The position numbers and the translations under genes are program-made. The notes beneath the pieces are model-generated. The model had not been told where the DNA came from. It saw only the letters and a list, made by a program, of their open reading frames with translations, and made no database searches. Source: Rhodovibrio salinarum DSM 9154 (GTDB lineage Bacteria; Pseudomonadota; Alphaproteobacteria; Kiloniellales; Rhodovibrionaceae). Taken from it: a DNA stretch of 64,000 nt. The stretch is from assembly GCF_000515255.1 (NCBI RefSeq), contig NZ_KI911559.1, positions 2,739,660 to 2,803,659 on the forward strand. The letters are read 5' to 3'. Shown one piece after another: positions 1 through 64,000 of the stretch. Positions within the stretch are counted from its first letter, which is position 1. Every line of letters begins with the position of its first letter.

Positions 1-1851
1 GCCGTCACGATCGTCCTGTTCAGCCTGCTGATCGCCTCCTTCGCACTCTGGGGCGTGGGCGACATCTTCCGCGATACCGGCGGCAGCCAGACCGTGATCA
101 AGGTCGGCGATCAGGAAGTCGGCCAAGCGGAGTTCCAGCGCTCCTTCCAGCGCGAGTTCAACCGGGTGCGCCAACAGATCGGCGGACAGCTGGATATGCA
201 GACAGCGCGCCAGCTAGGCCTGGTCGATCAGATCGTACGGCAGACGGTCACACGTCTGCTGTTCGACCAGAAAGCGCGTGATCTGGGCCTGGTGGTGAGC
301 GACGACCAGGTCGTCCAACGTATCCGCCAGCAGGAGGCCTTCCGCACGGCCGGCCAGTTCAACCGGCAACTGTTCGAGCAGACGCTGCGTCAGAGCGGCC
401 TGTCGGAGGCGCGCTATGTCGATTTACTGAAAAGCGATATCGACCGCCAACACCTGGCAACCGCCGCCGCCGGCGCGCTGCAAATGCCGCAGGCGATGGC
501 CGAGGCGCTCTATCGCTACCGCAACGAACGCCGGATCGCGGACTATCTCGTGGTGCGCAACGACAGCTTCGAGATTCCAGACCCGGACAGCGCAACCCTG
601 CAGCAGTACTACGAGGACAACAGCAGCCAGTTCATGGCGCCTGCCTACCGCGCGCTCACGGTGCTGCACCTCGATCCGGAGGCGCTGGCGAACGAGGTCG
701 CGGTCGGCGAGGACGAACTGCGCGAAGCGTTCGAAAACAACCGCGACCGCTTCGGCCAGCCGGAAACGCGTGAGCTGCGGCAGATCGTCCTGGACAGCCA
801 GGATGCGGCGGAACAAGCGCGCGCGATGCTGTCCGAGGGGCGCAGCTTTGCCGCGGTCGCCCAGGAGTTGACCGGCAGCGCCCCCGCCGATCTGGGCGAA
901 AATCGCCGCAACCAGTTGCTGGATGCCTTGCGGAAGCCTGCATTCAGCACGGATGAAGGCGCGGTCACCGAACCGATTGAAAGCCCGCTCGGCTGGCATC
1001 TAGTCAAGGTCGACACGGTGAACGCGGGCAAAACGCCGGACTTTGAAGAAGTGAAGGACCGGTTGCGCGCCGACTTGGTACGCGACAAAGCAGTCGATCG
1101 GCTGGTCGAGATGGCGAACACCGTCGATGACCAACTAGCGAGCGGTGCCACGATCGCCGAGGCCGCGCAGCAGGTCGGCTTCGAGGTGCGCAAGATCGAT
1201 GCGATCAGCCGCCAGGGCAACGCGCCCGACGGCGAGCCGGTCGCGGAGATTCCGCAGTCTGGCGACTTCTTGCAGACGGCCTTCGAAACCGCACAGGGCG
1301 AGCAGAGCCTGCTGCAGGAGACCGACAACGGCGGCTACTACGTTCTGCGCGTCGACGGGGTCACGCCCGAGCAGGCCCGGCCCTTGGACGAGGTACGCGA
1401 TCAGGTACTCAGTGCCTGGCGCGCGGACCAGCGGGCGCAGGAGGCGCAGAAGACGGCCGAACATATCGCCGACCGTCTCGACGAAGGCGCCACGCTGGCG
1501 CAGTTCGCCGACGACCGCGGATTGTCGGTGCAAACCACGCAGCCGCTAACCCGCGGCGACAACCGGCAGGCTGGACCCGTCGGCCGGGCGTTGGCCGGCC
1601 AGCTGTTCGGGATCGAGGTCGGCGGTGCGACCACCGCGGGTGTGCAAAACGGTGTCGCCGTGGCACAGCTGAAGGAGGTCCAAAGCGCCAATCCGGGGGA
1701 CGACCCGGAAGCGGTCGCGCAGCTACGCGAACGGGCGCGCCAGGGGCTGCGCTCCGACGTGCTGGCGTCGTTCGCCAATGCGCTGCGCAACCACTACGAC
1801 GTTCAGGTCAACCAGCAGCTGCTCGACCGCATCATCAACCGCAGTTCCTAA
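1..1851 (+). CDS. ppiD: Peptidyl-prolyl isomerase D-like periplasmic chaperone, 5' end outside window
   Basis: The reading frame is open from base 1, so the start lies left of the window; 616 codons are visible. The first visible residues (VTIVLFSLLIASFALWGVGD) form the single N-terminal membrane anchor typical of PpiD/SurA_N_3 proteins. A SurA-like helical chaperone region follows, then a parvulin-type domain at about residues 235-345 with the LGWHLVKVD end signature, then a second helical region. The family folds outer-membrane proteins at the periplasmic face of the inner membrane. The gene ends 49 bases before trpE, an arrangement common in alphaproteobacteria. Several canonical parvulin positions look weak, so isomerase activity is uncertain; the family call is firm. 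Confidence 0.92.
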   Translation, partial: AVTIVLFSLLIASFALWGVGDIFRDTGGSQTVIKVGDQEVGQAEFQRSFQREFNRVRQQIGGQLDMQTARQLGLVDQIVRQTVTRLLFDQKARDLGLVVSDDQVVQRIRQQEAFRTAGQFNRQLFEQTLRQSGLSEARYVDLLKSDIDRQHLATAAAGALQMPQAMAEALYRYRNERRIADYLVVRNDSFEIPDPDSATLQQYYEDNSSQFMAPAYRALTVLHLDPEALANEVAVGEDELREAFENNRDRFGQPETRELRQIVLDSQDAAEQARAMLSEGRSFAAVAQELTGSAPADLGENRRNQLLDALRKPAFSTDEGAVTEPIESPLGWHLVKVDTVNAGKTPDFEEVKDRLRADLVRDKAVDRLVEMANTVDDQLASGATIAEAAQQVGFEVRKIDAISRQGNAPDGEPVAEIPQSGDFLQTAFETAQGEQSLLQETDNGGYYVLRVDGVTPEQARPLDEVRDQVLSAWRADQRAQEAQKTAEHIADRLDEGATLAQFADDRGLSVQTTQPLTRGDNRQAGPVGRALAGQLFGIEVGGATTAGVQNGVAVAQLKEVQSANPGDDPEAVAQLRERARQGLRSDVLASFANALRNHYDVQVNQQLLDRIINRSS

Positions 1852-1900
1852 CCGTTCGCGCCCGGCACCGTCCGGGCGCTTTTCCAGCACGCCGGATCCC

Positions 1901-3406
1901 ATGCAGGTCACCCCAGACTTCGACCGCTTCGCCGCGTTGTATGAGGCGGGTACGCCACAAGTCGTGCACACCGCCATGATCGCCGATCTGGAGACGCCTG
2001 TTTCGGCTTTCCTCAAGATCGCGGACGGCGCACGCAACGCCTTCCTGTTCGAAAGCGTGGAGGGCGGCAACCGAATCGGCCGCTACTCCTTCGTCGCGCT
2101 CAAGCCGGACATCATCTGGCGCTGCCGCGGCCAACAGGCGGAGATCAACCGCAACGCCCGCGGCGACACCGGCACGTTCGAACCGCTTGACGGCCATCCG
2201 TTGGAGACGCTCAAGGCGCTGCGCAAGGAATCCTGGATCGACCTGCCCGAGGACGCGCCACCGATGGCGGCCTCGCTGATCGGCTACATGGGCTATGACG
2301 CGATTCGGTTGATGGAGCGCATTCCGGACGAGAACCCCGACGTGCTCGGCGTGCCGGATGCGCTGTTCACCCGGCCGACCGTCACGGCCGTGTTCGACCG
2401 GCTGGAGGATCAGGTGACGGTGTTCACCCCGGTCTACCCCGAGCCCGGCCTGGACGCCCGGCACGCCTGGCAACGCGCAACCGAACGCCTGGCCGAGGTG
2501 GTCCGCGACTTCGAACGCTCCCTGCCCTATCGCCGCGAGCGCGTCTCGATCGAGGAGGAACTTGGCGACCCGGTGTCCAACATGAGCCGGGAACGCTTCC
2601 ACCAGATGGTCGAGGCGGGCAAGGAATACATCGCCGCCGGCGACATCTTCCAGGTGGTGCTGTCACAACGCTTCTCGGTGCCGTTCCGGCTGCCACCGTT
2701 CGCGCTCTACCGGGCGCTGCGCCGGCTTAATCCCTCGCCTTTCCTCTTCTACGCCAATCTGGACGACTGCGCGGTCGTGGGATCCAGCCCAGAGATCCTG
2801 GTGCGCCTGCGCGACGACACCGTGACGATCCGCCCGCTCGCCGGCTCTCGCAAGCGCGGCGCCACAGCGGCGGAGGACAAGGCACTAGCGGAGGAGTTGC
2901 TGTCCGATCCGAAGGAATTGGCCGAGCACCTGATGCTGCTCGATCTCGGCCGTAACGACGTGGGCCGGGTGGCGCAGATCGGCACGGTGCGCGTGACCGA
3001 GAAGATGGTGGTGGAAAATTACAGCCACATCATGCACATCGTCTCCAACGTCGAAGGCCGGATCGACCCGCGCTATGACGCCATGGATGCGCTGCAGGCC
3101 GGCTTTCCCGCCGGTACGGTCTCCGGCGCGCCCAAGGTGCGGGCGATGGAGATCATCGATGAACTGGAGCCAGAACGCCGCGGCATCTACGCCGGCGCGG
3201 TCGGCTACTTCGGCGCCGCAGGCGCGATGGATACCTGCATTGCCCTGCGCACGGCGGTGGTCAAGGACGGCACGATGTATGTGCAGGCCGGCGGCGGTGT
3301 GGTCGCCGACAGCGACCCGGAAGGCGAGTTCCAGGAGAGCTGCAACAAGGCCCGCGCGTTGATCCGTGCTGCCCAGGAAGCCATGCGCTTCGCCGCAGGC
3401 CGGTGA
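1901..3406 (+). CDS. trpE: Anthranilate synthase component I
   Basis: This 501-residue protein converts chorismate plus ammonia (from TrpG glutaminase) to anthranilate, the first step of tryptophan synthesis. The chorismate-binding domain is complete, with FQVVLSQRFSV, a PLAGSRKRG segment, LLDLGRNDVGRV, FPAGTVSGAPKVRAMEII and YVQAGGGVVADSDPEGEF in the usual order. The open frame extends 123 bases upstream into ppiD, but the ATG at 1901 lies just past the ppiD stop and gives the normal family length. Its partner trpG is not adjacent: it begins at 8165 beyond a minus-strand copper block. No leader-peptide attenuator is visible in the 49-base gap before it. Confidence 0.97.
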   Translation: MQVTPDFDRFAALYEAGTPQVVHTAMIADLETPVSAFLKIADGARNAFLFESVEGGNRIGRYSFVALKPDIIWRCRGQQAEINRNARGDTGTFEPLDGHPLETLKALRKESWIDLPEDAPPMAASLIGYMGYDAIRLMERIPDENPDVLGVPDALFTRPTVTAVFDRLEDQVTVFTPVYPEPGLDARHAWQRATERLAEVVRDFERSLPYRRERVSIEEELGDPVSNMSRERFHQMVEAGKEYIAAGDIFQVVLSQRFSVPFRLPPFALYRALRRLNPSPFLFYANLDDCAVVGSSPEILVRLRDDTVTIRPLAGSRKRGATAAEDKALAEELLSDPKELAEHLMLLDLGRNDVGRVAQIGTVRVTEKMVVENYSHIMHIVSNVEGRIDPRYDAMDALQAGFPAGTVSGAPKVRAMEIIDELEPERRGIYAGAVGYFGAAGAMDTCIALRTAVVKDGTMYVQAGGGVVADSDPEGEFQESCNKARALIRAAQEAMRFAAGR

Positions 3407-3477
3407 GGTCTACTGCGCTCAAACGGCCCGACTGACTGGCGGTCGCGACGCGGAGGCCATCTTCGGCTTCCAGGAGA

Positions 3478-4641
3478 CTACCGCTGCCCCTTTTCCGGCA
3501 ATCGCGCCACGTCGGGGCGACGCTCCTTGACGAGCGCGCTGATCGGAACCAGCGCGATGCCCTTTTCGCGTAAGCCCGGCACCCAACTCCGAAGGGCTTG
3601 GATCGTCTCGTCGTAAGGATGGCCGATCGCGACCGCGCTTCCGGCTTCGCGGGCAATGCGCTCAACCTTCGCGAGTTGCTCCCGGATCGCGTCGAGGTCG
3701 CGCTGGTTGTCCAGGAAGATGTCGCGGCTGACGTGCGGAACGCCCATCTCTGCGGCAAGCCGGTCACCAACGCTGCCGGCGATCGTCCGACTGTCCAGGA
3801 ACAGGAGGCCGCGACGCTTGAGCTCGTCCAGAACAGCACGCATGCCCTTTGCATCTCGGGTAAACGCGCTGCCCATGTGGTTGTTGATCCCGACATAGCC
3901 ATCGAAGCGCGACAGCGCCCAGTCCAGACGGGCCATCAATTCGGCTTGATCGAGATCGCCGCGCAACACATTCGGACCCGGGTCGGTATCCGGGTCGCGC
4001 GGCTGCATGGGCACGTGCACCATCAGTTCGTGCCCGGCTTTCCGCGCCGCGCGGGTGATCTTGCCGGGATTTGGCGCATAGGTCATGAACGCGAGCGTCA
4101 GCGGTCCTGACAGTTCCACCGTCTCCCACGCGTTCGACCGGTTAAGGCCCAGATCATCGATCACGATCGCGATCTTCGGTGTGCCGGCGCCCGCTGGGAC
4201 ATGGGCCGCCGCATTGCGCCGCCACGCCGGCATGGGGGTCGGCTCGCCCGTCGTCGCCAACGTTTCCGCTTGCCGGCGACCGTCGCGAACGATGCGATCG
4301 GTAATCTCGAGGTCTTGTGTCAGGTCGCCTGCCGACTTCGGCGATGGGGTTTCCGTTGGAGACGGCGTGGCCGGAGATGGCGCCTTGGCGTAACCGCTGG
4401 TTGGTACCCGTGTGCCGGGATCCTGCTCGACCGACCGTTGCGCGGAAACCTGCGGACCATCGGGCTGGCGATGATCTTCTCCACCGACCAGCAGACCCGC
4501 GAGGGCCCCAATCGCCGCCCCGCCCAGGACAACCCCCAGCGCGATGCCAGCGACCTGACGCACGGTGAAGCTACCCAGCACGGCTTTTCTGGGGGGACGC
4601 CCATGGGCGCGGCGATGGCGGGTACGGCGGATTTCGGGCAT
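3478..4641 (-). CDS. Divergent polysaccharide deacetylase (YibQ family)
   Basis: The protein has 387 residues from the ATG at 4641. A longer frame from 4803 exists but would run into cueR, so the inner ATG is preferred. A basic N-terminus precedes one membrane segment (about residues 28-50, VAGIALGVVLGGAAIGALAG), then a Pro/Thr-rich linker of about 90 residues, then a NodB-like barrel with IAIVIDDLGLN, LAFMTYAPN, HELMVHVPMQP and GINNHMGSAFT. In this family the barrel faces the periplasm and is thought to act on a cell-wall or envelope polysaccharide; the substrate is unknown. It lies downstream of cueR (74-base gap) and converges with trpE. Nothing in it points to a role in copper handling. 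Confidence 0.88.
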   Translation of the reverse strand: MPEIRRTRHRRAHGRPPRKAVLGSFTVRQVAGIALGVVLGGAAIGALAGLLVGGEDHRQPDGPQVSAQRSVEQDPGTRVPTSGYAKAPSPATPSPTETPSPKSAGDLTQDLEITDRIVRDGRRQAETLATTGEPTPMPAWRRNAAAHVPAGAGTPKIAIVIDDLGLNRSNAWETVELSGPLTLAFMTYAPNPGKITRAARKAGHELMVHVPMQPRDPDTDPGPNVLRGDLDQAELMARLDWALSRFDGYVGINNHMGSAFTRDAKGMRAVLDELKRRGLLFLDSRTIAGSVGDRLAAEMGVPHVSRDIFLDNQRDLDAIREQLAKVERIAREAGSAVAIGHPYDETIQALRSWVPGLREKGIALVPISALVKERRPDVARLPEKGQR

Positions 4642-4715
4642 GCGGTGTGCTACGGCCCTGTCGCGGAGTCGGAAAAACGTGTGCGACGAGCCTATCACAC
4701 GATGTTTGAACGTCG

Positions 4716-5159
4716 TTAACCGTTCGCAGTAACCCGGCTCTTGGTATCCGCGCCGACGGGCTCCTCGGCCGGCTCGCCGGCGAGGTCGGCCAGGATCGGA
4801 CAATCAGGTCGGTGATCACCGTGGCACCGGCCGATCAGGTGCTCAAGCGTGTCCCGCATCGCTTGCAGTTCCGCCATCCGCTGGTCGATCTCGGCAAGGT
4901 GTTCGCGGGCGAGCGCTTTTACGTCGCCGCTGGCCCGCTCCCGGTCCCGCCAAAGCGTTAGCAACTCGCTCACCTGCTTTACCGGGAAGCCAAGGTTACG
5001 GGCCCGGTGGACGAAGTGCAGCGTCTGCAGTTCCTTCTCGCCGTAGACACGATACCCAGCACTGCTGCGCTCCGCAGGCGCGATCAGGCCGATGCTCTCG
5101 TAGTAGCGGATCGTCTTGGCCGGCACGCCGGAGCGTTTGGCCACTTCGCCGATGTTCAT
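4716..5159 (-). CDS. cueR: CueR-type Cu(I)-responsive MerR-family regulator
   Basis: This 147-residue MerR-family activator opens with the winged-helix signature [20 protein letters not shown], followed by a dimerisation helix and the CueR metal loop with Cys112 and Cys120 (CHGDHRPDC), which bind one Cu(I). The spacing and numbering match CueR rather than Zn or Hg sensors. Its ATG overlaps the copA stop by four bases (ATGA), so it is translated after copA from the same transcript. It probably activates its own operon through the palindrome at 8029-8047. The C-terminal tail of about 25 residues is acidic and longer than in E. coli. Confidence 0.95.
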
Positions 5160-7984
5160 GCCGTCGCCTCCTTGCCCTGGACGGTCGACGCCACCGATGC
5201 ACCACGGTTGGCGACCCGTCCCTGCCGGCGTAACAGCAGGGAGTTGGTGGCCACCGACACGCTGGACAGCGCCATCGCCGCACCCGCGATGATCGGGCTC
5301 AACAGGCCCACCGCCGCGACCGGGATCGCCACCGTGTTGTAGGCGAACGCCCAGAATAGGTTCTGCCGGATCTTGCCGTAGGTGGCCCGCGACAGGTGAA
5401 TCGCCTCCGCGACCAGTCGCGGGTCACCGCGCATCAGGGCGATGCCGGCGGTTTGCAGGGCGACGTCGGTGCCCTCGCCCATGGCGATGCCGATGTCCGC
5501 AGCAGCCAGGGCCGGCGCGTCGTTCACGCCGTCGCCGACCATCGCGATCACATGCCCCTGCTCCCGCAACCGCTCGATCTCCCGCTCCTTGTCCGCGGGC
5601 AGCACCTCGGCAATTACCCTGTCGATACCGATCTGGGCGGCCACCGCTTCCGCCGCGCGGCGGTTGTCGCCGGACAACAGCGTGACCTCGATGCCCTCGG
5701 CCTGCAGCGCAGCCACCGCCGCATCCACACCGGGCTTCAAACGGTCCCCCAGGCCAAGCACCCCGACCAGACGAGGGCTCTCACCCAGTTCACCGACATA
5801 GACCACCGACCAGCCCTGAGCTTCGAAACTGTCCGTGGTCTCCTGCGTACCGGCCGTATCGACATCCTGTTCGGCCATCAACCGATGAGACCCGACGGCC
5901 AGCCGTCGACCACCAACGGTGGCCAGCACCCCCTTGCCGGAGACATTCTGGAAGTCCTCCGGCGTGGTGAGATCGGCATCCTGTTGCCGAGCGTAGGCGA
6001 CGATCGCCTCCGCCAGCGGGTGCGAGCTGCCCTGCTGCACGCTACCGACCAGACGCATCAGATCGCCTTCGTCAATCCCGCCGAACGGGCGCGCGTCCCG
6101 GACTTCCGGCTTGCCCTCGGTCAGCGTTCCGGTCTTGTCAAACACGACCGTGGTGACCCCGCGCGCCTGCTCCAGAGCGCTTGCGTCCTTGATCAAGACG
6201 CCGCGCCGGGCCGCCAGGCCGGTGCCAACCATGATCGCCGTCGGGGTGGCCAGACCCAGCGCACAGGGACACGCGATCACCAGCACCGCGACGGCATAGA
6301 TCAGCGCCGTCTGCAGGCTCGCCCCCGCCAACAGCCAGCCGATCAAGGTGGCGACCGCAACCCCGACCACCGCGGGCACGAACACGCTGGCGACCTTGTC
6401 GACCAGACGCTGCACCGGCGGCTTCGACGCCTGAGCCGATTGCACCATGTCGATGATCTTGCCGAGCGTCGACTGCTGGCCAACCGCCGTCGCCTCGATG
6501 CGCAGCAGACCGTCGCCATTGATCGCGCCGCCGACCACGTTATCGCCCGGTCCCTTGGCAACCGGCAGGCTTTCGCCAGTCACCAGGCTTTCGTCCGACT
6601 GGCTCTCGCCAGACAAGACACGTCCGTCAACCGGGATGCGTTCGCCCGGGCGCACAATCGCGACGTCGCCCTGGACCACCTGATCCGCAGGCACGCTCAC
6701 GGTCTCGCCACCGCGCTCAACACGCGCCTCATCGGGGCGCAGACGCATCAGCGCCTGGACAGCCGCCCCGGCGCTGCGGGTCGCCCGATCCTCCAGGATG
6801 CGGCCCAGCAGGACCAGCGTGATCACGGCCGCCGCAGCCTCGAAGTACAGATGACCGCCGCCGCCCCAGGCCAGCAGATCGCTCGTGGGGGCCGCCACCA
6901 CGTTGTACAGGCTGAGACCGAACGCCGCCGTCGTTCCCAAAGCGACCAGCGTATCCATATTGCCCGAGAAGCGCTTCAACGCCGGCCAGGCGGCCTTGTA
7001 GAAGCGCGCGCCAGCGAACACCTGCACCGGCAACGCAAGCGCAAGCTGCACCAGCGGCGGCAGATGCCCCGGCAAGCCGACCAGTTCGAACCCCATCTGC
7101 GCGACCAGCGGCAGGGTCAACAGCGCGGAGACGGCGAACAGCGCCCATTCGCGCCGCGACTGCGCCCGCTCACGCGCCGCCTCTGTGTCCTGGTCTTCCT
7201 GCTCGGCCGGGCGGGCACCATAGCCGGCGTCCTTGACCGCCTTGACCAGTCGGTCGGGCTCCACTTTTCGGCTGAGGCGCACCCGCGCCTGCTTGTTGGC
7301 CAGGTTGACGTTGGCGCTCTCCACGCCCGACACGCCGGCCAGCGCCTGTTCCACCGTCGAGACACAGGACGCGCAGGTCATGCCCTCGATCCTGAGGTCG
7401 CAGACGGCACCATCACGCTGCGGATCGGTCTGCCCGGCCGGTTGCGTGGGTGCGGGCTCGGATGTCTTTGACGCGTTACCCGCTCCCGCCTCGCCAGCGG
7501 ATTTTTCTTCGTTTCCAGAGTCCTGTGGCGTCACGCTAAAGCCAGCGCGCGCCACGGCGGCGGCCAGCTCGGAGGCCTGCGGGCCCCGATCGGCCGGGGT
7601 GACGGTAGCGATCCCGCGGGTATGGTCCACCTGCGCGGACTTGACGCTGTCCAACGCCTCCAGCTCCCGCTGCACCTTCGACGCGCAGCCGCCGCAGCTC
7701 ATGCCGAACACCGGCAAGTCGATTTCAGCGGAGTCCGTCCGCCGGGCCAACTGGGCCGTGTAGCCCGCGGCATGCACGGCCGCCAGCAAGTCTTCCGGAG
7801 CCGGTGTGGCCTCCGGCTGCGGGGTCACCTCCGCGCGGCCGGCGGTGTGATCGACCGTGACCTCGGCGACGCCGTTCACAGCTTCCAGGTGACGACGCGT
7901 CTTGGCGGCACAACCGCCACAGGACAGGCCGGTGATCTCCAGGACGATCGGATCGCTATGAGTCGTGTGTGCCGCTTCAGCCAT
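5156..7984 (-). CDS. copA: Cu(I)-exporting P1B-type ATPase with three N-terminal metal-binding domains
   Basis: The protein has 942 residues. Three heavy-metal-associated domains come first, each with a CxxC pair: Cys22/Cys25, Cys97/Cys100 and Cys204/Cys207. The P1B core follows: eight membrane segments with the CPC ion-binding motif ([16 protein letters not shown]), the phosphorylation motif DKTGTLT, the nucleotide-domain SSHPLAEA, and the hinge [16 protein letters not shown]. It pumps cytoplasmic Cu(I) outward using ATP. Linkers between the first three domains are Ala/Pro/Glu rich. The gene heads a two-gene operon with cueR, whose start overlaps its stop. Most bacterial CopA proteins have one or two metal domains, so three is on the high side. 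Confidence 0.96.
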
Positions 7985-8028
7985 GGCACTGGTGTCCCTT
8001 GCCTTGTCTATCTCAGGTCTGACATGGC

Positions 8029-8051
8029 CCTTCCAGTCACTGGAAGGTCAA
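8029..8051 (-). promoter_or_regulatory. CueR operator and -35 element of the copA-cueR promoter
   Basis: On the minus strand, a -35 hexamer TTGACC (8046-8051) overlaps a perfect 19-base inverted repeat CCTTCCAGTGACTGGAAGG (8029-8047). This is close to the known CueR/copA operator, in which the dyad fills an over-long spacer between -35 and -10. A recognisable -10 is weak: CATGTC or ATGTCA about 19-20 bases after the -35. The dyad centre lies about 54 bases upstream of the copA start codon. The arrangement predicts copper-induced transcription by DNA distortion. Confidence 0.85.
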
Positions 8052-8164
8052 GAGGGCGCAGTGACCAGCCCGCGGGCTTGCTTCCGTGCCTGCGTTCCTG
8101 CTGCTATAAGGCACGCCCCGGCAGATGCGCCGGGGACGTCAACGCCGGGCGACAAGTGACTGAT

Positions 8165-8743
8165 ATGTTTCTGTTGATCGATAACTACGACAGCTTCACC
8201 TACAATCTGTACCACTACCTCGGCGAGCTGGGGGCCGAGGTCGAGGTGGTGCGTAACGACGCCCTCACCGCCGACGAAGCGCTGGCCCGGCATCCGCAAG
8301 GTATCGTGATCTCACCTGGACCATGCGATCCGGACCGGGCGGGCATCTGCCTGGAGCTGATCGACAAGGCCAAGGACAGCGTGCCGATGCTGGGTGTCTG
8401 CCTGGGCCATCAGGCGATCGGCCAAGCGTTCGGCGGCAAGATCGGCCGCGCGGCCGTGCCGATGCACGGCAAGGTGAGTGAAATCCGGCACAACCACGCC
8501 GGCGTGTTCCGCGATCTGCCGACGCCGATGCAGGCAACGCGCTATCACTCCCTGATCGTCGAGCGCGAGGGCTGGCCGGACGATCTGGAGGTCGTGGCCG
8601 AGGCGGACGACGATGTGATCATGGGCTGCCGCCACCGCACCCGCCCAATCCACGGCGTGCAGTTCCACCCGGAAAGCATCGCCAGCGAGCATGGCCATCA
8701 TCTGCTGCGCAACTTCCTGGCCGAGGCGGGTCATAACGGGTAG
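8165..8743 (+). CDS. trpG: Anthranilate synthase component II (glutamine amidotransferase)
   Basis: The 192-residue class I amidotransferase begins [15 protein letters not shown] and carries SPGPCDPD, the nucleophile elbow [12 protein letters not shown] (catalytic Cys) and HGVQFHPES with the catalytic His. It supplies ammonia to TrpE and may also serve folate synthesis as PabA. The ATG at 8165 is the start that gives the canonical N-terminus. It is the first gene of the plus-strand run trpG-trpD-trpC-moaC-moeA and diverges from copA across about 180 bases that also contain the copper operator. Confidence 0.97.
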
Positions 8744-8797
8744 ACCGCCGCGCGAAACCGTTTCCACCTGCCGAGACGACGCACAAGAGGACGCAGC

Positions 8798-9850
8798 ATG
8801 ACCGGCGACATGACCGACCTGAAGGGCCTGATCGCCACCGTGGCCGGCGGCGACCAGCTCAGCGCGGAGCAGGCCGAGCAGGCCTTCGGCATCATCATGT
8901 CTGGCAACGCCACACCCAGCCAGATGGGCGGCTTCCTGATGGCCCTGCGCGTACGCGGAGAGACCATCGATGAGATCACCGGCGCGGCGCGCGCGATGCG
9001 CGCCAAGATGACCACGATCGAGGCGCCGGCGGGAGCGCTCGACACCTGCGGCACCGGCGGCGACGGCAAGGGTACCTACAACGTCTCCACCGGCGCGGCG
9101 TTCGTGGTCGCGGGCTGCGGCGTGCCGGTCGCCAAGCACGGCAACCGGGCGATGTCGTCCAAGTCCGGCGCGGCGGACGTGCTGGCTGCCCTCGGCGTCG
9201 AGGTCGAAGCGGAAACACCGTTGGTGAAACGCGCGCTGGAAGAGGCCGGCACCTGCTTCCTGCTCGCCCCGCGCCACCATAGCGCGATGCGCCACGTCGG
9301 GCCGACGCGCAAGGAACTGGGCACACGCACCCTGTTCAATCTGCTGGGTCCCCTATCCAACCCAGCCAAGGTGAAGCGGCAGATGATCGGCGTGTTCTCC
9401 CCCGACTGGGTGGAGCCGCTGGCACACACACTGAAGAACCTAGGCCATGAGCGCGCCTGGGTGGTGCATGGCGCCGATGGGTTGGACGAACTGTCCACCA
9501 CCGGCCCGAGCCTGGTTGCCGAGTTGAAGAACGGCGAGGTCACCACCTTCGAAGTCAGTCCGGAGGAGATCGGTCTGAAACGAGCCGATCTGGACGATCT
9601 GCTGGGCGGCGATGCCGAGCAGAATGCCCAGGTGATGCGTGCCATGCTGGCTGGCGAGCACGGGCCGTTCCGCGACATCGTCGTCTACACCGCTGCCGGC
9701 TGCCTGGTCGTCGCAGACAAGGCGCGCGATCTGAAAGAGGGCGCCCAGATGGCCGCCGCGTCGATCGACAGCGGGCACGCCGCGCGCGTGCTCGACCGGC
9801 TGGTCGAAATCACCAACGCAACTCCGCCACACGGAAAAACGACCGCATGA
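8798..9850 (+). CDS. trpD: Anthranilate phosphoribosyltransferase
   Basis: This 350-residue enzyme transfers phosphoribose from PRPP to anthranilate, the second step of tryptophan synthesis. Visible hallmarks are the PRPP/Mg loop [17 protein letters not shown], then [17 protein letters not shown], and [17 protein letters not shown] in the anthranilate-binding region. An AGAGG Shine-Dalgarno precedes the ATG at 8798. The stop overlaps the trpC start by four bases (ATGA), indicating translational coupling. Confidence 0.97.
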
Positions 9851-10668
9851 GCGACGTGCTGACCCGCATCTGCGCCACCAAGGCGGAGGAAGTCGCCCGG
9901 CGCAAGCTGTCGACACCGCTTGCCGATCTGGAGACACGCGCCCGTGACCAGGACCCGCCCCGCGGCTTCGCCCGCGCGCTTCGGGATGGCGCCGCGCGCG
10001 ACGGCTTCGGCCTGATTGCCGAGGTCAAGAAAGCTTCACCGTCGAAGGGCCTGATCCGCGCGGATTTCGATCCCCCCTGGATCGCACGCGCCTACCGCGA
10101 CGGCGGCGCCTCCTGCCTGTCGGTGCTGACCGACGCGCCGTACTTTCAGGGCGCAGATCACTACCTGGAAGCGGCACGCGCGGCCGTCGACCTACCGGTG
10201 CTGCGCAAGGACTTCATGCTGGAGCCCTACCAGATCGTCGAAAGCCGGGCGCTGGGCGCCGATTGCGTCCTGTTTATCCTGGCCGCCCTGTCGGATGCCC
10301 AGGCTTCGGAACTGGAGGCCGCCGCACGCGAGCAGGGCCTGGACGTGCTGGTCGAGGTGCACGGCGAGACGGAACTGGACCGTGCGCTCCGGCTCGAGAG
10401 CCCGTTGATCGGCGTAAACAATCGCAATCTCAAGACCTTGGACGTGGACCTTGAGACCAGCCGTCGACTCGGCCCGCGCGTCCCAACGGACCGCCTGATG
10501 GTGTGCGAGAGCGGGCTATTCACCCGTGATGATCTGCTTGGCATGACGGAGCACGGCGCGCGCGCCTTCCTGATCGGCGAGAGCCTGATGCGCCAGCCCA
10601 ACGTCGAGCAGGCCACGGCCGCGCTGTTCGGCCGGTCGGCGGGAACCGCCGCAGGGGCTGCGGAATGA
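9847..10668 (+). CDS. trpC: Indole-3-glycerol phosphate synthase
   Basis: This 273-residue TIM barrel closes the indole ring from carboxyphenylamino-deoxyribulose phosphate. Expected motifs are present: [16 protein letters not shown] (substrate-binding Lys), [36 protein letters not shown] and [11 protein letters not shown]. It is a stand-alone TrpC, not fused to TrpF. Four-base overlaps join it to trpD upstream and moaC downstream, so the tryptophan and molybdopterin genes are one transcriptional unit here. Confidence 0.97.
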
Positions 10669-11141
10669 GCGAATTCACCCATTTCGACGAGCGCGGCAAC
10701 GCCCGCATGGTGGATGTGAGCGCCAAGGACGAGACTGCGCGCACCGCCACCGCCAAGGCGCGCGTGACCATGGCCGAGGACACGGCGCGGCTGATCCGGG
10801 AAGGCGGGGTCAAGAAGGGCGACGTGCTGTCGGTCGCCCGGCTGGCCGGGATCATGGGCGCCAAACGCACACCCGACCTGATCCCGCTGTGCCACCCGCT
10901 GAGCCTGTCCAGCGTCGAGGTCGAACTGGCGCTGTCCGACGATGCGCCCGCGGTGGAAATCGCTGCAACCTGCAAGATCGCGGGCAAGACGGGTGTGGAG
11001 ATGGAGGCACTTACCGCCTGCTCCGTCGCCGCGCTCACGGTCTACGACATGTGCAAGGCAGTGGATAAGGCGATGACCATCACAGACGTCCGGGTCACGC
11101 ACAAATCGGGCGGAAAGTCCGGAACTTACGAGGCTGCTTGA
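10665..11141 (+). CDS. moaC: Cyclic pyranopterin monophosphate synthase
   Basis: This 158-residue enzyme makes cyclic pyranopterin monophosphate from the MoaA product, an early step of molybdenum cofactor synthesis. The conserved segments [16 protein letters not shown] and [20 protein letters not shown] include the active-site His and Lys region, and the C-terminus carries [19 protein letters not shown]. It overlaps trpC by four bases and shares one base with moeA (TGATG). moaA is not in the window. Confidence 0.97.
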
Positions 11142-12346
11142 TGCTCTCGGTCGAGGATGCACGCACCCAGGTCCTGGCCGCTTTCACGCCCCTGCCGGCG
11201 GAGGTGGTGAGCGTCGAGCGGGCGCTGGGCCGTGTGCTGGCCCAGGATGTCGCCGCCCGCGTCACCCAACCGCCGCGCGACGTCTCCGCGATGGATGGCT
11301 ACGCCGTGCGCGCCCAGGATGTGGCCAATGCGCCGATCACAATGCGGGTGGTCGGGGAGGTTCCAGCCGGCGGCGATTTCGACCGTCCGCTCGGGCCCGG
11401 CGAAGCCGTGCGGATTTTCACGGGCGCGCCCCTGCCCCGAGACACCGACACCGTCGTCATCCAGGAAAACACCGCGCGCGACGGCGACCAAGTGACGGTC
11501 CAGCAGGCCGAACCCAAGGGGCGCTGGGTCCGCCCGGCGGGGTTGGATTTCCAGGCGGGTAGCGTCGGCCTCACCGCTGGACGTCAGTTGAGTGCCCGCG
11601 ATATCGGCCTCGCGGCTGCGATGAACCGCCCCTGGCTGTCGGTCCGCCGCAAGCCTCGCGTGGTGGTGCTCGCAACCGGCAACGAAATCGTCCTGCCGGG
11701 CGAGGAACTCGGGCCCAGCCAGATCGTCAGCTCCAACGGCTATGCCCTGTCCGCCTTCGTGGCGGCGTGCGGCGGCGAGCCGCTGCACCTGGGCGTCGCC
11801 CCCGACACCAAGGACGGGCTGCGCCAGATGCTGGCGGGCGCGGCGCAGGCGGACCTGCTGCTGACCAGCGGCGGCGTCAGTGTTGGCGAACACGACCTGG
11901 TTCAGGACGTGCTGACGGAAATGGGGGCGGATCTCGGTTTCTGGAAAATCGCCATGCGGCCGGGCAAGCCATTGATGCTGGCCAATCTGCAGGGAACGCC
12001 CGTGCTGGGCCTGCCGGGAAACCCGGTATCTGGTCTGGTTTGCTCGACCCTGTTCGTACGGCCGGCGATCGACCGCATGCTGGGCCGCGACGCCCCGGCG
12101 GAACCCCGCCTGCCTGCGTTGGCCGGGCGCGATCTGGACGAGAACGGCGGGCGTCAGGACTACATGCGCTGCACCCTGTCCCAGGACGCAGACGGCAACC
12201 GGATCGCCACCCCCTTCGACAAGCAGGACAGTTCGATGCTGAGCCGGCTCACCCAAGCGGACGCGCTGCTCGTGCGCGCGCCCCACGCGCCGGCCCAGGC
12301 GGCCGGCAGCCCGGTTGAGGTCGTGCCATTCGGGGCGGGAATTTAG
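11141..12346 (+). CDS. moeA: Molybdopterin molybdotransferase
   Basis: The 401-residue MoeA inserts molybdate into adenylylated molybdopterin. Motifs in order: RDVSAMDGYAVRAQD, IFTGAPLP, VVLATGNEIV, LLTSGGVSVGEHDLV, MRPGKPLMLANL and GLPGNPVSGLVC. I take the ATG at 11141, which overlaps the last base of the moaC stop; a TTG one codon upstream is less likely. It is the last gene of the trp-moa unit; lexA follows after 248 bases with its own promoter region. Confidence 0.96.
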   Translation: MLSVEDARTQVLAAFTPLPAEVVSVERALGRVLAQDVAARVTQPPRDVSAMDGYAVRAQDVANAPITMRVVGEVPAGGDFDRPLGPGEAVRIFTGAPLPRDTDTVVIQENTARDGDQVTVQQAEPKGRWVRPAGLDFQAGSVGLTAGRQLSARDIGLAAAMNRPWLSVRRKPRVVVLATGNEIVLPGEELGPSQIVSSNGYALSAFVAACGGEPLHLGVAPDTKDGLRQMLAGAAQADLLLTSGGVSVGEHDLVQDVLTEMGADLGFWKIAMRPGKPLMLANLQGTPVLGLPGNPVSGLVCSTLFVRPAIDRMLGRDAPAEPRLPALAGRDLDENGGRQDYMRCTLSQDADGNRIATPFDKQDSSMLSRLTQADALLVRAPHAPAQAAGSPVEVVPFGAGI

Positions 12347-12441
12347 TGCGCGCTAGCACACGGCCCTTTCGGGGTCACGGTTCTGCGTATTTGCCGTGAC
12401 AAGCCTCTCCGCCCACGCGAAGGGCGGTTGACGCTTCGACG

Positions 12442-12456
12442 GAACCAAAGTAGAAC
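12442..12456. promoter_or_regulatory. LexA (SOS) box of the alphaproteobacterial type
   Basis: The sequence GAAC-N7-GAAC lies here, which read on the other strand is GTTC-N7-GTTC, the direct-repeat LexA site established for alphaproteobacteria. It is 139 bases upstream of the lexA start codon, in the 248-base gap after moeA that otherwise shows no gene. It implies LexA autoregulation. I judged it by eye only. Confidence 0.75.
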
Positions 12457-12594
12457 ACGGCATTGAGTTGATGCTTTGTTCCGCGCCGACAATCGCACCC
12501 GTACGCCCTGAAAGTCGGGTTCGGGCCCCGGTTTAACGGTATTCCGCGCTGGGACAGGCAGCCTCGGGGGCAAAACGGCAAAGCGGATGCCAAC

Positions 12595-13350
12595 ATGCTG
12601 ACGCGCAAGCAACACGAACTGCTGCTCTATATCCACAAGCATCTCGGCGAACACGGCGTTTCGCCTTCGTTCGACGAGATGAAGGAAGCGCTCAATCTAA
12701 AGTCCAAATCTGGCATCCACCGTCTGATCAGCGGACTAGAGGAGCGTGGGTTTATCCGCCGGTTGCCGCATCGCGCCCGGGCACTGGAAGTGCTGCGCCT
12801 GCCAGGTGAGCCCTCCACTCAGACAGGCAGCGCGGAAGACGGTGCGCAAGACGCCGCCGGACACCCGCTGTCAGGAGCACACGGCCGCCCGGTCGGCGAC
12901 AACGTCGTGCAAGCGAACTTCCGCGCCCCCACCGTCCCCGAACTGGGCGCGACAACGGCTTCGCAGAATCTGCACCTGCCGCTCTACGGTCGGATCGCCG
13001 CCGGCACGCCGATCGAGGCGCTGCGCGACGAAAGCGCGTTCGTCGAAATTCCGGGGGCGATGGTAGGCGACGGCGAGCACTACTGCCTCGAAGTCGACGG
13101 CGACTCGATGATCGAAGCCGGCATCCACGACGGGGACACGGTCGTGATCCGCCGTGGCGAGCATGCAGAGCCTGGCGCGATCGTGGTCGCCCTGGTCGAT
13201 GGCGAGGAAGCCACCTTGAAGCGCATCCGCCGACGCGGCCACTCGATTGCCCTGGAACCCGCCAACCCGGCCTACGAAACCCGGATCTATCCCCCCGAAC
13301 GGGTCAAGGTGCAGGGCCGCTTGGTCGCCCTACTGCGTCGCTATCACTGA
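12595..13350 (+). CDS. lexA: LexA repressor, SOS regulator
   Basis: The 251-residue protein starts with the winged-helix domain [17 protein letters not shown] and a recognition helix near [17 protein letters not shown] variable linker (about residues 68-120) is followed by the self-cleavage site Ala136-Gly137 (GRIAAGTP) and the S24 peptidase core with catalytic Ser171 ([11 protein letters not shown]) and Lys209 (GEEATLKRI). RecA-stimulated autocleavage would lift repression of DNA repair genes. The box at 12442-12456 is its likely own operator. It is longer than E. coli LexA (202) because of the linker, as is usual in alphaproteobacteria. Confidence 0.97.
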
Positions 13351-13423
13351 GGCGTCGCGCGCATAAACCCTCCACGGCCCGACATGAGCTTTGGGCTGGT
13401 GCTGATCTGGCCGTCGCGCGGTC

Positions 13424-15577
13424 TTACTCCCGGCCGCGTCGGCGAACCCAGGGGCGGGTGCCGCGATGCGCGCGGACTGTGTCGACGCGCGGGCCATCGC
13501 GCGCGAGGTAGATGGCGTGCGTCCCCGCACGCCAAAGGTCGAAGCGATCGACCAGGATGCTCGGTCGGGCGCATTTGATCCGCGCCACCGGCACCACCGC
13601 AACCAGCACGTCCGCCATACGGCAGTCCTCCGCCAGGGCGCGGCCGTCGCGTACCAGCGCGGCCGTCAGGCTATTCTTGCGGAACAGACAGGCCAGCGGG
13701 TCGCAGGTCAGATCCGCACTCTCCGCTTGCCCCCAAGGCGGCCAGGTCTGCACGCGTTGCGTGCCCAACCGCCGCATCCAGACATCGCGGCTGAACCGCT
13801 CGCGGCGCTGCGTACTGACCCACAACTCGCCGCTGGCGGCCCGCACGCCGATCAACCTGGCATCGCCCGTGACCAGTACATCCGGCCGCGGTCCCCAGGG
13901 CACGCTCAAACAGCCGACAGCGACCGCAGCCAGTCCCCAAAGCCGCCAGCGCCGTTGCCACAAGCACAACCAGACGCCCCCGGCAATGATCAGGGCGAGT
14001 CCCGCGCGGCTCGGCGACGGCAGCACCGCGACCGCCCCCGGCCAGTCCGCCACGGTTTCGGCGACGGCAAGCATGCCGGCGATCCCCCACCCCATGACCG
14101 TCAGCCCGAAGCCATCGAGGCCGAGCGGCATCAGCGCGAATGCGACGAGTGCGGCCGGCATGATCCAAAAGGCGGTGAGCGGCACGGCAACCAGATTCGC
14201 CGCCAAGCCATAGAGAGCCAGCCGGTTGAAGTGGAACACCGCAAACGGCCCCGTCGCCAAGATCGCGATCACGCTGGTGAGCGCCACGCTGCCGGCGTAC
14301 AGCACAAGCCGCATGGGGATGCTGCGCTGGCTGGTCCGCCCGAAGGTATGGCTGCGCAAACCCTCGTAGGCCGCGACCAGCGCCGTCGCGGCAGCGAACG
14401 ACATCTGGAAGGAGGCGCTAACCAGGCTTTCCGGATGGAGCAGCAGGACGACGAACGCGGCCCAGGCGACCAAGCGCATGGTCAGCGCACTGCGGTCGAG
14501 CGCAACCGCGAGCAGCACCAGCGCGAGCATCAGAAAGGCCCGCTGGGTCGGTATCGTCGCCCCGACCAGCCATAGGTAGCAAAAGCCAGCCAGGGCCGCT
14601 GCCAGGGCGGCCCACTTCTTCGCCTGCACCCGCACCGCAACGGCGGGCACGAGCGCGATCGCCGCCCGCACGGCGAAGAACACCAGCCCGGCGATCAGGC
14701 CAACGTGCAGGCCCGAGATCGCCAGCAAATGCGCGAGCCCGGAGTCCCGCATCGTCTGCAGCACGTCCTCGGGGATCGCGCTGCGCTCGCCGGTCATCAA
14801 CGCGGCGGCGACCGTGCCAGCGCGCCCGGGTACCGCCGCGCGCACCCGCCGGGCGATCGTCTGCCGGCGCTGCGCCCACCAAAGGTCCCACGCGCTTGGC
14901 CCTGCCCCCGGCGCGCGGGCCAGGCGCTCCACGCCACCCAACGCGAAACCGACCGCGCCCAATTGCTCGAAATAGGCCCGCCGGGCGAAGTCGTAGGCCC
15001 CGGGCGCGGCCGGCTCGGGCGGCGGCGATAGAACCGCCAGCAGACGCACCCGGTCCCCCGGCAAGATGTCCGGCGCGCCCGCGGAGACGGTCACACGCAC
15101 GACTGCCGGCGTCAGGTTGGCATCAAGCCGCGCCACAGCGACCTCGCCCAGGCGAAGACGGTGCCCGGTGGCCCGTGGCTCGACCTCCAGCACGGTCGCG
15201 TGGATCCGGGCGGGGCCATGCTCCTCCTGCAGAACCGGTGCTGCGACCAGATACGTGCGCAACTGCGCCGCGCCGAAACCAGCACCAACCGCCCCCAGCG
15301 CGAGCGCGCCGAGCATGACCCAGGTGCGCCCGCGCGCCTGCAGCGCAAACAAGGCCGCAAAGCCGACCGCAAGCAGACCGATCCAGCCCGGAGGTTCCCG
15401 CTGCAGGGTGAAGTAGACGGCGATGCCGCTGCCGAAGGCGACCGGCAACCACAGCGCCCAGCGCTCCCGCTCGGCCAGGAGCTGAATCTGCAGGGTGAGC
15501 CAGAGCGCGTTCAGCCGGCCGGCCAGCGCCTCGACCGCTGCTTGCCGCCCCACCCTCGCCCGCACCCGCCCACGCAT
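13424..15577 (-). CDS. comEC: ComEC/Rec2-family DNA-uptake channel protein
   Basis: A 717-residue polytopic membrane protein with an N-terminal DUF4131 region (about residues 40-220) and a Competence domain (about 240-520) containing LLAISGLHVGLIAGLVFF and PTQRAFLMLALVLLAVALDR. The C-terminal 160 residues are soluble and contain no recognisable metallo-beta-lactamase HxHxDH motif, so the nuclease-like domain of full-length ComEC is absent or degenerate. Homologues transport single-stranded DNA inward during transformation. It converges with lexA (73-base gap), a common alphaproteobacterial neighbourhood, and diverges from gltX. Confidence 0.9.
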   Translation of the reverse strand: MRGRVRARVGRQAAVEALAGRLNALWLTLQIQLLAERERWALWLPVAFGSGIAVYFTLQREPPGWIGLLAVGFAALFALQARGRTWVMLGALALGAVGAGFGAAQLRTYLVAAPVLQEEHGPARIHATVLEVEPRATGHRLRLGEVAVARLDANLTPAVVRVTVSAGAPDILPGDRVRLLAVLSPPPEPAAPGAYDFARRAYFEQLGAVGFALGGVERLARAPGAGPSAWDLWWAQRRQTIARRVRAAVPGRAGTVAAALMTGERSAIPEDVLQTMRDSGLAHLLAISGLHVGLIAGLVFFAVRAAIALVPAVAVRVQAKKWAALAAALAGFCYLWLVGATIPTQRAFLMLALVLLAVALDRSALTMRLVAWAAFVVLLLHPESLVSASFQMSFAAATALVAAYEGLRSHTFGRTSQRSIPMRLVLYAGSVALTSVIAILATGPFAVFHFNRLALYGLAANLVAVPLTAFWIMPAALVAFALMPLGLDGFGLTVMGWGIAGMLAVAETVADWPGAVAVLPSPSRAGLALIIAGGVWLCLWQRRWRLWGLAAVAVGCLSVPWGPRPDVLVTGDARLIGVRAASGELWVSTQRRERFSRDVWMRRLGTQRVQTWPPWGQAESADLTCDPLACLFRKNSLTAALVRDGRALAEDCRMADVLVAVVPVARIKCARPSILVDRFDLWRAGTHAIYLARDGPRVDTVRAHRGTRPWVRRRGRE

Positions 15578-15818
15578 ACCGCGCGCCCCAAGCCGTCATC
15601 ACGCGACGGCATGTTAGCAGATGCGCGCGTCCGGTGTACCCAAACGCGTCTCCAAGGCACTCTTGGCACGCTCATCGTGGCATGAAAGCGAACGCTATGC
15701 TAAACCCGCGCGCCTGAGACACCGCCGTGTCGCCGGCCGCAATGGCCCGCATGACCGACCCTGCCGCGCCATTGGTGTTTCATCCCGCCCAGAAGGCCCG
15801 TAACGCTTCGAGGAGACC

Positions 15819-17240
15819 ATGAGCGTCGTTACCCGTTTCGCACCCTCGCCCACCGGTTATCTACACATCGGCGGTGCACGCACGGCGCTGTTCAATTGGC
15901 TGTTCGCCCGACATCACGGGGGCAGCTTCCTGTTGCGGATCGAAGACACAGACCGCAAGCGCTCAACGCCCGAAGCGATCCAAGCGATCCTGGACGGGCT
16001 GAAATGGCTTGGTCTGGAATGGGATACCCAGCCGGTCTATCAATCGAAACGCCTGGAGCGACATGCGGAGATCGCCTACCAGCTGCTGGCGGATGGCAAC
16101 GCCTACCGGTGCTACGCCACCCAGGAGGAGCTGGAGGCGATGCGCGAGCAAGCGCGCAAGGAAGGCCGGCCGATCAAGTATGACGGCCGGTGGCGCGACC
16201 GCGATCCGTCGGAGGCCCCGGCCGACGTAACCCCGTGCATCCGCCTGCGCATGCCGCAGGAGGGGCAGGCCACCCTGCACGACCGGGTGCAGGGTGCGGT
16301 CACGGTCGACAACGCGCAGCTCGACGACATGGTGATCCTGCGCCAGGACGGCACTCCGACCTACAACCTGTCGGTCGTGGTCGACGATTACGACATGGAC
16401 ATCACTCATGTGATCCGGGGCGACGATCACCTGACCAACGCCTTCAAGCAGGCCAAGGTCTACGAGCTGCTCGGCTGGGAAGCGCCGGTGTTCTCGCACA
16501 TCCCGCTGATCCACGGCCCCGACGGTGCCAAGATGTCGAAACGCCACGGCGCCGTTGGCGTGGAAACCTATCGCGACAAGGGCTACCTGCCCGAAGCCAT
16601 GCGCAACTATCTGCTGCGTCTGGGCTGGGGGCACGGCGACCTGGAGATTGTCCCGACAGACCAGGCGATCGAGCTGTTCGATCTGGACGGTGTCGGCAAA
16701 TCCGCCGCGCGGTTCGATTTCGACAAGCTGGACAACTTCAACGGCCACTACATGCGCCAGGCCGACGATAGCCGCCTAACCGATCTGGTCCAGGAACGCC
16801 TGGAGGCCGAATTGGGTCGCGAGCTGACCGGAGACGACCGCTCGCGCCTTCTGGCCGGCATGGATGGCCTGAAACAACGGGCCAAGACGCTGCAGGAATT
16901 GGCCGAAAGCGCCAAGTTCTACGTCCACCGGCCGCAGGAATTGACACCGAAGGCCGCCAAGCAACTGGCCGGCGACGCCCGCCCACGCCTGGCGCAACTA
17001 TCCGACCGGCTCGAGAGCCTCTCGAACTGGAACCAGGATCTGATCGAAAGTGAAACCCGCGATTTCGCGGAAGGTCTCGAACTCGGCCTCGGCAAGGTGG
17101 CGCAGCCGCTGCGCGCAGCGCTGACGGGTTCGACCGTCTCGCCGGGGATTTTCGAGGTCATGGAGGTTCTTGGCCGGCAGGAGACACTTGCCCGTCTGCG
17201 CGCCGCCGCAACGACACAAGATACCGAAGCAGGGCAGTAA
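15819..17240 (+). CDS. gltX: Glutamyl-tRNA synthetase
   Basis: The 473-residue class Ic synthetase has the HIGH-type signature near the N-terminus ([20 protein letters not shown]) and the KMSKRHG loop near residue 240. The C-terminal helical anticodon-binding half (about 330-473) is complete. It charges tRNA-Glu. Alphaproteobacteria often carry two GltX copies, one of which may be less discriminating toward tRNA-Gln; which type this is cannot be decided here. A GGAG element precedes the ATG. gltA follows on the same strand after 147 bases. Confidence 0.96.
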
Positions 17241-17387
17241 GATGACCGATCGGTTGCCTGGAGGTTGAAAATTCACCTCCTTCGCACCGCGTTGATCGCC
17301 CACCCCCTAGCTTCTATGCTGCGTCGCAGCTAACTTCCGCCCGACACGCGGGTGCCTACCTCCAACAGCTATACGGAAAGCAGGGCC

Positions 17388-18719
17388 ATGAACGACAGCA
17401 AGGGCGCGGCCCAGCAGGCGTCCGGTCAGAAGACCGCGACCCTGACGGACCACGAGACCGGCGAGAGCTACGAGCTTCCCATCCTCGACGGCAATATGGG
17501 CCCGCGCGTCTATGACGTGCGTAAGCTGTATGCCCAAACCGGCGCGTTCACCTACGACCCCGGCTTCACGTCGACGGCAAGCTGCAAGTCCGACATCACC
17601 TTCATCGACGGTGAGAAAGGCCAGCTGCTGCACCGCGGCTACACCATCCAGGACCTCGCCGAGAACAGCGATTTCATGGAGGTGTGCTACCTGCTGCTGC
17701 ACGGCGAGCTGCCGAACCGCTCGGAGAAGACGGAATTCGAGAGCGCCATCACCTACCACACGATGCTGCACGAGCAGATGCTCTACTTCTTCCGCGGCTT
17801 CCGCCGCGATGCGCATCCGATGGCGGTGATGGTAGGCGCGGTTGGCGCGCTGTCGGCCTTCTATCACGACTCCACCGACATCACCGACCCGCACCAGCGG
17901 ATGATCGCCTCGCATCGGCTGATCGCGAAGATGCCGACGATCGCGGCGATGGCCTACAAGTTCTCGGTTGGCCAACCGTTCATCTATCCGCGCAACGACC
18001 TGAGCTACGCGGAGAACTTCCTGTACATGACCTTCGCCGTGCCGGCGGAGGAGTACGTGGTCTCCCCCACGCTCGCCCGCGCGATGGATCGGATCTTCAT
18101 CCTGCACGCCGACCACGAGCAGAACGCCTCCACCTCGACGGTGCGGATTGCCGGTTCCTCCGGGGCCAACCCGTTCGCCTGTATCGCGGCCGGCATCGCC
18201 TCGCTGTGGGGACCGGCGCACGGCGGCGCCAACCAGGCGGTGCTGGAAATGCTGCAGCAGATCGGCAGCAAGGACCGGATTCCCGAGTTCCTGGAGCGCG
18301 CCAAGGACAAGGACGATCCCTTCCGCCTGATGGGCTTCGGCCACCGGGTCTACAAGAACCACGATCCGCGTGCGCAGGTGCTGCGCGAAAGCGCTCACGA
18401 GGTCCTGGACGAGCTCGGCAAGCGCGACGACCCGCTGCTCGACCTCGCCATGGAGCTGGAGCGGATCGCGCTGTCCGACTCCTATTTCGTCGAGAAGAAG
18501 CTGTTCCCGAACGTCGACTTCTATTCAGGCATCATCCTGAAGGCGATGGGCTTCCCCTCCTCGATGTTCACCGTGCTGTTCGCACTGGCGCGCACGGTCG
18601 GCTGGGTCGCCCAGTGGAAGGAGATGATCGAGGATCCGGGCCAGAAGATCAGCCGGCCGCGTCAGCTCTACACCGGCTACGGCCCGCGCGATTTCGTGCC
18701 GCAGGATCAGCGGGACTAA
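17388..18719 (+). CDS. gltA: Citrate synthase (type II, hexameric type)
   Basis: The 443-residue protein condenses acetyl-CoA and oxaloacetate at the entry of the TCA cycle. Its N-terminal region with [16 protein letters not shown] is typical of the NADH-sensitive type II enzyme of Gram-negative bacteria. Active-site segments are [45 protein letters not shown] and [17 protein letters not shown] choose the ATG at 17388 over a GTG at 17352 because it is preceded by GGAAAGCAGGG and gives a normal N-terminus. A strong terminator lies 25 bases past the stop. Confidence 0.97.
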
Positions 18720-18744
18720 CGCCGCGTCATACCTGACGACAAAA

Positions 18745-18775
18745 CCCCTTACCGCACACGCGGTAAGGGGTTTTT
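18745..18775. terminator. Rho-independent terminator after gltA, probably bidirectional
   Basis: A perfect 10-bp stem (CCCCTTACCG at 18745-18754, CGGTAAGGGG at 18761-18770) encloses a 6-base loop and is followed by five T. On the opposite strand an A-rich stretch before the stem becomes a short U run, so it could also end the lpxB transcript arriving from the right (lpxB stop at 18830). Confidence 0.9.
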
Positions 18776-18829
18776 CTTTGGCGTTATAGGCAATGCATCC
18801 GCTTTTTGCAGACACATGCTCCCAGGTCC

Positions 18830-19999
18830 CTAACGATCCGCCCCTGCCGCCTCCAAAACGATCCGTGCGGCCTTACGGCTCGGCGGCTCGCCGAATGCGC
18901 CCAGCGCCTTTGCCGCCTCCTGACAGGCGCTGACATAGGCCGCCCGGCGCTCGGTATCGTCCAGTAGCGGCTGCAGCGCGTCAGCCAGTTTGGTAGGCGT
19001 GCAATCCTCCTGCAGCATCTCCGGCTGGATCGGCCGGTCCATCACCAGGTTGGGGAGGCTGACATAGCGCACGTGGATCAAGCGGCGGGCCAGGAAGGCA
19101 GTGAGGCGGTTAACGCGGTAGGCGACCACGGTGGGCAGTTGCGCCACCGCCAACTCCACCGCCACGGTGCCGGACGCGGCGATCGCTGCGTGCGAGGCCG
19201 CGAAGGCGGTATAGCGTTCCTCCGTCCCGGTCACGACCGTGACCGGAACCGGCCAGGCCCGGGTCACTCGCCGCACCCGCCGCTCGACCCCCGCGACGGT
19301 CGGCAGCACGACATGCAGGTCCGGCAGTTGTTGGGCGAGCAGCGCGACCGTTTCCTCGAACACGGGCAGCAGTCGTTTGACCTCGCTCTTCCGGCTGCCT
19401 GGGAGCAAGCAGATCAGTGGTGCCTGGGTCGGGATGGTGTGTTGCGCCCGGAACTGCAATGTGTCGAACGTTCGCCCGGCCGTCTCGACCACGGGATGAC
19501 CGACGAAATCGGTCGCCAGACCGTGTTGTTCGAAAATCGGCGGCTCGAATGGCAACAGCGTTAGCAGTCGGTCCAGATAACCGGCCATCGCCTTCGCCCG
19601 CCAAGGCTTCCAGGCCCAGACCTGCGGGGCGACGTAATGAATCCTCGGGCAGCCGATGCCGGTCAGCTTGTGCATCACGCGCAGCGTGAATGAGGGGCTG
19701 TCGATCGTGACCACAGCGTCCGGCCGCAGCGCACGAGCCGCAGCCACCGTCTGACGCATCCGCGTCAGGATCCGCGGCAAGTGCGGCAGCACCTCCGCAA
19801 GCCCCATCACCGACAAGTCGCTCATCGGGAAGAGGCTCTGCAGCCCCTCGCCTTCCATCCGGTCGCCACCGACACCGGCGAAACGCACACGCCCACCCGT
19901 CTCCGCCTTGAGCTCCGCCATCAGGCGCGCGCCCAACTGGTCGCCGGACGGCTCGCCCGCGACCAGGAAGATCAGCGGTCCGCCCGTAGTACTCGTCAT
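18830..19999 (-). CDS. lpxB: Lipid-A-disaccharide synthase
   Basis: A 389-residue GT19 glycosyltransferase that joins UDP-diacylglucosamine and lipid X to make the lipid A disaccharide. It begins with IFLVAGEPSGDQLGARLM and carries the family segments FAGVGGDRMEGEG, IDSPSFTLRVM, YVAPQVWAWKPWRAKAM, LLPFEPPIFE, FVGHPVVE, LLPGSRKSEVKRLLP and AIAASGTVAVELA. The open frame runs far upstream over lpxI in another frame; the ATG at 19999 starts the conserved protein. It is the last gene of the lpx run, 20 bases after lpxI. Confidence 0.96.
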   Translation of the reverse strand: MTSTTGGPLIFLVAGEPSGDQLGARLMAELKAETGGRVRFAGVGGDRMEGEGLQSLFPMSDLSVMGLAEVLPHLPRILTRMRQTVAAARALRPDAVVTIDSPSFTLRVMHKLTGIGCPRIHYVAPQVWAWKPWRAKAMAGYLDRLLTLLPFEPPIFEQHGLATDFVGHPVVETAGRTFDTLQFRAQHTIPTQAPLICLLPGSRKSEVKRLLPVFEETVALLAQQLPDLHVVLPTVAGVERRVRRVTRAWPVPVTVVTGTEERYTAFAASHAAIAASGTVAVELAVAQLPTVVAYRVNRLTAFLARRLIHVRYVSLPNLVMDRPIQPEMLQEDCTPTKLADALQPLLDDTERRAAYVSACQEAAKALGAFGEPPSRKAARIVLEAAGADR

Positions 20000-20019
20000 A
20001 CCATCATCCCTGTTCAGGC

Positions 20020-20877
20020 TCAGGCGGCGCCGGAATCGGGCGCGTTCCTCGCCGTACCGGCCCTCTCGACGCCGTACAAGAAAAGGTGCGCCGCATCGGC
20101 CGCCTTGATCGTCCCCTCCGGGTTCACCATCAACGCGCCTCCTGCGCTGATGGCGATTCCGCTCAGGCCCGCGGCTTGTGCGCCTTCCACCGTGCGCTCG
20201 CCAATCGTCGGCAGGTCGGCGCGTGCATCCTGCTGCGGCTTCTTGATCTTGACCAACACCCCACCCGGCCCCGGCCGCCGGAGTCCACCGCAGCGCGCAA
20301 GCAGGCGATCCGTCCCCTCGATCGCCTCGACCCCCAGCACCAGTCCCTGCTGCACGACAACGGCCTGGCCGACGTCCTGCTCTCCCAAGGCCCGCGCGAC
20401 CGCCAGGCCGCGTCTGATATCCTCGAAGGCAGCCGCATCCGGGGTATGACGCCCCAGCACCCCGGCGCCTGCCAACACATCGGGCAGCACCTCGTGCAGG
20501 CCGACCATACGGAAGCCCTCGTGCTCCAGAAGCGCCATGACGGCCCGCAACAGTCCATCGTCCCCGAGGGCGCGGGTGCCCAGCCGGCCCAGAAAGCGTG
20601 CAGCCGTGAAGTCCGGGCGAATCTCCCCGAACGATGGCCGGCGCACGGGCCCTGCCATGACCAAATCCTGGCAGCCGGCCTTCCGCAGGGCCTTCAACGC
20701 CTGCCCGGCGGCGCCCAACCGGGTCCAGACATGCTCGACATCGCCGTCCAGGGTTGCGGGATCGGTCTGACCGTCGAACGCGACGACGAAGACCTCCCGG
20801 CCCGCACGCCGGCAAGACTCGACGATCTGGCGGGGCAGCGGGCCGCCGCCGGCTAGGATGCCGAGCTTATCCGGCAT
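20020..20877 (-). CDS. lpxI: UDP-2,3-diacylglucosamine pyrophosphatase, LpxI type
   Basis: This 285-residue DUF1009 protein begins KLGILAGGGPLPRQIVE and ends with the AGLSGIAISAGGALMVN region. LpxI cleaves UDP-2,3-diacylglucosamine to lipid X and replaces LpxH in alphaproteobacteria. I start it at the ATG at 20877, which overlaps the lpxA end by 11 bases; a frame extending to 20919 gives an atypical basic leader. It sits between lpxA and lpxB, the standard order. Confidence 0.93.
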   Translation of the reverse strand: MPDKLGILAGGGPLPRQIVESCRRAGREVFVVAFDGQTDPATLDGDVEHVWTRLGAAGQALKALRKAGCQDLVMAGPVRRPSFGEIRPDFTAARFLGRLGTRALGDDGLLRAVMALLEHEGFRMVGLHEVLPDVLAGAGVLGRHTPDAAAFEDIRRGLAVARALGEQDVGQAVVVQQGLVLGVEAIEGTDRLLARCGGLRRPGPGGVLVKIKKPQQDARADLPTIGERTVEGAQAAGLSGIAISAGGALMVNPEGTIKAADAAHLFLYGVERAGTARNAPDSGAA

Positions 20878-21670
20878 TCTCCGCCTGCGGCTGGCACAGC
20901 GCACGGCTGGAATCGGCACGGACGAAGTCGATCAGATCGTCGACGATCTGCAGATCGCCATAAGCCTGTGCCAACTGGTCGACACGCTCCCGGAAGGTCC
21001 CCTCGCGGCCGTGGAAAAGCTCCTGATAGGCGGCGCGGAGTTTCTGCACCTCCGATTTCCCGACCCCCCGCCGCTTCAGTCCCACGACGTTCAGGCCATT
21101 GAGACGTGCACGGTTGCCGGTGACAAGGCCGTACGGGATCACGTCGTTCTCAACTCCCGACATACCACCGATCATCGCGCCGGCACCGATCCGACAGAAC
21201 TGGTGGACGGCACACAGCCCGCCGAGGAAGGCACCGGCGCCGACCTGCACGTGCCCCGCAAGCGTCGCCTGGTTGGCCATGATAACGCCGTCGGCGACCC
21301 GGCAATCGTGCGCCACATGGGCACCGATCATCAGGACGCAATTCTGCCCGACCGAGGTGACCAGCTGATCGCCTTCGGTCCCGGGGTTGAGCGTACAGTG
21401 CTCCCGGATCACGGTGCCCGCGCCGACTTCGAGCCGGGACTCCTCGCCCTTGTACTTCAAGTCCTGCGGCGGTGTCCCCACCGCGGCGAAGGGATAGACC
21501 TGCACCCCCGACCCAAGGCGGGTGTGACCCTCGACGACCGCATGGCTACGCAGCACGACACCTGGGTCCAGGACCACGTTCGGCCCAACGATGGAGTAAG
21601 GGCCAATCGTGACGTCGTCCGCCAGCTTGGCGGCCGGATCGACAACAGCCGTGGCGTGAATGTTGGACAT
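20867..21670 (-). CDS. lpxA: UDP-N-acetylglucosamine acyltransferase
   Basis: The 267-residue left-handed beta-helix protein shows the hexapeptide repeats (IGPYSIVGPNVVLDPGVVL and following coils), the catalytic-His region IGAHVAHDCRVAD, and the C-terminal helical part with LRAAYQELFHGREG. It transfers a hydroxyacyl chain from ACP to UDP-GlcNAc, the first step of lipid A synthesis. The ATG at 21670 shares one base with the fabZ stop (TGATG), indicating coupling. Confidence 0.97.
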   Translation of the reverse strand: MSNIHATAVVDPAAKLADDVTIGPYSIVGPNVVLDPGVVLRSHAVVEGHTRLGSGVQVYPFAAVGTPPQDLKYKGEESRLEVGAGTVIREHCTLNPGTEGDQLVTSVGQNCVLMIGAHVAHDCRVADGVIMANQATLAGHVQVGAGAFLGGLCAVHQFCRIGAGAMIGGMSGVENDVIPYGLVTGNRARLNGLNVVGLKRRGVGKSEVQKLRAAYQELFHGREGTFRERVDQLAQAYGDLQIVDDLIDFVRADSSRALCQPQAENAG

Positions 21671-22140
21671 CAATCATCCATGATCATGGCGGAGAAGGTC
21701 GCCTGCGCAACACGCACGTCATCGACCTTCGCTTCGGAACGGAACTTCCAGACGTTCCCACGGTTACGCACTTTTTCGACATGCACGCGCAGCACGTCGC
21801 CCGGAAAGACGGGTTTGCGAAAGCGCGCCTCGTCTACCGTCATAAAGTAGACGAGCTTGCCCGCGGCCTCGCCTTCCAACGTCTCAACCACCAGGACGGC
21901 GGCAGTCTGGGCCATCGACTCGATGATCAGTACGCCCGGCATCACAGGCTGCCGAGGGAAGTGGCCGGTGAAGAACGGCTCGTTGATCGAAACGTTCTTC
22001 ACGCCGGTTGCCTTCACGTCCTTCTTGATGTCGACCACCTTGTCGACCATCAGGAAGGGATAGCGATGCGGGATCATCTCCATCACCCGCATGATGTCGG
22101 CCGAGGAGACCTCGGCGGCTTCCCCCCGCTTGTCACTCAT
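21670..22140 (-). CDS. fabZ: 3-hydroxyacyl-ACP dehydratase FabZ
   Basis: A 156-residue hot-dog-fold dehydratase with MEMIPHRYPFLMVDKV (catalytic His) and FFTGHFPRQPVMPGVLIIE (with the conserved Glu region in IESMAQ). It dehydrates 3-hydroxyacyl-ACP in fatty acid elongation and competes with LpxA/LpxD for hydroxyacyl-ACP, which explains its place in the cluster. It overlaps lpxD by 8 bases and lpxA by one. Confidence 0.97.
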   Translation of the reverse strand: MSDKRGEAAEVSSADIMRVMEMIPHRYPFLMVDKVVDIKKDVKATGVKNVSINEPFFTGHFPRQPVMPGVLIIESMAQTAAVLVVETLEGEAAGKLVYFMTVDEARFRKPVFPGDVLRVHVEKVRNRGNVWKFRSEAKVDDVRVAQATFSAMIMDD

Positions 22141-23164
22141 CCTTATTACCCTTCGTTTTCAGCAGGCGCTGCCAGATCGCAACCAGCCTGAAAAACTGTT
22201 TGGACGGCATGGCGGGCGATCCGGCAAGGCGTTCACCCGCCGCCACATCCCGCGAGACCCCTGCCTGCGCGGCGATCTGTGCACCTGTGCCAAGCCGTAT
22301 ATGTCCCGTCACACCAGCTTGGCCGCCCAGAGCGACGAAGTCCTCAATGACCGTGCTGCCAGCCACTCCAGCCTGTGCGACGACGACGCACCCGCGTCCG
22401 AGACGCACGTTGTGCCCGATCTGAACCAGATTATCCAGTTTGCTGCCGGCCCCGATCACGGTGTCCGGTCCCGCGCCGCGGTCGATCGACGTGTTGGCAC
22501 CGATTTCCACATCTTCTTCGACGATCACCCGGCCGAGTTGTGGTACATCGCGAAAGGGGAAATCAGACATGTCGAAGCCGAAGCCACGCTGGCCGATCCG
22601 CACACCGGGGTGGATGTTCACCCGCGCACCGATCAGGCAGTGGCTGAGCGTTGCCCCGGCACCGACCGTCGTGTCGTCGCCGACCGAGACGCCAGGGGCA
22701 ATCACGGCGTTCGCGCCGATCCGGCAGCGATCCCCGATCACCGCCTCCTCGCCGATCACCGCACCTGGACCGATGTCCGTCTGCTCGCCGATTTCCACGC
22801 CTCGGCCGATCCGCGCGCTGTCGTCGATCTGGCCCGTGGGGTGTTGATCAGGGTGGAACGCGGCGGCAATCGCGGCATAGCCACGGTACGGCTTGTCCGC
22901 GAGCAAGAGCGCCATGTCATCGGGCGCATTGCCTGCCTGCTCCGGCGCCACGATGCAAGCGCCCGCGCGGCTTTGTCGGAAATCGTCCAGGTAGCGTTGG
23001 TTGTCCAGAAAGCTGATGTCGTCCGGCCCGGCCGCGGAGAGTGGCGCGACCCCGGTAACGCGCCGGTCCGGATCGCTGCCCGCAGCCACGGCGGCCCCGG
23101 TCAGGTCGGCCAGTTGCTGCAGCGTAAACGGTCCTGCACGGCGGAAAAAACGATCGTCGACCAT
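22133..23164 (-). CDS. lpxD: UDP-3-O-acylglucosamine N-acyltransferase
   Basis: A 343-residue hexapeptide-repeat acyltransferase. The N-terminal uridine-binding domain (about 1-100, ending near ADKPYRGYAAIAAAFHP) precedes the beta-helix and the catalytic-His segment LDNLVQIGHNVRLG. It adds the second hydroxyacyl chain in lipid A synthesis. It starts 9 bases after the skp stop and overlaps fabZ by 8 bases. Confidence 0.97.
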   Translation of the reverse strand: MVDDRFFRRAGPFTLQQLADLTGAAVAAGSDPDRRVTGVAPLSAAGPDDISFLDNQRYLDDFRQSRAGACIVAPEQAGNAPDDMALLLADKPYRGYAAIAAAFHPDQHPTGQIDDSARIGRGVEIGEQTDIGPGAVIGEEAVIGDRCRIGANAVIAPGVSVGDDTTVGAGATLSHCLIGARVNIHPGVRIGQRGFGFDMSDFPFRDVPQLGRVIVEEDVEIGANTSIDRGAGPDTVIGAGSKLDNLVQIGHNVRLGRGCVVVAQAGVAGSTVIEDFVALGGQAGVTGHIRLGTGAQIAAQAGVSRDVAAGERLAGSPAMPSKQFFRLVAIWQRLLKTKGNKDE

Positions 23165-23173
23165 ACCCCCGCT

Positions 23174-23800
23174 TTACTGCTTCAGCGGCGGCACGTCGAC
23201 AGACGAAAGCTCTTCGTTCAACCTTTTCAACGCCCGATCCGTCATATCGAGGTGCGGCCGCACGATCACCACCGTGGCCTTGCCCAGCACCAGGTCGATG
23301 TTCTGCCCGCTGGCCAAGTCCCGAACGATCCCGACGAGATGTTCCTGAACCGCCCGCATCGCCTGCGAGTAATTACGGTCCAACTGTCGCTTCGACCGTT
23401 GGATCTCGCGCTGCAGCTCCGTTACCTGCTCTTCCAGCCGCCGGCGCTTTTTCCGGAACGCATCCTGCGAGAGAACGCTCCGCTCACGCGCGAGTTCCTC
23501 GTTGGCTTCCCGCAGCTCCTGTTCGCGGCGCTGCAGTTCGGATTGATACTGTTCGCGCTGCTTGTCGATCTGCCGCTGGATCGATTGTACCGCATCCGAC
23601 TCGCTCGTGATCTTCTGCATATCGATCACGGCGATCCGGATGCCGCGGAGCTGCGACCCAGCCTGCCCCCCCTCGGCTGTGTAGCCATCGCCCGCGGTTT
23701 GGGCGAGCGCAAGCCCCGTGACGGCCGCACTCCCGGCAAAGGCGATCGGTAGTGCGATCAGCAAACGGGCCGCACACCGGCGGATTTTGGAGAACGCCAT
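23174..23800 (-). CDS. skp: Periplasmic chaperone Skp/OmpH family
   Basis: The 208-residue protein has a signal peptide (basic start, hydrophobic core LLIALPIAFAGSAAVTGLAL, Ala-rich cleavage site), then IRIAVIDMQKI and a long charged coiled coil (about residues 60-150), the tentacles of the Skp trimer. It carries unfolded outer-membrane proteins to BamA, encoded 12 bases upstream. I use the ATG at 23800; a GTG three codons earlier is possible. Confidence 0.92.
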   Translation of the reverse strand: MAFSKIRRCAARLLIALPIAFAGSAAVTGLALAQTAGDGYTAEGGQAGSQLRGIRIAVIDMQKITSESDAVQSIQRQIDKQREQYQSELQRREQELREANEELARERSVLSQDAFRKKRRRLEEQVTELQREIQRSKRQLDRNYSQAMRAVQEHLVGIVRDLASGQNIDLVLGKATVVIVRPHLDMTDRALKRLNEELSSVDVPPLKQ

Positions 23801-23812
23801 GGCTCTCACAGT

Positions 23813-26164
23813 CTAGAAGGAGGTGCCGAAACTGAACTTGAAGATCTGTTCCTCATCGAAGTCCTCCTTCACGACCGGGAAGCCAAGGTCAAGCTCCAAC
23901 GGACCGATCGGGGAACGCCAACTCATGCCAACGCCAACGGCAACACGCGGCGAGGAACTTTCCAAGACCTGGTTCGGGTTATCGTCGACGCCGAAACTCG
24001 CCCCGGTATCCGCGAAAATCCGGCCGCGCACCGGCAGATCGCTGCCAAGCCCGATCGGGAAGCGCAACTCGACCGTACCGGCGTAATAGTTCTTGGCGCC
24101 AATCGGGTCTCCGGTCGGCTTGTCGCGCGGCGACAAGCCGGCGCTGTCGAAGCCGCGCACCTCGTCGCTGCCGATGAAGAAACGGTCGTTGACCCGGGTA
24201 TCCTCGCCAACGCCGAACATGTTGCCGACCTCTGCCCCGAAGACGATCGACCATTCTTCGACAACGGGCTGATAGTAGTTCGCGCCGATGACGTTCTTCA
24301 CGAAGGTCACGTCACCGCCCAGACCCGCGAAGGTGTTCTCCGTGAACGCCTCGAAGCCATCGCTGATCATGTTCTCCTGCGACACCCCGTTATAGCTCAA
24401 ACGGTGGGTGATCGAGGAGAGATTGGTTGTGCCTTCGGAACGCTTGATGATCACGGCCGCGTCGTCTTCGACGTTCTCAACCGTCCGCCGCGAATAGCGG
24501 TAACGCCAAGACTGGCGCCACCGATCAATCAGATCGTACCCCGTACGCAGTGCACCGCCCAATTCAGTCTCATCATACGTCCGGCTGTCCGAGGAAAACC
24601 CGCCGAAGGTGTCGTTTTCACGGCTCGTGCTGGTGCGGAACAGGTCGAAGCCCGCCGAGACGGGTTCGCCCATGAAGTACGGCTCAGTGAACGAAAGGTC
24701 ATAGCGCTGGCTGGCGCCCGACAGAGTCAGGTTCAACTGCAGATCCTGCCCCTTGCCGAGCAGGTTGCGCTCGCGCAGTTGGATTGCGCCCAAGGGGCCG
24801 TCCGACGTGGAAAAGCCGGCACCGAAGGTCAAACTGCCGGTCGACTGCTCCTGGACGTCGACGTTCACGACCGTCGCGGCTTCGCCCTCGACACGCTGGG
24901 TGTCGACATTGACCTCCTTGAAGAAGCCAAGGTTCTGGATCCGCTCACGCGACCTGCGCAACTTGGAGGCGTTGAACGCGTCGCCCTCAACCAACTGGAA
25001 CTCGCGTCGGATGACGCGGTCCAACGTCCGGACATTGCCGGTGATCTCGATCCGCTCGACGAATACCTTCGGGCCTTCTTCAATCCGATAGGTGACACCG
25101 ATGGTATCGTTGTCCCGGTCGCGGTCGGTCTGCGGCCGCACCTCAACGAAGGCGTACCCGAGATCGCCGACCGCGCGCTCCAGGTTGGAGATCGTTTCTT
25201 CGACGGCGCTGGCGTCGTACCAGTCCCCCTCCTCGGTCGTGATCGCGTCCTCGACCTGCTCAGGCTCCAGCCCCTTGAGCGAACTGGAGACGTCGATCGC
25301 GCCGAATTTGTAGCGGTCGCCCTCACTGACGGTGAAGGTTAGGACAAACGCCTCGCGGTCGGGAGTCAGCTCGGCAACCGCGCTGCGGACCTCGAATTCC
25401 GCATAGCCCTCGCTCAGATAGAAGCGACGCAGTTGTTCGCGGTCGAACGACAGACGGTCGGGATCATAGGTATCGTTGGCCCCCAGCAGCTTCCACCAAG
25501 CGGATTCTTCGGTCGCGATCTGATCGCGCAACTCGCTGTCCGAGAACGCCTCGTTGCCGACGAAGTTGATCGCGCGGACCTCGGTTTCCGGCCCCTCGTC
25601 GACCTCAAACACGAGATCTACGCGGTTCTGTTCCAGCTCGATCAGCTTCGGCTCGATCTCCGCGCCGTAGTAACCGTTGCGGCGGTAGACCTCCAACAGC
25701 CGGTCGACATCGTTCTGAACCTTGGTGCGCGTGTAGACCACGCGCGGACGCAACTCGACCTCCTGGCGCAGGGTCTCTTCATCGAGCTCGTCGTTACCCT
25801 CGAACGCGATCCGGTTGATGATCGGGTTTTCCTGAACGTCCACGATCAGCCGGTCGCCTTCGCGCGACAGCACGACATCCTCGAACAATCCGGTGTCGTA
25901 CAGTCCCTTAAGCGAGCGGTTCAGTTCCTGCGCATCAAACCGATCACCAGGATCGACCTCCAGGTAAGAACGCACCGTGGTGGGCTCGATGCGCTGGGTG
26001 CCGCGGATCACGATCTCGCCGATCTGTCCGCCGTCGGTGATCGACTGCGCCTGCGCCACCGACCCGGGACCCGCGACCGTGGTCAAGCTGAGCAAGATTA
26101 GCGACACCGTCGCCGGGGTCGCGACGGCGCGTCCGATCCCCTTGATTGTCCCCCGTCTTGGCAC
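23813..26164 (-). CDS. bamA: Outer membrane protein assembly factor BamA
   Basis: A 783-residue Omp85 protein: signal peptide ending near SVAQAQS, five POTRA domains (about 45-425, starting GEIVIRGTQRIEPTTVRSYL), and a C-terminal 16-strand barrel with the VRGFD motif (SDEVRGFDSAGLSPRD) and a terminal Phe in FSFGTSF. It inserts outer-membrane proteins. No ATG is available in frame before the signal peptide, so the start is probably the GTG at 26164. It follows rseP by 21 bases. Confidence 0.96.
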   Translation of the reverse strand: MPRRGTIKGIGRAVATPATVSLILLSLTTVAGPGSVAQAQSITDGGQIGEIVIRGTQRIEPTTVRSYLEVDPGDRFDAQELNRSLKGLYDTGLFEDVVLSREGDRLIVDVQENPIINRIAFEGNDELDEETLRQEVELRPRVVYTRTKVQNDVDRLLEVYRRNGYYGAEIEPKLIELEQNRVDLVFEVDEGPETEVRAINFVGNEAFSDSELRDQIATEESAWWKLLGANDTYDPDRLSFDREQLRRFYLSEGYAEFEVRSAVAELTPDREAFVLTFTVSEGDRYKFGAIDVSSSLKGLEPEQVEDAITTEEGDWYDASAVEETISNLERAVGDLGYAFVEVRPQTDRDRDNDTIGVTYRIEEGPKVFVERIEITGNVRTLDRVIRREFQLVEGDAFNASKLRRSRERIQNLGFFKEVNVDTQRVEGEAATVVNVDVQEQSTGSLTFGAGFSTSDGPLGAIQLRERNLLGKGQDLQLNLTLSGASQRYDLSFTEPYFMGEPVSAGFDLFRTSTSRENDTFGGFSSDSRTYDETELGGALRTGYDLIDRWRQSWRYRYSRRTVENVEDDAAVIIKRSEGTTNLSSITHRLSYNGVSQENMISDGFEAFTENTFAGLGGDVTFVKNVIGANYYQPVVEEWSIVFGAEVGNMFGVGEDTRVNDRFFIGSDEVRGFDSAGLSPRDKPTGDPIGAKNYYAGTVELRFPIGLGSDLPVRGRIFADTGASFGVDDNPNQVLESSSPRVAVGVGMSWRSPIGPLELDLGFPVVKEDFDEEQIFKFSFGTSF

Positions 26165-26185
26165 GCGGCCCCCGGATTATTCAGT

Positions 26186-27298
26186 TCAGAAGTAGGAAAA
26201 TACCTGGAGCTGGACCAGATCGTTCCAGGTTACGAAAAGCATCAGCGTCAATACCAAAGCCAAACCGATGCGGAAACCGTATTCTTGCGCCCGCTCCCCC
26301 AGCGGGCGTCCACGAATCCCTTCGATGGCATAGAATAGCAGGTGGCCACCATCGAGCATGGGCACCGGGAACAAGTTGATCAGCCCAAGGTTGATCGACA
26401 GCACGGCCATAAACCAGACGACATTTGTAACCCCGGTGTCCGCGACCTGCCCCGAGAGCTGCGCGATCCGGATCGGCCCGCCGAGCTCGTCGGTGCTGCG
26501 GCTGCCGGCGATGATCTGGCCAACCGCCTGCAGCGTCCCGGTGGTCAGCGAGTAGGTCTCCTCACCGGCCCGAACGACCGATTCCAGGGGACCGAAGCGC
26601 TTGTATTCCATGCCAGTGCTGGTCACGCCGAGCAACCCGATGGTGTGCTCGTTCCCCACCGAGTCGCTCACGGTACTGCGCTCGGGCGTTGCCGTTAGGG
26701 AGACGCGTTCACCGTCGCGCTGGACCACCAGGGTCATCGTCTCGCCCGGACTTAGGCGCACGATCCGCTGTAGCTCCTCGAACCGTTCGATCTTCTGGCC
26801 ATCCAGCTGGACGATCCGGTCGCCCGGCTGCAAACCGGCTTCCGCCGCGGCCGACGGCTCGCGTACCTGATCCACCACCGGTGCCGTGTAGGGCTGGCCG
26901 CTGATCATGAATAGCCCGGCCAGAACGACGATCGCGAACAGGAAGTTCGCGACCGGACCCGCGGCCACGATCGCCGCGCGCTGCCCAAGACGCTTGTGCG
27001 GGAAGGCCACCGCGCGTTCTTCCGCGCTCATCTGCTGGGCGCTCTCGGCATCCGGCTGACTGGCCGCGTTGGCGTCGCCGAACATCTTCACGTACCCGCC
27101 GAGCGGCACGGCGCTGAACTTCCAGCGGGTACCCGCCTTGTCGTTCCAGCCGAAGATCTCCGGGCCGAAGCCGATCGAGAAGACCTCGACTCGCACGCCG
27201 TTCCAGCGGGCGATGATGTAGTGGCCAAACTCGTGGACGAACACGAGCACCGTGAGCACCACGAGGAAGGGAATCAGGTATTCGGAGAGGATTTCCAT
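26186..27298 (-). CDS. rseP: Site-2 intramembrane metalloprotease RseP
   Basis: The 370-residue M50 protease has the zinc site HEFGH (His22, Glu23, His26) in the first membrane segment, one PDZ domain (about residues 120-200, LQPGDRIVQLDGQKIERFEEL) and the second metal-ligand segment NLFPVPMLDGGHLL before the last membrane helices. It cleaves anti-sigma factors and remnant signal peptides inside the membrane. E. coli RseP has two PDZ domains; only one is evident here, as in many alphaproteobacteria. Confidence 0.95.
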   Translation of the reverse strand: MEILSEYLIPFLVVLTVLVFVHEFGHYIIARWNGVRVEVFSIGFGPEIFGWNDKAGTRWKFSAVPLGGYVKMFGDANAASQPDAESAQQMSAEERAVAFPHKRLGQRAAIVAAGPVANFLFAIVVLAGLFMISGQPYTAPVVDQVREPSAAAEAGLQPGDRIVQLDGQKIERFEELQRIVRLSPGETMTLVVQRDGERVSLTATPERSTVSDSVGNEHTIGLLGVTSTGMEYKRFGPLESVVRAGEETYSLTTGTLQAVGQIIAGSRSTDELGGPIRIAQLSGQVADTGVTNVVWFMAVLSINLGLINLFPVPMLDGGHLLFYAIEGIRGRPLGERAQEYGFRIGLALVLTLMLFVTWNDLVQLQVFSYF

Positions 27299-27370
27299 GG
27301 ATCAGCGACCTGACGTCTTGCGGGTGGCGGCCCGGAGTCGTGCGAGTCCCAGCGATTGCCTATCGTGGGA

Positions 27371-28615
27371 TCAACCGGCCCGTCGCGCGGTGATGCGGGA
27401 GGCCGCCGCGCGCGCGTCGCGATCGACCTCGAGGACGTCCGCGATCGTGGTCACCTGGCTGGCCGGCATCTCGGCGAGTACGCTTTCCACCGTGCCGGGG
27501 ATGTCCAGGAAACCGATCCGCCCGCCCAGGAAGGCGTCGACGGCGACCTCGTTTGCAGCATTCAGAATAGTTGGGGCACAGCCCCCGGTTTGCAAGGCTT
27601 TCCGAGCCAGCGTCAAGGCGGGAAAACGGCGGGAATCCGGGGTCTCGAAGGTCAGCTGGCCGATCTCCGCGAGGTTCAAGCGGGCCACGGGCGTGCGCAT
27701 GCGCATCGGCCACGCCAAGGTATGCGCGATCGGTGTACGCATGTCGGGCACCCCCATCTGCGCCAGCACCGAGCCGTCGCGGTAGGCCACCATCGAATGC
27801 ACGATCGACTGCGGATGGATCAGCACGTCGAGGCGATCCTCGGGCACCTGGAACAGATGGTAGGCTTCGATGAGTTCCAGGCCCTTGTTCATCATGGTGG
27901 CCGAGTCGACCGATACCTTCGCCCCCATCGCCCAGTTGGGGTGCGCCACCGCCTGTTCGGGCCGGATCGCGGATAGGGCCTCGGGATCCGTGGTCCGGAA
28001 CGGTCCGCCGGAGGCGGTCAGGATCAGCTTGTCGACCGTCTCCGGCCGCGCCCCATCGAGCACCTGGAAGATCGCGTTGTGCTCGCTGTCGACCGGCAGC
28101 ACGGTCGCACCGTGGCGGGCGACCTCCGCAGTGATCAGCGGGCCAGCGCAGACCAGCGTCTCCTTGTTCGCCAGCGCCAGCGTGCCGCCACGCGCGATCA
28201 CCGCCAACGCCGGCGCCAGACCGGCGGCGCCGACCATCGCCGCCATCGTCCAGTCAACCGGCCGCGCCGCAGCCTCGACGATGGCCTGGTGGCCCGCGGC
28301 CACCTCGATCCCCGTGCCAGCGAGCGCGTCCTGCAGGTCGCCGTACACGCGCTCGTCACCAACCACGGCCAAGCGCGCGTTGGTCGCGCGCGCCGCTTCG
28401 GCCAGCGCGGCAACATTGGTGTTGGCGGTCAAGGCTTCGACGTCGAACGCCTGCGGGTTGCGGCGGATCAGATCGAGCGTGTTGCCGCCGATTGACCCCG
28501 TCGCCCCCAGGACCGTGACGCTGCGCGGCGCCGCGTCGTCGAACAGTTCGCCCGCCATGTGGCCGGCATCATCCGCGACGCGCTCGCTTCGCCCTACGCG
28601 CTCGTCCACCGCCAT
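27371..28615 (-). CDS. dxr: 1-deoxy-D-xylulose 5-phosphate reductoisomerase
   Basis: A 414-residue NADPH-dependent enzyme of the MEP isoprenoid pathway, with the Rossmann motif VTVLGATGSIGGNTLDLI, LANKETLVCAGPL, PVDSEHNAIFQ, LTASGGPFRT, HPNWAMGAKVSVDSATMMNK and HPQSIVHSMV. The ATG at 28615 is preceded by GAAGGA at good spacing. The first 30 residues are extra relative to many homologues, and an internal ATG at 28558 is an alternative. It follows cdsA by 11 bases. Confidence 0.96.
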   Translation of the reverse strand: MAVDERVGRSERVADDAGHMAGELFDDAAPRSVTVLGATGSIGGNTLDLIRRNPQAFDVEALTANTNVAALAEAARATNARLAVVGDERVYGDLQDALAGTGIEVAAGHQAIVEAAARPVDWTMAAMVGAAGLAPALAVIARGGTLALANKETLVCAGPLITAEVARHGATVLPVDSEHNAIFQVLDGARPETVDKLILTASGGPFRTTDPEALSAIRPEQAVAHPNWAMGAKVSVDSATMMNKGLELIEAYHLFQVPEDRLDVLIHPQSIVHSMVAYRDGSVLAQMGVPDMRTPIAHTLAWPMRMRTPVARLNLAEIGQLTFETPDSRRFPALTLARKALQTGGCAPTILNAANEVAVDAFLGGRIGFLDIPGTVESVLAEMPASQVTTIADVLEVDRDARAAASRITARRAG

Positions 28616-28626
28616 ACCCGTTTCCT

Positions 28627-29439
28627 TCAGACCGTTGCGTCCAGAGCGGTGATTGAGAGTGCCAGCACAAGGCTGGCTGCGACCAGCCCGTCAGCCCGGT
28701 CGAGCAAGCCCCCATGGCCCGGGATCAGACCGCTGGCGTCCTTTGCCCCGACCCGACGCTTGAGCGCGGACTCCAGCAGATCGCCCGCCTGCGCGACGAG
28801 TGCGAGCAGCGCGCCGGCAACCGCGACGCCCGCGACGCCGGGCAAACGGGTCGCGTGCGCCAATTCAGGCTGCCAGGCCGCCACCAGCACGCTGACGAGC
28901 ACCGCACTGGCGAGCCCGCCAACGAGTCCGGCCCAGGTCTTGTTCGGGCTGACCCGGACCAGCAGCTTGGGCCCGCCCAAGCTCTTGCCCGCCGCATAGG
29001 CGCCGATATCGGTCGCCCAAACCACCGCGATCAACCAGCCGATCAACAGCAGGCCAACCTCCGGCCGCGCGCGCAGGAATAGGAACCCTAGGCAGGCCGC
29101 CCCAAGATAGACCACGCCGGCCGCCAGCCACAGACGTCCGCGCAGCCCTGCCCCGCGCCCGATCAGCGCAGGCGCCACGAGCGCAGTCAGAAGGAGCAAC
29201 AGCGCTGCCATCTCCGGCCGGTCGAGGGCATAGAGCAGGATGCCGACACCGACCCCCAGCGCCGCCACCCCGACAGCCGAACCCGCGCCTTGCGTGGTCA
29301 GCCGGGCCCATTCGAATGCCATACCGGCACCGACGGCGATCATCAGAAGGTCCGTAAAGACCCCACCCAGATACAGCGCACCCAACACCAGCGGCGCCAT
29401 CACGAGCGCGGAAATGACACGCGTACGCAGCGGACTCAC
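28627..29439 (-). CDS. cdsA: Phosphatidate cytidylyltransferase
   Basis: A 270-residue polytopic protein that makes CDP-diacylglycerol from phosphatidate and CTP. It has about seven hydrophobic segments and the C-terminal family signature with KDASGLIPGHGGLLDRADGL. The open frame reaches back over uppS, but conserved sequence begins at SPLRTRVISALVMAP, so the GTG at 29439, one base past the uppS stop region, is the likely start. Confidence 0.94.
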   Translation of the reverse strand: MSPLRTRVISALVMAPLVLGALYLGGVFTDLLMIAVGAGMAFEWARLTTQGAGSAVGVAALGVGVGILLYALDRPEMAALLLLLTALVAPALIGRGAGLRGRLWLAAGVVYLGAACLGFLFLRARPEVGLLLIGWLIAVVWATDIGAYAAGKSLGGPKLLVRVSPNKTWAGLVGGLASAVLVSVLVAAWQPELAHATRLPGVAGVAVAGALLALVAQAGDLLESALKRRVGAKDASGLIPGHGGLLDRADGLVAASLVLALSITALDATV

Positions 29440-29440
29440 G

Positions 29441-30178
29441 TCAGCGCGAACCGACCGCCGCGCCGTAGCGCCGCTCACGGCGTTGATACTCCTGAACCGC
29501 GCGGCTGACATCATCCTTGGCCATGTCGGGCCAGAGCTTGTCGAGGAAGAACAGCTCGGCATAGGCGCATTGCCAAAGCAGGAAGTTGCTGATGCGCTGC
29601 TCGCCGCTGGTGCGAATCAGCATGTCCGGGTCCGGCATGCCAGCGGTCGAAAGCGCGCCGGCGAACCGCTCGGGATCGATCGCCTCCGGGTCTAGCGCCC
29701 CGGTCGCCGCCTGCTGCGCCAGCTTGCGGGAGGCATCAACGATATCCTGCCGGCCGCCGTAATTCAGCGCCAGGGTCAGGGTCAGGCGGCCGTTGTCGGC
29801 GGTCGAGGCCTCGGCGTCCGCGAGCATCTGCCGCAGGTCGGGACCAAAGCGCGTGCGATCGCCGATCACCTGGAAGCGCACATCGTTCTTGTGCAGCTCC
29901 GCCACCTCGCTCTTCAGGTAGCGGCGCAGCAGCCACATCAGGTCTTCGATCTCGCTGGCCGGGCGCTTCCAGTTTTCCGCAGAAAAGCCAAAGACCGTCA
30001 GATAGGGGACACCCAGCTCACCGACCCGCTCGACCACCCGGCGGACGGCCTCCGCCCCCTGGCGGTGGCCGGCGGTGCGGGGAAGTCCGCGCGCGTGCGC
30101 CCAGCGGCCATTACCATCCATGATGACGGCGATGTGCTGAGGCAGCGACTTGTCGGAGAGCGACGACGTCCCATCCAT
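29441..30178 (-). CDS. uppS: Undecaprenyl diphosphate synthase
   Basis: The 245-residue cis-prenyltransferase carries HIAVIMDGNGRWAHARGLPR (catalytic Asp, diphosphate loop), GFSAENWKRP, and the C-terminal DMLIRTSGEQRISNFLLWQ. It makes the C55 carrier for peptidoglycan and O-antigen. It starts 6 bases after the frr stop. Confidence 0.97.
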   Translation of the reverse strand: MDGTSSLSDKSLPQHIAVIMDGNGRWAHARGLPRTAGHRQGAEAVRRVVERVGELGVPYLTVFGFSAENWKRPASEIEDLMWLLRRYLKSEVAELHKNDVRFQVIGDRTRFGPDLRQMLADAEASTADNGRLTLTLALNYGGRQDIVDASRKLAQQAATGALDPEAIDPERFAGALSTAGMPDPDMLIRTSGEQRISNFLLWQCAYAELFFLDKLWPDMAKDDVSRAVQEYQRRERRYGAAVGSR

Positions 30179-30184
30179 CGGGCG

Positions 30185-30745
30185 CTAGACCTGCATCAAC
30201 TCTTGTTCTTTATGCTCCAGCAGCTCGTCGATCTGCTTGATGTGGTCGTCGGTCATCTTCTGGAGCTTCTCGGTATAGCGCTTGTAATCGTCTTCCGAGA
30301 TTTCGCCCTCTTTCTGCTGCTTCTTGAGGGCGTCCATGCCGTCGCGGCGCACGTTGCGCACGGCCACGCGCCCCTGCTCGGCGTACTTGCTGGCGACCTT
30401 GGAAATCTCCTGCCGGCGTTCCTCCGACAGCGTCGGAATCGGCACCCGGATGGTCTGCCCCTCGGCCTGCGGGTTCAAGCCCAGGCCAAAGTCGCGGATC
30501 GCCTTCTCGACCGCCGTGGTCAGGGAGCGGTCCCAGACCTGCACGGTCAGCATGCGCGGCTCCGGCGCGTTGACGTGCGCGACCTGGCTCAGCGGCATCT
30601 CGCCGCCGTAGGCCTTCACCTTCACCGGATCGAGCAGGCTGGTGTGCGCCCGACCGGTGCGCAGCCCCTTGAAGTCATCTTTCAAAGAGGTCAGCGCGCC
30701 GTCCATGCGCCGCTGAATATCGTCGAAATTCGCGTCGTCCGACAA
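30185..30745 (-). CDS. frr: Ribosome recycling factor
   Basis: The 186-residue protein has the standard length and motifs: [20 protein letters not shown] in the first long helix, [20 protein letters not shown] in the second domain, and the C-terminal [20 protein letters not shown] helix. With EF-G it splits post-termination ribosomes. It lies 18 bases downstream of pyrH. Confidence 0.97.
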
Positions 30746-30763
30746 AGTTCTAGCCCCCGTCTT

Positions 30764-31489
30764 TCAAGAGCTGTCTTTCACGATGGTGTATTGGCCGTCC
30801 CCGCCCACGACCTGTGCAAAGCCGCCCGGTTTTACAATGGAGAAAACGAGGATCGGAATGCGATTTTCACGGGCAAGCGAGATCGCCGAGTGGTCCATCA
30901 CGCCCAGATCGTGGCTGAGGACCTGCAGGTAGGACAGCTCGTCGTACTTGGTCGCGCCTTGCGCCTTGTAGGGATCGTCGGAATAGACCCCGTCCACCTT
31001 GGTGCCCTTGAGCAGCGCGTCGCAACCCATCTCGGACGCGCGCAACGCCGCGGCCGTGTCGGTGGTGAAGAAGGGGTTGCCGGTGCCGGCGGCAAAGATC
31101 ACCACCCGGCCCTTCTCCATGTGCCGGAGCGCCCGGCGGCGGATATAGGGCTCGGACACCGCTTCCATCGGGATCGCCGATTGAACGCGGGTGGGCACGC
31201 CCTGCTGCTCGATCGCGTTCTGCATGGCCAGCGAATTGATCACGGTCGCCAGCATACCCATGTAATCGCCGGTCGCGCGGTCCATGCCCGCGGCCGCGCC
31301 GGCCACGCCGCGATAGATGTTGCCGCCGCCGACGACGACGCAGACCTCCACGCCCATGTCGCGCACCGCCGTGATGTCGCGGGCGATCCGGGTGACCGTT
31401 TCACCGCACAAGCCATACTCCTGCTGGCCCATCAGGGCCTCGCCGGAGATCTTGAGCAGGACCCGTTTGTAGCGCGGTTCAGCCGCCAT
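30764..31489 (-). CDS. pyrH: Uridylate kinase
   Basis: A bacterial-type UMP kinase of the amino acid kinase fold: [59 protein letters not shown] and [16 protein letters not shown] prefer the ATG at 31489 (241 residues); an in-frame ATG at 31510 would add seven residues (MVGTTTT), and neither has a strong Shine-Dalgarno. The 269 bases between it and tsf hold no gene I can support. Confidence 0.95.
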
Positions 31490-31758
31490 CGTCGTCGTCG
31501 TTCCCACCATTGTCAGGCCCGCTCGACTCCAACCGGCTGACGGGGCCAGAGCATTGCAGGCGGCATCTTAGCCTTACGCCGGTCTCCGGAGCGAACCGAA
31601 ATCCGGCCCGGATTAATCCAACGCGCGTGTCACGCCGTCTTAGATCAGACTTGCGTCTCGTCGATGTGCCACCGCCCCGCGCCCCCGGCCGTCCGCCCAA
31701 GCACGGGCGACGGCGGAGGACGCAGGGCGGAAGCTGCCGCTGTTCGCGGGCCCGGCGC

Positions 31759-32661
31759 TTACGCGGCCGACTGCTGGTCGTCTTCGGCCTGCGTCTCGCC
31801 CAGCTGATAGCGGGCCATGCCGGTCACCTTGATCTCGGTGCCGAGGTCCTTGCCCAGCTTGTCCAGCACGTCGCCGACCCGGCTTTCGCCGTCGACCACG
31901 AAGGTCTGGTCCAGCAGCGCGTTCTCCTCGTAGAACTTGCGCATCCGGCCCTGCACCATCTTCTCGATGATGTTCTCGGGCTTGCCACTCTCGCGCGCCT
32001 GCTCCTCCAGGACCTTCTTCTCGCGCTCGACCAGGGCGGGGTCGACGTCGTCCTGGGTGATCGCGTTCGGGTTCACGGCCGCGACGTGCATGGCGATCTG
32101 CTTGGCGGTCGCTTCCAGCTTGTCCGGACCGGCACCGGCCTCCAGCGCGATCAGCACGCCGATCTTGCCCTGGTTGGGCGCCAGCTGGTTGTGGACGTAG
32201 CCGGCGACCGCGCCCTGACTGACCGTCATCACCTTGGCGCGCGAGATCTTCATGTTCTCGCCGATCGACGCGATCTGCTGGGTCAGCTCGTCCTCGACCT
32301 TGCGACCGGTCGAGGGGAAGGTCGCCTGCATCAGCGCGTCGGTCTCGGCTTCCTCGTCGAACGCCAGCTTGCTGAGCTCAGCGACGAACTTCTGGAAGTT
32401 CTCGTTGCGGGCGACGAAGTCGGTCTCGCAGTTGACCTCGACGACCGCGCCCTTGGTGCCCTCGGCGTGCACGCCGACCAGGCCCTCGGCGGCGGTACGG
32501 CCGGCCTTCTTGGCGGCCTGCGACAGGCCCTTCTTGCGCAGCCAGTCGACCGCGGCGTCGATGTCGCCGTCGGTGTCATTCAGCGCCTTCTTGCAGTCCA
32601 TCATGCCCGCGCCGGTGCGCTCGCGCAGCTGGCGGACCAGGTCGGCCGTGATCTGGGCCAT
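31759..32661 (-). CDS. tsf: Elongation factor Ts
   Basis: The 300-residue nucleotide exchange factor for EF-Tu begins with a UBA domain (ITADLVRQLRERTGAGMMDC, KKALNDTDGDIDAAVDWLR) and carries the core signature VEVNCETDFVARNENFQKFV. The C-terminus adds a short Gln/Ala/Asp extension. It follows rpsB by 180 bases, the usual order rpsB-tsf-pyrH-frr. Confidence 0.97.
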   Translation of the reverse strand: MAQITADLVRQLRERTGAGMMDCKKALNDTDGDIDAAVDWLRKKGLSQAAKKAGRTAAEGLVGVHAEGTKGAVVEVNCETDFVARNENFQKFVAELSKLAFDEEAETDALMQATFPSTGRKVEDELTQQIASIGENMKISRAKVMTVSQGAVAGYVHNQLAPNQGKIGVLIALEAGAGPDKLEATAKQIAMHVAAVNPNAITQDDVDPALVEREKKVLEEQARESGKPENIIEKMVQGRMRKFYEENALLDQTFVVDGESRVGDVLDKLGKDLGTEIKVTGMARYQLGETQAEDDQQSAA

Positions 32662-32841
32662 GGTGCGTCTCCGTCTCTTACAATCGCGTCTGTCGCGTGG
32701 TCGTCTTGAAAGCCCGGCGCGACACGCGCGTCGGCCGGGACGCCGTAGCTGCAGGTCAGCACGGCGCCCCGGCGACTGTCGCGCACGGGCGTGTTACAGG
32801 GCGAACCGCCCGAATTCGGCGCCTCAACGGCGCCGGTGGGC

Positions 32842-33753
32842 TTACGCGGACTTCGCCCGGCCTTCCTCGGCGGTCTTGTCCACGTCGCTTTCGCTCTCGC
32901 TCGCCGTGCCGCCGGTGCTCGCGCTGTCTTCGCTCACGCCGGTCGGGCTCTCGGGTGCCGTGCCCGCGGGCGCGGTTTCCGGCGCCCCCTCAGCCACGTC
33001 GGCGGCGTCCGGCAGCTTCTCGCTGACGGTCTCCGAAGCGCCCGCATCGCCGCCGGAGGCCTGCACCTCCGCGGAGATGCCGTCGAGCACCGCATCGCCG
33101 AGCAGTTCGCAGTACAGCGAGATCGCGCGCAGCGCGTCGTCATTGCCCGGGATCGGATAGGTGATGCCGTAGGGATCGGAGTTGGAATCCAGCACCGCGG
33201 CGACCGGGATGCCGAGCTTGTTCGCCTCGCTGATCGCCAGATGCTCTTTATTGGTATCGATGATGAAGATCAGGTCCGGCAGACCGCCCATGTCCTTGAT
33301 GCCGCCCAGCGCGCGCTCCAGCTTGTCGCGCTCGCGGGTCAGGTTGAGGGTCTCTTTCTTGGTCAGGCCGGCGCCGCCCTCGTCCAGGATTTCCTGGACC
33401 TGGCGCAGCCGCTTGATCGAGTGGCTGATCGTCTTCCAGTTGGTGAGCATGCCGCCCAGCCAACGGTGGTTGACGTAATACTGCCCGCAGCGCTGCGCGG
33501 CCTCGGCGACGTACTCGCTGGCCTGGCGCTTGGTGCCGACCATCAGCACGCGGCCGCCGTTGGCGACGACGTTGCGCACGGCTTCCAGCGTGCGCGAGAG
33601 CAGCGGCACGGTCTGCTGTAGGTCGAGGATGTGGATGTCGTTGCGCTCCCCATAGATGAACGGCTCCATCTTGGGGTTCCAGCGCCGGGTGGTGTGACCG
33701 AAGTGCACGCCAGCTTCCAGCAGCTGGCGCATGGTGAAGGTCGGCAGCGCCAT
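32842..33753 (-). CDS. rpsB: 30S ribosomal protein S2 with long acidic C-terminal tail
   Basis: The 303-residue protein starts [20 protein letters not shown] at the ATG at 33753; an upstream open frame of over 120 codons is not S2-like. The S2 fold occupies about residues 1-232, with [30 protein letters not shown] and [15 protein letters not shown]. Residues 233-303 form a low-complexity tail rich in Glu, Asp, Ser, Ala, Gly and Thr, making the protein about 60 residues longer than E. coli S2 (241). Confidence 0.96.
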
Positions 33754-34326
33754 GATGTCTCTCGTCCTTTTTCCGGTTCGTTCCTCCGCGGGCGCTGGCT
33801 GTGGCCGACGGGACGATGGCCCGATCGGCACCGGAAGCGACGGACGGCCGTTGCTGACGGGAACGCGTCTGGCAGCTTGCCAGTCACGCCCCGCACGGCC
33901 CCGCGCGAAAGGCCCGCGTGTGGGATGTGCGCGGGTGTAACGCCGCGCGCGGGGGAATGCAAGGGCGTGGGCACGCGGGCATCCGGCAGGCCGCAGACGC
34001 GGGCGCCCCGGGAGTCGGCAGACGGAGGTGCGCAGGCGTGAGGCTCCGGACCGCCGACGGCGGCTCGGGTTGCAATCGCTGCCCAGATTTCGTGCAAGGT
34101 TACTTGAGCAGACGCGTACACGACCAAACGTCACGCCACTCGATCACGCGCCTGCGGGTTCCGCCGGGCGATTCGACTTGAGTCTATTACTTCGTATAGC
34201 GCGCGATACCTTTCAGGATAGGTCGCATTTAACGCGCGCTTTACGGATCCCCTGGATAGTCGGGCGTTCAAGGGCGCGCGGATAGAAGACAAACGATGCG
34301 CCCGCCTGCACAGGGGACGCACGACC
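33754..34326. other. 573-base gene-free stretch between divergent rpsB and the diguanylate cyclase gene
   Basis: The stretch is long and GC-rich near rpsB, more AT-rich at 34170-34250. It must hold the rpsB promoter and leader on the minus strand and the promoter of the diguanylate cyclase gene on the plus strand. Only shadow-like open frames occur. I could not identify a convincing promoter hexamer pair or a known leader motif by eye. Confidence 0.6.
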
Positions 34327-34959
34327 ATGCACGCGATGGATCACGACATTACAGAGGCCGACGCCTATGCCGAGGCCACGCTCACGCGCATGCGTACGCT
34401 CAAAGTCCCCACGACCCCGAGCAACTTCGAGATCTTCTACGCCTACGTCTGCCAGGCCGACCCCGAGCTGGTGCGCGCGCTCGACGTGCTGATCTCCAAC
34501 CACCAGCCGTTCACCCGCGACCGGCTGGCGGAAATCCACCAGTTCTACTTCACCGGCCCGGTGGCCACCTCCGGCAGCAGCAGCCCGCACTGGGCGCAGT
34601 TGTCGGACCAGATCGAGGAAACGCTGCGCGAGGCGGCGGACGAGCTGGGCGACGCCGCCGACAGCACGCAGAGCTTCCGCAACTGCCTGGAAGGGCTGGA
34701 GATCGAGGCCGAGAGCGCGGACGCCGACACGGCCGCCGCCGCCCGCAGCGCCCGGCAGCGCGCGGCCGCCCTGCCCCGGCTGATCGACCGGCTGATCGCG
34801 GAGACCCGTGCGATGGCCGGCCGGGCGCGCAGCATCGGCGAGAACCTGACGCAGCAGCGCGCGGAGATCGAGAGCCTGCAATCCTCCCTGGAGGAGATGC
34901 GCACCGCCGCCGAGACCGACCAGTTGACCGTAAGCGCCCCGTACGCCCCATTGGCATAG
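34327..34959 (+). pseudogene. Diguanylate cyclase, 5' fragment (interrupted by IS66)
   Basis: Residues 1-201 (to base 34929) are an N-terminal helical sensory or dimerisation region ending with the linker AAETDQLT that normally precedes a GGDEF domain; the following ten residues come from the IS66 end. Removing the element and one copy of the 8-bp duplication joins codon ACC at 34927-34929 in frame to GGC at 37630, restoring [10 protein letters not shown], the classic start of a GGDEF domain, and a 368-residue protein. The intact gene would make cyclic di-GMP from two GTP. As it stands, this fragment encodes only the regulatory part. Confidence 0.9.
34922..34929. repeat. Target site duplication, left copy
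   Basis: AGTTGACC directly precedes the left end of the IS66-family element and is repeated exactly at 37622-37629 after the right end. Eight bases is the duplication length typical of IS66 insertions. Confidence 0.93.
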
Positions 34960-35059
34960 GGCGTTGACGCGCGGACCCAGAGCTCGGGAGCGCGCGACGC
35001 GCCGCCGAGGGCTCTGGCCAACAAACATTGCAAATTTTGTTGGTTTTGCTGGGCCGAGC

Positions 35060-36694
35060 TCAGCCCGACTGGCCGGCGTCCTGGCGGAAGTTCCAGGGCA
35101 GTAGCTCGTCGAGCCGGGACTGCGGATGGCCGGCAGCGACCGCTTCGAGCGTCGCCTTCAGATAGGCGTATGGGTCCACGCCGTTGAGCTTGCAGGTGCC
35201 GACCAGCGAGGCCCAGAGACCCCATCGCGCCCCGCCTTCATCATGGCCGGCGAACAACGCATTCTTCCTGTTTAATGGCGCCGGCCGGATCGCGTTCTCG
35301 ATCGGGTTGGAATCCATCTCCACGCGGCCGTCGTCCAGGAACACGCACAGTCCGTTCCAGTGTCGCAGGATGTAGGCGAGCGCCTTGGCCATGTTGCTCT
35401 TGGGCGACAGCCGACGATGCTGCGCGTCGACCCAGCGACCGAGCTCCTCGACCAAGGGCTTGGACCGCTCTTGCCGGACGGCACGGCGGTCCTCGGGATC
35501 GCAGCCGCGGATCTCCGCCTCGATCTCGTACAGCGCGGCGACGCGCTTGAGCAGTCCGTCGGCGATCGGCGAGCCGCTCTTGGGCGTCGCCTTGATCACC
35601 TCGCGCCGGGCATGGCTCCAGCACTGCGCGAGGGTGACCGGCGCGCCGCCCGTGCGGGACTCCTCAGCCAGACGGCAGTACCCCTGGTACCCGTCCACCT
35701 GCAGGATGCCATCGAAGTTTTCGAGGATCTCCTCGGCGTGACAGCCACCCCGGCCCGGCCGGTAGTGGAACACCACCCCGGGCGGGTCCGGCCCATTCCA
35801 GGGTCGATCGTCGCGCGCCAACGCCCAGAAGTATCCCGTCTTGGTCCGCCCGCGCCCCGGATCGAGCACCGGGGCGACCGTTTCGTCCATGAACAGCTTC
35901 GGCGACTGCTTGAGCAGCTCGCTCATCCGCTCGACCACCGGGGCAAGGTGGTAGGAGGCGTGGCCCAGCCAGTCCGCCATCATCGAGCGGGTGACCGGGA
36001 TGTCCTGGCGCTCGAACACCTGCGCCTGGCGATACAAGGGCAGATGCTCGCTGTACTTCGCGACGATGATGCTGGCGATCAGCGCCTCGGTCGGCAGCCC
36101 GCCCTCGATCAGGTGCGCGGGCGCCTTCGCCTGGGTCACGCCCGCATTGCCGTGCGGACAGGCGTAGCGCGGCTGCACCGTCTCCTTGATCCGGTACTGC
36201 GTCGGCGTGATGTCCAGGCGACGGCTGCGCGTCTCGCCGATCTTTTTCATCTGCCCGCAGCCGCAGGGACACGCCGTGTCCTGGGGCTCGACGTATGCCT
36301 CGTCCTTGGGCAGATGCTTGGGCATCGGGCGCGCCTTGCCGGATTTCGCCCGACCCGACTGCTTGCCACCGCCGGCGCTCTGGCCCTGTTTGTCGTCGTG
36401 CTCGGCCTGGGCCGCGCTGATCGCGGTCTCGACGTCCTCGAACACGAGCTCCTTCTGCTCGGGATCCAGCTTCTCCGAGCTGCGGCCGAACTTCGCGCGC
36501 TCGAATTCCTTGACCAGGTGTTCGAGCTTCTCGTTGTAGGCTTTGAGCTCCGCCGCCTCCGCCTCGGCGGCCTGACGCGCGGTGCGCTCGGCCTCCGTCG
36601 CCGCCCGCTCGGCCTGCACGGCCTGCTCGACCAGCTGCGCCACCTCGGGCGACAGCTTGCTCGGGTCGGGCGGGGTCGGCGGTCCCTGCGACAT
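35060..36694 (-). CDS. tnpC: IS66 family transposase TnpC
   Basis: The 544-residue DDE transposase has the family's domains in order: an N-terminal coiled coil (about 30-75), FERAKFGRSSEKLDPEQ, a zinc-finger-like CPCGCGQM segment (about 140-150), and the catalytic core with LFMDETVAPVLDPG, ILQVDGYQGYCRL (second Asp) and DSNPIENAIRPAPLNRKN (Glu), then the IS66_C end TCKLNGVDPYAYLKATLEAV. All catalytic acidic positions are visible, so it looks functional. Confidence 0.96.
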   Translation of the reverse strand: MSQGPPTPPDPSKLSPEVAQLVEQAVQAERAATEAERTARQAAEAEAAELKAYNEKLEHLVKEFERAKFGRSSEKLDPEQKELVFEDVETAISAAQAEHDDKQGQSAGGGKQSGRAKSGKARPMPKHLPKDEAYVEPQDTACPCGCGQMKKIGETRSRRLDITPTQYRIKETVQPRYACPHGNAGVTQAKAPAHLIEGGLPTEALIASIIVAKYSEHLPLYRQAQVFERQDIPVTRSMMADWLGHASYHLAPVVERMSELLKQSPKLFMDETVAPVLDPGRGRTKTGYFWALARDDRPWNGPDPPGVVFHYRPGRGGCHAEEILENFDGILQVDGYQGYCRLAEESRTGGAPVTLAQCWSHARREVIKATPKSGSPIADGLLKRVAALYEIEAEIRGCDPEDRRAVRQERSKPLVEELGRWVDAQHRRLSPKSNMAKALAYILRHWNGLCVFLDDGRVEMDSNPIENAIRPAPLNRKNALFAGHDEGGARWGLWASLVGTCKLNGVDPYAYLKATLEAVAAGHPQSRLDELLPWNFRQDAGQSG

Positions 36695-36749
36695 ACTGTC
36701 AGGCTACGGATCACCTCCCCGCCACGACAGAGGTTCTGGGGCCGGTGAA

Positions 36750-37103
36750 TCAATTCGCCGCAGCCGGTTTCGGCACGCGCTTGGGCTGCACACGCTGCCA
36801 TTCCAGACCCTCGAACAGCGCCTCGAACTGGGCCCGCGACAGCCGCATCACGCCGTCGCGCACGGGCGGCCAGCTAAATCGGCCCTGGTCGAGACGCTTG
36901 TAGGTCAGCACGAGACCGGTCCCGTCCCACACCAGGATTTTGACCCTGTCGCCGCGCTTGGAGCGAAAGACCACGGTCAGCCCCGAGTGCGGGTCCAGGC
37001 CGAGCTCGTTCTGCACTGTCGCCGCCAGCCCATCGTGCCCGCGCCGGAAATCGACCGGCCGCGTGGCGATCACGATCGGCATGCGTTGACCGGGGACGAT
37101 CAT
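36750..37103 (-). CDS. tnpB: IS66 family accessory protein TnpB (Orf2)
   Basis: The 117-residue protein matches the IS66 Orf2 family: VIATRPVDFRRGHDGLAATV, VVFRSKRGDRVKILVWDGTG and FSWPPVRDGVMRLSRAQFEA. It is needed for transposition of IS66 elements, though its biochemical role is unclear. It overlaps tnpA by four bases. Confidence 0.95.
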   Translation of the reverse strand: MIVPGQRMPIVIATRPVDFRRGHDGLAATVQNELGLDPHSGLTVVFRSKRGDRVKILVWDGTGLVLTYKRLDQGRFSWPPVRDGVMRLSRAQFEALFEGLEWQRVQPKRVPKPAAAN

Positions 37104-37531
37104 CGCCGAACGGCCAGCTCCGCCGCCACCGTGGCGATGCGCGTGGCGTCCGTATCCCCGGGCAGCCGCACCGTCACGCTGCCGGCGACAATCTCTACCA
37201 CCTGCTCGGCCGCGCCGGGTTCATTCTCCCGGGCCGCCGGCTCCGCGACCTGCAGCGGCACGAACGCCGGCGTGACGTTTGTCGTGTCCGCCTGATCGCC
37301 ATCGAGCGGCAGAACGCCGTCACGCGCCGCCCGCCGCCACCCCGTCAGCTGCTGTGGCGAGATGCCGTGGCGACGCGCGACCGCGCTCACACTGGCACCC
37401 GGCGCGAAGCTCTCCTGGACGACGCGCGCTTTGACCGCGTCCGGCCAGCGCCGACGGCCTGTCGAGCCGCCCACCACCTCAAGCCGGCCGCTGTAGGTGC
37501 CGTCCGGGGCGGATCCTGTGCTCTGCGACAT
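37100..37531 (-). CDS. tnpA: IS66 family accessory protein TnpA (Orf1, helix-turn-helix)
   Basis: The 143-residue protein has an IS3/IS911-like HTH: RRRWPDAVKARVVQESFAPG and SVSAVARRHGISPQQLTGWR, the DNA-binding pattern of IS66 Orf1. The rest is acidic and variable, with a short conserved end VEIVAGSVTVRLPGD. It is the first gene of the element's operon, starting about 90 bases inside the right end. Confidence 0.93.
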   Translation of the reverse strand: MSQSTGSAPDGTYSGRLEVVGGSTGRRRWPDAVKARVVQESFAPGASVSAVARRHGISPQQLTGWRRAARDGVLPLDGDQADTTNVTPAFVPLQVAEPAARENEPGAAEQVVEIVAGSVTVRLPGDTDATRIATVAAELAVRR

Positions 37532-37566
37532 GACTGCCTCCTGAACCTGGAGCAGCCAGCCATGCC

Positions 37567-38133
37567 GTGCTCAGGGGGCTGGAGAAAACCGACGATCAAA
37601 TGGTCCGTAGGAGGCGCTTACAGTTGACCGGCCTCGCCAACCGCCGGGTGTTCGAGTACGAGCTGCGGGACGCTTGCGCGCAGGCGATGGAGGTCGGCGC
37701 GCCGGTGTGCGTGGCGGTCGCCGACATCGACCACTTCAAGCGGGTCAACGACACCCACGGCCACCTGCTGGGCGACCAGGTGCTCAAGCTGGTGGCGAAG
37801 GTGATGCGCACCGAGCTGCGCGACAGCGACATGGTGGCCCGCTGGGGCGGCGAGGAGTTCGCCCTGCTGTTCCCCGCGACCGAGCTGGACACGGCCCGGG
37901 AGGTCTGCGACCGGCTGCGCGCCGCGATCGCCCGCCGCCGCCTGACCGACCGCGCCACCGGCGCCCGCGTCGGCCCGATCACCCTCTCCCTCGGCCTCGC
38001 CACCTACCGCTACGGCGAACCGCTCGACACCCTCCTCAAACGCGCCGACACCAGCCTCTACGCCGCCAAGGGCGCGGGGCGGAACCGGGTGATGACGGAG
38101 GAAGAGGAACGCGCGGGGTTGGTGGGGGTTTGA
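37567..38133 (+). pseudogene. Diguanylate cyclase, 3' fragment with complete GGDEF domain
   Basis: From base 37622 onward the frame encodes the rest of the interrupted cyclase: [34 protein letters not shown] (metal ligand Asp), [12 protein letters not shown] (active site GGEEF), and a product-inhibition RxxD (RDSD) five residues before it. The first 18 codons of the frame, including the ATG at 37567, come from the IS66 end, so the fragment might be made as a constitutive catalytic domain if transcribed from the element or beyond; this is inference. About 167 residues are cyclase-derived. Confidence 0.9.
37622..37629. repeat. Target site duplication, right copy
   Basis: AGTTGACC follows the right inverted repeat exactly and matches the copy at 34922-34929, fixing the element's ends. 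Confidence 0.93.
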
Positions 38134-38269
38134 GGCAGGCAATAATAATATAGCAACATCAAGAGAACTCAACGTTAACAAGCAAACCAATACAATATAA
38201 ATATGTACTTGTTTAAGTTTTCACTAAATTAATATTAACGTTTTAATGAAAAATATAATTTCTGCTAGG
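38134..38269. other. AT-rich intergenic stretch
   Basis: This stretch is strongly AT-rich (runs such as AATAATAATATAG and ATTAATATTAACG) in contrast to the GC-rich flanks and marks the left boundary of the restriction endonuclease island. No gene is seen in it. Confidence 0.6.
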
Positions 38270-39193
38270 CTACACTTTCGGCTGCTCTGTTATTGGATGG
38301 ACATAAATATGTCCTTTAATTTGTGCGCTTGCAATCTTCTTTTCAAGAACCTTAGATAAAGTAATTTGGTCCTCTAGTATCAACTGGATATCCTCACCGT
38401 CCATCAGAATTGTCTTCATGGCTTTTCCTGAGATTAGCATCTTAACAGGTTCAGGAGAAAATCCAGCTACAGAAACAAACAACCCTCTTCCATACATTTT
38501 CCCTTCAACTTTACTAGCGAACGCATAAAGAGGTTCTGTACTTGCTCTTTTTTCTTGCCACTTCGCCTCAATAATATAATTTTCGCCATCATATTTTAAC
38601 GCTCCATCTATTTGTTCTCCCTTATTCCTAAAAGATCCGGTGACCTGGAGATTCTCCAGTTCTGCTAGTCTTTTAAGAAATTTCTCAAACTCATAACCTC
38701 TCTGTTGGGCTTTAATTTTACCCTCGTGAAGTTCTATAAAAATCGAACGTAGTTCCTCAAGTGAGTTATATCGACTTAATTTGTCTGATGGCCCTGATGT
38801 ACGACGCTTTACATTATCTCTATGCTTCTGATCACGGATTTCTACAAGTTGCCGAAGATGCTCAAGGTTCCTATTTGCAACATTACGATCTAATTTATTG
38901 ATCTTATCAAAATAATATTCATCAAAATGAGACCAATCCAGCAAAGACTTTAACATCGCACGATATTGGCCTAACCCACTATCCTGACGTTTCAAAAGCT
39001 GATCAAAAATTAAATCAACCATTTTCCCCCGAGCCATCTCGGGTTTTTTGAATTCCTCAATTACACTCAGTTCATCATTAGAGCAACCTGCATCATAGAA
39101 AAATTGGTATATGTCTTTCTTAGCCCACAAAACTGAAAGAATACAGTCCTTCATACAAGATCTGATATCTGATGGAAATGTAGAGTTTGGCAT
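38270..39193 (-). CDS. Mrr-like restriction endonuclease, horizontally acquired
   Basis: The 307-residue protein has a helical N-terminal domain of unknown function (about 1-130; WAKKDIYQFFYDAGCSNDEL) and a C-terminal PD-(D/E)xK nuclease domain of the Mrr type: Glu170 in RGYEFEKFLKRLAEL, Asp196 in GEQIDGALKYDG, and Glu209/Lys211 in YIIEAKWQ. Such proteins cut DNA, often modified or foreign. I start at the ATG at 39193 because CGGAGAT precedes it; one codon run earlier an ATG at 39220 is also in frame. The gene is far more AT-rich than its surroundings, uses codons unlike them, and stands alone with no methyltransferase beside it. A defence role is likely but inferred. Confidence 0.85.
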   Translation of the reverse strand: MPNSTFPSDIRSCMKDCILSVLWAKKDIYQFFYDAGCSNDELSVIEEFKKPEMARGKMVDLIFDQLLKRQDSGLGQYRAMLKSLLDWSHFDEYYFDKINKLDRNVANRNLEHLRQLVEIRDQKHRDNVKRRTSGPSDKLSRYNSLEELRSIFIELHEGKIKAQQRGYEFEKFLKRLAELENLQVTGSFRNKGEQIDGALKYDGENYIIEAKWQEKRASTEPLYAFASKVEGKMYGRGLFVSVAGFSPEPVKMLISGKAMKTILMDGEDIQLILEDQITLSKVLEKKIASAQIKGHIYVHPITEQPKV

Positions 39194-39328
39194 TATACAA
39201 TCTCCGTTATTTTGAAACAATTCAATTCACAGCAACAAGACCCAAATCGAAATGACGCACCGTAATTTTATTTGGTCGAAGCATTCCTATTGTACCAAGC
39301 AGATTGTTGGCGCCGAAGTAACCAACAC

Positions 39329-42820
<3,492 letters not shown>

Positions 42821-42887
42821 GGCCGGCAGTGTGCCACGAGGGGAACGAGTCGGTCGCGCAGAAGAAGCCGTGCGGGCGGAATCTCCC

Positions 42888-43568
42888 TCAGACCGCCACC
42901 AACGCCCCATCCTGCAGGCGCACGGTGCGGTCCATCTGACCCGCCAGATCCAGGTTGTGGGTGGCGACCAGCGCGGCGACGCCGGACTCGCGCACGATCT
43001 GGGTCAAGGCGGCGAACACGCGGTCGCTGGTCGTGGGATCGAGGTTGCCGGTCGGCTCGTCGGCCAGCAGCACCGACGGTTCGTTGGCAAGCGCCCGGGC
43101 GATCGCCACGCGCTGCTGCTCGCCGCCCGACAGCTCCGCCGGGCGGTGGTCCAGGCGCTCGGCGAGCCCAACCAGTTCCAGAAGCTCGCCCGCGCGGGTG
43201 CGGGCCTTCGACCGGGCGGTGCCGGCGATCATCTGCGGCAGCACCACGTTCTCGCGGGCGGAGAACTCCGGCAGCAGGTGGTGATGCTGATAGACGAAGC
43301 CGATCGACGCGCGGCGCACCCGCGTGCGCTCGCCGTCCCCAGCCTTGGAAGCGTCGCGCCCCTGGATCACCACGCTGCCGGCATCCGGGCGTTCCAGCAG
43401 GCCGGCGATGTGCATCAGGGTCGACTTGCCGGAGCCGCTGGGGCCGACCAGCGCCACCATCTCCCCGCCCGCGACCTCCAGCGCCGCGCCGTTCAGGACA
43501 TGCAGGTCGCTGCGGCCCTGGTGGAAGGTCTTGCGCAGCTCCTTGAGCGCCAGGGCCGCCTCACTCAT
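42888..43568 (-). CDS. lolD: Lipoprotein-releasing ABC transporter ATP-binding protein
   Basis: The 226-residue ATPase has Walker [11 protein letters not shown], the signature [16 protein letters not shown], Walker [13 protein letters not shown] and a switch His in VATHNLD. With LolC/E it extracts lipoproteins from the inner membrane. Its start overlaps the lolC stop by 8 bases. Confidence 0.96.
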
Positions 43569-44805
43569 AGCGCAGCGCCTCCACCGGATCGAGCCGCGCC
43601 GCCCGCCAGGAGGGGTACAGCGTCGCCAGCAGCGACAGCCCCAGCGACATCCCGACGACGGTCGCCACCTCGCCCGGGTCGACCTTCGCTGGCAGGTTGG
43701 ACAGGAAATAAATCTCGGCGGCGAACAGGTTGGTGCCGGTCAGCGCCTCCAGCCATTCGCGGATCGTCTCGATGTTGGTCGCGAACGCCAGCCCCAGCGC
43801 AAAGCCGGCGGCGGTGCCGATCACCCCGATCGCCGCGCCCGAGATCAGGAAGATCCGCATGATCATGCCGCGCGTCGCGCCCATCGTGCGCAGGATCGCG
43901 ATGTCCGGCCCCTTGTCCTTCACCAGCATGATCTGCCCGGAGATGATGTTGAAGGCCGCAACCACGATGATCAGGGTCAGGATCAGGAACATCACGTTCC
44001 GCTCGACCTGGATGGCATTGAAGAAGCTGGAATTGGCCCGCTGCCAGTCGACCGTGCGGTAGCCGGGCCCAAGCATCCGGGCGATCTCGTCGCGCACGGC
44101 GTCGACGTCGTCCGGGTTCTGGACGAACAGCTCGATCGCGTTGACGCCCTCGCCGGTGCGGAAGAACTGCCGCGCCTGATCGAGCGGCAGATACACGAAC
44201 GAGCTGTCGTACTCGTACATACCGACCTCGAACAGGCCGGCGATCGGGAAGCTCTTCATCCTGGGCACGGTGCCCATCACGGTCGTGTTGCCGCGCGGGG
44301 TCACCAGCGTGATCTGATCGCCGACCGTGAGGCCCAGCTTCATCGCCAGCCGACGACCAACCAGGGCGCCCTGCCCACCGAAGTCCTGCGCGCGACCGGA
44401 CTTGACGTTGTCCGCCAGCAGGTCGCGCTCCAGCAGGTCCTCGGGCGCGATCCCGCGCACCACGGCGCCGGAGGCCTGGCCCGCGTGGGTCACCATCACC
44501 TGCCCCTGCACCTGCGGGTGGGCGCGGGTGACGCGGTCGATCGACGCCAGCCGCGTGGCCAGATCGTCGTATCCGGTGATCGGGCCGCTGTTGGAATAGA
44601 CGGTGATGTGGCCGTTAACGCCCAGGATGCGGTCAAGCAGCTCGGCGCGAAAGCCGTTCATCACCGACATGACGATGATCAGCGTCGCCACGCCCAACGC
44701 GATGCCGAGCAGCGAAAAGCCGGCGATCACCGAGATGAAGCCTTCCTTCCGCCGCGCACGCAGATAGCGGAAGGCGACCGTGCGTTCGAATGCCCCGAAA
44801 ATCAT
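43561..44805 (-). CDS. lolC: Lipoprotein-releasing ABC transporter permease (LolC/LolE family)
   Basis: A 414-residue MacB-fold permease: one N-terminal membrane helix ([20 protein letters not shown]), a large periplasmic domain (about 45-270), and three C-terminal helices with [19 protein letters not shown]. Alphaproteobacteria usually have this single LolF-like permease in place of separate LolC and LolE, so the symbol is a family label. It starts 15 bases after proS. Confidence 0.94.
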
Positions 44806-44820
44806 GAAGCGGCTTGGGCC

Positions 44821-46146
44821 CTACCCTGCCAGCTTCTGCAGCGCGGCATCGGGCGACAGCTCGTGACGCTCGCCGCTGGCACGGTGCTTCAGCTCGACGG
44901 TCCCGGCCTTCAAGCCCTTCGGCCCGACAATCAGCTGCCAGGGCAGTCCGATCAGGTCCATCTGCGCGAACTTGGCACCTGGGCTTTCGTCGGTGTCGTC
45001 GTACAACACGGTGATCCCGGCCTGCTCCAGCTTGGCGTGCAGCTCATCGCAGGCCGTCCGGCAGCTCTCATCGTTCGCGCGCAGATTGATCAGACCGACC
45101 TTGAAGGGCGCCACGCTCTCCGGCCAAACGATCCCGGCGTCGTCGTGGAACGCCTCGATCAACCCGCCGACCAAGCGCGACACACCGACGCCGTAGGACC
45201 CCATGTGCACCGGCACGCTCTGCCCGTCCTTGGTCGAGACGTTGGCTTCCAGCGGCTCGGAGTACTTGGTGCCGAAATAGAAGATATGCCCGACCTCGAT
45301 GCCGCGGCGCTGCACGCGCTTGTCCTCGGGGACCTGGCGTTCGAATTCCGCCTGGTCGTGCATGTCGTCGGTCCGGGCGTACTGGGTGGTCCAGTAGTCG
45401 ACGATCGGCTTGATCTGATCGTCGTCGTCGAGGTCGATGTTCTGGCCCAGGACGTCGTAGTCCAGCAGATCCTTGTGCGTGAAGATCTCGGTTTCCCCGG
45501 TATCGGCCAGGATCACGAACTCGTGGGACAGGTTGCCGCCGATCGGGCCGGTCTCGGCCTCCATCGGCACGGCCTTCAGGCCCATCCGCGCAAAGGTGCG
45601 CAGGTAGGTGACGAACTGCTTGCGGTAGGCGCGGTGAGCGCTTTCCTGATCCAGGTCGAAGGAATAGGCGTCCTTCATCAAGAATTCCCGCCCACGCATC
45701 ACGCCGAAGCGGGGCCGCACCTCGTCCCGGAACTTCCACTGGATGTGGTAGAGCATCGACGGCACGTCGCGGTAGCTCTTGGCGCCGGCGCGGAAGATCT
45801 CGGTGATCAGTTCCTCGTTCGTGGGGCCGTACAGCATCTCGCGGCCGTGCCGGTCCTTAATCCGCAGCATTTCCTTGCCGTAGTCCTCGTAACGCCCGGA
45901 CTGGCGCCACAGCTCTGAGGACTGGATGGTCGGCATCAGCAGTTCGTTCGCCCCGGCGCGATCCTGCTCCTCGCGGACGATCTGCTCGATGTTCTGCAGC
46001 ACCGCGTAGCCCAGCGGCAGCCAGGAATAGATGCCGGCCGCGCCCTGGCGGATCATGCCAGCGCGCAGCATCAGGCGGTGCGAGACGATCTCGGCTTCCG
46101 CGGGGGTCTCTTTCAGTGTGGGCAGAAAGTAGCGCGACAGACGCAT
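44821..46146 (-). CDS. proS: Prolyl-tRNA synthetase, short alphaproteobacterial form
   Basis: The 441-residue class II synthetase contains motif 1 [20 protein letters not shown], motif 2 [20 protein letters not shown] with [20 protein letters not shown], and motif 3 [16 protein letters not shown], then an anticodon-binding domain. It lacks the inserted editing domain (about 180 residues) of the E. coli enzyme, as is standard in alphaproteobacteria, which often use a separate editing protein. It heads the proS-lolC-lolD-dnaE run. Confidence 0.96.
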
Positions 46147-46296
46147 GACAGGCCTTTGTCCGGGAACTGCGAGGAATGATCGTATGTGACTCTCAAGCGC
46201 AGGGCCCCTACCGGCCCCACGCGAGCGCGCGGCGGACTTTAGGCGACGGTCCTGGCGGTGTCCATGCTTGGCGCCTTACCGTGTCTGTCCGGAACG

Positions 46297-46335
46297 AAAC
46301 GGCCCCGGTCAGCAGCGCGCCGACCGGGGCCGTTT
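46297..46335 (-). terminator. Strong hairpin downstream of etfB
   Basis: A perfect 14-bp inverted repeat (AAACGGCCCCGGTC at 46297-46310 and its complement at 46322-46335) with an 11-base loop lies 31 bases past the etfB stop. On the minus strand the stem is followed by TTTCGTT-like sequence, a weak U tract, so it is a probable intrinsic terminator for etfB. On the plus strand no gene leads into it. Confidence 0.7.
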
Positions 46336-46366
46336 GCAACCTAGCGCTCCGTCACAAGACGGCGGC

Positions 46367-47116
46367 CTAGATGACCTTCGCCTCGTTGTGCAGCTTGTCG
46401 ACCAGCTCGCCGACACTGTCGACCTTGATGCCGGCCTTGCGCGCCGGCGGTTCCTCGACCTTCTGCAGGCTCAGGCGATGGCCAACGTCAACGCCCAGGT
46501 CCTCGGCCGTATAGTTGTCGATCGGCTTCTTCTTCGCCTTCATGATGTTCGGCAGCGAAGCATAGCGCGGCTCGCACAGGCGCAGGTCCGCGGTCAGAAC
46601 CGCCGGGCGGCCGACCTTGAGCCGTTCCAGGCCGCCGTCGATCTCCCGGGAAATCAGGAAGTGATCGTCGTGCACCTCGACCTTGGAAACGAAGGTCCCC
46701 TGCGCCCAACCAAGCAGTGCGGAGAGCATCTGGCCGGTCTGGTTGTTGTCGCCATCGACCGCCTGCTTACCGGCGAACACCAGGTCCGGGCTCTCCTTGT
46801 CGCAGATCGCCTTCAGGATCTTGGCAACCCCAAGGGGCTCGGGCGCCGGCTCGGCCTTCACCAGGATGCCCCGGTCGGCGCCCATCGCCAGGCCGGTGCG
46901 TAGCGTTTCCTGCGCCTGCTGCGGGCCGACGGCGACCAGCACCACCTCGCTGGCGTGCCCCTGCTCCTTGAGCCGGATCGCCTGCTCGACGGCGATCTCG
47001 CAAAAGGGGTTCATCGCCATCTTGGCGTTGGCCAGATCGACGTCCGAATTGTCCTGCTTGACGCGGACCTTCACGTAGGGGTCGAGCACACGCTTGACCG
47101 GGCAGAGGATCTTCAT
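46367..47116 (-). CDS. etfB: Electron transfer flavoprotein beta subunit
   Basis: The 249-residue EtfB begins [19 protein letters not shown] and carries the AMP-binding region and family signature near [20 protein letters not shown], with KKKPI just after, which in the family is the recognition-loop area. Paired with EtfA it passes electrons from flavin dehydrogenases (acyl-CoA, dimethylglycine, sarcosine) to ETF-ubiquinone oxidoreductase. I use the ATG at 47116 rather than a GTG three codons upstream. etfA, normally the next gene, is absent downstream: a terminator follows instead. Confidence 0.95.
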
Positions 47117-47264
47117 GGAAGGCACCTAGCGCTGTCGTCGTCGGGTTATTTAATCGGGCTGGTTTGGCGGATAGCACCCGCCCCACCCCCTGTCAACGTG
47201 GGCCGGTGGGCGTAGCGGTGTGCCGGGGATAAAGGCCGGCGGTCGATGCCAAGGCTACCCGATC

Positions 47265-47293
47265 GCCCCCTCCTCCCCATTGGAGGAGGGGGC
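47265..47293 (-). terminator. GC-rich hairpin downstream of the flavin dehydrogenase gene
   Basis: A perfect 12-bp stem (GCCCCCTCCTCC at 47265-47276 with its complement at 47282-47293) and a 5-base loop lie 16 bases beyond the stop of the dehydrogenase gene. No U run follows, so it may protect mRNA or slow polymerase rather than act as a classical terminator. Confidence 0.5.
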
Positions 47294-47308
47294 TAGCTGG
47301 CTGCTGCC

Positions 47309-49879
47309 TTACGAACGCGCGCGCTCGTTGGTGGGATCGTAAAGCGGCTTGTTGCCGACCGCCTCGACCGTCAGCGGGAAGTGCTCGCCGAAGTACTCCA
47401 TCACGAGCCCCTGACCTTCCTTGCAGTAGCTGTATGGCAGGTAGCCCATGGCGATCGTCTTGCCGACCGAGGGCCCGAAGGCGATCGAGGTGGTGTAGGA
47501 CCGCCGGCCCAGCTCGTCCTTCAGAACGTCGCCGTTCTCCGGGTTCAGGATCGGCCAGTTGCCGACCGGGAAGCGGTCCACGCCCTTGGCGTCGGTCTGC
47601 TGCTGCAGGGTCAGCGTGCAGAGGTAGGCCGGCTGCCGGTTGCGCTCGCGCTGAGCGACGTACGCCTCGCGGCCGAGGAAATCCATCGGCTTGACCTTCG
47701 GCCGGGCCAGCCCCGCCTCGACCAGGTTGTACTCGGTCAAGAGGTCGGCGTTCTGCAGACGCAGGCTCTTTTCCAGCCGGCGGCTGTTGGCGTAGGTCTC
47801 GATGCCCACCGGGGTGACACCAGCCTCGTACAGCATGTCCCATAGGGTGAGACCGTAGCTGAACGGGAAGTGCAACTCCCAGCCTTGCTCGCCGACGTAG
47901 GAGATCCGGAAACCGGTGACCGGGATGCCCTTCAACGTAAAGGTGCGCGAGGCGGCGAAGGGGAAACGATCCGGCTCCAGCTCCTCCGGCCGATCGGCCA
48001 GCTGCTGCAGGGTCTTGCGGGCGTTCGGCCCCCACACGCCCAGGCAGCCGAAGTGGTCCGAGCGGTCCTCGATATAGGCGCGGAAGCCCTGATCCTCGGC
48101 GATCCGCTTCATCCACAGGACGTCGCGGTTGCCGGCATCGCCGCCGTCGATCACCCGGTAGCGGTCGACGCCCATGCGCACCACCGTGAGATCCGCGCGG
48201 ATGCCGCCGGTCAGATCGATGAAGTTGGTGTAAACACCCTTCCCCACCGGCGTGTTGCCACCGACCTTGGCAACCGACAGGTACTCCATCAGCGCCTCGG
48301 CATCCGGGCCCGAGACGTCGTAGATCGCGAAGTGGGACAGGTTGATCATGCCGACGTTCTCGGACAGTTCGAGATGCTCGGCGTTGGAGACGCGCCAGAA
48401 ATGGCGATTGTCCCACTCGTTCTGGCGTTCCGGTATCCGGTCGCCCCACTTCTCCAGCAGCCGTTCCTCGTGGGCGGCGTAGCCGTGGGCCCGCTCCCAG
48501 CCGCCGACTTCCATGAAGTAGCCGCCGAGCTCCTGCTCGCGGGCGTGGAACGGACTGCGCCGGATGTTGCGGCCCATGGTATAGGGCTCGCGCGGATGGA
48601 CCGCCGGGTTGTAGATCTTGAACGCGGTCTCGTAGCAGCGGTCGGCGATATAGGTCTCGGTCTTCTGGATCGGGTAGTAGCGACCGACATCGATGGCGTG
48701 GTGATCCACCTCGGTCCGTCCGTCGGTCATCCAGTCGGCGACCACCTTGCCGGTGCCCGGTCCGTCCTTGATCCAGACGCTCTCGGCGTACCACAGGCCG
48801 CGCACGTTCGGGCTTTCGCCGATCGACGGGCCGCCGTCGGCGGTGACCTGCAAGAGCCCGTTGAACGACCACTTCTCGTTCCAGCCGAGCTCGGCCAGGA
48901 TCGGAGTCAGTTCCATCGCCTTCTCGAGCGGCTCCATCACCTGCTCGATCTCCAGATCGTGCTGCGAGGGCGACAGGCGGGCCTGCTCCTTCTCCAGAAT
49001 GTCGCGCGGATGCACCAGCCGCGGGGCCTTCTCCTCGTAATAGCCCCACTCGATCTGGCCACCCTCGGTCGTGCTCGGATCGCCGGTGTCGCGCAGGTAG
49101 GCGGAGTTGCCCTGGTCGCGCAGCAGCGGGTAGCCGATGTCCTTACCGGTGCCCTCGAATTCGTTGTACGGGCCGAAGAACAGCAGCGGGTGCTCGACCG
49201 GCATGATCGGCAGATCCTCGCCCGCCATGTCGGTGGCGAGCAGCCGACCCCACAGGCCGCAGCAGACCACGACGTAGGGCGCCTCGATGTAGCCGCGCGG
49301 AGTGTGCACGCCCTTGATCCGGCCGTCCTCGATCTCAAGTCCGGTCGCCGGGCAGTTGGCGAAGGCCTGCAGCTTGCCGCTTTCCTCGCAGGCCTGGACC
49401 ATCTCGCCCGCAACCGTCTGCGACCGCGGCACCACGAGACCGGCATCCGGGTCCCACAAGGCGCCCTGGATCATCTCCTCCTCCAGGAGCGGCATCTTCT
49501 CCTTGGCTTCCTTGGGCGAAACCAAATAGGTGTTGTTGCCGAATGCCTTGCCGGAGCCGACCTTGCGCTTGAGCTCTTCCATGCGCTCATCGTCGTCCCA
49601 GCGCGCGACCTCCAGACCGCCGACCCGCTCGTAGCGACCGAGCTTGTCAAAGAACTCGATCGAGTAGTTGGTCGTGTACATCGTCATCTGGTCGTGCGCG
49701 GTCGTGAAGCAGAAGTCCGACGCATGCCCGGTCGACCCGATGTCGGTGGGGATCGCCGACTTGTCGATGCCGACGATGTTGTCCCATCCGCGCTCGATCA
49801 GGTGATGCGCGACCGAGGCGCCGACGATGCCGCCCTGACCGATAATCACGACGTTTGCGCTGTCGGGGAATTTCGCCAT
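47309..49879 (-). CDS. FAD-dependent dimethylglycine/sarcosine dehydrogenase-like protein with GcvT domains
   Basis: The 856-residue protein joins an N-terminal DAO-type FAD oxidoreductase (Rossmann motif VVIIGQGGIVGASVAHHLIE; about residues 8-375), a FAO_M linker region (about 380-430) and a C-terminal aminomethyltransferase (GcvT) half (about 440-850). This is the layout of dimethylglycine dehydrogenase and sarcosine dehydrogenase, which oxidatively remove N-methyl groups, pass the C1 unit to tetrahydrofolate and give electrons to ETF. etfB is the next gene on the same strand, 192 bases away, which fits. The substrate cannot be decided; a TGHASDF stretch stands where the flavin-attachment His lies in related enzymes. 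Confidence 0.88.
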   Translation of the reverse strand: MAKFPDSANVVIIGQGGIVGASVAHHLIERGWDNIVGIDKSAIPTDIGSTGHASDFCFTTAHDQMTMYTTNYSIEFFDKLGRYERVGGLEVARWDDDERMEELKRKVGSGKAFGNNTYLVSPKEAKEKMPLLEEEMIQGALWDPDAGLVVPRSQTVAGEMVQACEESGKLQAFANCPATGLEIEDGRIKGVHTPRGYIEAPYVVVCCGLWGRLLATDMAGEDLPIMPVEHPLLFFGPYNEFEGTGKDIGYPLLRDQGNSAYLRDTGDPSTTEGGQIEWGYYEEKAPRLVHPRDILEKEQARLSPSQHDLEIEQVMEPLEKAMELTPILAELGWNEKWSFNGLLQVTADGGPSIGESPNVRGLWYAESVWIKDGPGTGKVVADWMTDGRTEVDHHAIDVGRYYPIQKTETYIADRCYETAFKIYNPAVHPREPYTMGRNIRRSPFHAREQELGGYFMEVGGWERAHGYAAHEERLLEKWGDRIPERQNEWDNRHFWRVSNAEHLELSENVGMINLSHFAIYDVSGPDAEALMEYLSVAKVGGNTPVGKGVYTNFIDLTGGIRADLTVVRMGVDRYRVIDGGDAGNRDVLWMKRIAEDQGFRAYIEDRSDHFGCLGVWGPNARKTLQQLADRPEELEPDRFPFAASRTFTLKGIPVTGFRISYVGEQGWELHFPFSYGLTLWDMLYEAGVTPVGIETYANSRRLEKSLRLQNADLLTEYNLVEAGLARPKVKPMDFLGREAYVAQRERNRQPAYLCTLTLQQQTDAKGVDRFPVGNWPILNPENGDVLKDELGRRSYTTSIAFGPSVGKTIAMGYLPYSYCKEGQGLVMEYFGEHFPLTVEAVGNKPLYDPTNERARS

Positions 49880-49884
49880 CTCGT

Positions 49885-50049
49885 TTAGCTCTCCGGCTGG
49901 AAGGAGGTCTTGCCGCGTGCCCGGCCCGTCCCGCGTGACTGGGCCGTGTGGGAGCTCACGTCGAACAGCCGCAGCAGGGTATCCGCCTGCCCGGTCGCGA
50001 AGGCGTTGTGCCCGCTGTCAATGTCCGGAATATGCGCGCTGTCCGTCAT
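49885..50049 (-). CDS. Possible small protein upstream of the flavin dehydrogenase
   Basis: A 54-residue frame starts at the ATG at 50049 (MTDSAHIPDIDSGHNAF) and stops five bases before the dehydrogenase ATG, so the two could be translationally coupled. A GGGAG element lies about 12 bases before its start. It contains RLFDVSSHTAQSRGTG and a basic C-terminal half, has no membrane segment, and resembles no family I know. The coding case rests on placement alone. Confidence 0.35.
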   Translation of the reverse strand: MTDSAHIPDIDSGHNAFATGQADTLLRLFDVSSHTAQSRGTGRARGKTSFQPES

Positions 50050-50242
50050 CCCGCGAGCTCCCGCGTGATCGCCGGCCGATCCCGGCCAGTGTCCCGTGTC
50101 CTCTCACGTTCAATGAGGGATCACGCACGCACGAGCGGCTTGCGAACCTGCGACCAGGCATCGCGGGTTTGCGTCACGGAGGTTACGGGGATGGCAAAAC
50201 GTGGGGCTGACGGGGCGTTGACCTGCGCCCGCCAGCGGCGCC

Positions 50243-50995
50243 CTAAGGCTCGGATGCGACGCCCTTGAAACCGGTCGCCAGCACGTAGGTCTCGGCACTT
50301 TCAGCGCGCGAGGACGGCGGCTTGATGTGGCGGACCTTCTCGAACTCGCGCTTCAGCCGGGCGACCAGGTCCTGCGCACTGCCGGACTGCAGGGTCTTGG
50401 CGAGAAAACTGCCGCCCGGGCTCAAAACAGCTTCCGCGAAGTCGAGCGCGGCCTCGACGGTGGCGATCACCCGCAGTTGGTCGATCCGCTTCTGCCCGGT
50501 CATGTTGGGGGCCATGTCGGACAGGACGACGTCGGCTGGCCCGTCAAGGGCGGCCTGCACCCGTTCGGGCGTGCCGGGATCGGTCATGTCGCCCTGCAGC
50601 AGCGTCACGCCCACCAGCGGCGTGACCTCCAAAAGGTCGATGCCGACCACCCGGCCATCGTCGCCGATCCGCTCGAGCGCGACCTGACACCAACTGCCCG
50701 GCGCCGCGCCGAGGTCGACCACCCGGGCACCAGGGGTCAGGATGCGATGCTTGTCGTCGATCTCGCGCAGCTTGTAGGCGGCGCGCGCCCGATAGCCCTC
50801 GCGCTGGGCAGCGGCGACGTAGGGGTCGGAAAGCTGACGTTCCAGCCACCGCTTGGAGGATTCCGTGCGCCCCTTGGCGCGCTTCAGGCGCGTACCCTCG
50901 CCTCCACCCCGGCCGCTGGACGCACGCTCGCGCCGGCGCTGGCGGCGCATCCGCCCGCTGCCCTCGCCGGACCCGCTCTTGTTATCATCGCTCAT
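50243..50995 (-). CDS. rlmE: 23S rRNA (uridine-2'-O)-methyltransferase RlmE/FtsJ
   Basis: The 250-residue protein has a basic, disordered N-terminal 45 residues and then the RrmJ fold: RARAAYKLREIDDKH (catalytic Lys), VVDLGAAPGSWCQVA (SAM binding), VLSDMAPNMTG (catalytic Asp), FLAKTLQSG (Lys) and the Glu of SSRAESAETYVLATGF. It methylates the ribose of U2552 in the peptidyltransferase A loop. It lies 64 bases downstream of the Ppx/GppA gene. Confidence 0.95.
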   Translation of the reverse strand: MSDDNKSGSGEGSGRMRRQRRRERASSGRGGGEGTRLKRAKGRTESSKRWLERQLSDPYVAAAQREGYRARAAYKLREIDDKHRILTPGARVVDLGAAPGSWCQVALERIGDDGRVVGIDLLEVTPLVGVTLLQGDMTDPGTPERVQAALDGPADVVLSDMAPNMTGQKRIDQLRVIATVEAALDFAEAVLSPGGSFLAKTLQSGSAQDLVARLKREFEKVRHIKPPSSRAESAETYVLATGFKGVASEP

Positions 50996-51059
50996 GACGC
51001 CTGTGTCCCGCAGCGGCCCGCGCTGCGTCTTTCATACGAGAGAAGGGGGCGAACGGCAG

Positions 51060-52289
51060 CTAGAGCGGCGGCGCCGCCACCGGTTCGCCGCGCGCCTGCA
51101 TCAGATGATACAGGATGCCCTCGCGCAAGCCCCGGTCAGCCACCGTCAGCCGGTCGACCGGCCAGGCCCGGCAGATCGCCTCCAGAATGGCGCAGCCGGC
51201 GATCACCAAATCCGCGCGCTGCGGCCCGATACAGGGATGGTCGAGGCGCGCGGCCGGGCTCATCTCGACGATCCGCCGGCTGGTCGCGCGCACCGTCTCG
51301 GCCGGTAGCACGCAGCCGTCGACCTGCCGGCGGTCGTAACGCGGTAGCTCTTTCGCGACGCCCGCCAGCGTGGTGACCGTGCCGCTGGCCCCGACCATCT
51401 GCACCGGGCGGTCGGCGAAAGCCCGCGCCACCGCGCGGTCGCCCGCGAAGGTTCGCAGCGCCTCGGCCGTCTCGGCGACCATCGCCTCGAAGGTTTCCGG
51501 CGTATCGGGTGCGCCGGCAAAGCGCTCGGCCAGATTGGCGACTCCAACGGGCATGGAATGCCAGGCGACCAGATCTGGCCCGCCCGGCCCGTCGCCGTTT
51601 CCGGCCGCACGCATGGTCAGCCAGCAGAGTTCCGTACTGCCGCCGCCGATATCGAAGATCAGGCCATTGGGCACCTGGGGATCGAGCAGCGGCGCGCAGC
51701 CGCCGAGCGCCAGACGCGCCTCCTCCTGCGGATCGATCACCTCGAGCTGCAGTCCGGTTTCCCGGTGCACGCGCGCCAGAAAGGCGTCGCGGTTGAGCGC
51801 CTGCCGGCAGGCTGCCGTGGCGACCGCCCGCAGTTCGCAGCCTGGACGGCGGCGCACCTTCGCCGCGCAGACCCGCAGCGCCTCGATCGCGCGCGCCATC
51901 GCCGCCTCGGACAGGCGGCGGCTGCCGGCCACACCTTCGCCCAGCCGCACGATCCGGGAAAAGGCATCGACCACCCGGAAGCCCCCCGCCACGGGACGGG
52001 CGATCAGCAGCCGGCAGTTGTTAGTGCCCAAGTCGATCGCCGCGTAAGAGACGGCGGCATGCGGGTCGGCGGGGTCGTCCACACGGCCGTCGCAAGATGC
52101 GGGCCCGGCAGAGGCCGGCGCGCGGGCGCGGCGCGCATGCACCGGTCCGCCGCTTGCGGCATCCGGCGACGCCGTTACTGACGCGTTCTGGCGATGGCGC
52201 GGCGCCCGTGCCACGTACCCGTCTCCTCCTGCTCTGCCGACATTCACCGCAGAAAGTCTGACACGACCGTCAAGCGGGGGCGCATTCAT
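51060..52289 (-). CDS. Ppx/GppA family phosphatase
   Basis: From the ATG at 52289 the protein has 409 residues: about 90 poorly conserved residues, then the ASKHA-fold phosphatase with YAAIDLGTNNCRLLIARPV, GLIFDIGGGSTELCWL and VGASGTVTTLAGVAKEL. Family members hydrolyse polyphosphate or (p)ppGpp; the short single-module form without the HD-like C-terminal domain is the alphaproteobacterial type, and the substrate is not certain. An alternative start near the conserved domain is possible. rlmE follows it, a common pair. Confidence 0.9.
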   Translation of the reverse strand: MNAPPLDGRVRLSAVNVGRAGGDGYVARAPRHRQNASVTASPDAASGGPVHARRARAPASAGPASCDGRVDDPADPHAAVSYAAIDLGTNNCRLLIARPVAGGFRVVDAFSRIVRLGEGVAGSRRLSEAAMARAIEALRVCAAKVRRRPGCELRAVATAACRQALNRDAFLARVHRETGLQLEVIDPQEEARLALGGCAPLLDPQVPNGLIFDIGGGSTELCWLTMRAAGNGDGPGGPDLVAWHSMPVGVANLAERFAGAPDTPETFEAMVAETAEALRTFAGDRAVARAFADRPVQMVGASGTVTTLAGVAKELPRYDRRQVDGCVLPAETVRATSRRIVEMSPAARLDHPCIGPQRADLVIAGCAILEAICRAWPVDRLTVADRGLREGILYHLMQARGEPVAAPPL

Positions 52290-52554
52290 CGATTCCGGTC
52301 GCCCCACCTCGACACACGCGGCAATGCAATGAAACCGTAACGCGACGCGCACCGCCCGCCAAGCAGCCCCGCCAACGGGCGCCGCCCTCCCGGACCAAGC
52401 CCGACCCGTGCGGGACAACGACCCAATCATCGCGCCCCCATTTCGGGGGGTTGAACTCCCCCCGACGCATCGTCTACATAACGGATGCCGCTCGCCGGGC
52501 CCGCTCCGGCAGTTGGCGCGCCAGCCTTCCGAAGCGCTCAGGCGCGCTCCCGGT

Positions 52555-52628
52555 TGGGGGATAGTTTAGTGGTAGAACGCCTGGCTCTGGACCAGGTAGC
52601 CCAGGTTCGAATCCTGGTCCCCCAGCCA
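52555..52628 (+). tRNA. tRNA-Gln (anticodon CUG)
   Basis: The sequence folds as a full cloverleaf: acceptor TGGGGGA (52555-52561) with TCCCCCA (52618-52624), discriminator G, an encoded CCA (52626-52628), anticodon stem CCTGG/CCAGG with loop CTCTGGA and anticodon CTG at 52587-52589, and the T loop GGTTCGAATCC. It decodes CAG. The accessory retron block starts about 280 bases downstream. Confidence 0.97.
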
Positions 52629-52907
52629 ACCTCCCATTTTCTTTTGTTTTCAACGAGCTAAGAGTGGAAAAGCCGGCTTGGTATGACATTCCGGGGCTGC
52701 TTCTTACCACGCAGACCCGACTGGCCGGTATTCCGGTAAGATGCTCTCAGTGGCGCTCTTAGCACCGTTGCCGATAGCACTCAGGTAGTAGCCAACTGCC
52801 CCATCCCATCCTACCCGCTCGTCTCATTCCGTGTTTCGTAGCGCTCAGTTGTAGCCCGGTTCGAGCAATCCATTTCCGACATCACGGCTACCAAGACCAA
52901 ATGCGTC
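52629..52907. other. Gene-free stretch between tRNA-Gln and the retron protease end
   Basis: Composition drops in GC after about 52625. The stretch holds the 3' flank of the tRNA and of the convergent retron transcript. No gene is supported. I looked for a second copy of the tRNA 3' end as an attachment site in the next 3 kb and did not find one. Confidence 0.5.
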
Positions 52908-53774
52908 TTATTCTTCGGATTCGTCTTTATTGAGCCAAGCCTCCAATTCTCGAATGTCAATTGCAAGATTGCGTTCCTCTTTGGTACCGCCCTTGTGAAT
53001 GACACCAATCACCGCACCATCGCCATCAACCAGTGGTCCACCGGACATACCGTCAGCGAGTGATTGCGTTACCTCGATAAGCTGGACATCGACAAAGCCA
53101 GGAATCTGTACTTGGTCTAAACTCCTGGCGATTGTCGCTGTTACATGGCCAGTTCTGACGTTAATTTTCTCCCCATACCACCAAGTGGGGTAACCTAACG
53201 CGATTACCTCTTGACGAATATCAATTTCATATGAATTAAAAACTAACTCGTAATACTCTGCATCAGGAATTGTGTTCTCAAGTAGCGCCAAATCTCGATA
53301 CTTATGACGTCTGATAACTTTGGCTTGGAAGATATTTGTCGGATTCGATGGGTGAAAAATTTTGACCATGTCCGTTTTTTCGACACAATGCGCCGCCGTC
53401 ACTAGACCAATATCCTTGAGAAAAAAGGCGGTTCCCTGGTGCTGAGTGTCTTCATTCTCAATGACCCATATCGCCCGATCCCAAATCTGTCTTTGCGTTG
53501 GACTAACCTTAATCGGCCAATCCGGAAAACAACGATTGAAGCGGACAGCTAAACCCCGCACAACAGGATCCGACGACCCCTTAACTTGAGCGACAAACGA
53601 GATCTTTCCACGGAGGTGCTGAGCGAGACTTGATCGTCCGCCATACTCCTCGTGATACTTTTTTTCCGCGCTCTCTATCCCAAGTTTTTCTACAGAGAAT
53701 AGCGCCGCTCGAATATTCCGTATGTACCGACGATCAACATTCAAAATCTCGTTAATCTTGATGCCGGTCACCAC
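52908..53774 (-). CDS. Retron RT C-terminal (VTG/thumb) region fused to trypsin-like serine protease (downstream part of a frameshifted gene)
   Basis: The frame is open from 53930; the GTG at 53774 is only its first possible start codon. Translation between 53930 and 53774 continues the RT: FSSELLAQRLRNEI, QNGFFVNEEKIHYAD, DSRRVVTGIKINEIL, the retron-specific VTG motif, then the thumb NVDRRYIRNIRAALFSVEK. From about residue 95 of the annotated part a trypsin-fold protease follows with a full triad: His129 (GLVTAAHCVE), Asp161 (KYRDLALLENT) and Ser244 (DGMSGGPLVDGDGAVIGV). There is no signal peptide, so the protease would act in the cytoplasm, presumably as the retron's effector. Base composition is lower in GC than the core genome. 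Confidence 0.85.
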   Translation of the reverse strand: MVTGIKINEILNVDRRYIRNIRAALFSVEKLGIESAEKKYHEEYGGRSSLAQHLRGKISFVAQVKGSSDPVVRGLAVRFNRCFPDWPIKVSPTQRQIWDRAIWVIENEDTQHQGTAFFLKDIGLVTAAHCVEKTDMVKIFHPSNPTNIFQAKVIRRHKYRDLALLENTIPDAEYYELVFNSYEIDIRQEVIALGYPTWWYGEKINVRTGHVTATIARSLDQVQIPGFVDVQLIEVTQSLADGMSGGPLVDGDGAVIGVIHKGGTKEERNLAIDIRELEAWLNKDESEE

Positions 53775-53860
53775 ACGCCGTGAATCTCGGTCTGCGTAAT
53801 GAATTTTTTCTTCGTTAACGAAAAACCCGTTCTGAATGATCTCATTCCGTAGTCTCTGCG

Positions 53861-54514
53861 CTAGAAGTTCCGACGAGAAGCGCCCGGCTGGTGGGAGGAC
53901 GGTCTCGAAAAGGGCTGCGGGGGGTGATGGCTAGAGAACGTTATGTCGTCCGCATATCGGGTATAAATGCAGCGGGCTTCTTTAGCGAAGGTCATGAGGC
54001 TCTTGTCGAGCCTGAAGCAGATCATGTTCGACAGCACTGGGCTGCTCGGGGCGCCTTGTGGAAGACGCCCCTTGTTGCAGCATACGATGCCGATGATTTT
54101 AGCGACTTTAGAGTTCAGCCCCAACGAAGACAGCATACCCTCAATGCGTGTCTGAGAGATAGTCGGGAAGAAGTCCTTTAAATCGATATTGACCACGTAC
54201 TTACACCGCTTGTGGGCCAATGCATTTGTCTTAACGGATCGTTCGGCGACAAAGCCGTGAACTGGATTACGGCGGCGGTAAATCTCATTCAGCTTTTTTG
54301 CAATTTTGCGTTGGAGAAATTTTAGTCTCTCATCGGGAGCGTTGATGATTCGATTTTTGCGCCCCGCACGGCCAATAGAAAAGTTGTGGTACATACGCGC
54401 TCGGTAGTACCGGATTTTCTTCAATTCATCGGCGCCGAGATTCAGATAAGCGAGGAGCGCCGCTTCGTCAGCGAGTTCGGGAGGAATTACAATGCGAATA
54501 TTCTTGCCAAACAT
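53861..54514 (-). CDS. Retron-type reverse transcriptase, upstream part of a frameshifted RT-protease gene
   Basis: The 217-residue frame contains RT domains 1-5: IINAPDERLKFLQRKIAKKL, region X with the retron hallmark NAxxH (Asn97-His101, KTNALAHKR), NIDLKDFFPTISQTR (catalytic Asp), GRLPQGAPSSPVLSNMI and YTRYADDITFS (catalytic YADD, 187-190). After residue 197 the frame runs into an unrelated Pro/Ser-rich end and stops, while the true continuation lies one base back in the frame of the protease entry. Repairing one C in the run at 53919-53924 gives a single 535-residue protein spanning 52908-54514. Retron RTs make msDNA from a partner RNA and act in anti-phage defence. Confidence 0.92.
   Translation of the reverse strand: MFGKNIRIVIPPELADEAALLAYLNLGADELKKIRYYRARMYHNFSIGRAGRKNRIINAPDERLKFLQRKIAKKLNEIYRRRNPVHGFVAERSVKTNALAHKRCKYVVNIDLKDFFPTISQTRIEGMLSSLGLNSKVAKIIGIVCCNKGRLPQGAPSSPVLSNMICFRLDKSLMTFAKEARCIYTRYADDITFSSHHPPQPFSRPSSHQPGASRRNF
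53919..53924 (-). other. Six-C homopolymer at the RT-protease frame junction
   Basis: On the minus strand the frame reads CAC CCC CCG, giving C-CCC-CCG, which has the form of a -1 slippery heptamer. One added C, or a -1 ribosomal slip here, joins the RT frame to the VTG/protease frame with no stop between. It may be a true mutation, a programmed shift or a sequencing error; the sequence alone cannot tell. Confidence 0.75.
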
Positions 54515-54592
54515 CGGTACCCAATCTGGCGCGGGGCTTCCCCTTCAATCACGCCGGCGTCATAAAGATTGCTGACCAGCGTACACGATATA

Positions 54593-54716
54593 TGCAGACG
54601 TTTTATCTTACGCCGCGGTTACCACAGCGCGTATGCAAAGGGAAACCCCGCAGTTGTATAACTATCAACTGACGAACTGGGGTTCAAACCGGACTTCCGA
54701 TTCGGTGCCGTCTGCA
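54593..54716 (-). ncRNA. Candidate retron msr-msd RNA
   Basis: Upstream of the RT and on its strand, two 8-nt complementary segments TGCAGACG (54709-54716) and CGTCTGCA (54593-54600) could form the a1/a2 end stem. Between them lie three adjacent hairpins: 54685-54704 (8-bp stem with AAGT loop, two wobbles), 54644-54684 (AACCCC/GGGGTT outer and CAGTTG/CAACTG inner stems) and 54609-54633 (TACGC/GCGTA). The end lies 78 bases before the RT start. Order and spacing fit known retron RNAs; the branching G and the msd boundary are not identified. Folding was done by eye. Confidence 0.5.
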
Positions 54717-55004
54717 ACTGAAAATTGCCGGAGCATTGGTGTTCGTTGGTATTGGCAAGGACACCTTTATGATGTCCATCTGTGGGGCCTACTAAACGCA
54801 AGAGATGATACGGACACCATCGATGAGGCGGCCCGGAAGCTGAACGAACAACACGAGGCATGGCTGAACCCGTCCGACCTGGCAAAGCGCGTCCCAGAGG
54901 TGGTCGAAGGGTATCCCGACAGGATCGTCCCGGTGATTGCGAGGCGCAAAGGTAAGCACAAGCCGCTTAACCATTGTGTGGCCGGAGAGGCTCAGGATGT
55001 CTGA
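54633..55004 (+). CDS. Hypothetical protein, doubtful
   Basis: A 123-codon plus-strand frame diverges from the retron RT and ends with KGKHKPLNHCVAGEAQDV. The middle part (VRWYWQGHLYDVHLWGLLNA, then TIDEAARKLNEQHEAWLNPS) looks protein-like, but its beginning overlaps the candidate retron RNA on the other strand, so if real it probably starts further in. No family recognised. Bases 55005-55224 after it hold nothing I can support. Confidence 0.3.
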   Translation: MQRETPQLYNYQLTNWGSNRTSDSVPSATENCRSIGVRWYWQGHLYDVHLWGLLNARDDTDTIDEAARKLNEQHEAWLNPSDLAKRVPEVVEGYPDRIVPVIARRKGKHKPLNHCVAGEAQDV

Positions 55005-55224
55005 GCCGCAAGTAGGGAACGCACACTGCCCGCTACAGTCTGATCCCCCGTCACTGCAAAAGAAGGGTACGAACGAAGCCCGCGCGTTCCCGTCTCCGCA
55101 TCTCTTTGAAAGTCTGACTAGACACGAGACTCCGCGCCCGGTGTCGACTTCAAGAAAAGGCGATGGGACTATTTTGAAAGCAAAATCCCCGGCTAATGTT
55201 TCCGATTGACAACCTTGCCCAAAG

Positions 55225-55833
55225 TTGGCGCCTCAGTGTCACGGACATACATTCAAACGAAAGCGTATAGCCGTCTTGCCCAACCAAGCGTGCCCAATTC
55301 AGTCATCCGCCCTTCGTGCTGTCGCGCGCTGGTGGATCAGTGCGTATACCCCAGATCGCCTGCCGAGCCGGCGAGAGATCGACCTGGACGCGATCCGGCA
55401 CGCACTGCCCTACGTCTGGCTCGTCGAACACGTCCCGGATGATGAGAGCTTCCGTTACCGCCTCTCCGGTGAGCACGTGAACGTCGTTTTTGGCTTTTCA
55501 CTGCGCGGCAAGCGCCTGTGCGACATCATCGAGCCACACATGCTCGACACCGTCCGCCAGCGCTACCTGCATGTCCTCAACACACCGGGCGTTGTGTACG
55601 CCGTCGGACGCGTCTACATGCGCATCGGCGGCTATCGCGAGGGCGAGCGCTTGATCCTGCCGCTGTCAGATGACGGTGTGAAAGCGACACACCTATTTGG
55701 TGTAACAGATTACGGTGGCGGTCGCCGGGAGAACTGGGAACAGCCGCCGGAGTACATGGATGAGCGGTTCCTGGAGATCGACGACGTTCGGGCTTGGGGT
55801 CCAGCCTTGAGCTTGGACGACATGACCTTATAG
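55225..55833 (+). CDS. PAS-domain protein (PAS_5 / DUF1488-era alphaproteobacterial type)
   Basis: About 200 residues. The segment LRAVARWWISAYTPDRLPSR, then DAIRHALPYVWLVEHVPDD and FRYRLSGEHVNVVFGFSLRG, is the pattern of the short single-PAS proteins common in Rhodospirillales, which lack an output domain and whose ligand is mostly unknown. The start is unclear: no ATG is in frame, so TTG at 55225 or 55276 are candidates, and the true conserved region begins near residue 30. It marks the return to core-like GC-rich sequence after the retron block. Confidence 0.7.
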   Translation: MAPQCHGHTFKRKRIAVLPNQACPIQSSALRAVARWWISAYTPDRLPSRREIDLDAIRHALPYVWLVEHVPDDESFRYRLSGEHVNVVFGFSLRGKRLCDIIEPHMLDTVRQRYLHVLNTPGVVYAVGRVYMRIGGYREGERLILPLSDDGVKATHLFGVTDYGGGRRENWEQPPEYMDERFLEIDDVRAWGPALSLDDMTL

Positions 55834-56139
55834 AGCCGATGGAACGCGCAGAGTAGCCAAGTATTAAGAGAAGCATTCGCTCTGCCCCGGTTGAGATCCG
55901 AATAGAGGCCCTCTCCGCCCGACGACGGGTATGTACGGGCACTGTTGGCGCAAACGAGACCGCCTTATCGGTCTTCTATCGCTCCCCCCTGAAGGCGTCC
56001 CGCGGCGCCAGCGCTCAAGGCTGACCCAGCGCCCCAACGCGCATGCGCGCACCTGCCCCTATCGAGGAGGCGCGGGCGTCGCCTATAAGATCATCGGTCA
56101 AAGACGAGGGTAGCAGCGCGCGTCGCGAACAGGAGCCTT
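55834..56139. other. 306-base gene-free stretch before ycjX
   Basis: Only short shadow-like frames occur here. It presumably holds the promoter of the ycjX-ycjF pair, but no convincing promoter elements, repeat or RNA structure was recognised. Confidence 0.5.
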
Positions 56140-57555
56140 ATGCTCGGCCTGGATCTGGATTTGCACCGCCGGGTGCGCATCGGCGTCACCGGCCTCAATA
56201 CCGCGGGCAAGACCGTCTTCCTGACGTCCTTGGTGCATGCGCTTCGCCATCGCGGCGCCATCGCGAACGTCTCGGCCATCCGGGACGGCCGACTGAAGGG
56301 GGTCGAGGTGATGCCGCTCGACGCCTCCGACGGGGTCGCCGCCTTCCCCTACCAGGCGAACGCCGACGCGATTACCGGCGCGGACGGGGGCGCCCCACGC
56401 TGGCCCGAGAGCACGGACCGGATCTCCAAGATCGTGCTGGCCGTCCGGTACACCCCGACCAACGCGCTCACCCGGCAACTGGGCGACCGGCAGCTTCGGA
56501 TCGAACTGGTCGATTACCCGGGCGAATGGCTCCTGGACGTCCTGCTCGCCCGGTCCGACTACGACACCTGGTCCCAAGCGCTCCTGGGCGAGATGCAGAC
56601 GACCGGCGACAGCCCGGAAGCGCGCGCCTACCTCGACTTCGTCAATCAGACGAATGCGACCACGCGCCAGGACCTGGACCATTGGGCCGGCACGGCGGCG
56701 CGGCTGTTCAAGCAATACGTCGAGGCCCGACGCGACGCCACCGGCCGGGCCAACCGCCTGCATCCCGGGCGGCTGCTGTTGCCCGGCCCCGGGATGGACC
56801 CCGACATGCCGAGCCTGACCTTCGCGCCCCTGCCGCCGGCGGGCCGTGACGCCGTCAACGGCGTCCTCCAGGCGATCCCGTTCGTGCGCGAGTTCGGCGG
56901 ACGCACCCTGCGCCAGGTGATGGCCGAACGCTTCGACACCTACCGGCGCCGGATCGTCCAGCCGTTCTTCGACCAAACGTTTGCCAAGCTCGATCGGCAG
57001 GTCGTGCTGGTGGACCTGTTGGGCCATCTCGCCCGCGACGGCATCGGCATGCCGATGCTCGACGACGAGCTGGGCGACCTGCAGGAGTCCATGCGCCTCG
57101 GGCGTGGCTGGCTGCCGCGACAGATCCGGCCGAGCGTGGAGAAGGTCCTCTACGCCAGTACGAAAGCCGACCTGGTGCCAAGCGACCAGCACGACGTGCT
57201 GCTCGAACGGATGCGCGCGGCCGTTGGCCAGAGCCACGAAGCCGCGCGCTTCCGTGGCGCCGAAACCCGGGTGATGACGCTGGCCGCCCTCGCCGCGACG
57301 CGCGAAGTCACGGCCCAGGACCGCCCGGGGCGACGTTACGTCGCCGGCCTGCAGACCGACGGCAACGCCTATATGCACGATCCAGGCGACCTCGCGAACG
57401 CGCCGATGGACGGGACTCGCACGCCGGATCAGTCGCAGGCCCTGTTCGCCCTCGAACGCTTCCTGCCCCCCAAGGGACTCGGCCGGCGCGATGCCTGGCC
57501 GCACAAGCGCCTCGACCGCGCCATCGAGTTCCTGCTTGGAGACGATCTGGCATGA
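56140..57555 (+). CDS. ycjX: YcjX family P-loop protein
   Basis: The 471-residue DUF463 protein has a Walker A motif GLNTAGKT (residues 18-25) and the family segments LVDYPGEWLLDV, LRQVMAERFDTYRRRIVQPF and VLVDLLGHLARDG. In E. coli ycjX and ycjF are stress-induced neighbours; their exact role is unsettled, though YcjX is a GTP-binding, dynamin-like protein in structural work. The stop overlaps ycjF by four bases (ATGA). Confidence 0.9.
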   Translation: MLGLDLDLHRRVRIGVTGLNTAGKTVFLTSLVHALRHRGAIANVSAIRDGRLKGVEVMPLDASDGVAAFPYQANADAITGADGGAPRWPESTDRISKIVLAVRYTPTNALTRQLGDRQLRIELVDYPGEWLLDVLLARSDYDTWSQALLGEMQTTGDSPEARAYLDFVNQTNATTRQDLDHWAGTAARLFKQYVEARRDATGRANRLHPGRLLLPGPGMDPDMPSLTFAPLPPAGRDAVNGVLQAIPFVREFGGRTLRQVMAERFDTYRRRIVQPFFDQTFAKLDRQVVLVDLLGHLARDGIGMPMLDDELGDLQESMRLGRGWLPRQIRPSVEKVLYASTKADLVPSDQHDVLLERMRAAVGQSHEAARFRGAETRVMTLAALAATREVTAQDRPGRRYVAGLQTDGNAYMHDPGDLANAPMDGTRTPDQSQALFALERFLPPKGLGRRDAWPHKRLDRAIEFLLGDDLA

Positions 57556-58586
57556 CGCACAGGCCCCCGCGCCCGGACACCCGGCGGCTGGACCAGGCTG
57601 CAACGCCGTCCCCCGCGCCCGCGCGGCCCGACACGCGCCCGGCCGACGCGGGCATGCCGGCGACCGCGTCGGCCGGCGCGCCAAACGCGCCGTCGCCGCG
57701 TCGGGGCAAATTGATCTGGCCTCGGGTATGTGTCGCCGGGCTCGGATTGCTCGGAGTCGCCGTTGCGGGTGCCTATGTACAGGAAGCCGTGGCGACCGTG
57801 ATGAACCCGACCGACTGGGCGGGCTGGCTCGTCACCGGCGGGGTCGGGCTGGTGATCGCCGGTCTGGTCCTCGGCTGCGTCGGCGAGCTGCGCGGGTTCC
57901 GCGACCTGCGTCGGCTCGACCGCCTGAACGACCGCGCGCGGCAGGTCCGCGAAGACGCGGTGGCCGACGATCCCTCACTGATCCGGGATCTGACGGCCGT
58001 CTACGCCTCCCGACCCGACCTGGACGGCAAGCTGCGGACATTCCGCCGCGACGCGGAGGGCATCGGGGATGCCGCGAACCAGCTCGCCGCGTTCGAGATC
58101 CATGTGCTGGCCAACCTCGACGAGCGGGCGCAGTTGGCGATCACACGTGCCGTACGGCGGAACGCGACGGCAACGGCGTTGAGCCCGTTCGCCCTCCTGG
58201 ACGCGAGTGTGACGGCCTGGACAAGCCTCCGGATGATCCGCGAGGTCGCCACCCTGTACGGCGCCCGTCCCCGGGTTGCCGCGTCGCTCCGCCTGACGCG
58301 CACCGCCTTCGGCAATGTGCTGGCCGCCGGCCTGTTCGAGACGGTTCAGGACGCGGTCAACGATCTGGTTAGCGGGGGCGTTGCCGGACGGGTCTCGACC
58401 TCGATGGCGAGTGCGATCGCCAACGGGTTGCTGACAGCGCGTCTGGGGCTGGCGGCGATGGAAGCGTGCCGCCCGGTGCCAACCTCGACGTCCAGGCGGA
58501 CGAGCGCGCGGTCCCTGGTCCGGCGCGCACTTTCCGACGTGATCGGCGGTCATCGCCCGCAGAACCAGCCTGACGAGGAGGCGTAG
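57552..58586 (+). CDS. ycjF: YcjF / TIGR01620 family membrane protein
   Basis: A 344-residue protein with a Pro/Ala-rich N-terminal 55 residues, two membrane segments (about 57-80 and 92-113, GWLVTGGVGLVIAGLVLGCV) and a C-terminal DUF697 domain (about 190-330) with two more hydrophobic stretches. It is the usual partner of YcjX and is translationally coupled to it. It converges with the radical SAM operon (43-base gap). Confidence 0.87.
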   Translation: MTHRPPRPDTRRLDQAATPSPAPARPDTRPADAGMPATASAGAPNAPSPRRGKLIWPRVCVAGLGLLGVAVAGAYVQEAVATVMNPTDWAGWLVTGGVGLVIAGLVLGCVGELRGFRDLRRLDRLNDRARQVREDAVADDPSLIRDLTAVYASRPDLDGKLRTFRRDAEGIGDAANQLAAFEIHVLANLDERAQLAITRAVRRNATATALSPFALLDASVTAWTSLRMIREVATLYGARPRVAASLRLTRTAFGNVLAAGLFETVQDAVNDLVSGGVAGRVSTSMASAIANGLLTARLGLAAMEACRPVPTSTSRRTSARSLVRRALSDVIGGHRPQNQPDEEA

Positions 58587-58628
58587 TCCAGACTGACCTG
58601 CTGGAGATCGACGCGGCGGCGGAACCGG

Positions 58629-59588
58629 CTAGGCTACCGACCAGGTCTCGTTCGCGTGCAGCAGCAGATCGGGTTGGTCCGCGCAGCGGTGGATGAAATC
58701 CGCCACTTGCGGGCTGCGCCAGGCCCGTTGGTAACTGCCCCAGGCTTCGAGCACGCTTTGCTGGCGCAGGTCGCCGGGGGCGAACGGCAAGGCGTTCAAG
58801 AGCTTCACCCGACCGTTCGGGACGATCAGCATCATCGCCTGCGGGCTGTCCAGCCGGTCGGCGATTTCCTGCTCGATGTCGTGGGGATAGATCGATAGGC
58901 GGGTCGGCGCGTTCCGATGAAGCGCCGCCCGCATCCGAAGCTCGGTAACCGCCTCGGCCCAGGCTTCCGGATCGGGCATCAGCGTGGACCAGGACGCCGC
59001 CGCGCGGCCGAGGCGCATCAACGGACCGGTGACGAACGCGCTGCAGCCAAGCTCGACGGCCAGGTCGAACGCGTCCGCCATCTCAGCCAGATTGTGGGTG
59101 GTCGGCGTGAATACCATCTCCGCGGGCACGCCGCAGTCACTCAACCGGCGCAGCGCGCCGGTCGCCTGCTCGAAGCTGGCGGAACCGGGACGCATCAGCG
59201 CGTGCGTCTCCGGCCGGGCGCCATCGACCGAGATCTGAGCGTTATCGACCCGCAGCCCCGCCATCCGGGTCGCGGCCGCCGCGTCGACGTAACGCCCATC
59301 GGTTTCGATCTTGATCGCCGTGCCGGCCTCGGAAAGCGTCTCGAAGATCTCCCAGACGTGCGGCACGCCGAGCGGCTCGCCACCGCCAAAGGCGACGTAG
59401 GGGATGCCGGCCTCGGTGATCTGCCGGGCGACGTCCAGCGCCTCCTCGCGGGTCAGTTCGTCCGACCAGCCCTTGTCCGGCCCGGACTCCTCGCAACAGG
59501 AAGGACAACGACCGGCACAGCTATTGGTCAGCTGCCAGGCGATAAACAAAGGGGCGCTAAAGTCCTCGACGGCGGCACCGGGACGCAT
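58629..59588 (-). CDS. Radical SAM protein A of a RiPP cluster
   Basis: The 319-residue enzyme has the 4Fe-4S/SAM motif CAGRCPSC (Cys24, Cys28, Cys31), followed by a PqqE-like barrel: YVAFGGGEPLGVPHVWEI, IKIETDGRYVDAAAA and NAQISVDGARPETHALM. The C-terminal part (PNGRVKLLNALPFAPGDLRQ) aligns with a SPASM start but has no Cys ligands, so an auxiliary cluster is unlikely. I use the ATG at 59588; the longer TTG-started frame begins inside the upstream terminator. It is the last gene of the operon, directly after the precursor peptide gene and its hairpin, and is a paralogue of the two other radical SAM proteins here. Confidence 0.9.
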   Translation of the reverse strand: MRPGAAVEDFSAPLFIAWQLTNSCAGRCPSCCEESGPDKGWSDELTREEALDVARQITEAGIPYVAFGGGEPLGVPHVWEIFETLSEAGTAIKIETDGRYVDAAAATRMAGLRVDNAQISVDGARPETHALMRPGSASFEQATGALRRLSDCGVPAEMVFTPTTHNLAEMADAFDLAVELGCSAFVTGPLMRLGRAAASWSTLMPDPEAWAEAVTELRMRAALHRNAPTRLSIYPHDIEQEIADRLDSPQAMMLIVPNGRVKLLNALPFAPGDLRQQSVLEAWGSYQRAWRSPQVADFIHRCADQPDLLLHANETWSVA

Positions 59589-59642
59589 CGAAACAACTCG
59601 ACTTTGGCTAATGGGCGAAAATGGAACAGGCGGCAAGAAAGG

Positions 59643-59671
59643 CCGGGGCCGGTCGGCAGGACCGGCCCCGG
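59643..59671 (-). terminator. Terminator or attenuator between the precursor peptide and radical SAM gene A
   Basis: A perfect 12-bp GC-rich stem (59643-59654 with 59660-59671) and 5-base loop is followed on the minus strand by CCTTTCTT. It begins 8 bases past the precursor stop. Read-through would be needed to reach radical SAM gene A, so it should make the peptide far more abundant than that enzyme, a common RiPP arrangement. Confidence 0.8.
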
Positions 59672-59678
59672 ACCCGGC

Positions 59679-59822
59679 TTAGGTGAAGCGGATGTACGGC
59701 TGTGCCATAACCTGCTCGGAGACGTCTTCCATCTCCGGCGTCTCCCAGGCCGTCTTCTCCTGCACGGCCGCCGACCGCTCCTCCTGACGCGCTTCGCGCG
59801 TCTCGGTCACGCTCTCGCTCAT
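59679..59822 (-). CDS. PqqA-like RiPP precursor peptide, 47 residues
   Basis: The small frame begins MSESVTETREARQEERSAAV, a charged leader, and ends with a core-like region containing Trp26 (TAWETPEMEDVSEQ) and the C-terminus VMAQPYIRFT. The W-x-x-P-x-M-x-D-V pattern followed by a Tyr near the end recalls PqqA (W-x-K-P-x-F-x-D-L ... E-x-x-x-Y), though here Glu36 and Tyr43 are seven apart, not four. A perfect AAGGAGGTGA Shine-Dalgarno precedes the ATG, the strongest in the window. It lies between two radical SAM genes and shares the operon with a PqqD-like protein. It is too short for routine gene calling; precursor function is inferred from context. Confidence 0.8.
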   Translation of the reverse strand: MSESVTETREARQEERSAAVQEKTAWETPEMEDVSEQVMAQPYIRFT

Positions 59823-59825
59823 ACG

Positions 59826-59835
59826 TCACCTCCTT
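59826..59835 (-). promoter_or_regulatory. Full-match Shine-Dalgarno of the precursor peptide
   Basis: AAGGAGGTGA, fully complementary to the 3' end of 16S rRNA, ends three bases before the ATG region at 59822. It decides the peptide start and predicts high translation. Confidence 0.85.
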
Positions 59836-59844
59836 TCTTACTGC

Positions 59845-60822
59845 TCAGGCGGTGGATTCCGCCAGCTCCTGCCAGGCATTGGCCTGGGCGTGCCGGGCGC
59901 CGTCGGCGATTGCCGCCTCGATGGCCTCCCGGAGCGCCGATGTATGCCAGGCCTGGCAGTAGGATCGCCAAGCTTGCGCCAGGCCGTCCCGACGCACGTC
60001 GGCAACGATGTAGGGCAGCGCCGCCGACGCCTTGACCCGGCCGTCGGGCAACACGAGCAGGGTCGCCGGCGGTTCGGCCGCCGTCTGACGCAGCCCGTCC
60101 TCCATGCGGAACGGCAGGTAGGCCAGTTCCATGCCCGCCTCGCCGCTTTCGGCCTCCCGATCCAGAACCGCCCGGAAGGCGTCGTACTGCTCAGCCGTGG
60201 GAACCAGCTTGCGCCAGTTGCGCGCGGCATTGCCGATCCGCATCAGCGCGCCGGTATTGAACCGGAAAGCCCCCAATTGCCGTGCCCGCCGGAGCGCCGC
60301 GGGCAGCTCCGTGATCGTAACGCGGGTTGGCGCGAAAGTGACCTCCAGCGGCAGGCCGGCCGCACGCACCGCCCGGCAGGCTGCGTGCACCTTCTCCAGC
60401 GACGCGCCCGGACGCTGCCGGGCGTAGGTGGTCGGGTCGTCCGCATCCAGACTGATCTGCACGCTGCGTACCGGCAACTCGGCCAACTGCACGGCCTCCG
60501 CCGGACCGAAGCGCTGCCCGTTGGTCTCGATTTTCAGCTGCACGCCGCCCCGGCCCAGCCGCTCGGCAACCTCCAAAAAGTGCGGCACGACCATCGGCTC
60601 GCCGCCGCACAGCATGGCGTAGGGCACGCCCGCCGCGACGATCTCGTCGGCAAACGCCAGCGCCTCGGCGCGCGACAGTTCGTTCGCCATCGGCTTGCCA
60701 GGGGCACTTTCCGTGCAGCAGTGCACGCACGCCAGATCGCAGTCCCGGGTCAGCTGCCAGGAGACGAACAGCGGTGCGCCCAGTCGATCGATCTGGTGGG
60801 CGCCAGTCGCGCTTGCTGTCAT
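59845..60822 (-). CDS. Radical SAM protein B of a RiPP cluster
   Basis: The 325-residue protein has CDLACVHC (Cys28, Cys32, Cys35) and the same architecture as its two paralogues: YAMLCGGEPMVVPHFLEV, LKIETNGQRFGPAEA, SVQISLDADDPTTYA, and a SPASM-like tail LPDGRVKASAALPYIVADVR with no Cys. The ATG at 60822 follows GGGAGG; the frame extends upstream into the prenyltransferase gene but with no related sequence. It starts 11 bases after that gene and ends 22 bases before the precursor start. It probably modifies the precursor peptide. Confidence 0.9.
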   Translation of the reverse strand: MTASATGAHQIDRLGAPLFVSWQLTRDCDLACVHCCTESAPGKPMANELSRAEALAFADEIVAAGVPYAMLCGGEPMVVPHFLEVAERLGRGGVQLKIETNGQRFGPAEAVQLAELPVRSVQISLDADDPTTYARQRPGASLEKVHAACRAVRAAGLPLEVTFAPTRVTITELPAALRRARQLGAFRFNTGALMRIGNAARNWRKLVPTAEQYDAFRAVLDREAESGEAGMELAYLPFRMEDGLRQTAAEPPATLLVLPDGRVKASAALPYIVADVRRDGLAQAWRSYCQAWHTSALREAIEAAIADGARHAQANAWQELAESTA

Positions 60823-60833
60823 TGCGCCCTCCC

Positions 60834-61778
60834 CTATCCAGCCAGCCAAGGCTGGCTCAGCAGCCCAAGGGTGAACAGCACGGTGGTGACGAGGTAGCAG
60901 CGCACGATCGCGCGTACCGCCGGGAGGAAGGCCCGTGGCGTCTGCCAAGTGGTGCGGGCGCACTGCAGACTGCGCCAGAGCAGCGGCGCAGCGGCGAGTG
61001 CCGCCAGCGTCGGCCAGGGGAAAACGCCACCGGCCACCCCAACGACCACGACCGCGAGCGCCAGCGCCGCCAGGCCGTTGTACAGCCAGACCGCGCGCGC
61101 CCGGCCCAGGCGTACGACCAGATTGCGCTTGCCGACCAGGCGGTCCTGATGAAAGTCGGGGATCGCGTTGGTGACGGCGAGCGCCATGATCAGGAAACCG
61201 GGCACCAGCGCGGCGAGCAACGCCGGCCCGATCACGTCCGCATCAAACCTCTGGACCTGCAGATGCAGGCTGCCCAATACCATCAGCGGACCGTACGACA
61301 GCGCGATCACGGTCTCGCCCAGGCCGAGGTAGGCGAAGCGGATCGGCGGCGCGACGTAGAAGGCAGCCGCCATTCCGCCCAGACCGGCGTACAGCAGGAT
61401 CGGCCAGCCGGTCAGCCAGGTCAGGTACAGCCCGACTGCCAGCGCGCCAGCGAAGGCGGCAACGCCCAGCCACAACACCGCGGACGACATCGGCGGCGTG
61501 TCCTCGGGATCGAACACGCGGTCGGTGCCCATGCGGCTGTCGAAGTACTCGTTGAACGCCTCGACGCCGACCACCGAGAGCACGATCCCGCCCAGGCCGA
61601 TCCAGAACAGCGTGCCATCGAACGTGCCCAGCATCGCCCAGGCCCAGGCCGCGCCCAGCAGGTAGGGCAGCAAGCCGGCGTAGAGGAAAAAGCGGTAACG
61701 CACGAGGCTGGCGAGCCGGCCCAGCAAGATCACCAGGCTGGACGGACGTGGCGCATAGGTCTGAACGTGCTCGCTCAC
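60834..61778 (-). CDS. UbiA-superfamily prenyltransferase, MenA-like
   Basis: The 314-residue polytopic protein has about eight to nine membrane helices and both Asp-rich motifs of the superfamily: NEYFDSRMGTD (N-x3-D-x3-D type, about residues 76-86) and NAIPDFHQDRLVGKRNLVVR (D-x3-D, about 205-224). The motif forms resemble MenA (DHNA polyprenyltransferase) more than UbiA. These enzymes attach a polyprenyl chain to an aromatic acceptor in the membrane. It sits inside the RiPP operon, 24 bases after radical SAM gene C and 11 before B, so the acceptor may be the peptide-derived product; a housekeeping menaquinone role is the alternative. Confidence 0.88.
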   Translation of the reverse strand: MSEHVQTYAPRPSSLVILLGRLASLVRYRFFLYAGLLPYLLGAAWAWAMLGTFDGTLFWIGLGGIVLSVVGVEAFNEYFDSRMGTDRVFDPEDTPPMSSAVLWLGVAAFAGALAVGLYLTWLTGWPILLYAGLGGMAAAFYVAPPIRFAYLGLGETVIALSYGPLMVLGSLHLQVQRFDADVIGPALLAALVPGFLIMALAVTNAIPDFHQDRLVGKRNLVVRLGRARAVWLYNGLAALALAVVVVGVAGGVFPWPTLAALAAAPLLWRSLQCARTTWQTPRAFLPAVRAIVRCYLVTTVLFTLGLLSQPWLAG

Positions 61779-61802
61779 GGCCCTACCCCGCTCACTGGCG
61801 CG

Positions 61803-62822
61803 TTAGACATAGATCCAACGGTGCAGCTCGGCCGTCTTGGTCGAATCCTGCTCCAGTTCGGTCACGAAGTCCGCGACACGCGGGTCCTGCCAGGCGCGCT
61901 GGAAGTTCGACCAAACCTGCGCCAGCGATTCGGTACGCAGGTCGCCACAGATGAACGGCAGCGCATTGATCAGCTTGACCAGACCGTTGGGTAGCACGAT
62001 CAGCAGCGCCGCCGGGTTCTCCAGCCGCTCGCGCATCTCCTGACGCAGGCCAAGCTCGTGATAGTGCACACGCATCCGGCCGATATACTCGAGCCGCTTC
62101 AGGTAGAGCGTGTTGAAATAGTGCATGTACTGGTCCTCGTTCGGGACCAGCTTTTGCCACGTCTTCACCGCGTTGCCGGTGTACATCGTCCGGCCGGTGT
62201 AGAAGTTCTGCGCGCCCAATTCATGCGCAAGGTCGACGGCGCGGGCGATCTCGTGGGTATTGAACTTGGTCGGCGAGTAGTTGATCTCCAGCGGCACGCC
62301 CGCTTCGACCAGATTGCGGATGCCCTGCATCACCTGGTCGAAATCGCCGCGCACGCGCATCTTGTTGAAGGTCTCGCGGCTGGCGCCATCCATCGAGACC
62401 TGCACAGACTTCACGTCGAGTTCCTTGAGCCGCTGACAAGCTTCCTTGGTCAGATACTGGCCGTTGGTCTCGATCTTGAGCTGGGCACCCCGGCCGGCGG
62501 CATACTCGACCAGATCGAAGAAGCGTGGATGCACCATCGGCTCGCCGCCGGACAGCGAGATATAGGGCACATCGAGATCGATCGCCTGGCGCAGCACGTC
62601 GAACGCCTGCGCGTCGCTCAACTCGTCCTTGAAGGCACGCCCCGGACCGCTCTCCTCAATGCAGTGCAGGCACGCAAAATTACACTCGTTGGTCAGCTGC
62701 CAAGCGAGATAGAGCGGTGCGCCGAGCGCCCCCGAGGTGGTCGTCCCCGGGGTCGCGGGCTGAGGACGCACACCGACGTCTTGGGCGTGACCGACACCCC
62801 CATCACCTTCGAACCCATCCAT
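61803..62822 (-). CDS. Radical SAM protein C of a RiPP cluster
   Basis: The 339-residue protein carries CNFACLHC (Cys47, Cys51, Cys54) and the PqqE-like core YISLSGGEPMVHPRFFDL, LKIETNGQYLTKEACQ, SVQVSMDGASRETFNKM and GVPLEINYSPTKFN. The tail LPNGLVKLINALPFICGDLR keeps one Cys of a SPASM domain; the others are missing. Of the three paralogues it is the closest to a standard radical SAM/SPASM enzyme. It starts 5 bases after the PqqD-like gene, which should deliver the peptide to it. Confidence 0.92.
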   Translation of the reverse strand: MDGFEGDGGVGHAQDVGVRPQPATPGTTTSGALGAPLYLAWQLTNECNFACLHCIEESGPGRAFKDELSDAQAFDVLRQAIDLDVPYISLSGGEPMVHPRFFDLVEYAAGRGAQLKIETNGQYLTKEACQRLKELDVKSVQVSMDGASRETFNKMRVRGDFDQVMQGIRNLVEAGVPLEINYSPTKFNTHEIARAVDLAHELGAQNFYTGRTMYTGNAVKTWQKLVPNEDQYMHYFNTLYLKRLEYIGRMRVHYHELGLRQEMRERLENPAALLIVLPNGLVKLINALPFICGDLRTESLAQVWSNFQRAWQDPRVADFVTELEQDSTKTAELHRWIYV

Positions 62823-62827
62823 GACGC

Positions 62828-63085
62828 CTAGTCCTCAACTATCAGACCGCGCTCACGCAGTTGCTGCGCGAAGACCATCGCCTCGCGGTCGATCCGCGCC
62901 GCCTCGTCAGCATCATAGGAGGCTTTCAGACGTGCCGGAATCTGGTCCTCTGGGGTGCCAGCCTGGATCTCGCGCACGACGGCGGCCGCGGTTGGATTCA
63001 GGGCGTAGACCTTCTCCGACCGGGTTTCGAACAAAACCCCACCGAACTTTTCCTGCCGGAATTTGACGTATTTCGCCAGTTGCAT
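62828..63085 (-). CDS. PqqD/MftB-like peptide-binding (RRE) protein
   Basis: The 85-residue protein (MQLAKYVKFRQEKFGGVLFE) has the PqqD winged-helix pattern: a beta hairpin FGGVLFETRSEKVYALNPTA, then AAAVVREIQAG and a C-terminal helical part ending LRERGLIVED. Such proteins bind the leader of the precursor and present it to the radical SAM enzyme. I start at the ATG at 63085, which matches family length; a frame to 63136 adds an unrelated leader. It is the first gene of the operon. Confidence 0.88.
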   Translation of the reverse strand: MQLAKYVKFRQEKFGGVLFETRSEKVYALNPTAAAVVREIQAGTPEDQIPARLKASYDADEAARIDREAMVFAQQLRERGLIVED

Positions 63086-63432
63086 GCCTACACCATCACA
63101 TCTCAGGATACACGTAGCGGGCAAAGGGTCCCGCAAGCGTTGCCAGGTGTCAACGAAAAATTACACATCTAGTGTCCAGATTCCTTGACACTGAGTTGCC
63201 ACAAGTAAACCGACCTCTAGGGCATCCCCTTATCGCGCATTGCGCGGCCCGGTATACGCCACTGCAAGCCGCACCGGCAGGGGAATTTTGCCGTGAGGGG
63301 TCCGTTGCGCTGCGCACCCATGCTATGGGGATGGCAACTCGTTCGACACCCGACTCGATCGACCAGCGGTATACGTGATGATGCGCATGTCCGCGAGACC
63401 ATCTGACCCCATTTGACCGCGTCCCCTGTCCT
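63086..63432. other. Divergent intergenic region between the RiPP operon and the FecCD permease
   Basis: The 347-base gap must hold the RiPP operon promoter (minus strand) and that of the transporter (plus strand). An inverted repeat AGTGTC-N10-GACACT lies at 63171-63192 and could be an operator. I saw no clear Fur box or -35/-10 pair. Confidence 0.5.
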
Positions 63433-64000
63433 TTGACGAAAACCGCCGAAACAGATTCAGGCTTGGTCCGCTACCGTGCCCAGGTCAAACGCCACGCCGT
63501 CGTCCTGATCGCGCTCGCGGGGGCGTCGGCCTTGGCGTTCGTGACCGATGTCGCGACCGGACCATCCAATATGAATCCCTTGGATGTCGTCCGTGCGATC
63601 CTCGCGCCCGATTCGGTGGCGCGGACCGTCCAGGTCATCGTCTGGGACGTGCGCCTGCCTTATGCCGTCATGGCCCTGCTGGTCGGGGGTGCGCTCTCGC
63701 TCGCCGGCGCGGAGATGCAAACGATCCTGGACAACCCGCTCGCCAGCCCCTTCACCCTCGGCGTCTCCTCGGCCGCCTCCTTCGGGGCGGCGGTCGCCAT
63801 CGTGCTGGGTCTGGGCCTGCCGGGCGTCGCCGATGATTGGATCATCTCCGGCAACGCCTTCGTGTTCGCTTTCGGCTCGGTGCTTCTGCTGCAGGCGCTG
63901 GCGCAGGCGCGCGGCAGTGGGGTGCAGACCCTGATCCTGTTCGGCATCGCCTTGGTGTTCACCTTCAACGCCCTGGTCGCGCTGCTGCAGTTCGTCGCCA
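63433..64000 (+). CDS. FecCD-family ABC transporter permease, 3' end outside window
   Basis: The frame is open from 63382 to the window end. I take the TTG at 63433 as start because a membrane segment (VVLIALAGASALAFVTDV) begins soon after; an ATG at 63571 would remove it. The family signature LPYAVMALLVGGALSLAGAE, then NPLASPFTLGVSSAASFGAA, marks a BtuC/FecD/FhuB-type permease that imports iron siderophores, heme or cobalamin with a periplasmic binding protein and an ATPase. These partners would lie to the right. About 189 residues are visible. Confidence 0.88.
   Translation, partial: MTKTAETDSGLVRYRAQVKRHAVVLIALAGASALAFVTDVATGPSNMNPLDVVRAILAPDSVARTVQVIVWDVRLPYAVMALLVGGALSLAGAEMQTILDNPLASPFTLGVSSAASFGAAVAIVLGLGLPGVADDWIISGNAFVFAFGSVLLLQALAQARGSGVQTLILFGIALVFTFNALVALLQFVA

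Follow-up and report, generated by a model that had tools for sequence, protein, structure and literature searches.

The question raised by this locus is whether a 47-codon frame lying among radical SAM genes encodes the precursor of a peptide-derived product and, if so, what kind of product this might be. PQQ and mycofactocin are small redox cofactors that bacteria make from ribosomal peptides, and an earlier note had proposed a new precursor peptide at positions 59679-59822 of the window, the 64,000-nucleotide stretch of Rhodovibrio salinarum DSM 9154 DNA analysed here. We recovered this frame and assigned it to the minus strand (59822 to 59679), the note having given no strand. The encoded peptide of 47 amino acids starts with MSESV and ends with PYIRFT, and the residues that had been singled out (W26, P29, E36, Y43, and F46) were all correct. 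The claimed Shine-Dalgarno sequence, AAAGGAGGTG, stands directly upstream of the peptide ATG (59827-59836, minus strand), radical SAM genes flank the peptide on either side as described, and the announced hairpin does follow it on the same strand (59671-59643), with 12 pairs and a loop of 5.

To find relatives, 84,980 species genomes were scanned with radical SAM 2, one of the flanking enzymes, using exact peptide patterns, which reach close relatives only. The scan gave 42 pattern matches and five loci, from Rhodovibrio sodomensis (L014), Rhodothalassium salexigens (L015), a MAG labelled Kiloniellales (L016), and two MAGs labelled Rhodovibrionaceae (L017 and L018). The three MAG loci appear identical to G036:C210, G013:C54, and G012:C84, respectively, and the total including the window is six loci. 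The peptide lies between radical SAM 2 and radical SAM 3 in all six, and the complete set of six genes occurs in the same order in the five loci that are long enough, the contig of L017 beginning inside radical SAM 1. R. sodomensis was the nearest named relative, at 82-87% over five proteins and 79% for the peptide.

In GC-rich DNA an isolated frame of 47 codons would mean little, and it is the conservation that indicates a real frame. Among the six sequences, of which L017 and L018 come from close MAGs, the peptide is 47 or 51 residues long, 18 of its last 22 residues are invariant while the leader varies, and the last 11 residues (QVMAQPYIRFT) are identical throughout, with codons changing silently. 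For the last 22 codons, the 15 pairwise comparisons gave a pS of 0.49 and a pN of 0.054 (ratio 0.11). The leader, compared in two pairs only, looks unconstrained between the window and L014 (pN 0.15, pS 0.06) and constrained between L017 and L018 (pN 0.07, pS 0.41). The earlier note had named relatives that keep the enzymes and have lost or decayed the small frame as evidence against a precursor; all six loci carry the conserved frame. A random frame was thus ruled out by the conservation of the peptide, its occurrence in the same slot in six of six loci, and the pN/pS of 0.11, and the frame is a genuine gene. It has the layout of a RiPP precursor, being short, with a variable leader and a conserved core, and lying beside modifying enzymes in every locus.

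Searched against NCBIfam and Pfam, the peptide matched no family at E up to 1, and this result, together with its presence beside the enzymes in all six loci, supports the proposal of a new precursor, distinct from PqqA, on which radical SAM enzymes act. Alignment showed that W26, Y43, and the last five residues, which had been put forward as possibly invariant, are so in six of six loci, as are P29 and F46; E36, put forward with them, is D in L017 and L018. Because of this replacement in two relatives, a PqqA-type Glu-Tyr crosslink is unlikely, and the alignment suggests that E36 is unlikely to be a fixed crosslink partner of the Tyr. Of the idea that the product differs from that of PqqA, the new precursor therefore stands, and a Glu-Tyr crosslink at another spacing is unlikely. 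The PqqA-like W-x-x-P region holds up in that W26 and P29 are invariant, but, given the PqqD-type partner, W26-x-x-P29 more probably belongs to the leader, as a binding site for the chaperone, than to the product. We accordingly divide the peptide into a leader (residues 1 to about 25), a recognition-like stretch WETPxME (26-32), and the invariant tail Q37-T47.

The motif AAAGGA(G/C) precedes the peptide ATG in six of six loci, and a stable fold follows the stop codon in all of them. The 80 bases past the stop fold better than shuffled sequences in each locus (z of -2.58, -2.60, -3.42, -3.36, -4.52, and -3.16), with 0 to 2 of 200 shuffles per locus folding as well. The stem sequences differ between genera; those of L017 and L018 are partly common, and L014 has one long imperfect stem. 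A scan for terminator-type sites over 58400-63600, carried out on the window copy only, returned one site, the hairpin itself, against a mean of 2.8 in shuffles, which by this measure is not remarkable. The hairpin is a probable attenuator or RNA-stabilising stem.

In the window, the order of transcription is PqqD-type protein, radical SAM 1, UbiA/MenA-like prenyltransferase, radical SAM 2, peptide, hairpin, and radical SAM 3. The intergenic gaps in this order are 5, 24, about 11, 22, and 90 bases; the hairpin lies within the 90-base gap, and the gap of about 11 uses the ATG at 60822 as the start of radical SAM 2, a start two codons earlier giving 5. Given the short gaps and the shared strand, the six genes read as one operon. 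Of these, a third radical SAM gene, the PqqD-like gene, and the MenA-like prenyltransferase gene go unmentioned in the earlier note. A simple sigma-70 scan found no promoter. A YcjX-like (DUF463) and DUF697/TIGR01620 gene pair on the plus strand (56140-58586) converges on the cassette. Upstream of it are genes for a FecCD permease, a periplasmic binding protein, and a TonB receptor (L050 1093-6412, starting near window position 63433 and extending past the window end), which have no counterpart in the relatives' flanks among the matches listed. Further away, at 52908-54514 on the minus strand, we noted a trypsin-like protease and a reverse transcriptase resembling that of type XI retrons. Their separate frames (53861-54514 and 52908-53774) each correspond to one half of PADLOC RT-Protease_XI, a single gene in that model and split here.

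The cassette is rare. The peptide was found in one of 3 genomes from the family and one of 385 from the class, and radical SAM 1 at E <= 1e-50 in one of 385 genomes from the class and one of 398 from the phylum, the match in each case being the window's own genome; radical SAM 2 was found in 4 of 61 order genomes, the window's genome among them. The cassette nevertheless occurs in two named orders, Rhodothalassiales and Rhodospirillales. Among the matches listed, only the six genes are common to Rhodovibrio and the other genera, which fits transfer of a self-contained unit, and the cassette may well have spread in this way. A downstream frame is common to the three MAGs. A mobile or plasmid element was also considered and rejected: radical SAM 1 had no plasmid match at E <= 1e-30, and radical SAM 2 had no relative in viral contigs (14 pattern matches, none related).

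The three radical SAM genes all lie on the minus strand, and their products exceed the PF04055 cut-off. Radical SAM 1 (61803-62822) scores 90.0 bits, radical SAM 2 (59845-60822) 70.4 bits, and radical SAM 3 (58629-59588) 79.1 bits. The frame of radical SAM 2 extends to 60963, its probable start being the ATG at 60822, and the start of radical SAM 3 was placed provisionally at the Met that opens the conserved region. The proteins are paralogs, radical SAM 2 and 3 being 36-38% identical to radical SAM 1. In the radical SAM tree they form three ortholog groups with 100/99 support each, indicating that the triplet was together before the host lineages parted. Of the 17 radical SAM sequences available, 14 were examined, and every one of them keeps the CxxxCxxC motif intact. 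None of these 14 has the SPASM CxxC-x5-C auxiliary-cluster motif, and the only cysteines invariant in their alignment are the three of the radical SAM motif. MftC was the best NCBIfam model for all three window proteins, far below its cut-off (101.8, 91.4, and 135.3 against 265 bits), and the PqqE model gave 64, 61.4, and 92.2 bits against 381.35, so that none belongs to the PqqE equivalog.

The predicted structure of radical SAM 1 has a mean pLDDT of 82.9. Its closest fold was SkfB (Z 28.0, rmsd 2.9, 278 residues aligned, 26% identity), followed, within 1 Z of each other, by PqqE (Z 24.6, rmsd 2.8, 254 residues aligned), SuiB (24.5), and viperin-like proteins (up to 23.8). Since the viperin-like match nearly equals that to PqqE, the fold alone does not prove a peptide maturase. 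The alignment to SkfB covers residues 25 to 335 and thus runs through the C-terminal domain, which in the model seems to keep a SPASM-like fold with the cluster ligands gone. Three radical SAM enzymes with a SPASM-like domain and without its cysteine motif should be useful for asking what the clusters do.

The two remaining proteins of the cassette are a putative chaperone and a membrane enzyme. The first, a PqqD-type peptide chaperone or RiPP recognition element (62828-63085, minus strand), scores 46.7 bits with PF05402 against a cut-off of 23.4, and its start was placed at the Met at 63085 by comparison with relatives. A homolog is present in all five loci that reach this region, and its N-terminal part is almost invariant among the five sequences. 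A discrete RRE/PqqD domain is thus encoded alongside the precursor. The second is a UbiA-family, MenA-like membrane prenyltransferase (60834-61778, minus strand; PF01040 68.5 bits, cut-off 34.2). Its two Asp-rich motifs, N76xxxD80 and D208xxxD212, are intact, and N76, D80, D208, and D212 are invariant across eight aligned proteins, as expected of a UbiA domain. The protein scores best on MenA models and stays under their cut-offs (70.8 against 102.15 for TIGR00751 and 101.2 against 264 for NF004751), so that it falls outside the MenA equivalog. It is 26-29% identical to three MenA-like proteins encoded elsewhere in the genomes of the window (G000) and of Rhodothalassium (G800). By a profile that includes these three non-cassette proteins, the best solved relative was UBIAD1 (8djk).

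Taken together, these parts suggest a pathway to which we give about even chances: the peptide would give rise to a new cofactor-like RiPP, its tail being modified by the three enzymes and then prenylated to a membrane-soluble, probably redox-active product. The stand-alone PqqD-type protein would grip the leader, probably at W-E-T-P-x-M-E, and present the tail QVMAQPYIRFT in turn to the three paralogous radical SAM enzymes. Each of these would carry out SAM-radical chemistry around Tyr43, Arg45, Phe46, or Thr47, for instance oxidation, decarboxylation, or the formation of C-C crosslinks; we propose no auxiliary clusters for this chemistry because the SPASM cysteine motif is missing. Three-residue cyclophane chemistry is one idea for Tyr-Ile-Arg. 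A host protease would then release the modified piece, and the MenA-like membrane enzyme would prenylate the aromatic ring formed in this way with an isoprenoid chain. The product would be soluble in the membrane, probably of the quinone type, and would remain in the cell. Through the hairpin that follows its gene, the peptide might be made in larger amounts than the downstream enzyme. No peptidase, oxidoreductase, or methyltransferase gene is found among the six cassette genes, and the proposed pathway therefore needs other genes. The operon, the tail, and the motifs are observed to be conserved or intact, and it is from them that we infer the order of the steps, the chemistry, the prenylation, and the redox role. 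If the prenylated product proves true, the logic of cofactors from ribosomal peptides would extend to lipid-soluble carriers.

The PQQ and mycofactocin pathways are not known to include a membrane prenyltransferase. The prenylation step can also be read in another way. The substrate of the enzyme could be an ordinary quinone precursor, with some other reason for its place in the operon. The RiPP would in that case be a soluble cofactor or signal, and the MenA-like enzyme would serve a quinone step of its own that happens to be co-expressed. We consider this rather unlikely, though it deserves weight, since the PQQ/mycofactocin-like layout of PqqD protein, radical SAM enzymes, and invariant tail works without prenylation, and the UbiA-like gene does score as MenA-like. 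Against it, the prenyltransferase gene is located between radical SAM 1 and 2 in six of six loci, separated from them in the window by 24 and about 11 bases. The cassette enzyme is, moreover, the only protein that P0005 retrieves at E <= 0.001 in three of the five cassette genomes (G012, G036, and G013).

A second alternative is that the cassette makes a secreted peptide natural product, an antibiotic or a signal, which the UbiA-like enzyme lipidates. Radical SAM RiPPs are often antimicrobials, and the closest fold to radical SAM 1 is that of SkfB, the maturase of the sporulation killing factor. However, the six cassette genes include none for a transporter, immunity, or a leader peptidase, and the tail stays the same in two orders, as opposed to the fast-changing cores of bacteriocins, a pattern described in the accessible text of PMC3023750. 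In that same text, Haft proposed mycofactocin as a cofactor and not a bacteriocin, noting no transporter, no immunity gene, and an invariant C-terminus. An invariant tail without a transporter or immunity gene likewise fits the cofactor pattern here rather than that of a bacteriocin, and we regard a secreted product as highly unlikely.

The prenylated, cofactor-like product that we favour raises the further question of whether it is related to the menaquinone of the host. MK-10 has been reported for Rhodovibrio salinarum, whereas the other six strains in the table of Rhodovibrionaceae are given with Q-10, one of them also with Q-9, in the accessible part of PMC11316597; the parts available of PMC7179689 and PMC10963914 also give MK-10 for Rhodovibrio. 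We searched for the markers MqnA/D, MenD, MenB, and MqnC, leaving out MenC, MenE, MenF, MenH, MqnB, and MqnE, in five cassette genomes, namely those of the window, Rhodothalassium, and the three MAGs G012, G013, and G036, with R. sodomensis left out. MqnA/D matched in none of the five, while 4 of 14 control genomes pass. MenD and MenB likewise exceeded their curated cut-offs in none of the five, with 7 of 14 controls passing for each, and gave weaker matches in all five, as for general family members. MqnC was over its curated cut-off in none of the five and in 2 of 14 controls; its one weaker match, in G036 (322.1 against 428.1), lies in an 854-residue frame that is probably an FO synthase.

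With these markers missing or below cut-off in the cassette genomes and MK-10 reported for Rhodovibrio, the cassette becomes a candidate source of the quinone head group. In its most far-reaching form, the idea takes the cassette to be the first pathway to a lipoquinone that begins with a ribosomal peptide, supplying the head group of the MK-10 or of an MK-like quinone of Rhodovibrio; the three radical SAM enzymes would cleave the tail and rearrange it into an aromatic acceptor, which the MenA-like enzyme would prenylate. We hold this to be quite unlikely. The stricter version, in which the naphthoquinone head group of MK-10 itself is built from the peptide and the cassette constitutes a third, ribosomal menaquinone route, we judge most improbable. 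It draws on the occurrence of MK-10 in R. salinarum and in none of the other six strains of the table (accessible part of PMC11316597), on the MenA-like enzyme in the cassette, and on the four markers of the known routes being missing or below cut-off in five of five cassette genomes, of which three, however, are MAGs. The window's genome also has a true MenA elsewhere (C1:1769267-1770133, within L054 740-1849 = C1:1769039-1770148; 327.6 bits against 264), and another MenA-like protein there narrowly misses the cut-off (96.8 against 102.15), so MK-10 need not use the cassette enzyme. That MenA is the only one above the TIGR00751 cut-off among 61 order genomes, 7 of which match at E <= 1e-10, and it rules out the idea that the cassette enzyme is the only MenA of Rhodovibrio and must on that account make MK-10. 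Dihydroxynaphthoate could, in addition, be derived from the medium, and we know of no simple chemistry leading from the peptide tail to a naphthalene.

Rhodothalassium is listed with MK-10. The accessible part of its genome paper does not mention this quinone. Its MenA-like protein is well under the cut-off (62.5), and the corresponding gene (C6:82290) has weak matches to MenD (C6:70811) and MenB (C6:90163) no more than about 12 kb away, a proximity that also counts against a ribosomal menaquinone route. Read by eye, the genes around these two matches look like genes for amino acid synthesis and for fatty acids, and no men cluster was seen around the non-cassette MenA-type genes of either the window's genome or Rhodothalassium. 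The below-cut-off MenA-like gene of Rhodothalassium also adjoins a gene for a NapC/TorC-type cytochrome (L052 91-2160, G800:C6). Given that the men/mqn markers searched were not found, the cassette makes it testable how Rhodovibrio obtains its MK-10.

The cassette can be set against four kinds of known system. With mycofactocin (MftA, MftB, and MftC) it shares a short peptide with a conserved C-terminal end, a PqqD-like partner, and a radical SAM enzyme. The mycofactocin precursor ends in Cys-Gly-Val-Tyr according to the accessible text of PMC3023750, whereas the cassette peptide has no CGVY end and finishes in PYIRFT in all six loci. The cassette further differs in having three radical SAM genes, a prenyltransferase, and no SPASM cysteine motif; its radical SAM proteins score 91 to 135 bits against 265 for MftC, and the MftB model gives 21.2 against 33.

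PqqA carries a W-x-x-P motif in a leader-like stretch, and its Glu and Tyr are spaced by four. The cassette resembles the PQQ system (PqqA, PqqD, and PqqE) in its own leader-like W-x-x-P stretch, its separate PqqD-type chaperone, and a PqqE-like fold (Z 24.6). Unlike in PQQ, Glu36 of the cassette peptide is seven residues from the Tyr and is not conserved, no PqqA match is found, and the SPASM cysteine motif is absent; a relative of PqqA was ruled out by the lack of a model match at E up to 1 and by the unconserved E36. SkfB and other SPASM/twitch RiPP maturases are closest to radical SAM 1 both by solved fold and by sequence profile, but they differ from the cassette enzymes, which lack the CxxC-x5-C motif. 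Compared with MenA and UBIAD1, the cassette prenyltransferase keeps both Asp-rich motifs and an LVVRLG-type stretch, yet it falls under every MenA cut-off shown and is encoded in a RiPP operon. In the literature that could be accessed, where coverage of preprints is poor, no RiPP with a UbiA protein, no peptide-derived quinone, and no further menaquinone route was found. The cassette stands out by its prenyltransferase and by the absence of the SPASM cysteine motif. Judged by its gene content, the cassette would be a radical SAM RiPP system with a PqqD-type chaperone, in a variant that appears not to have been described previously.
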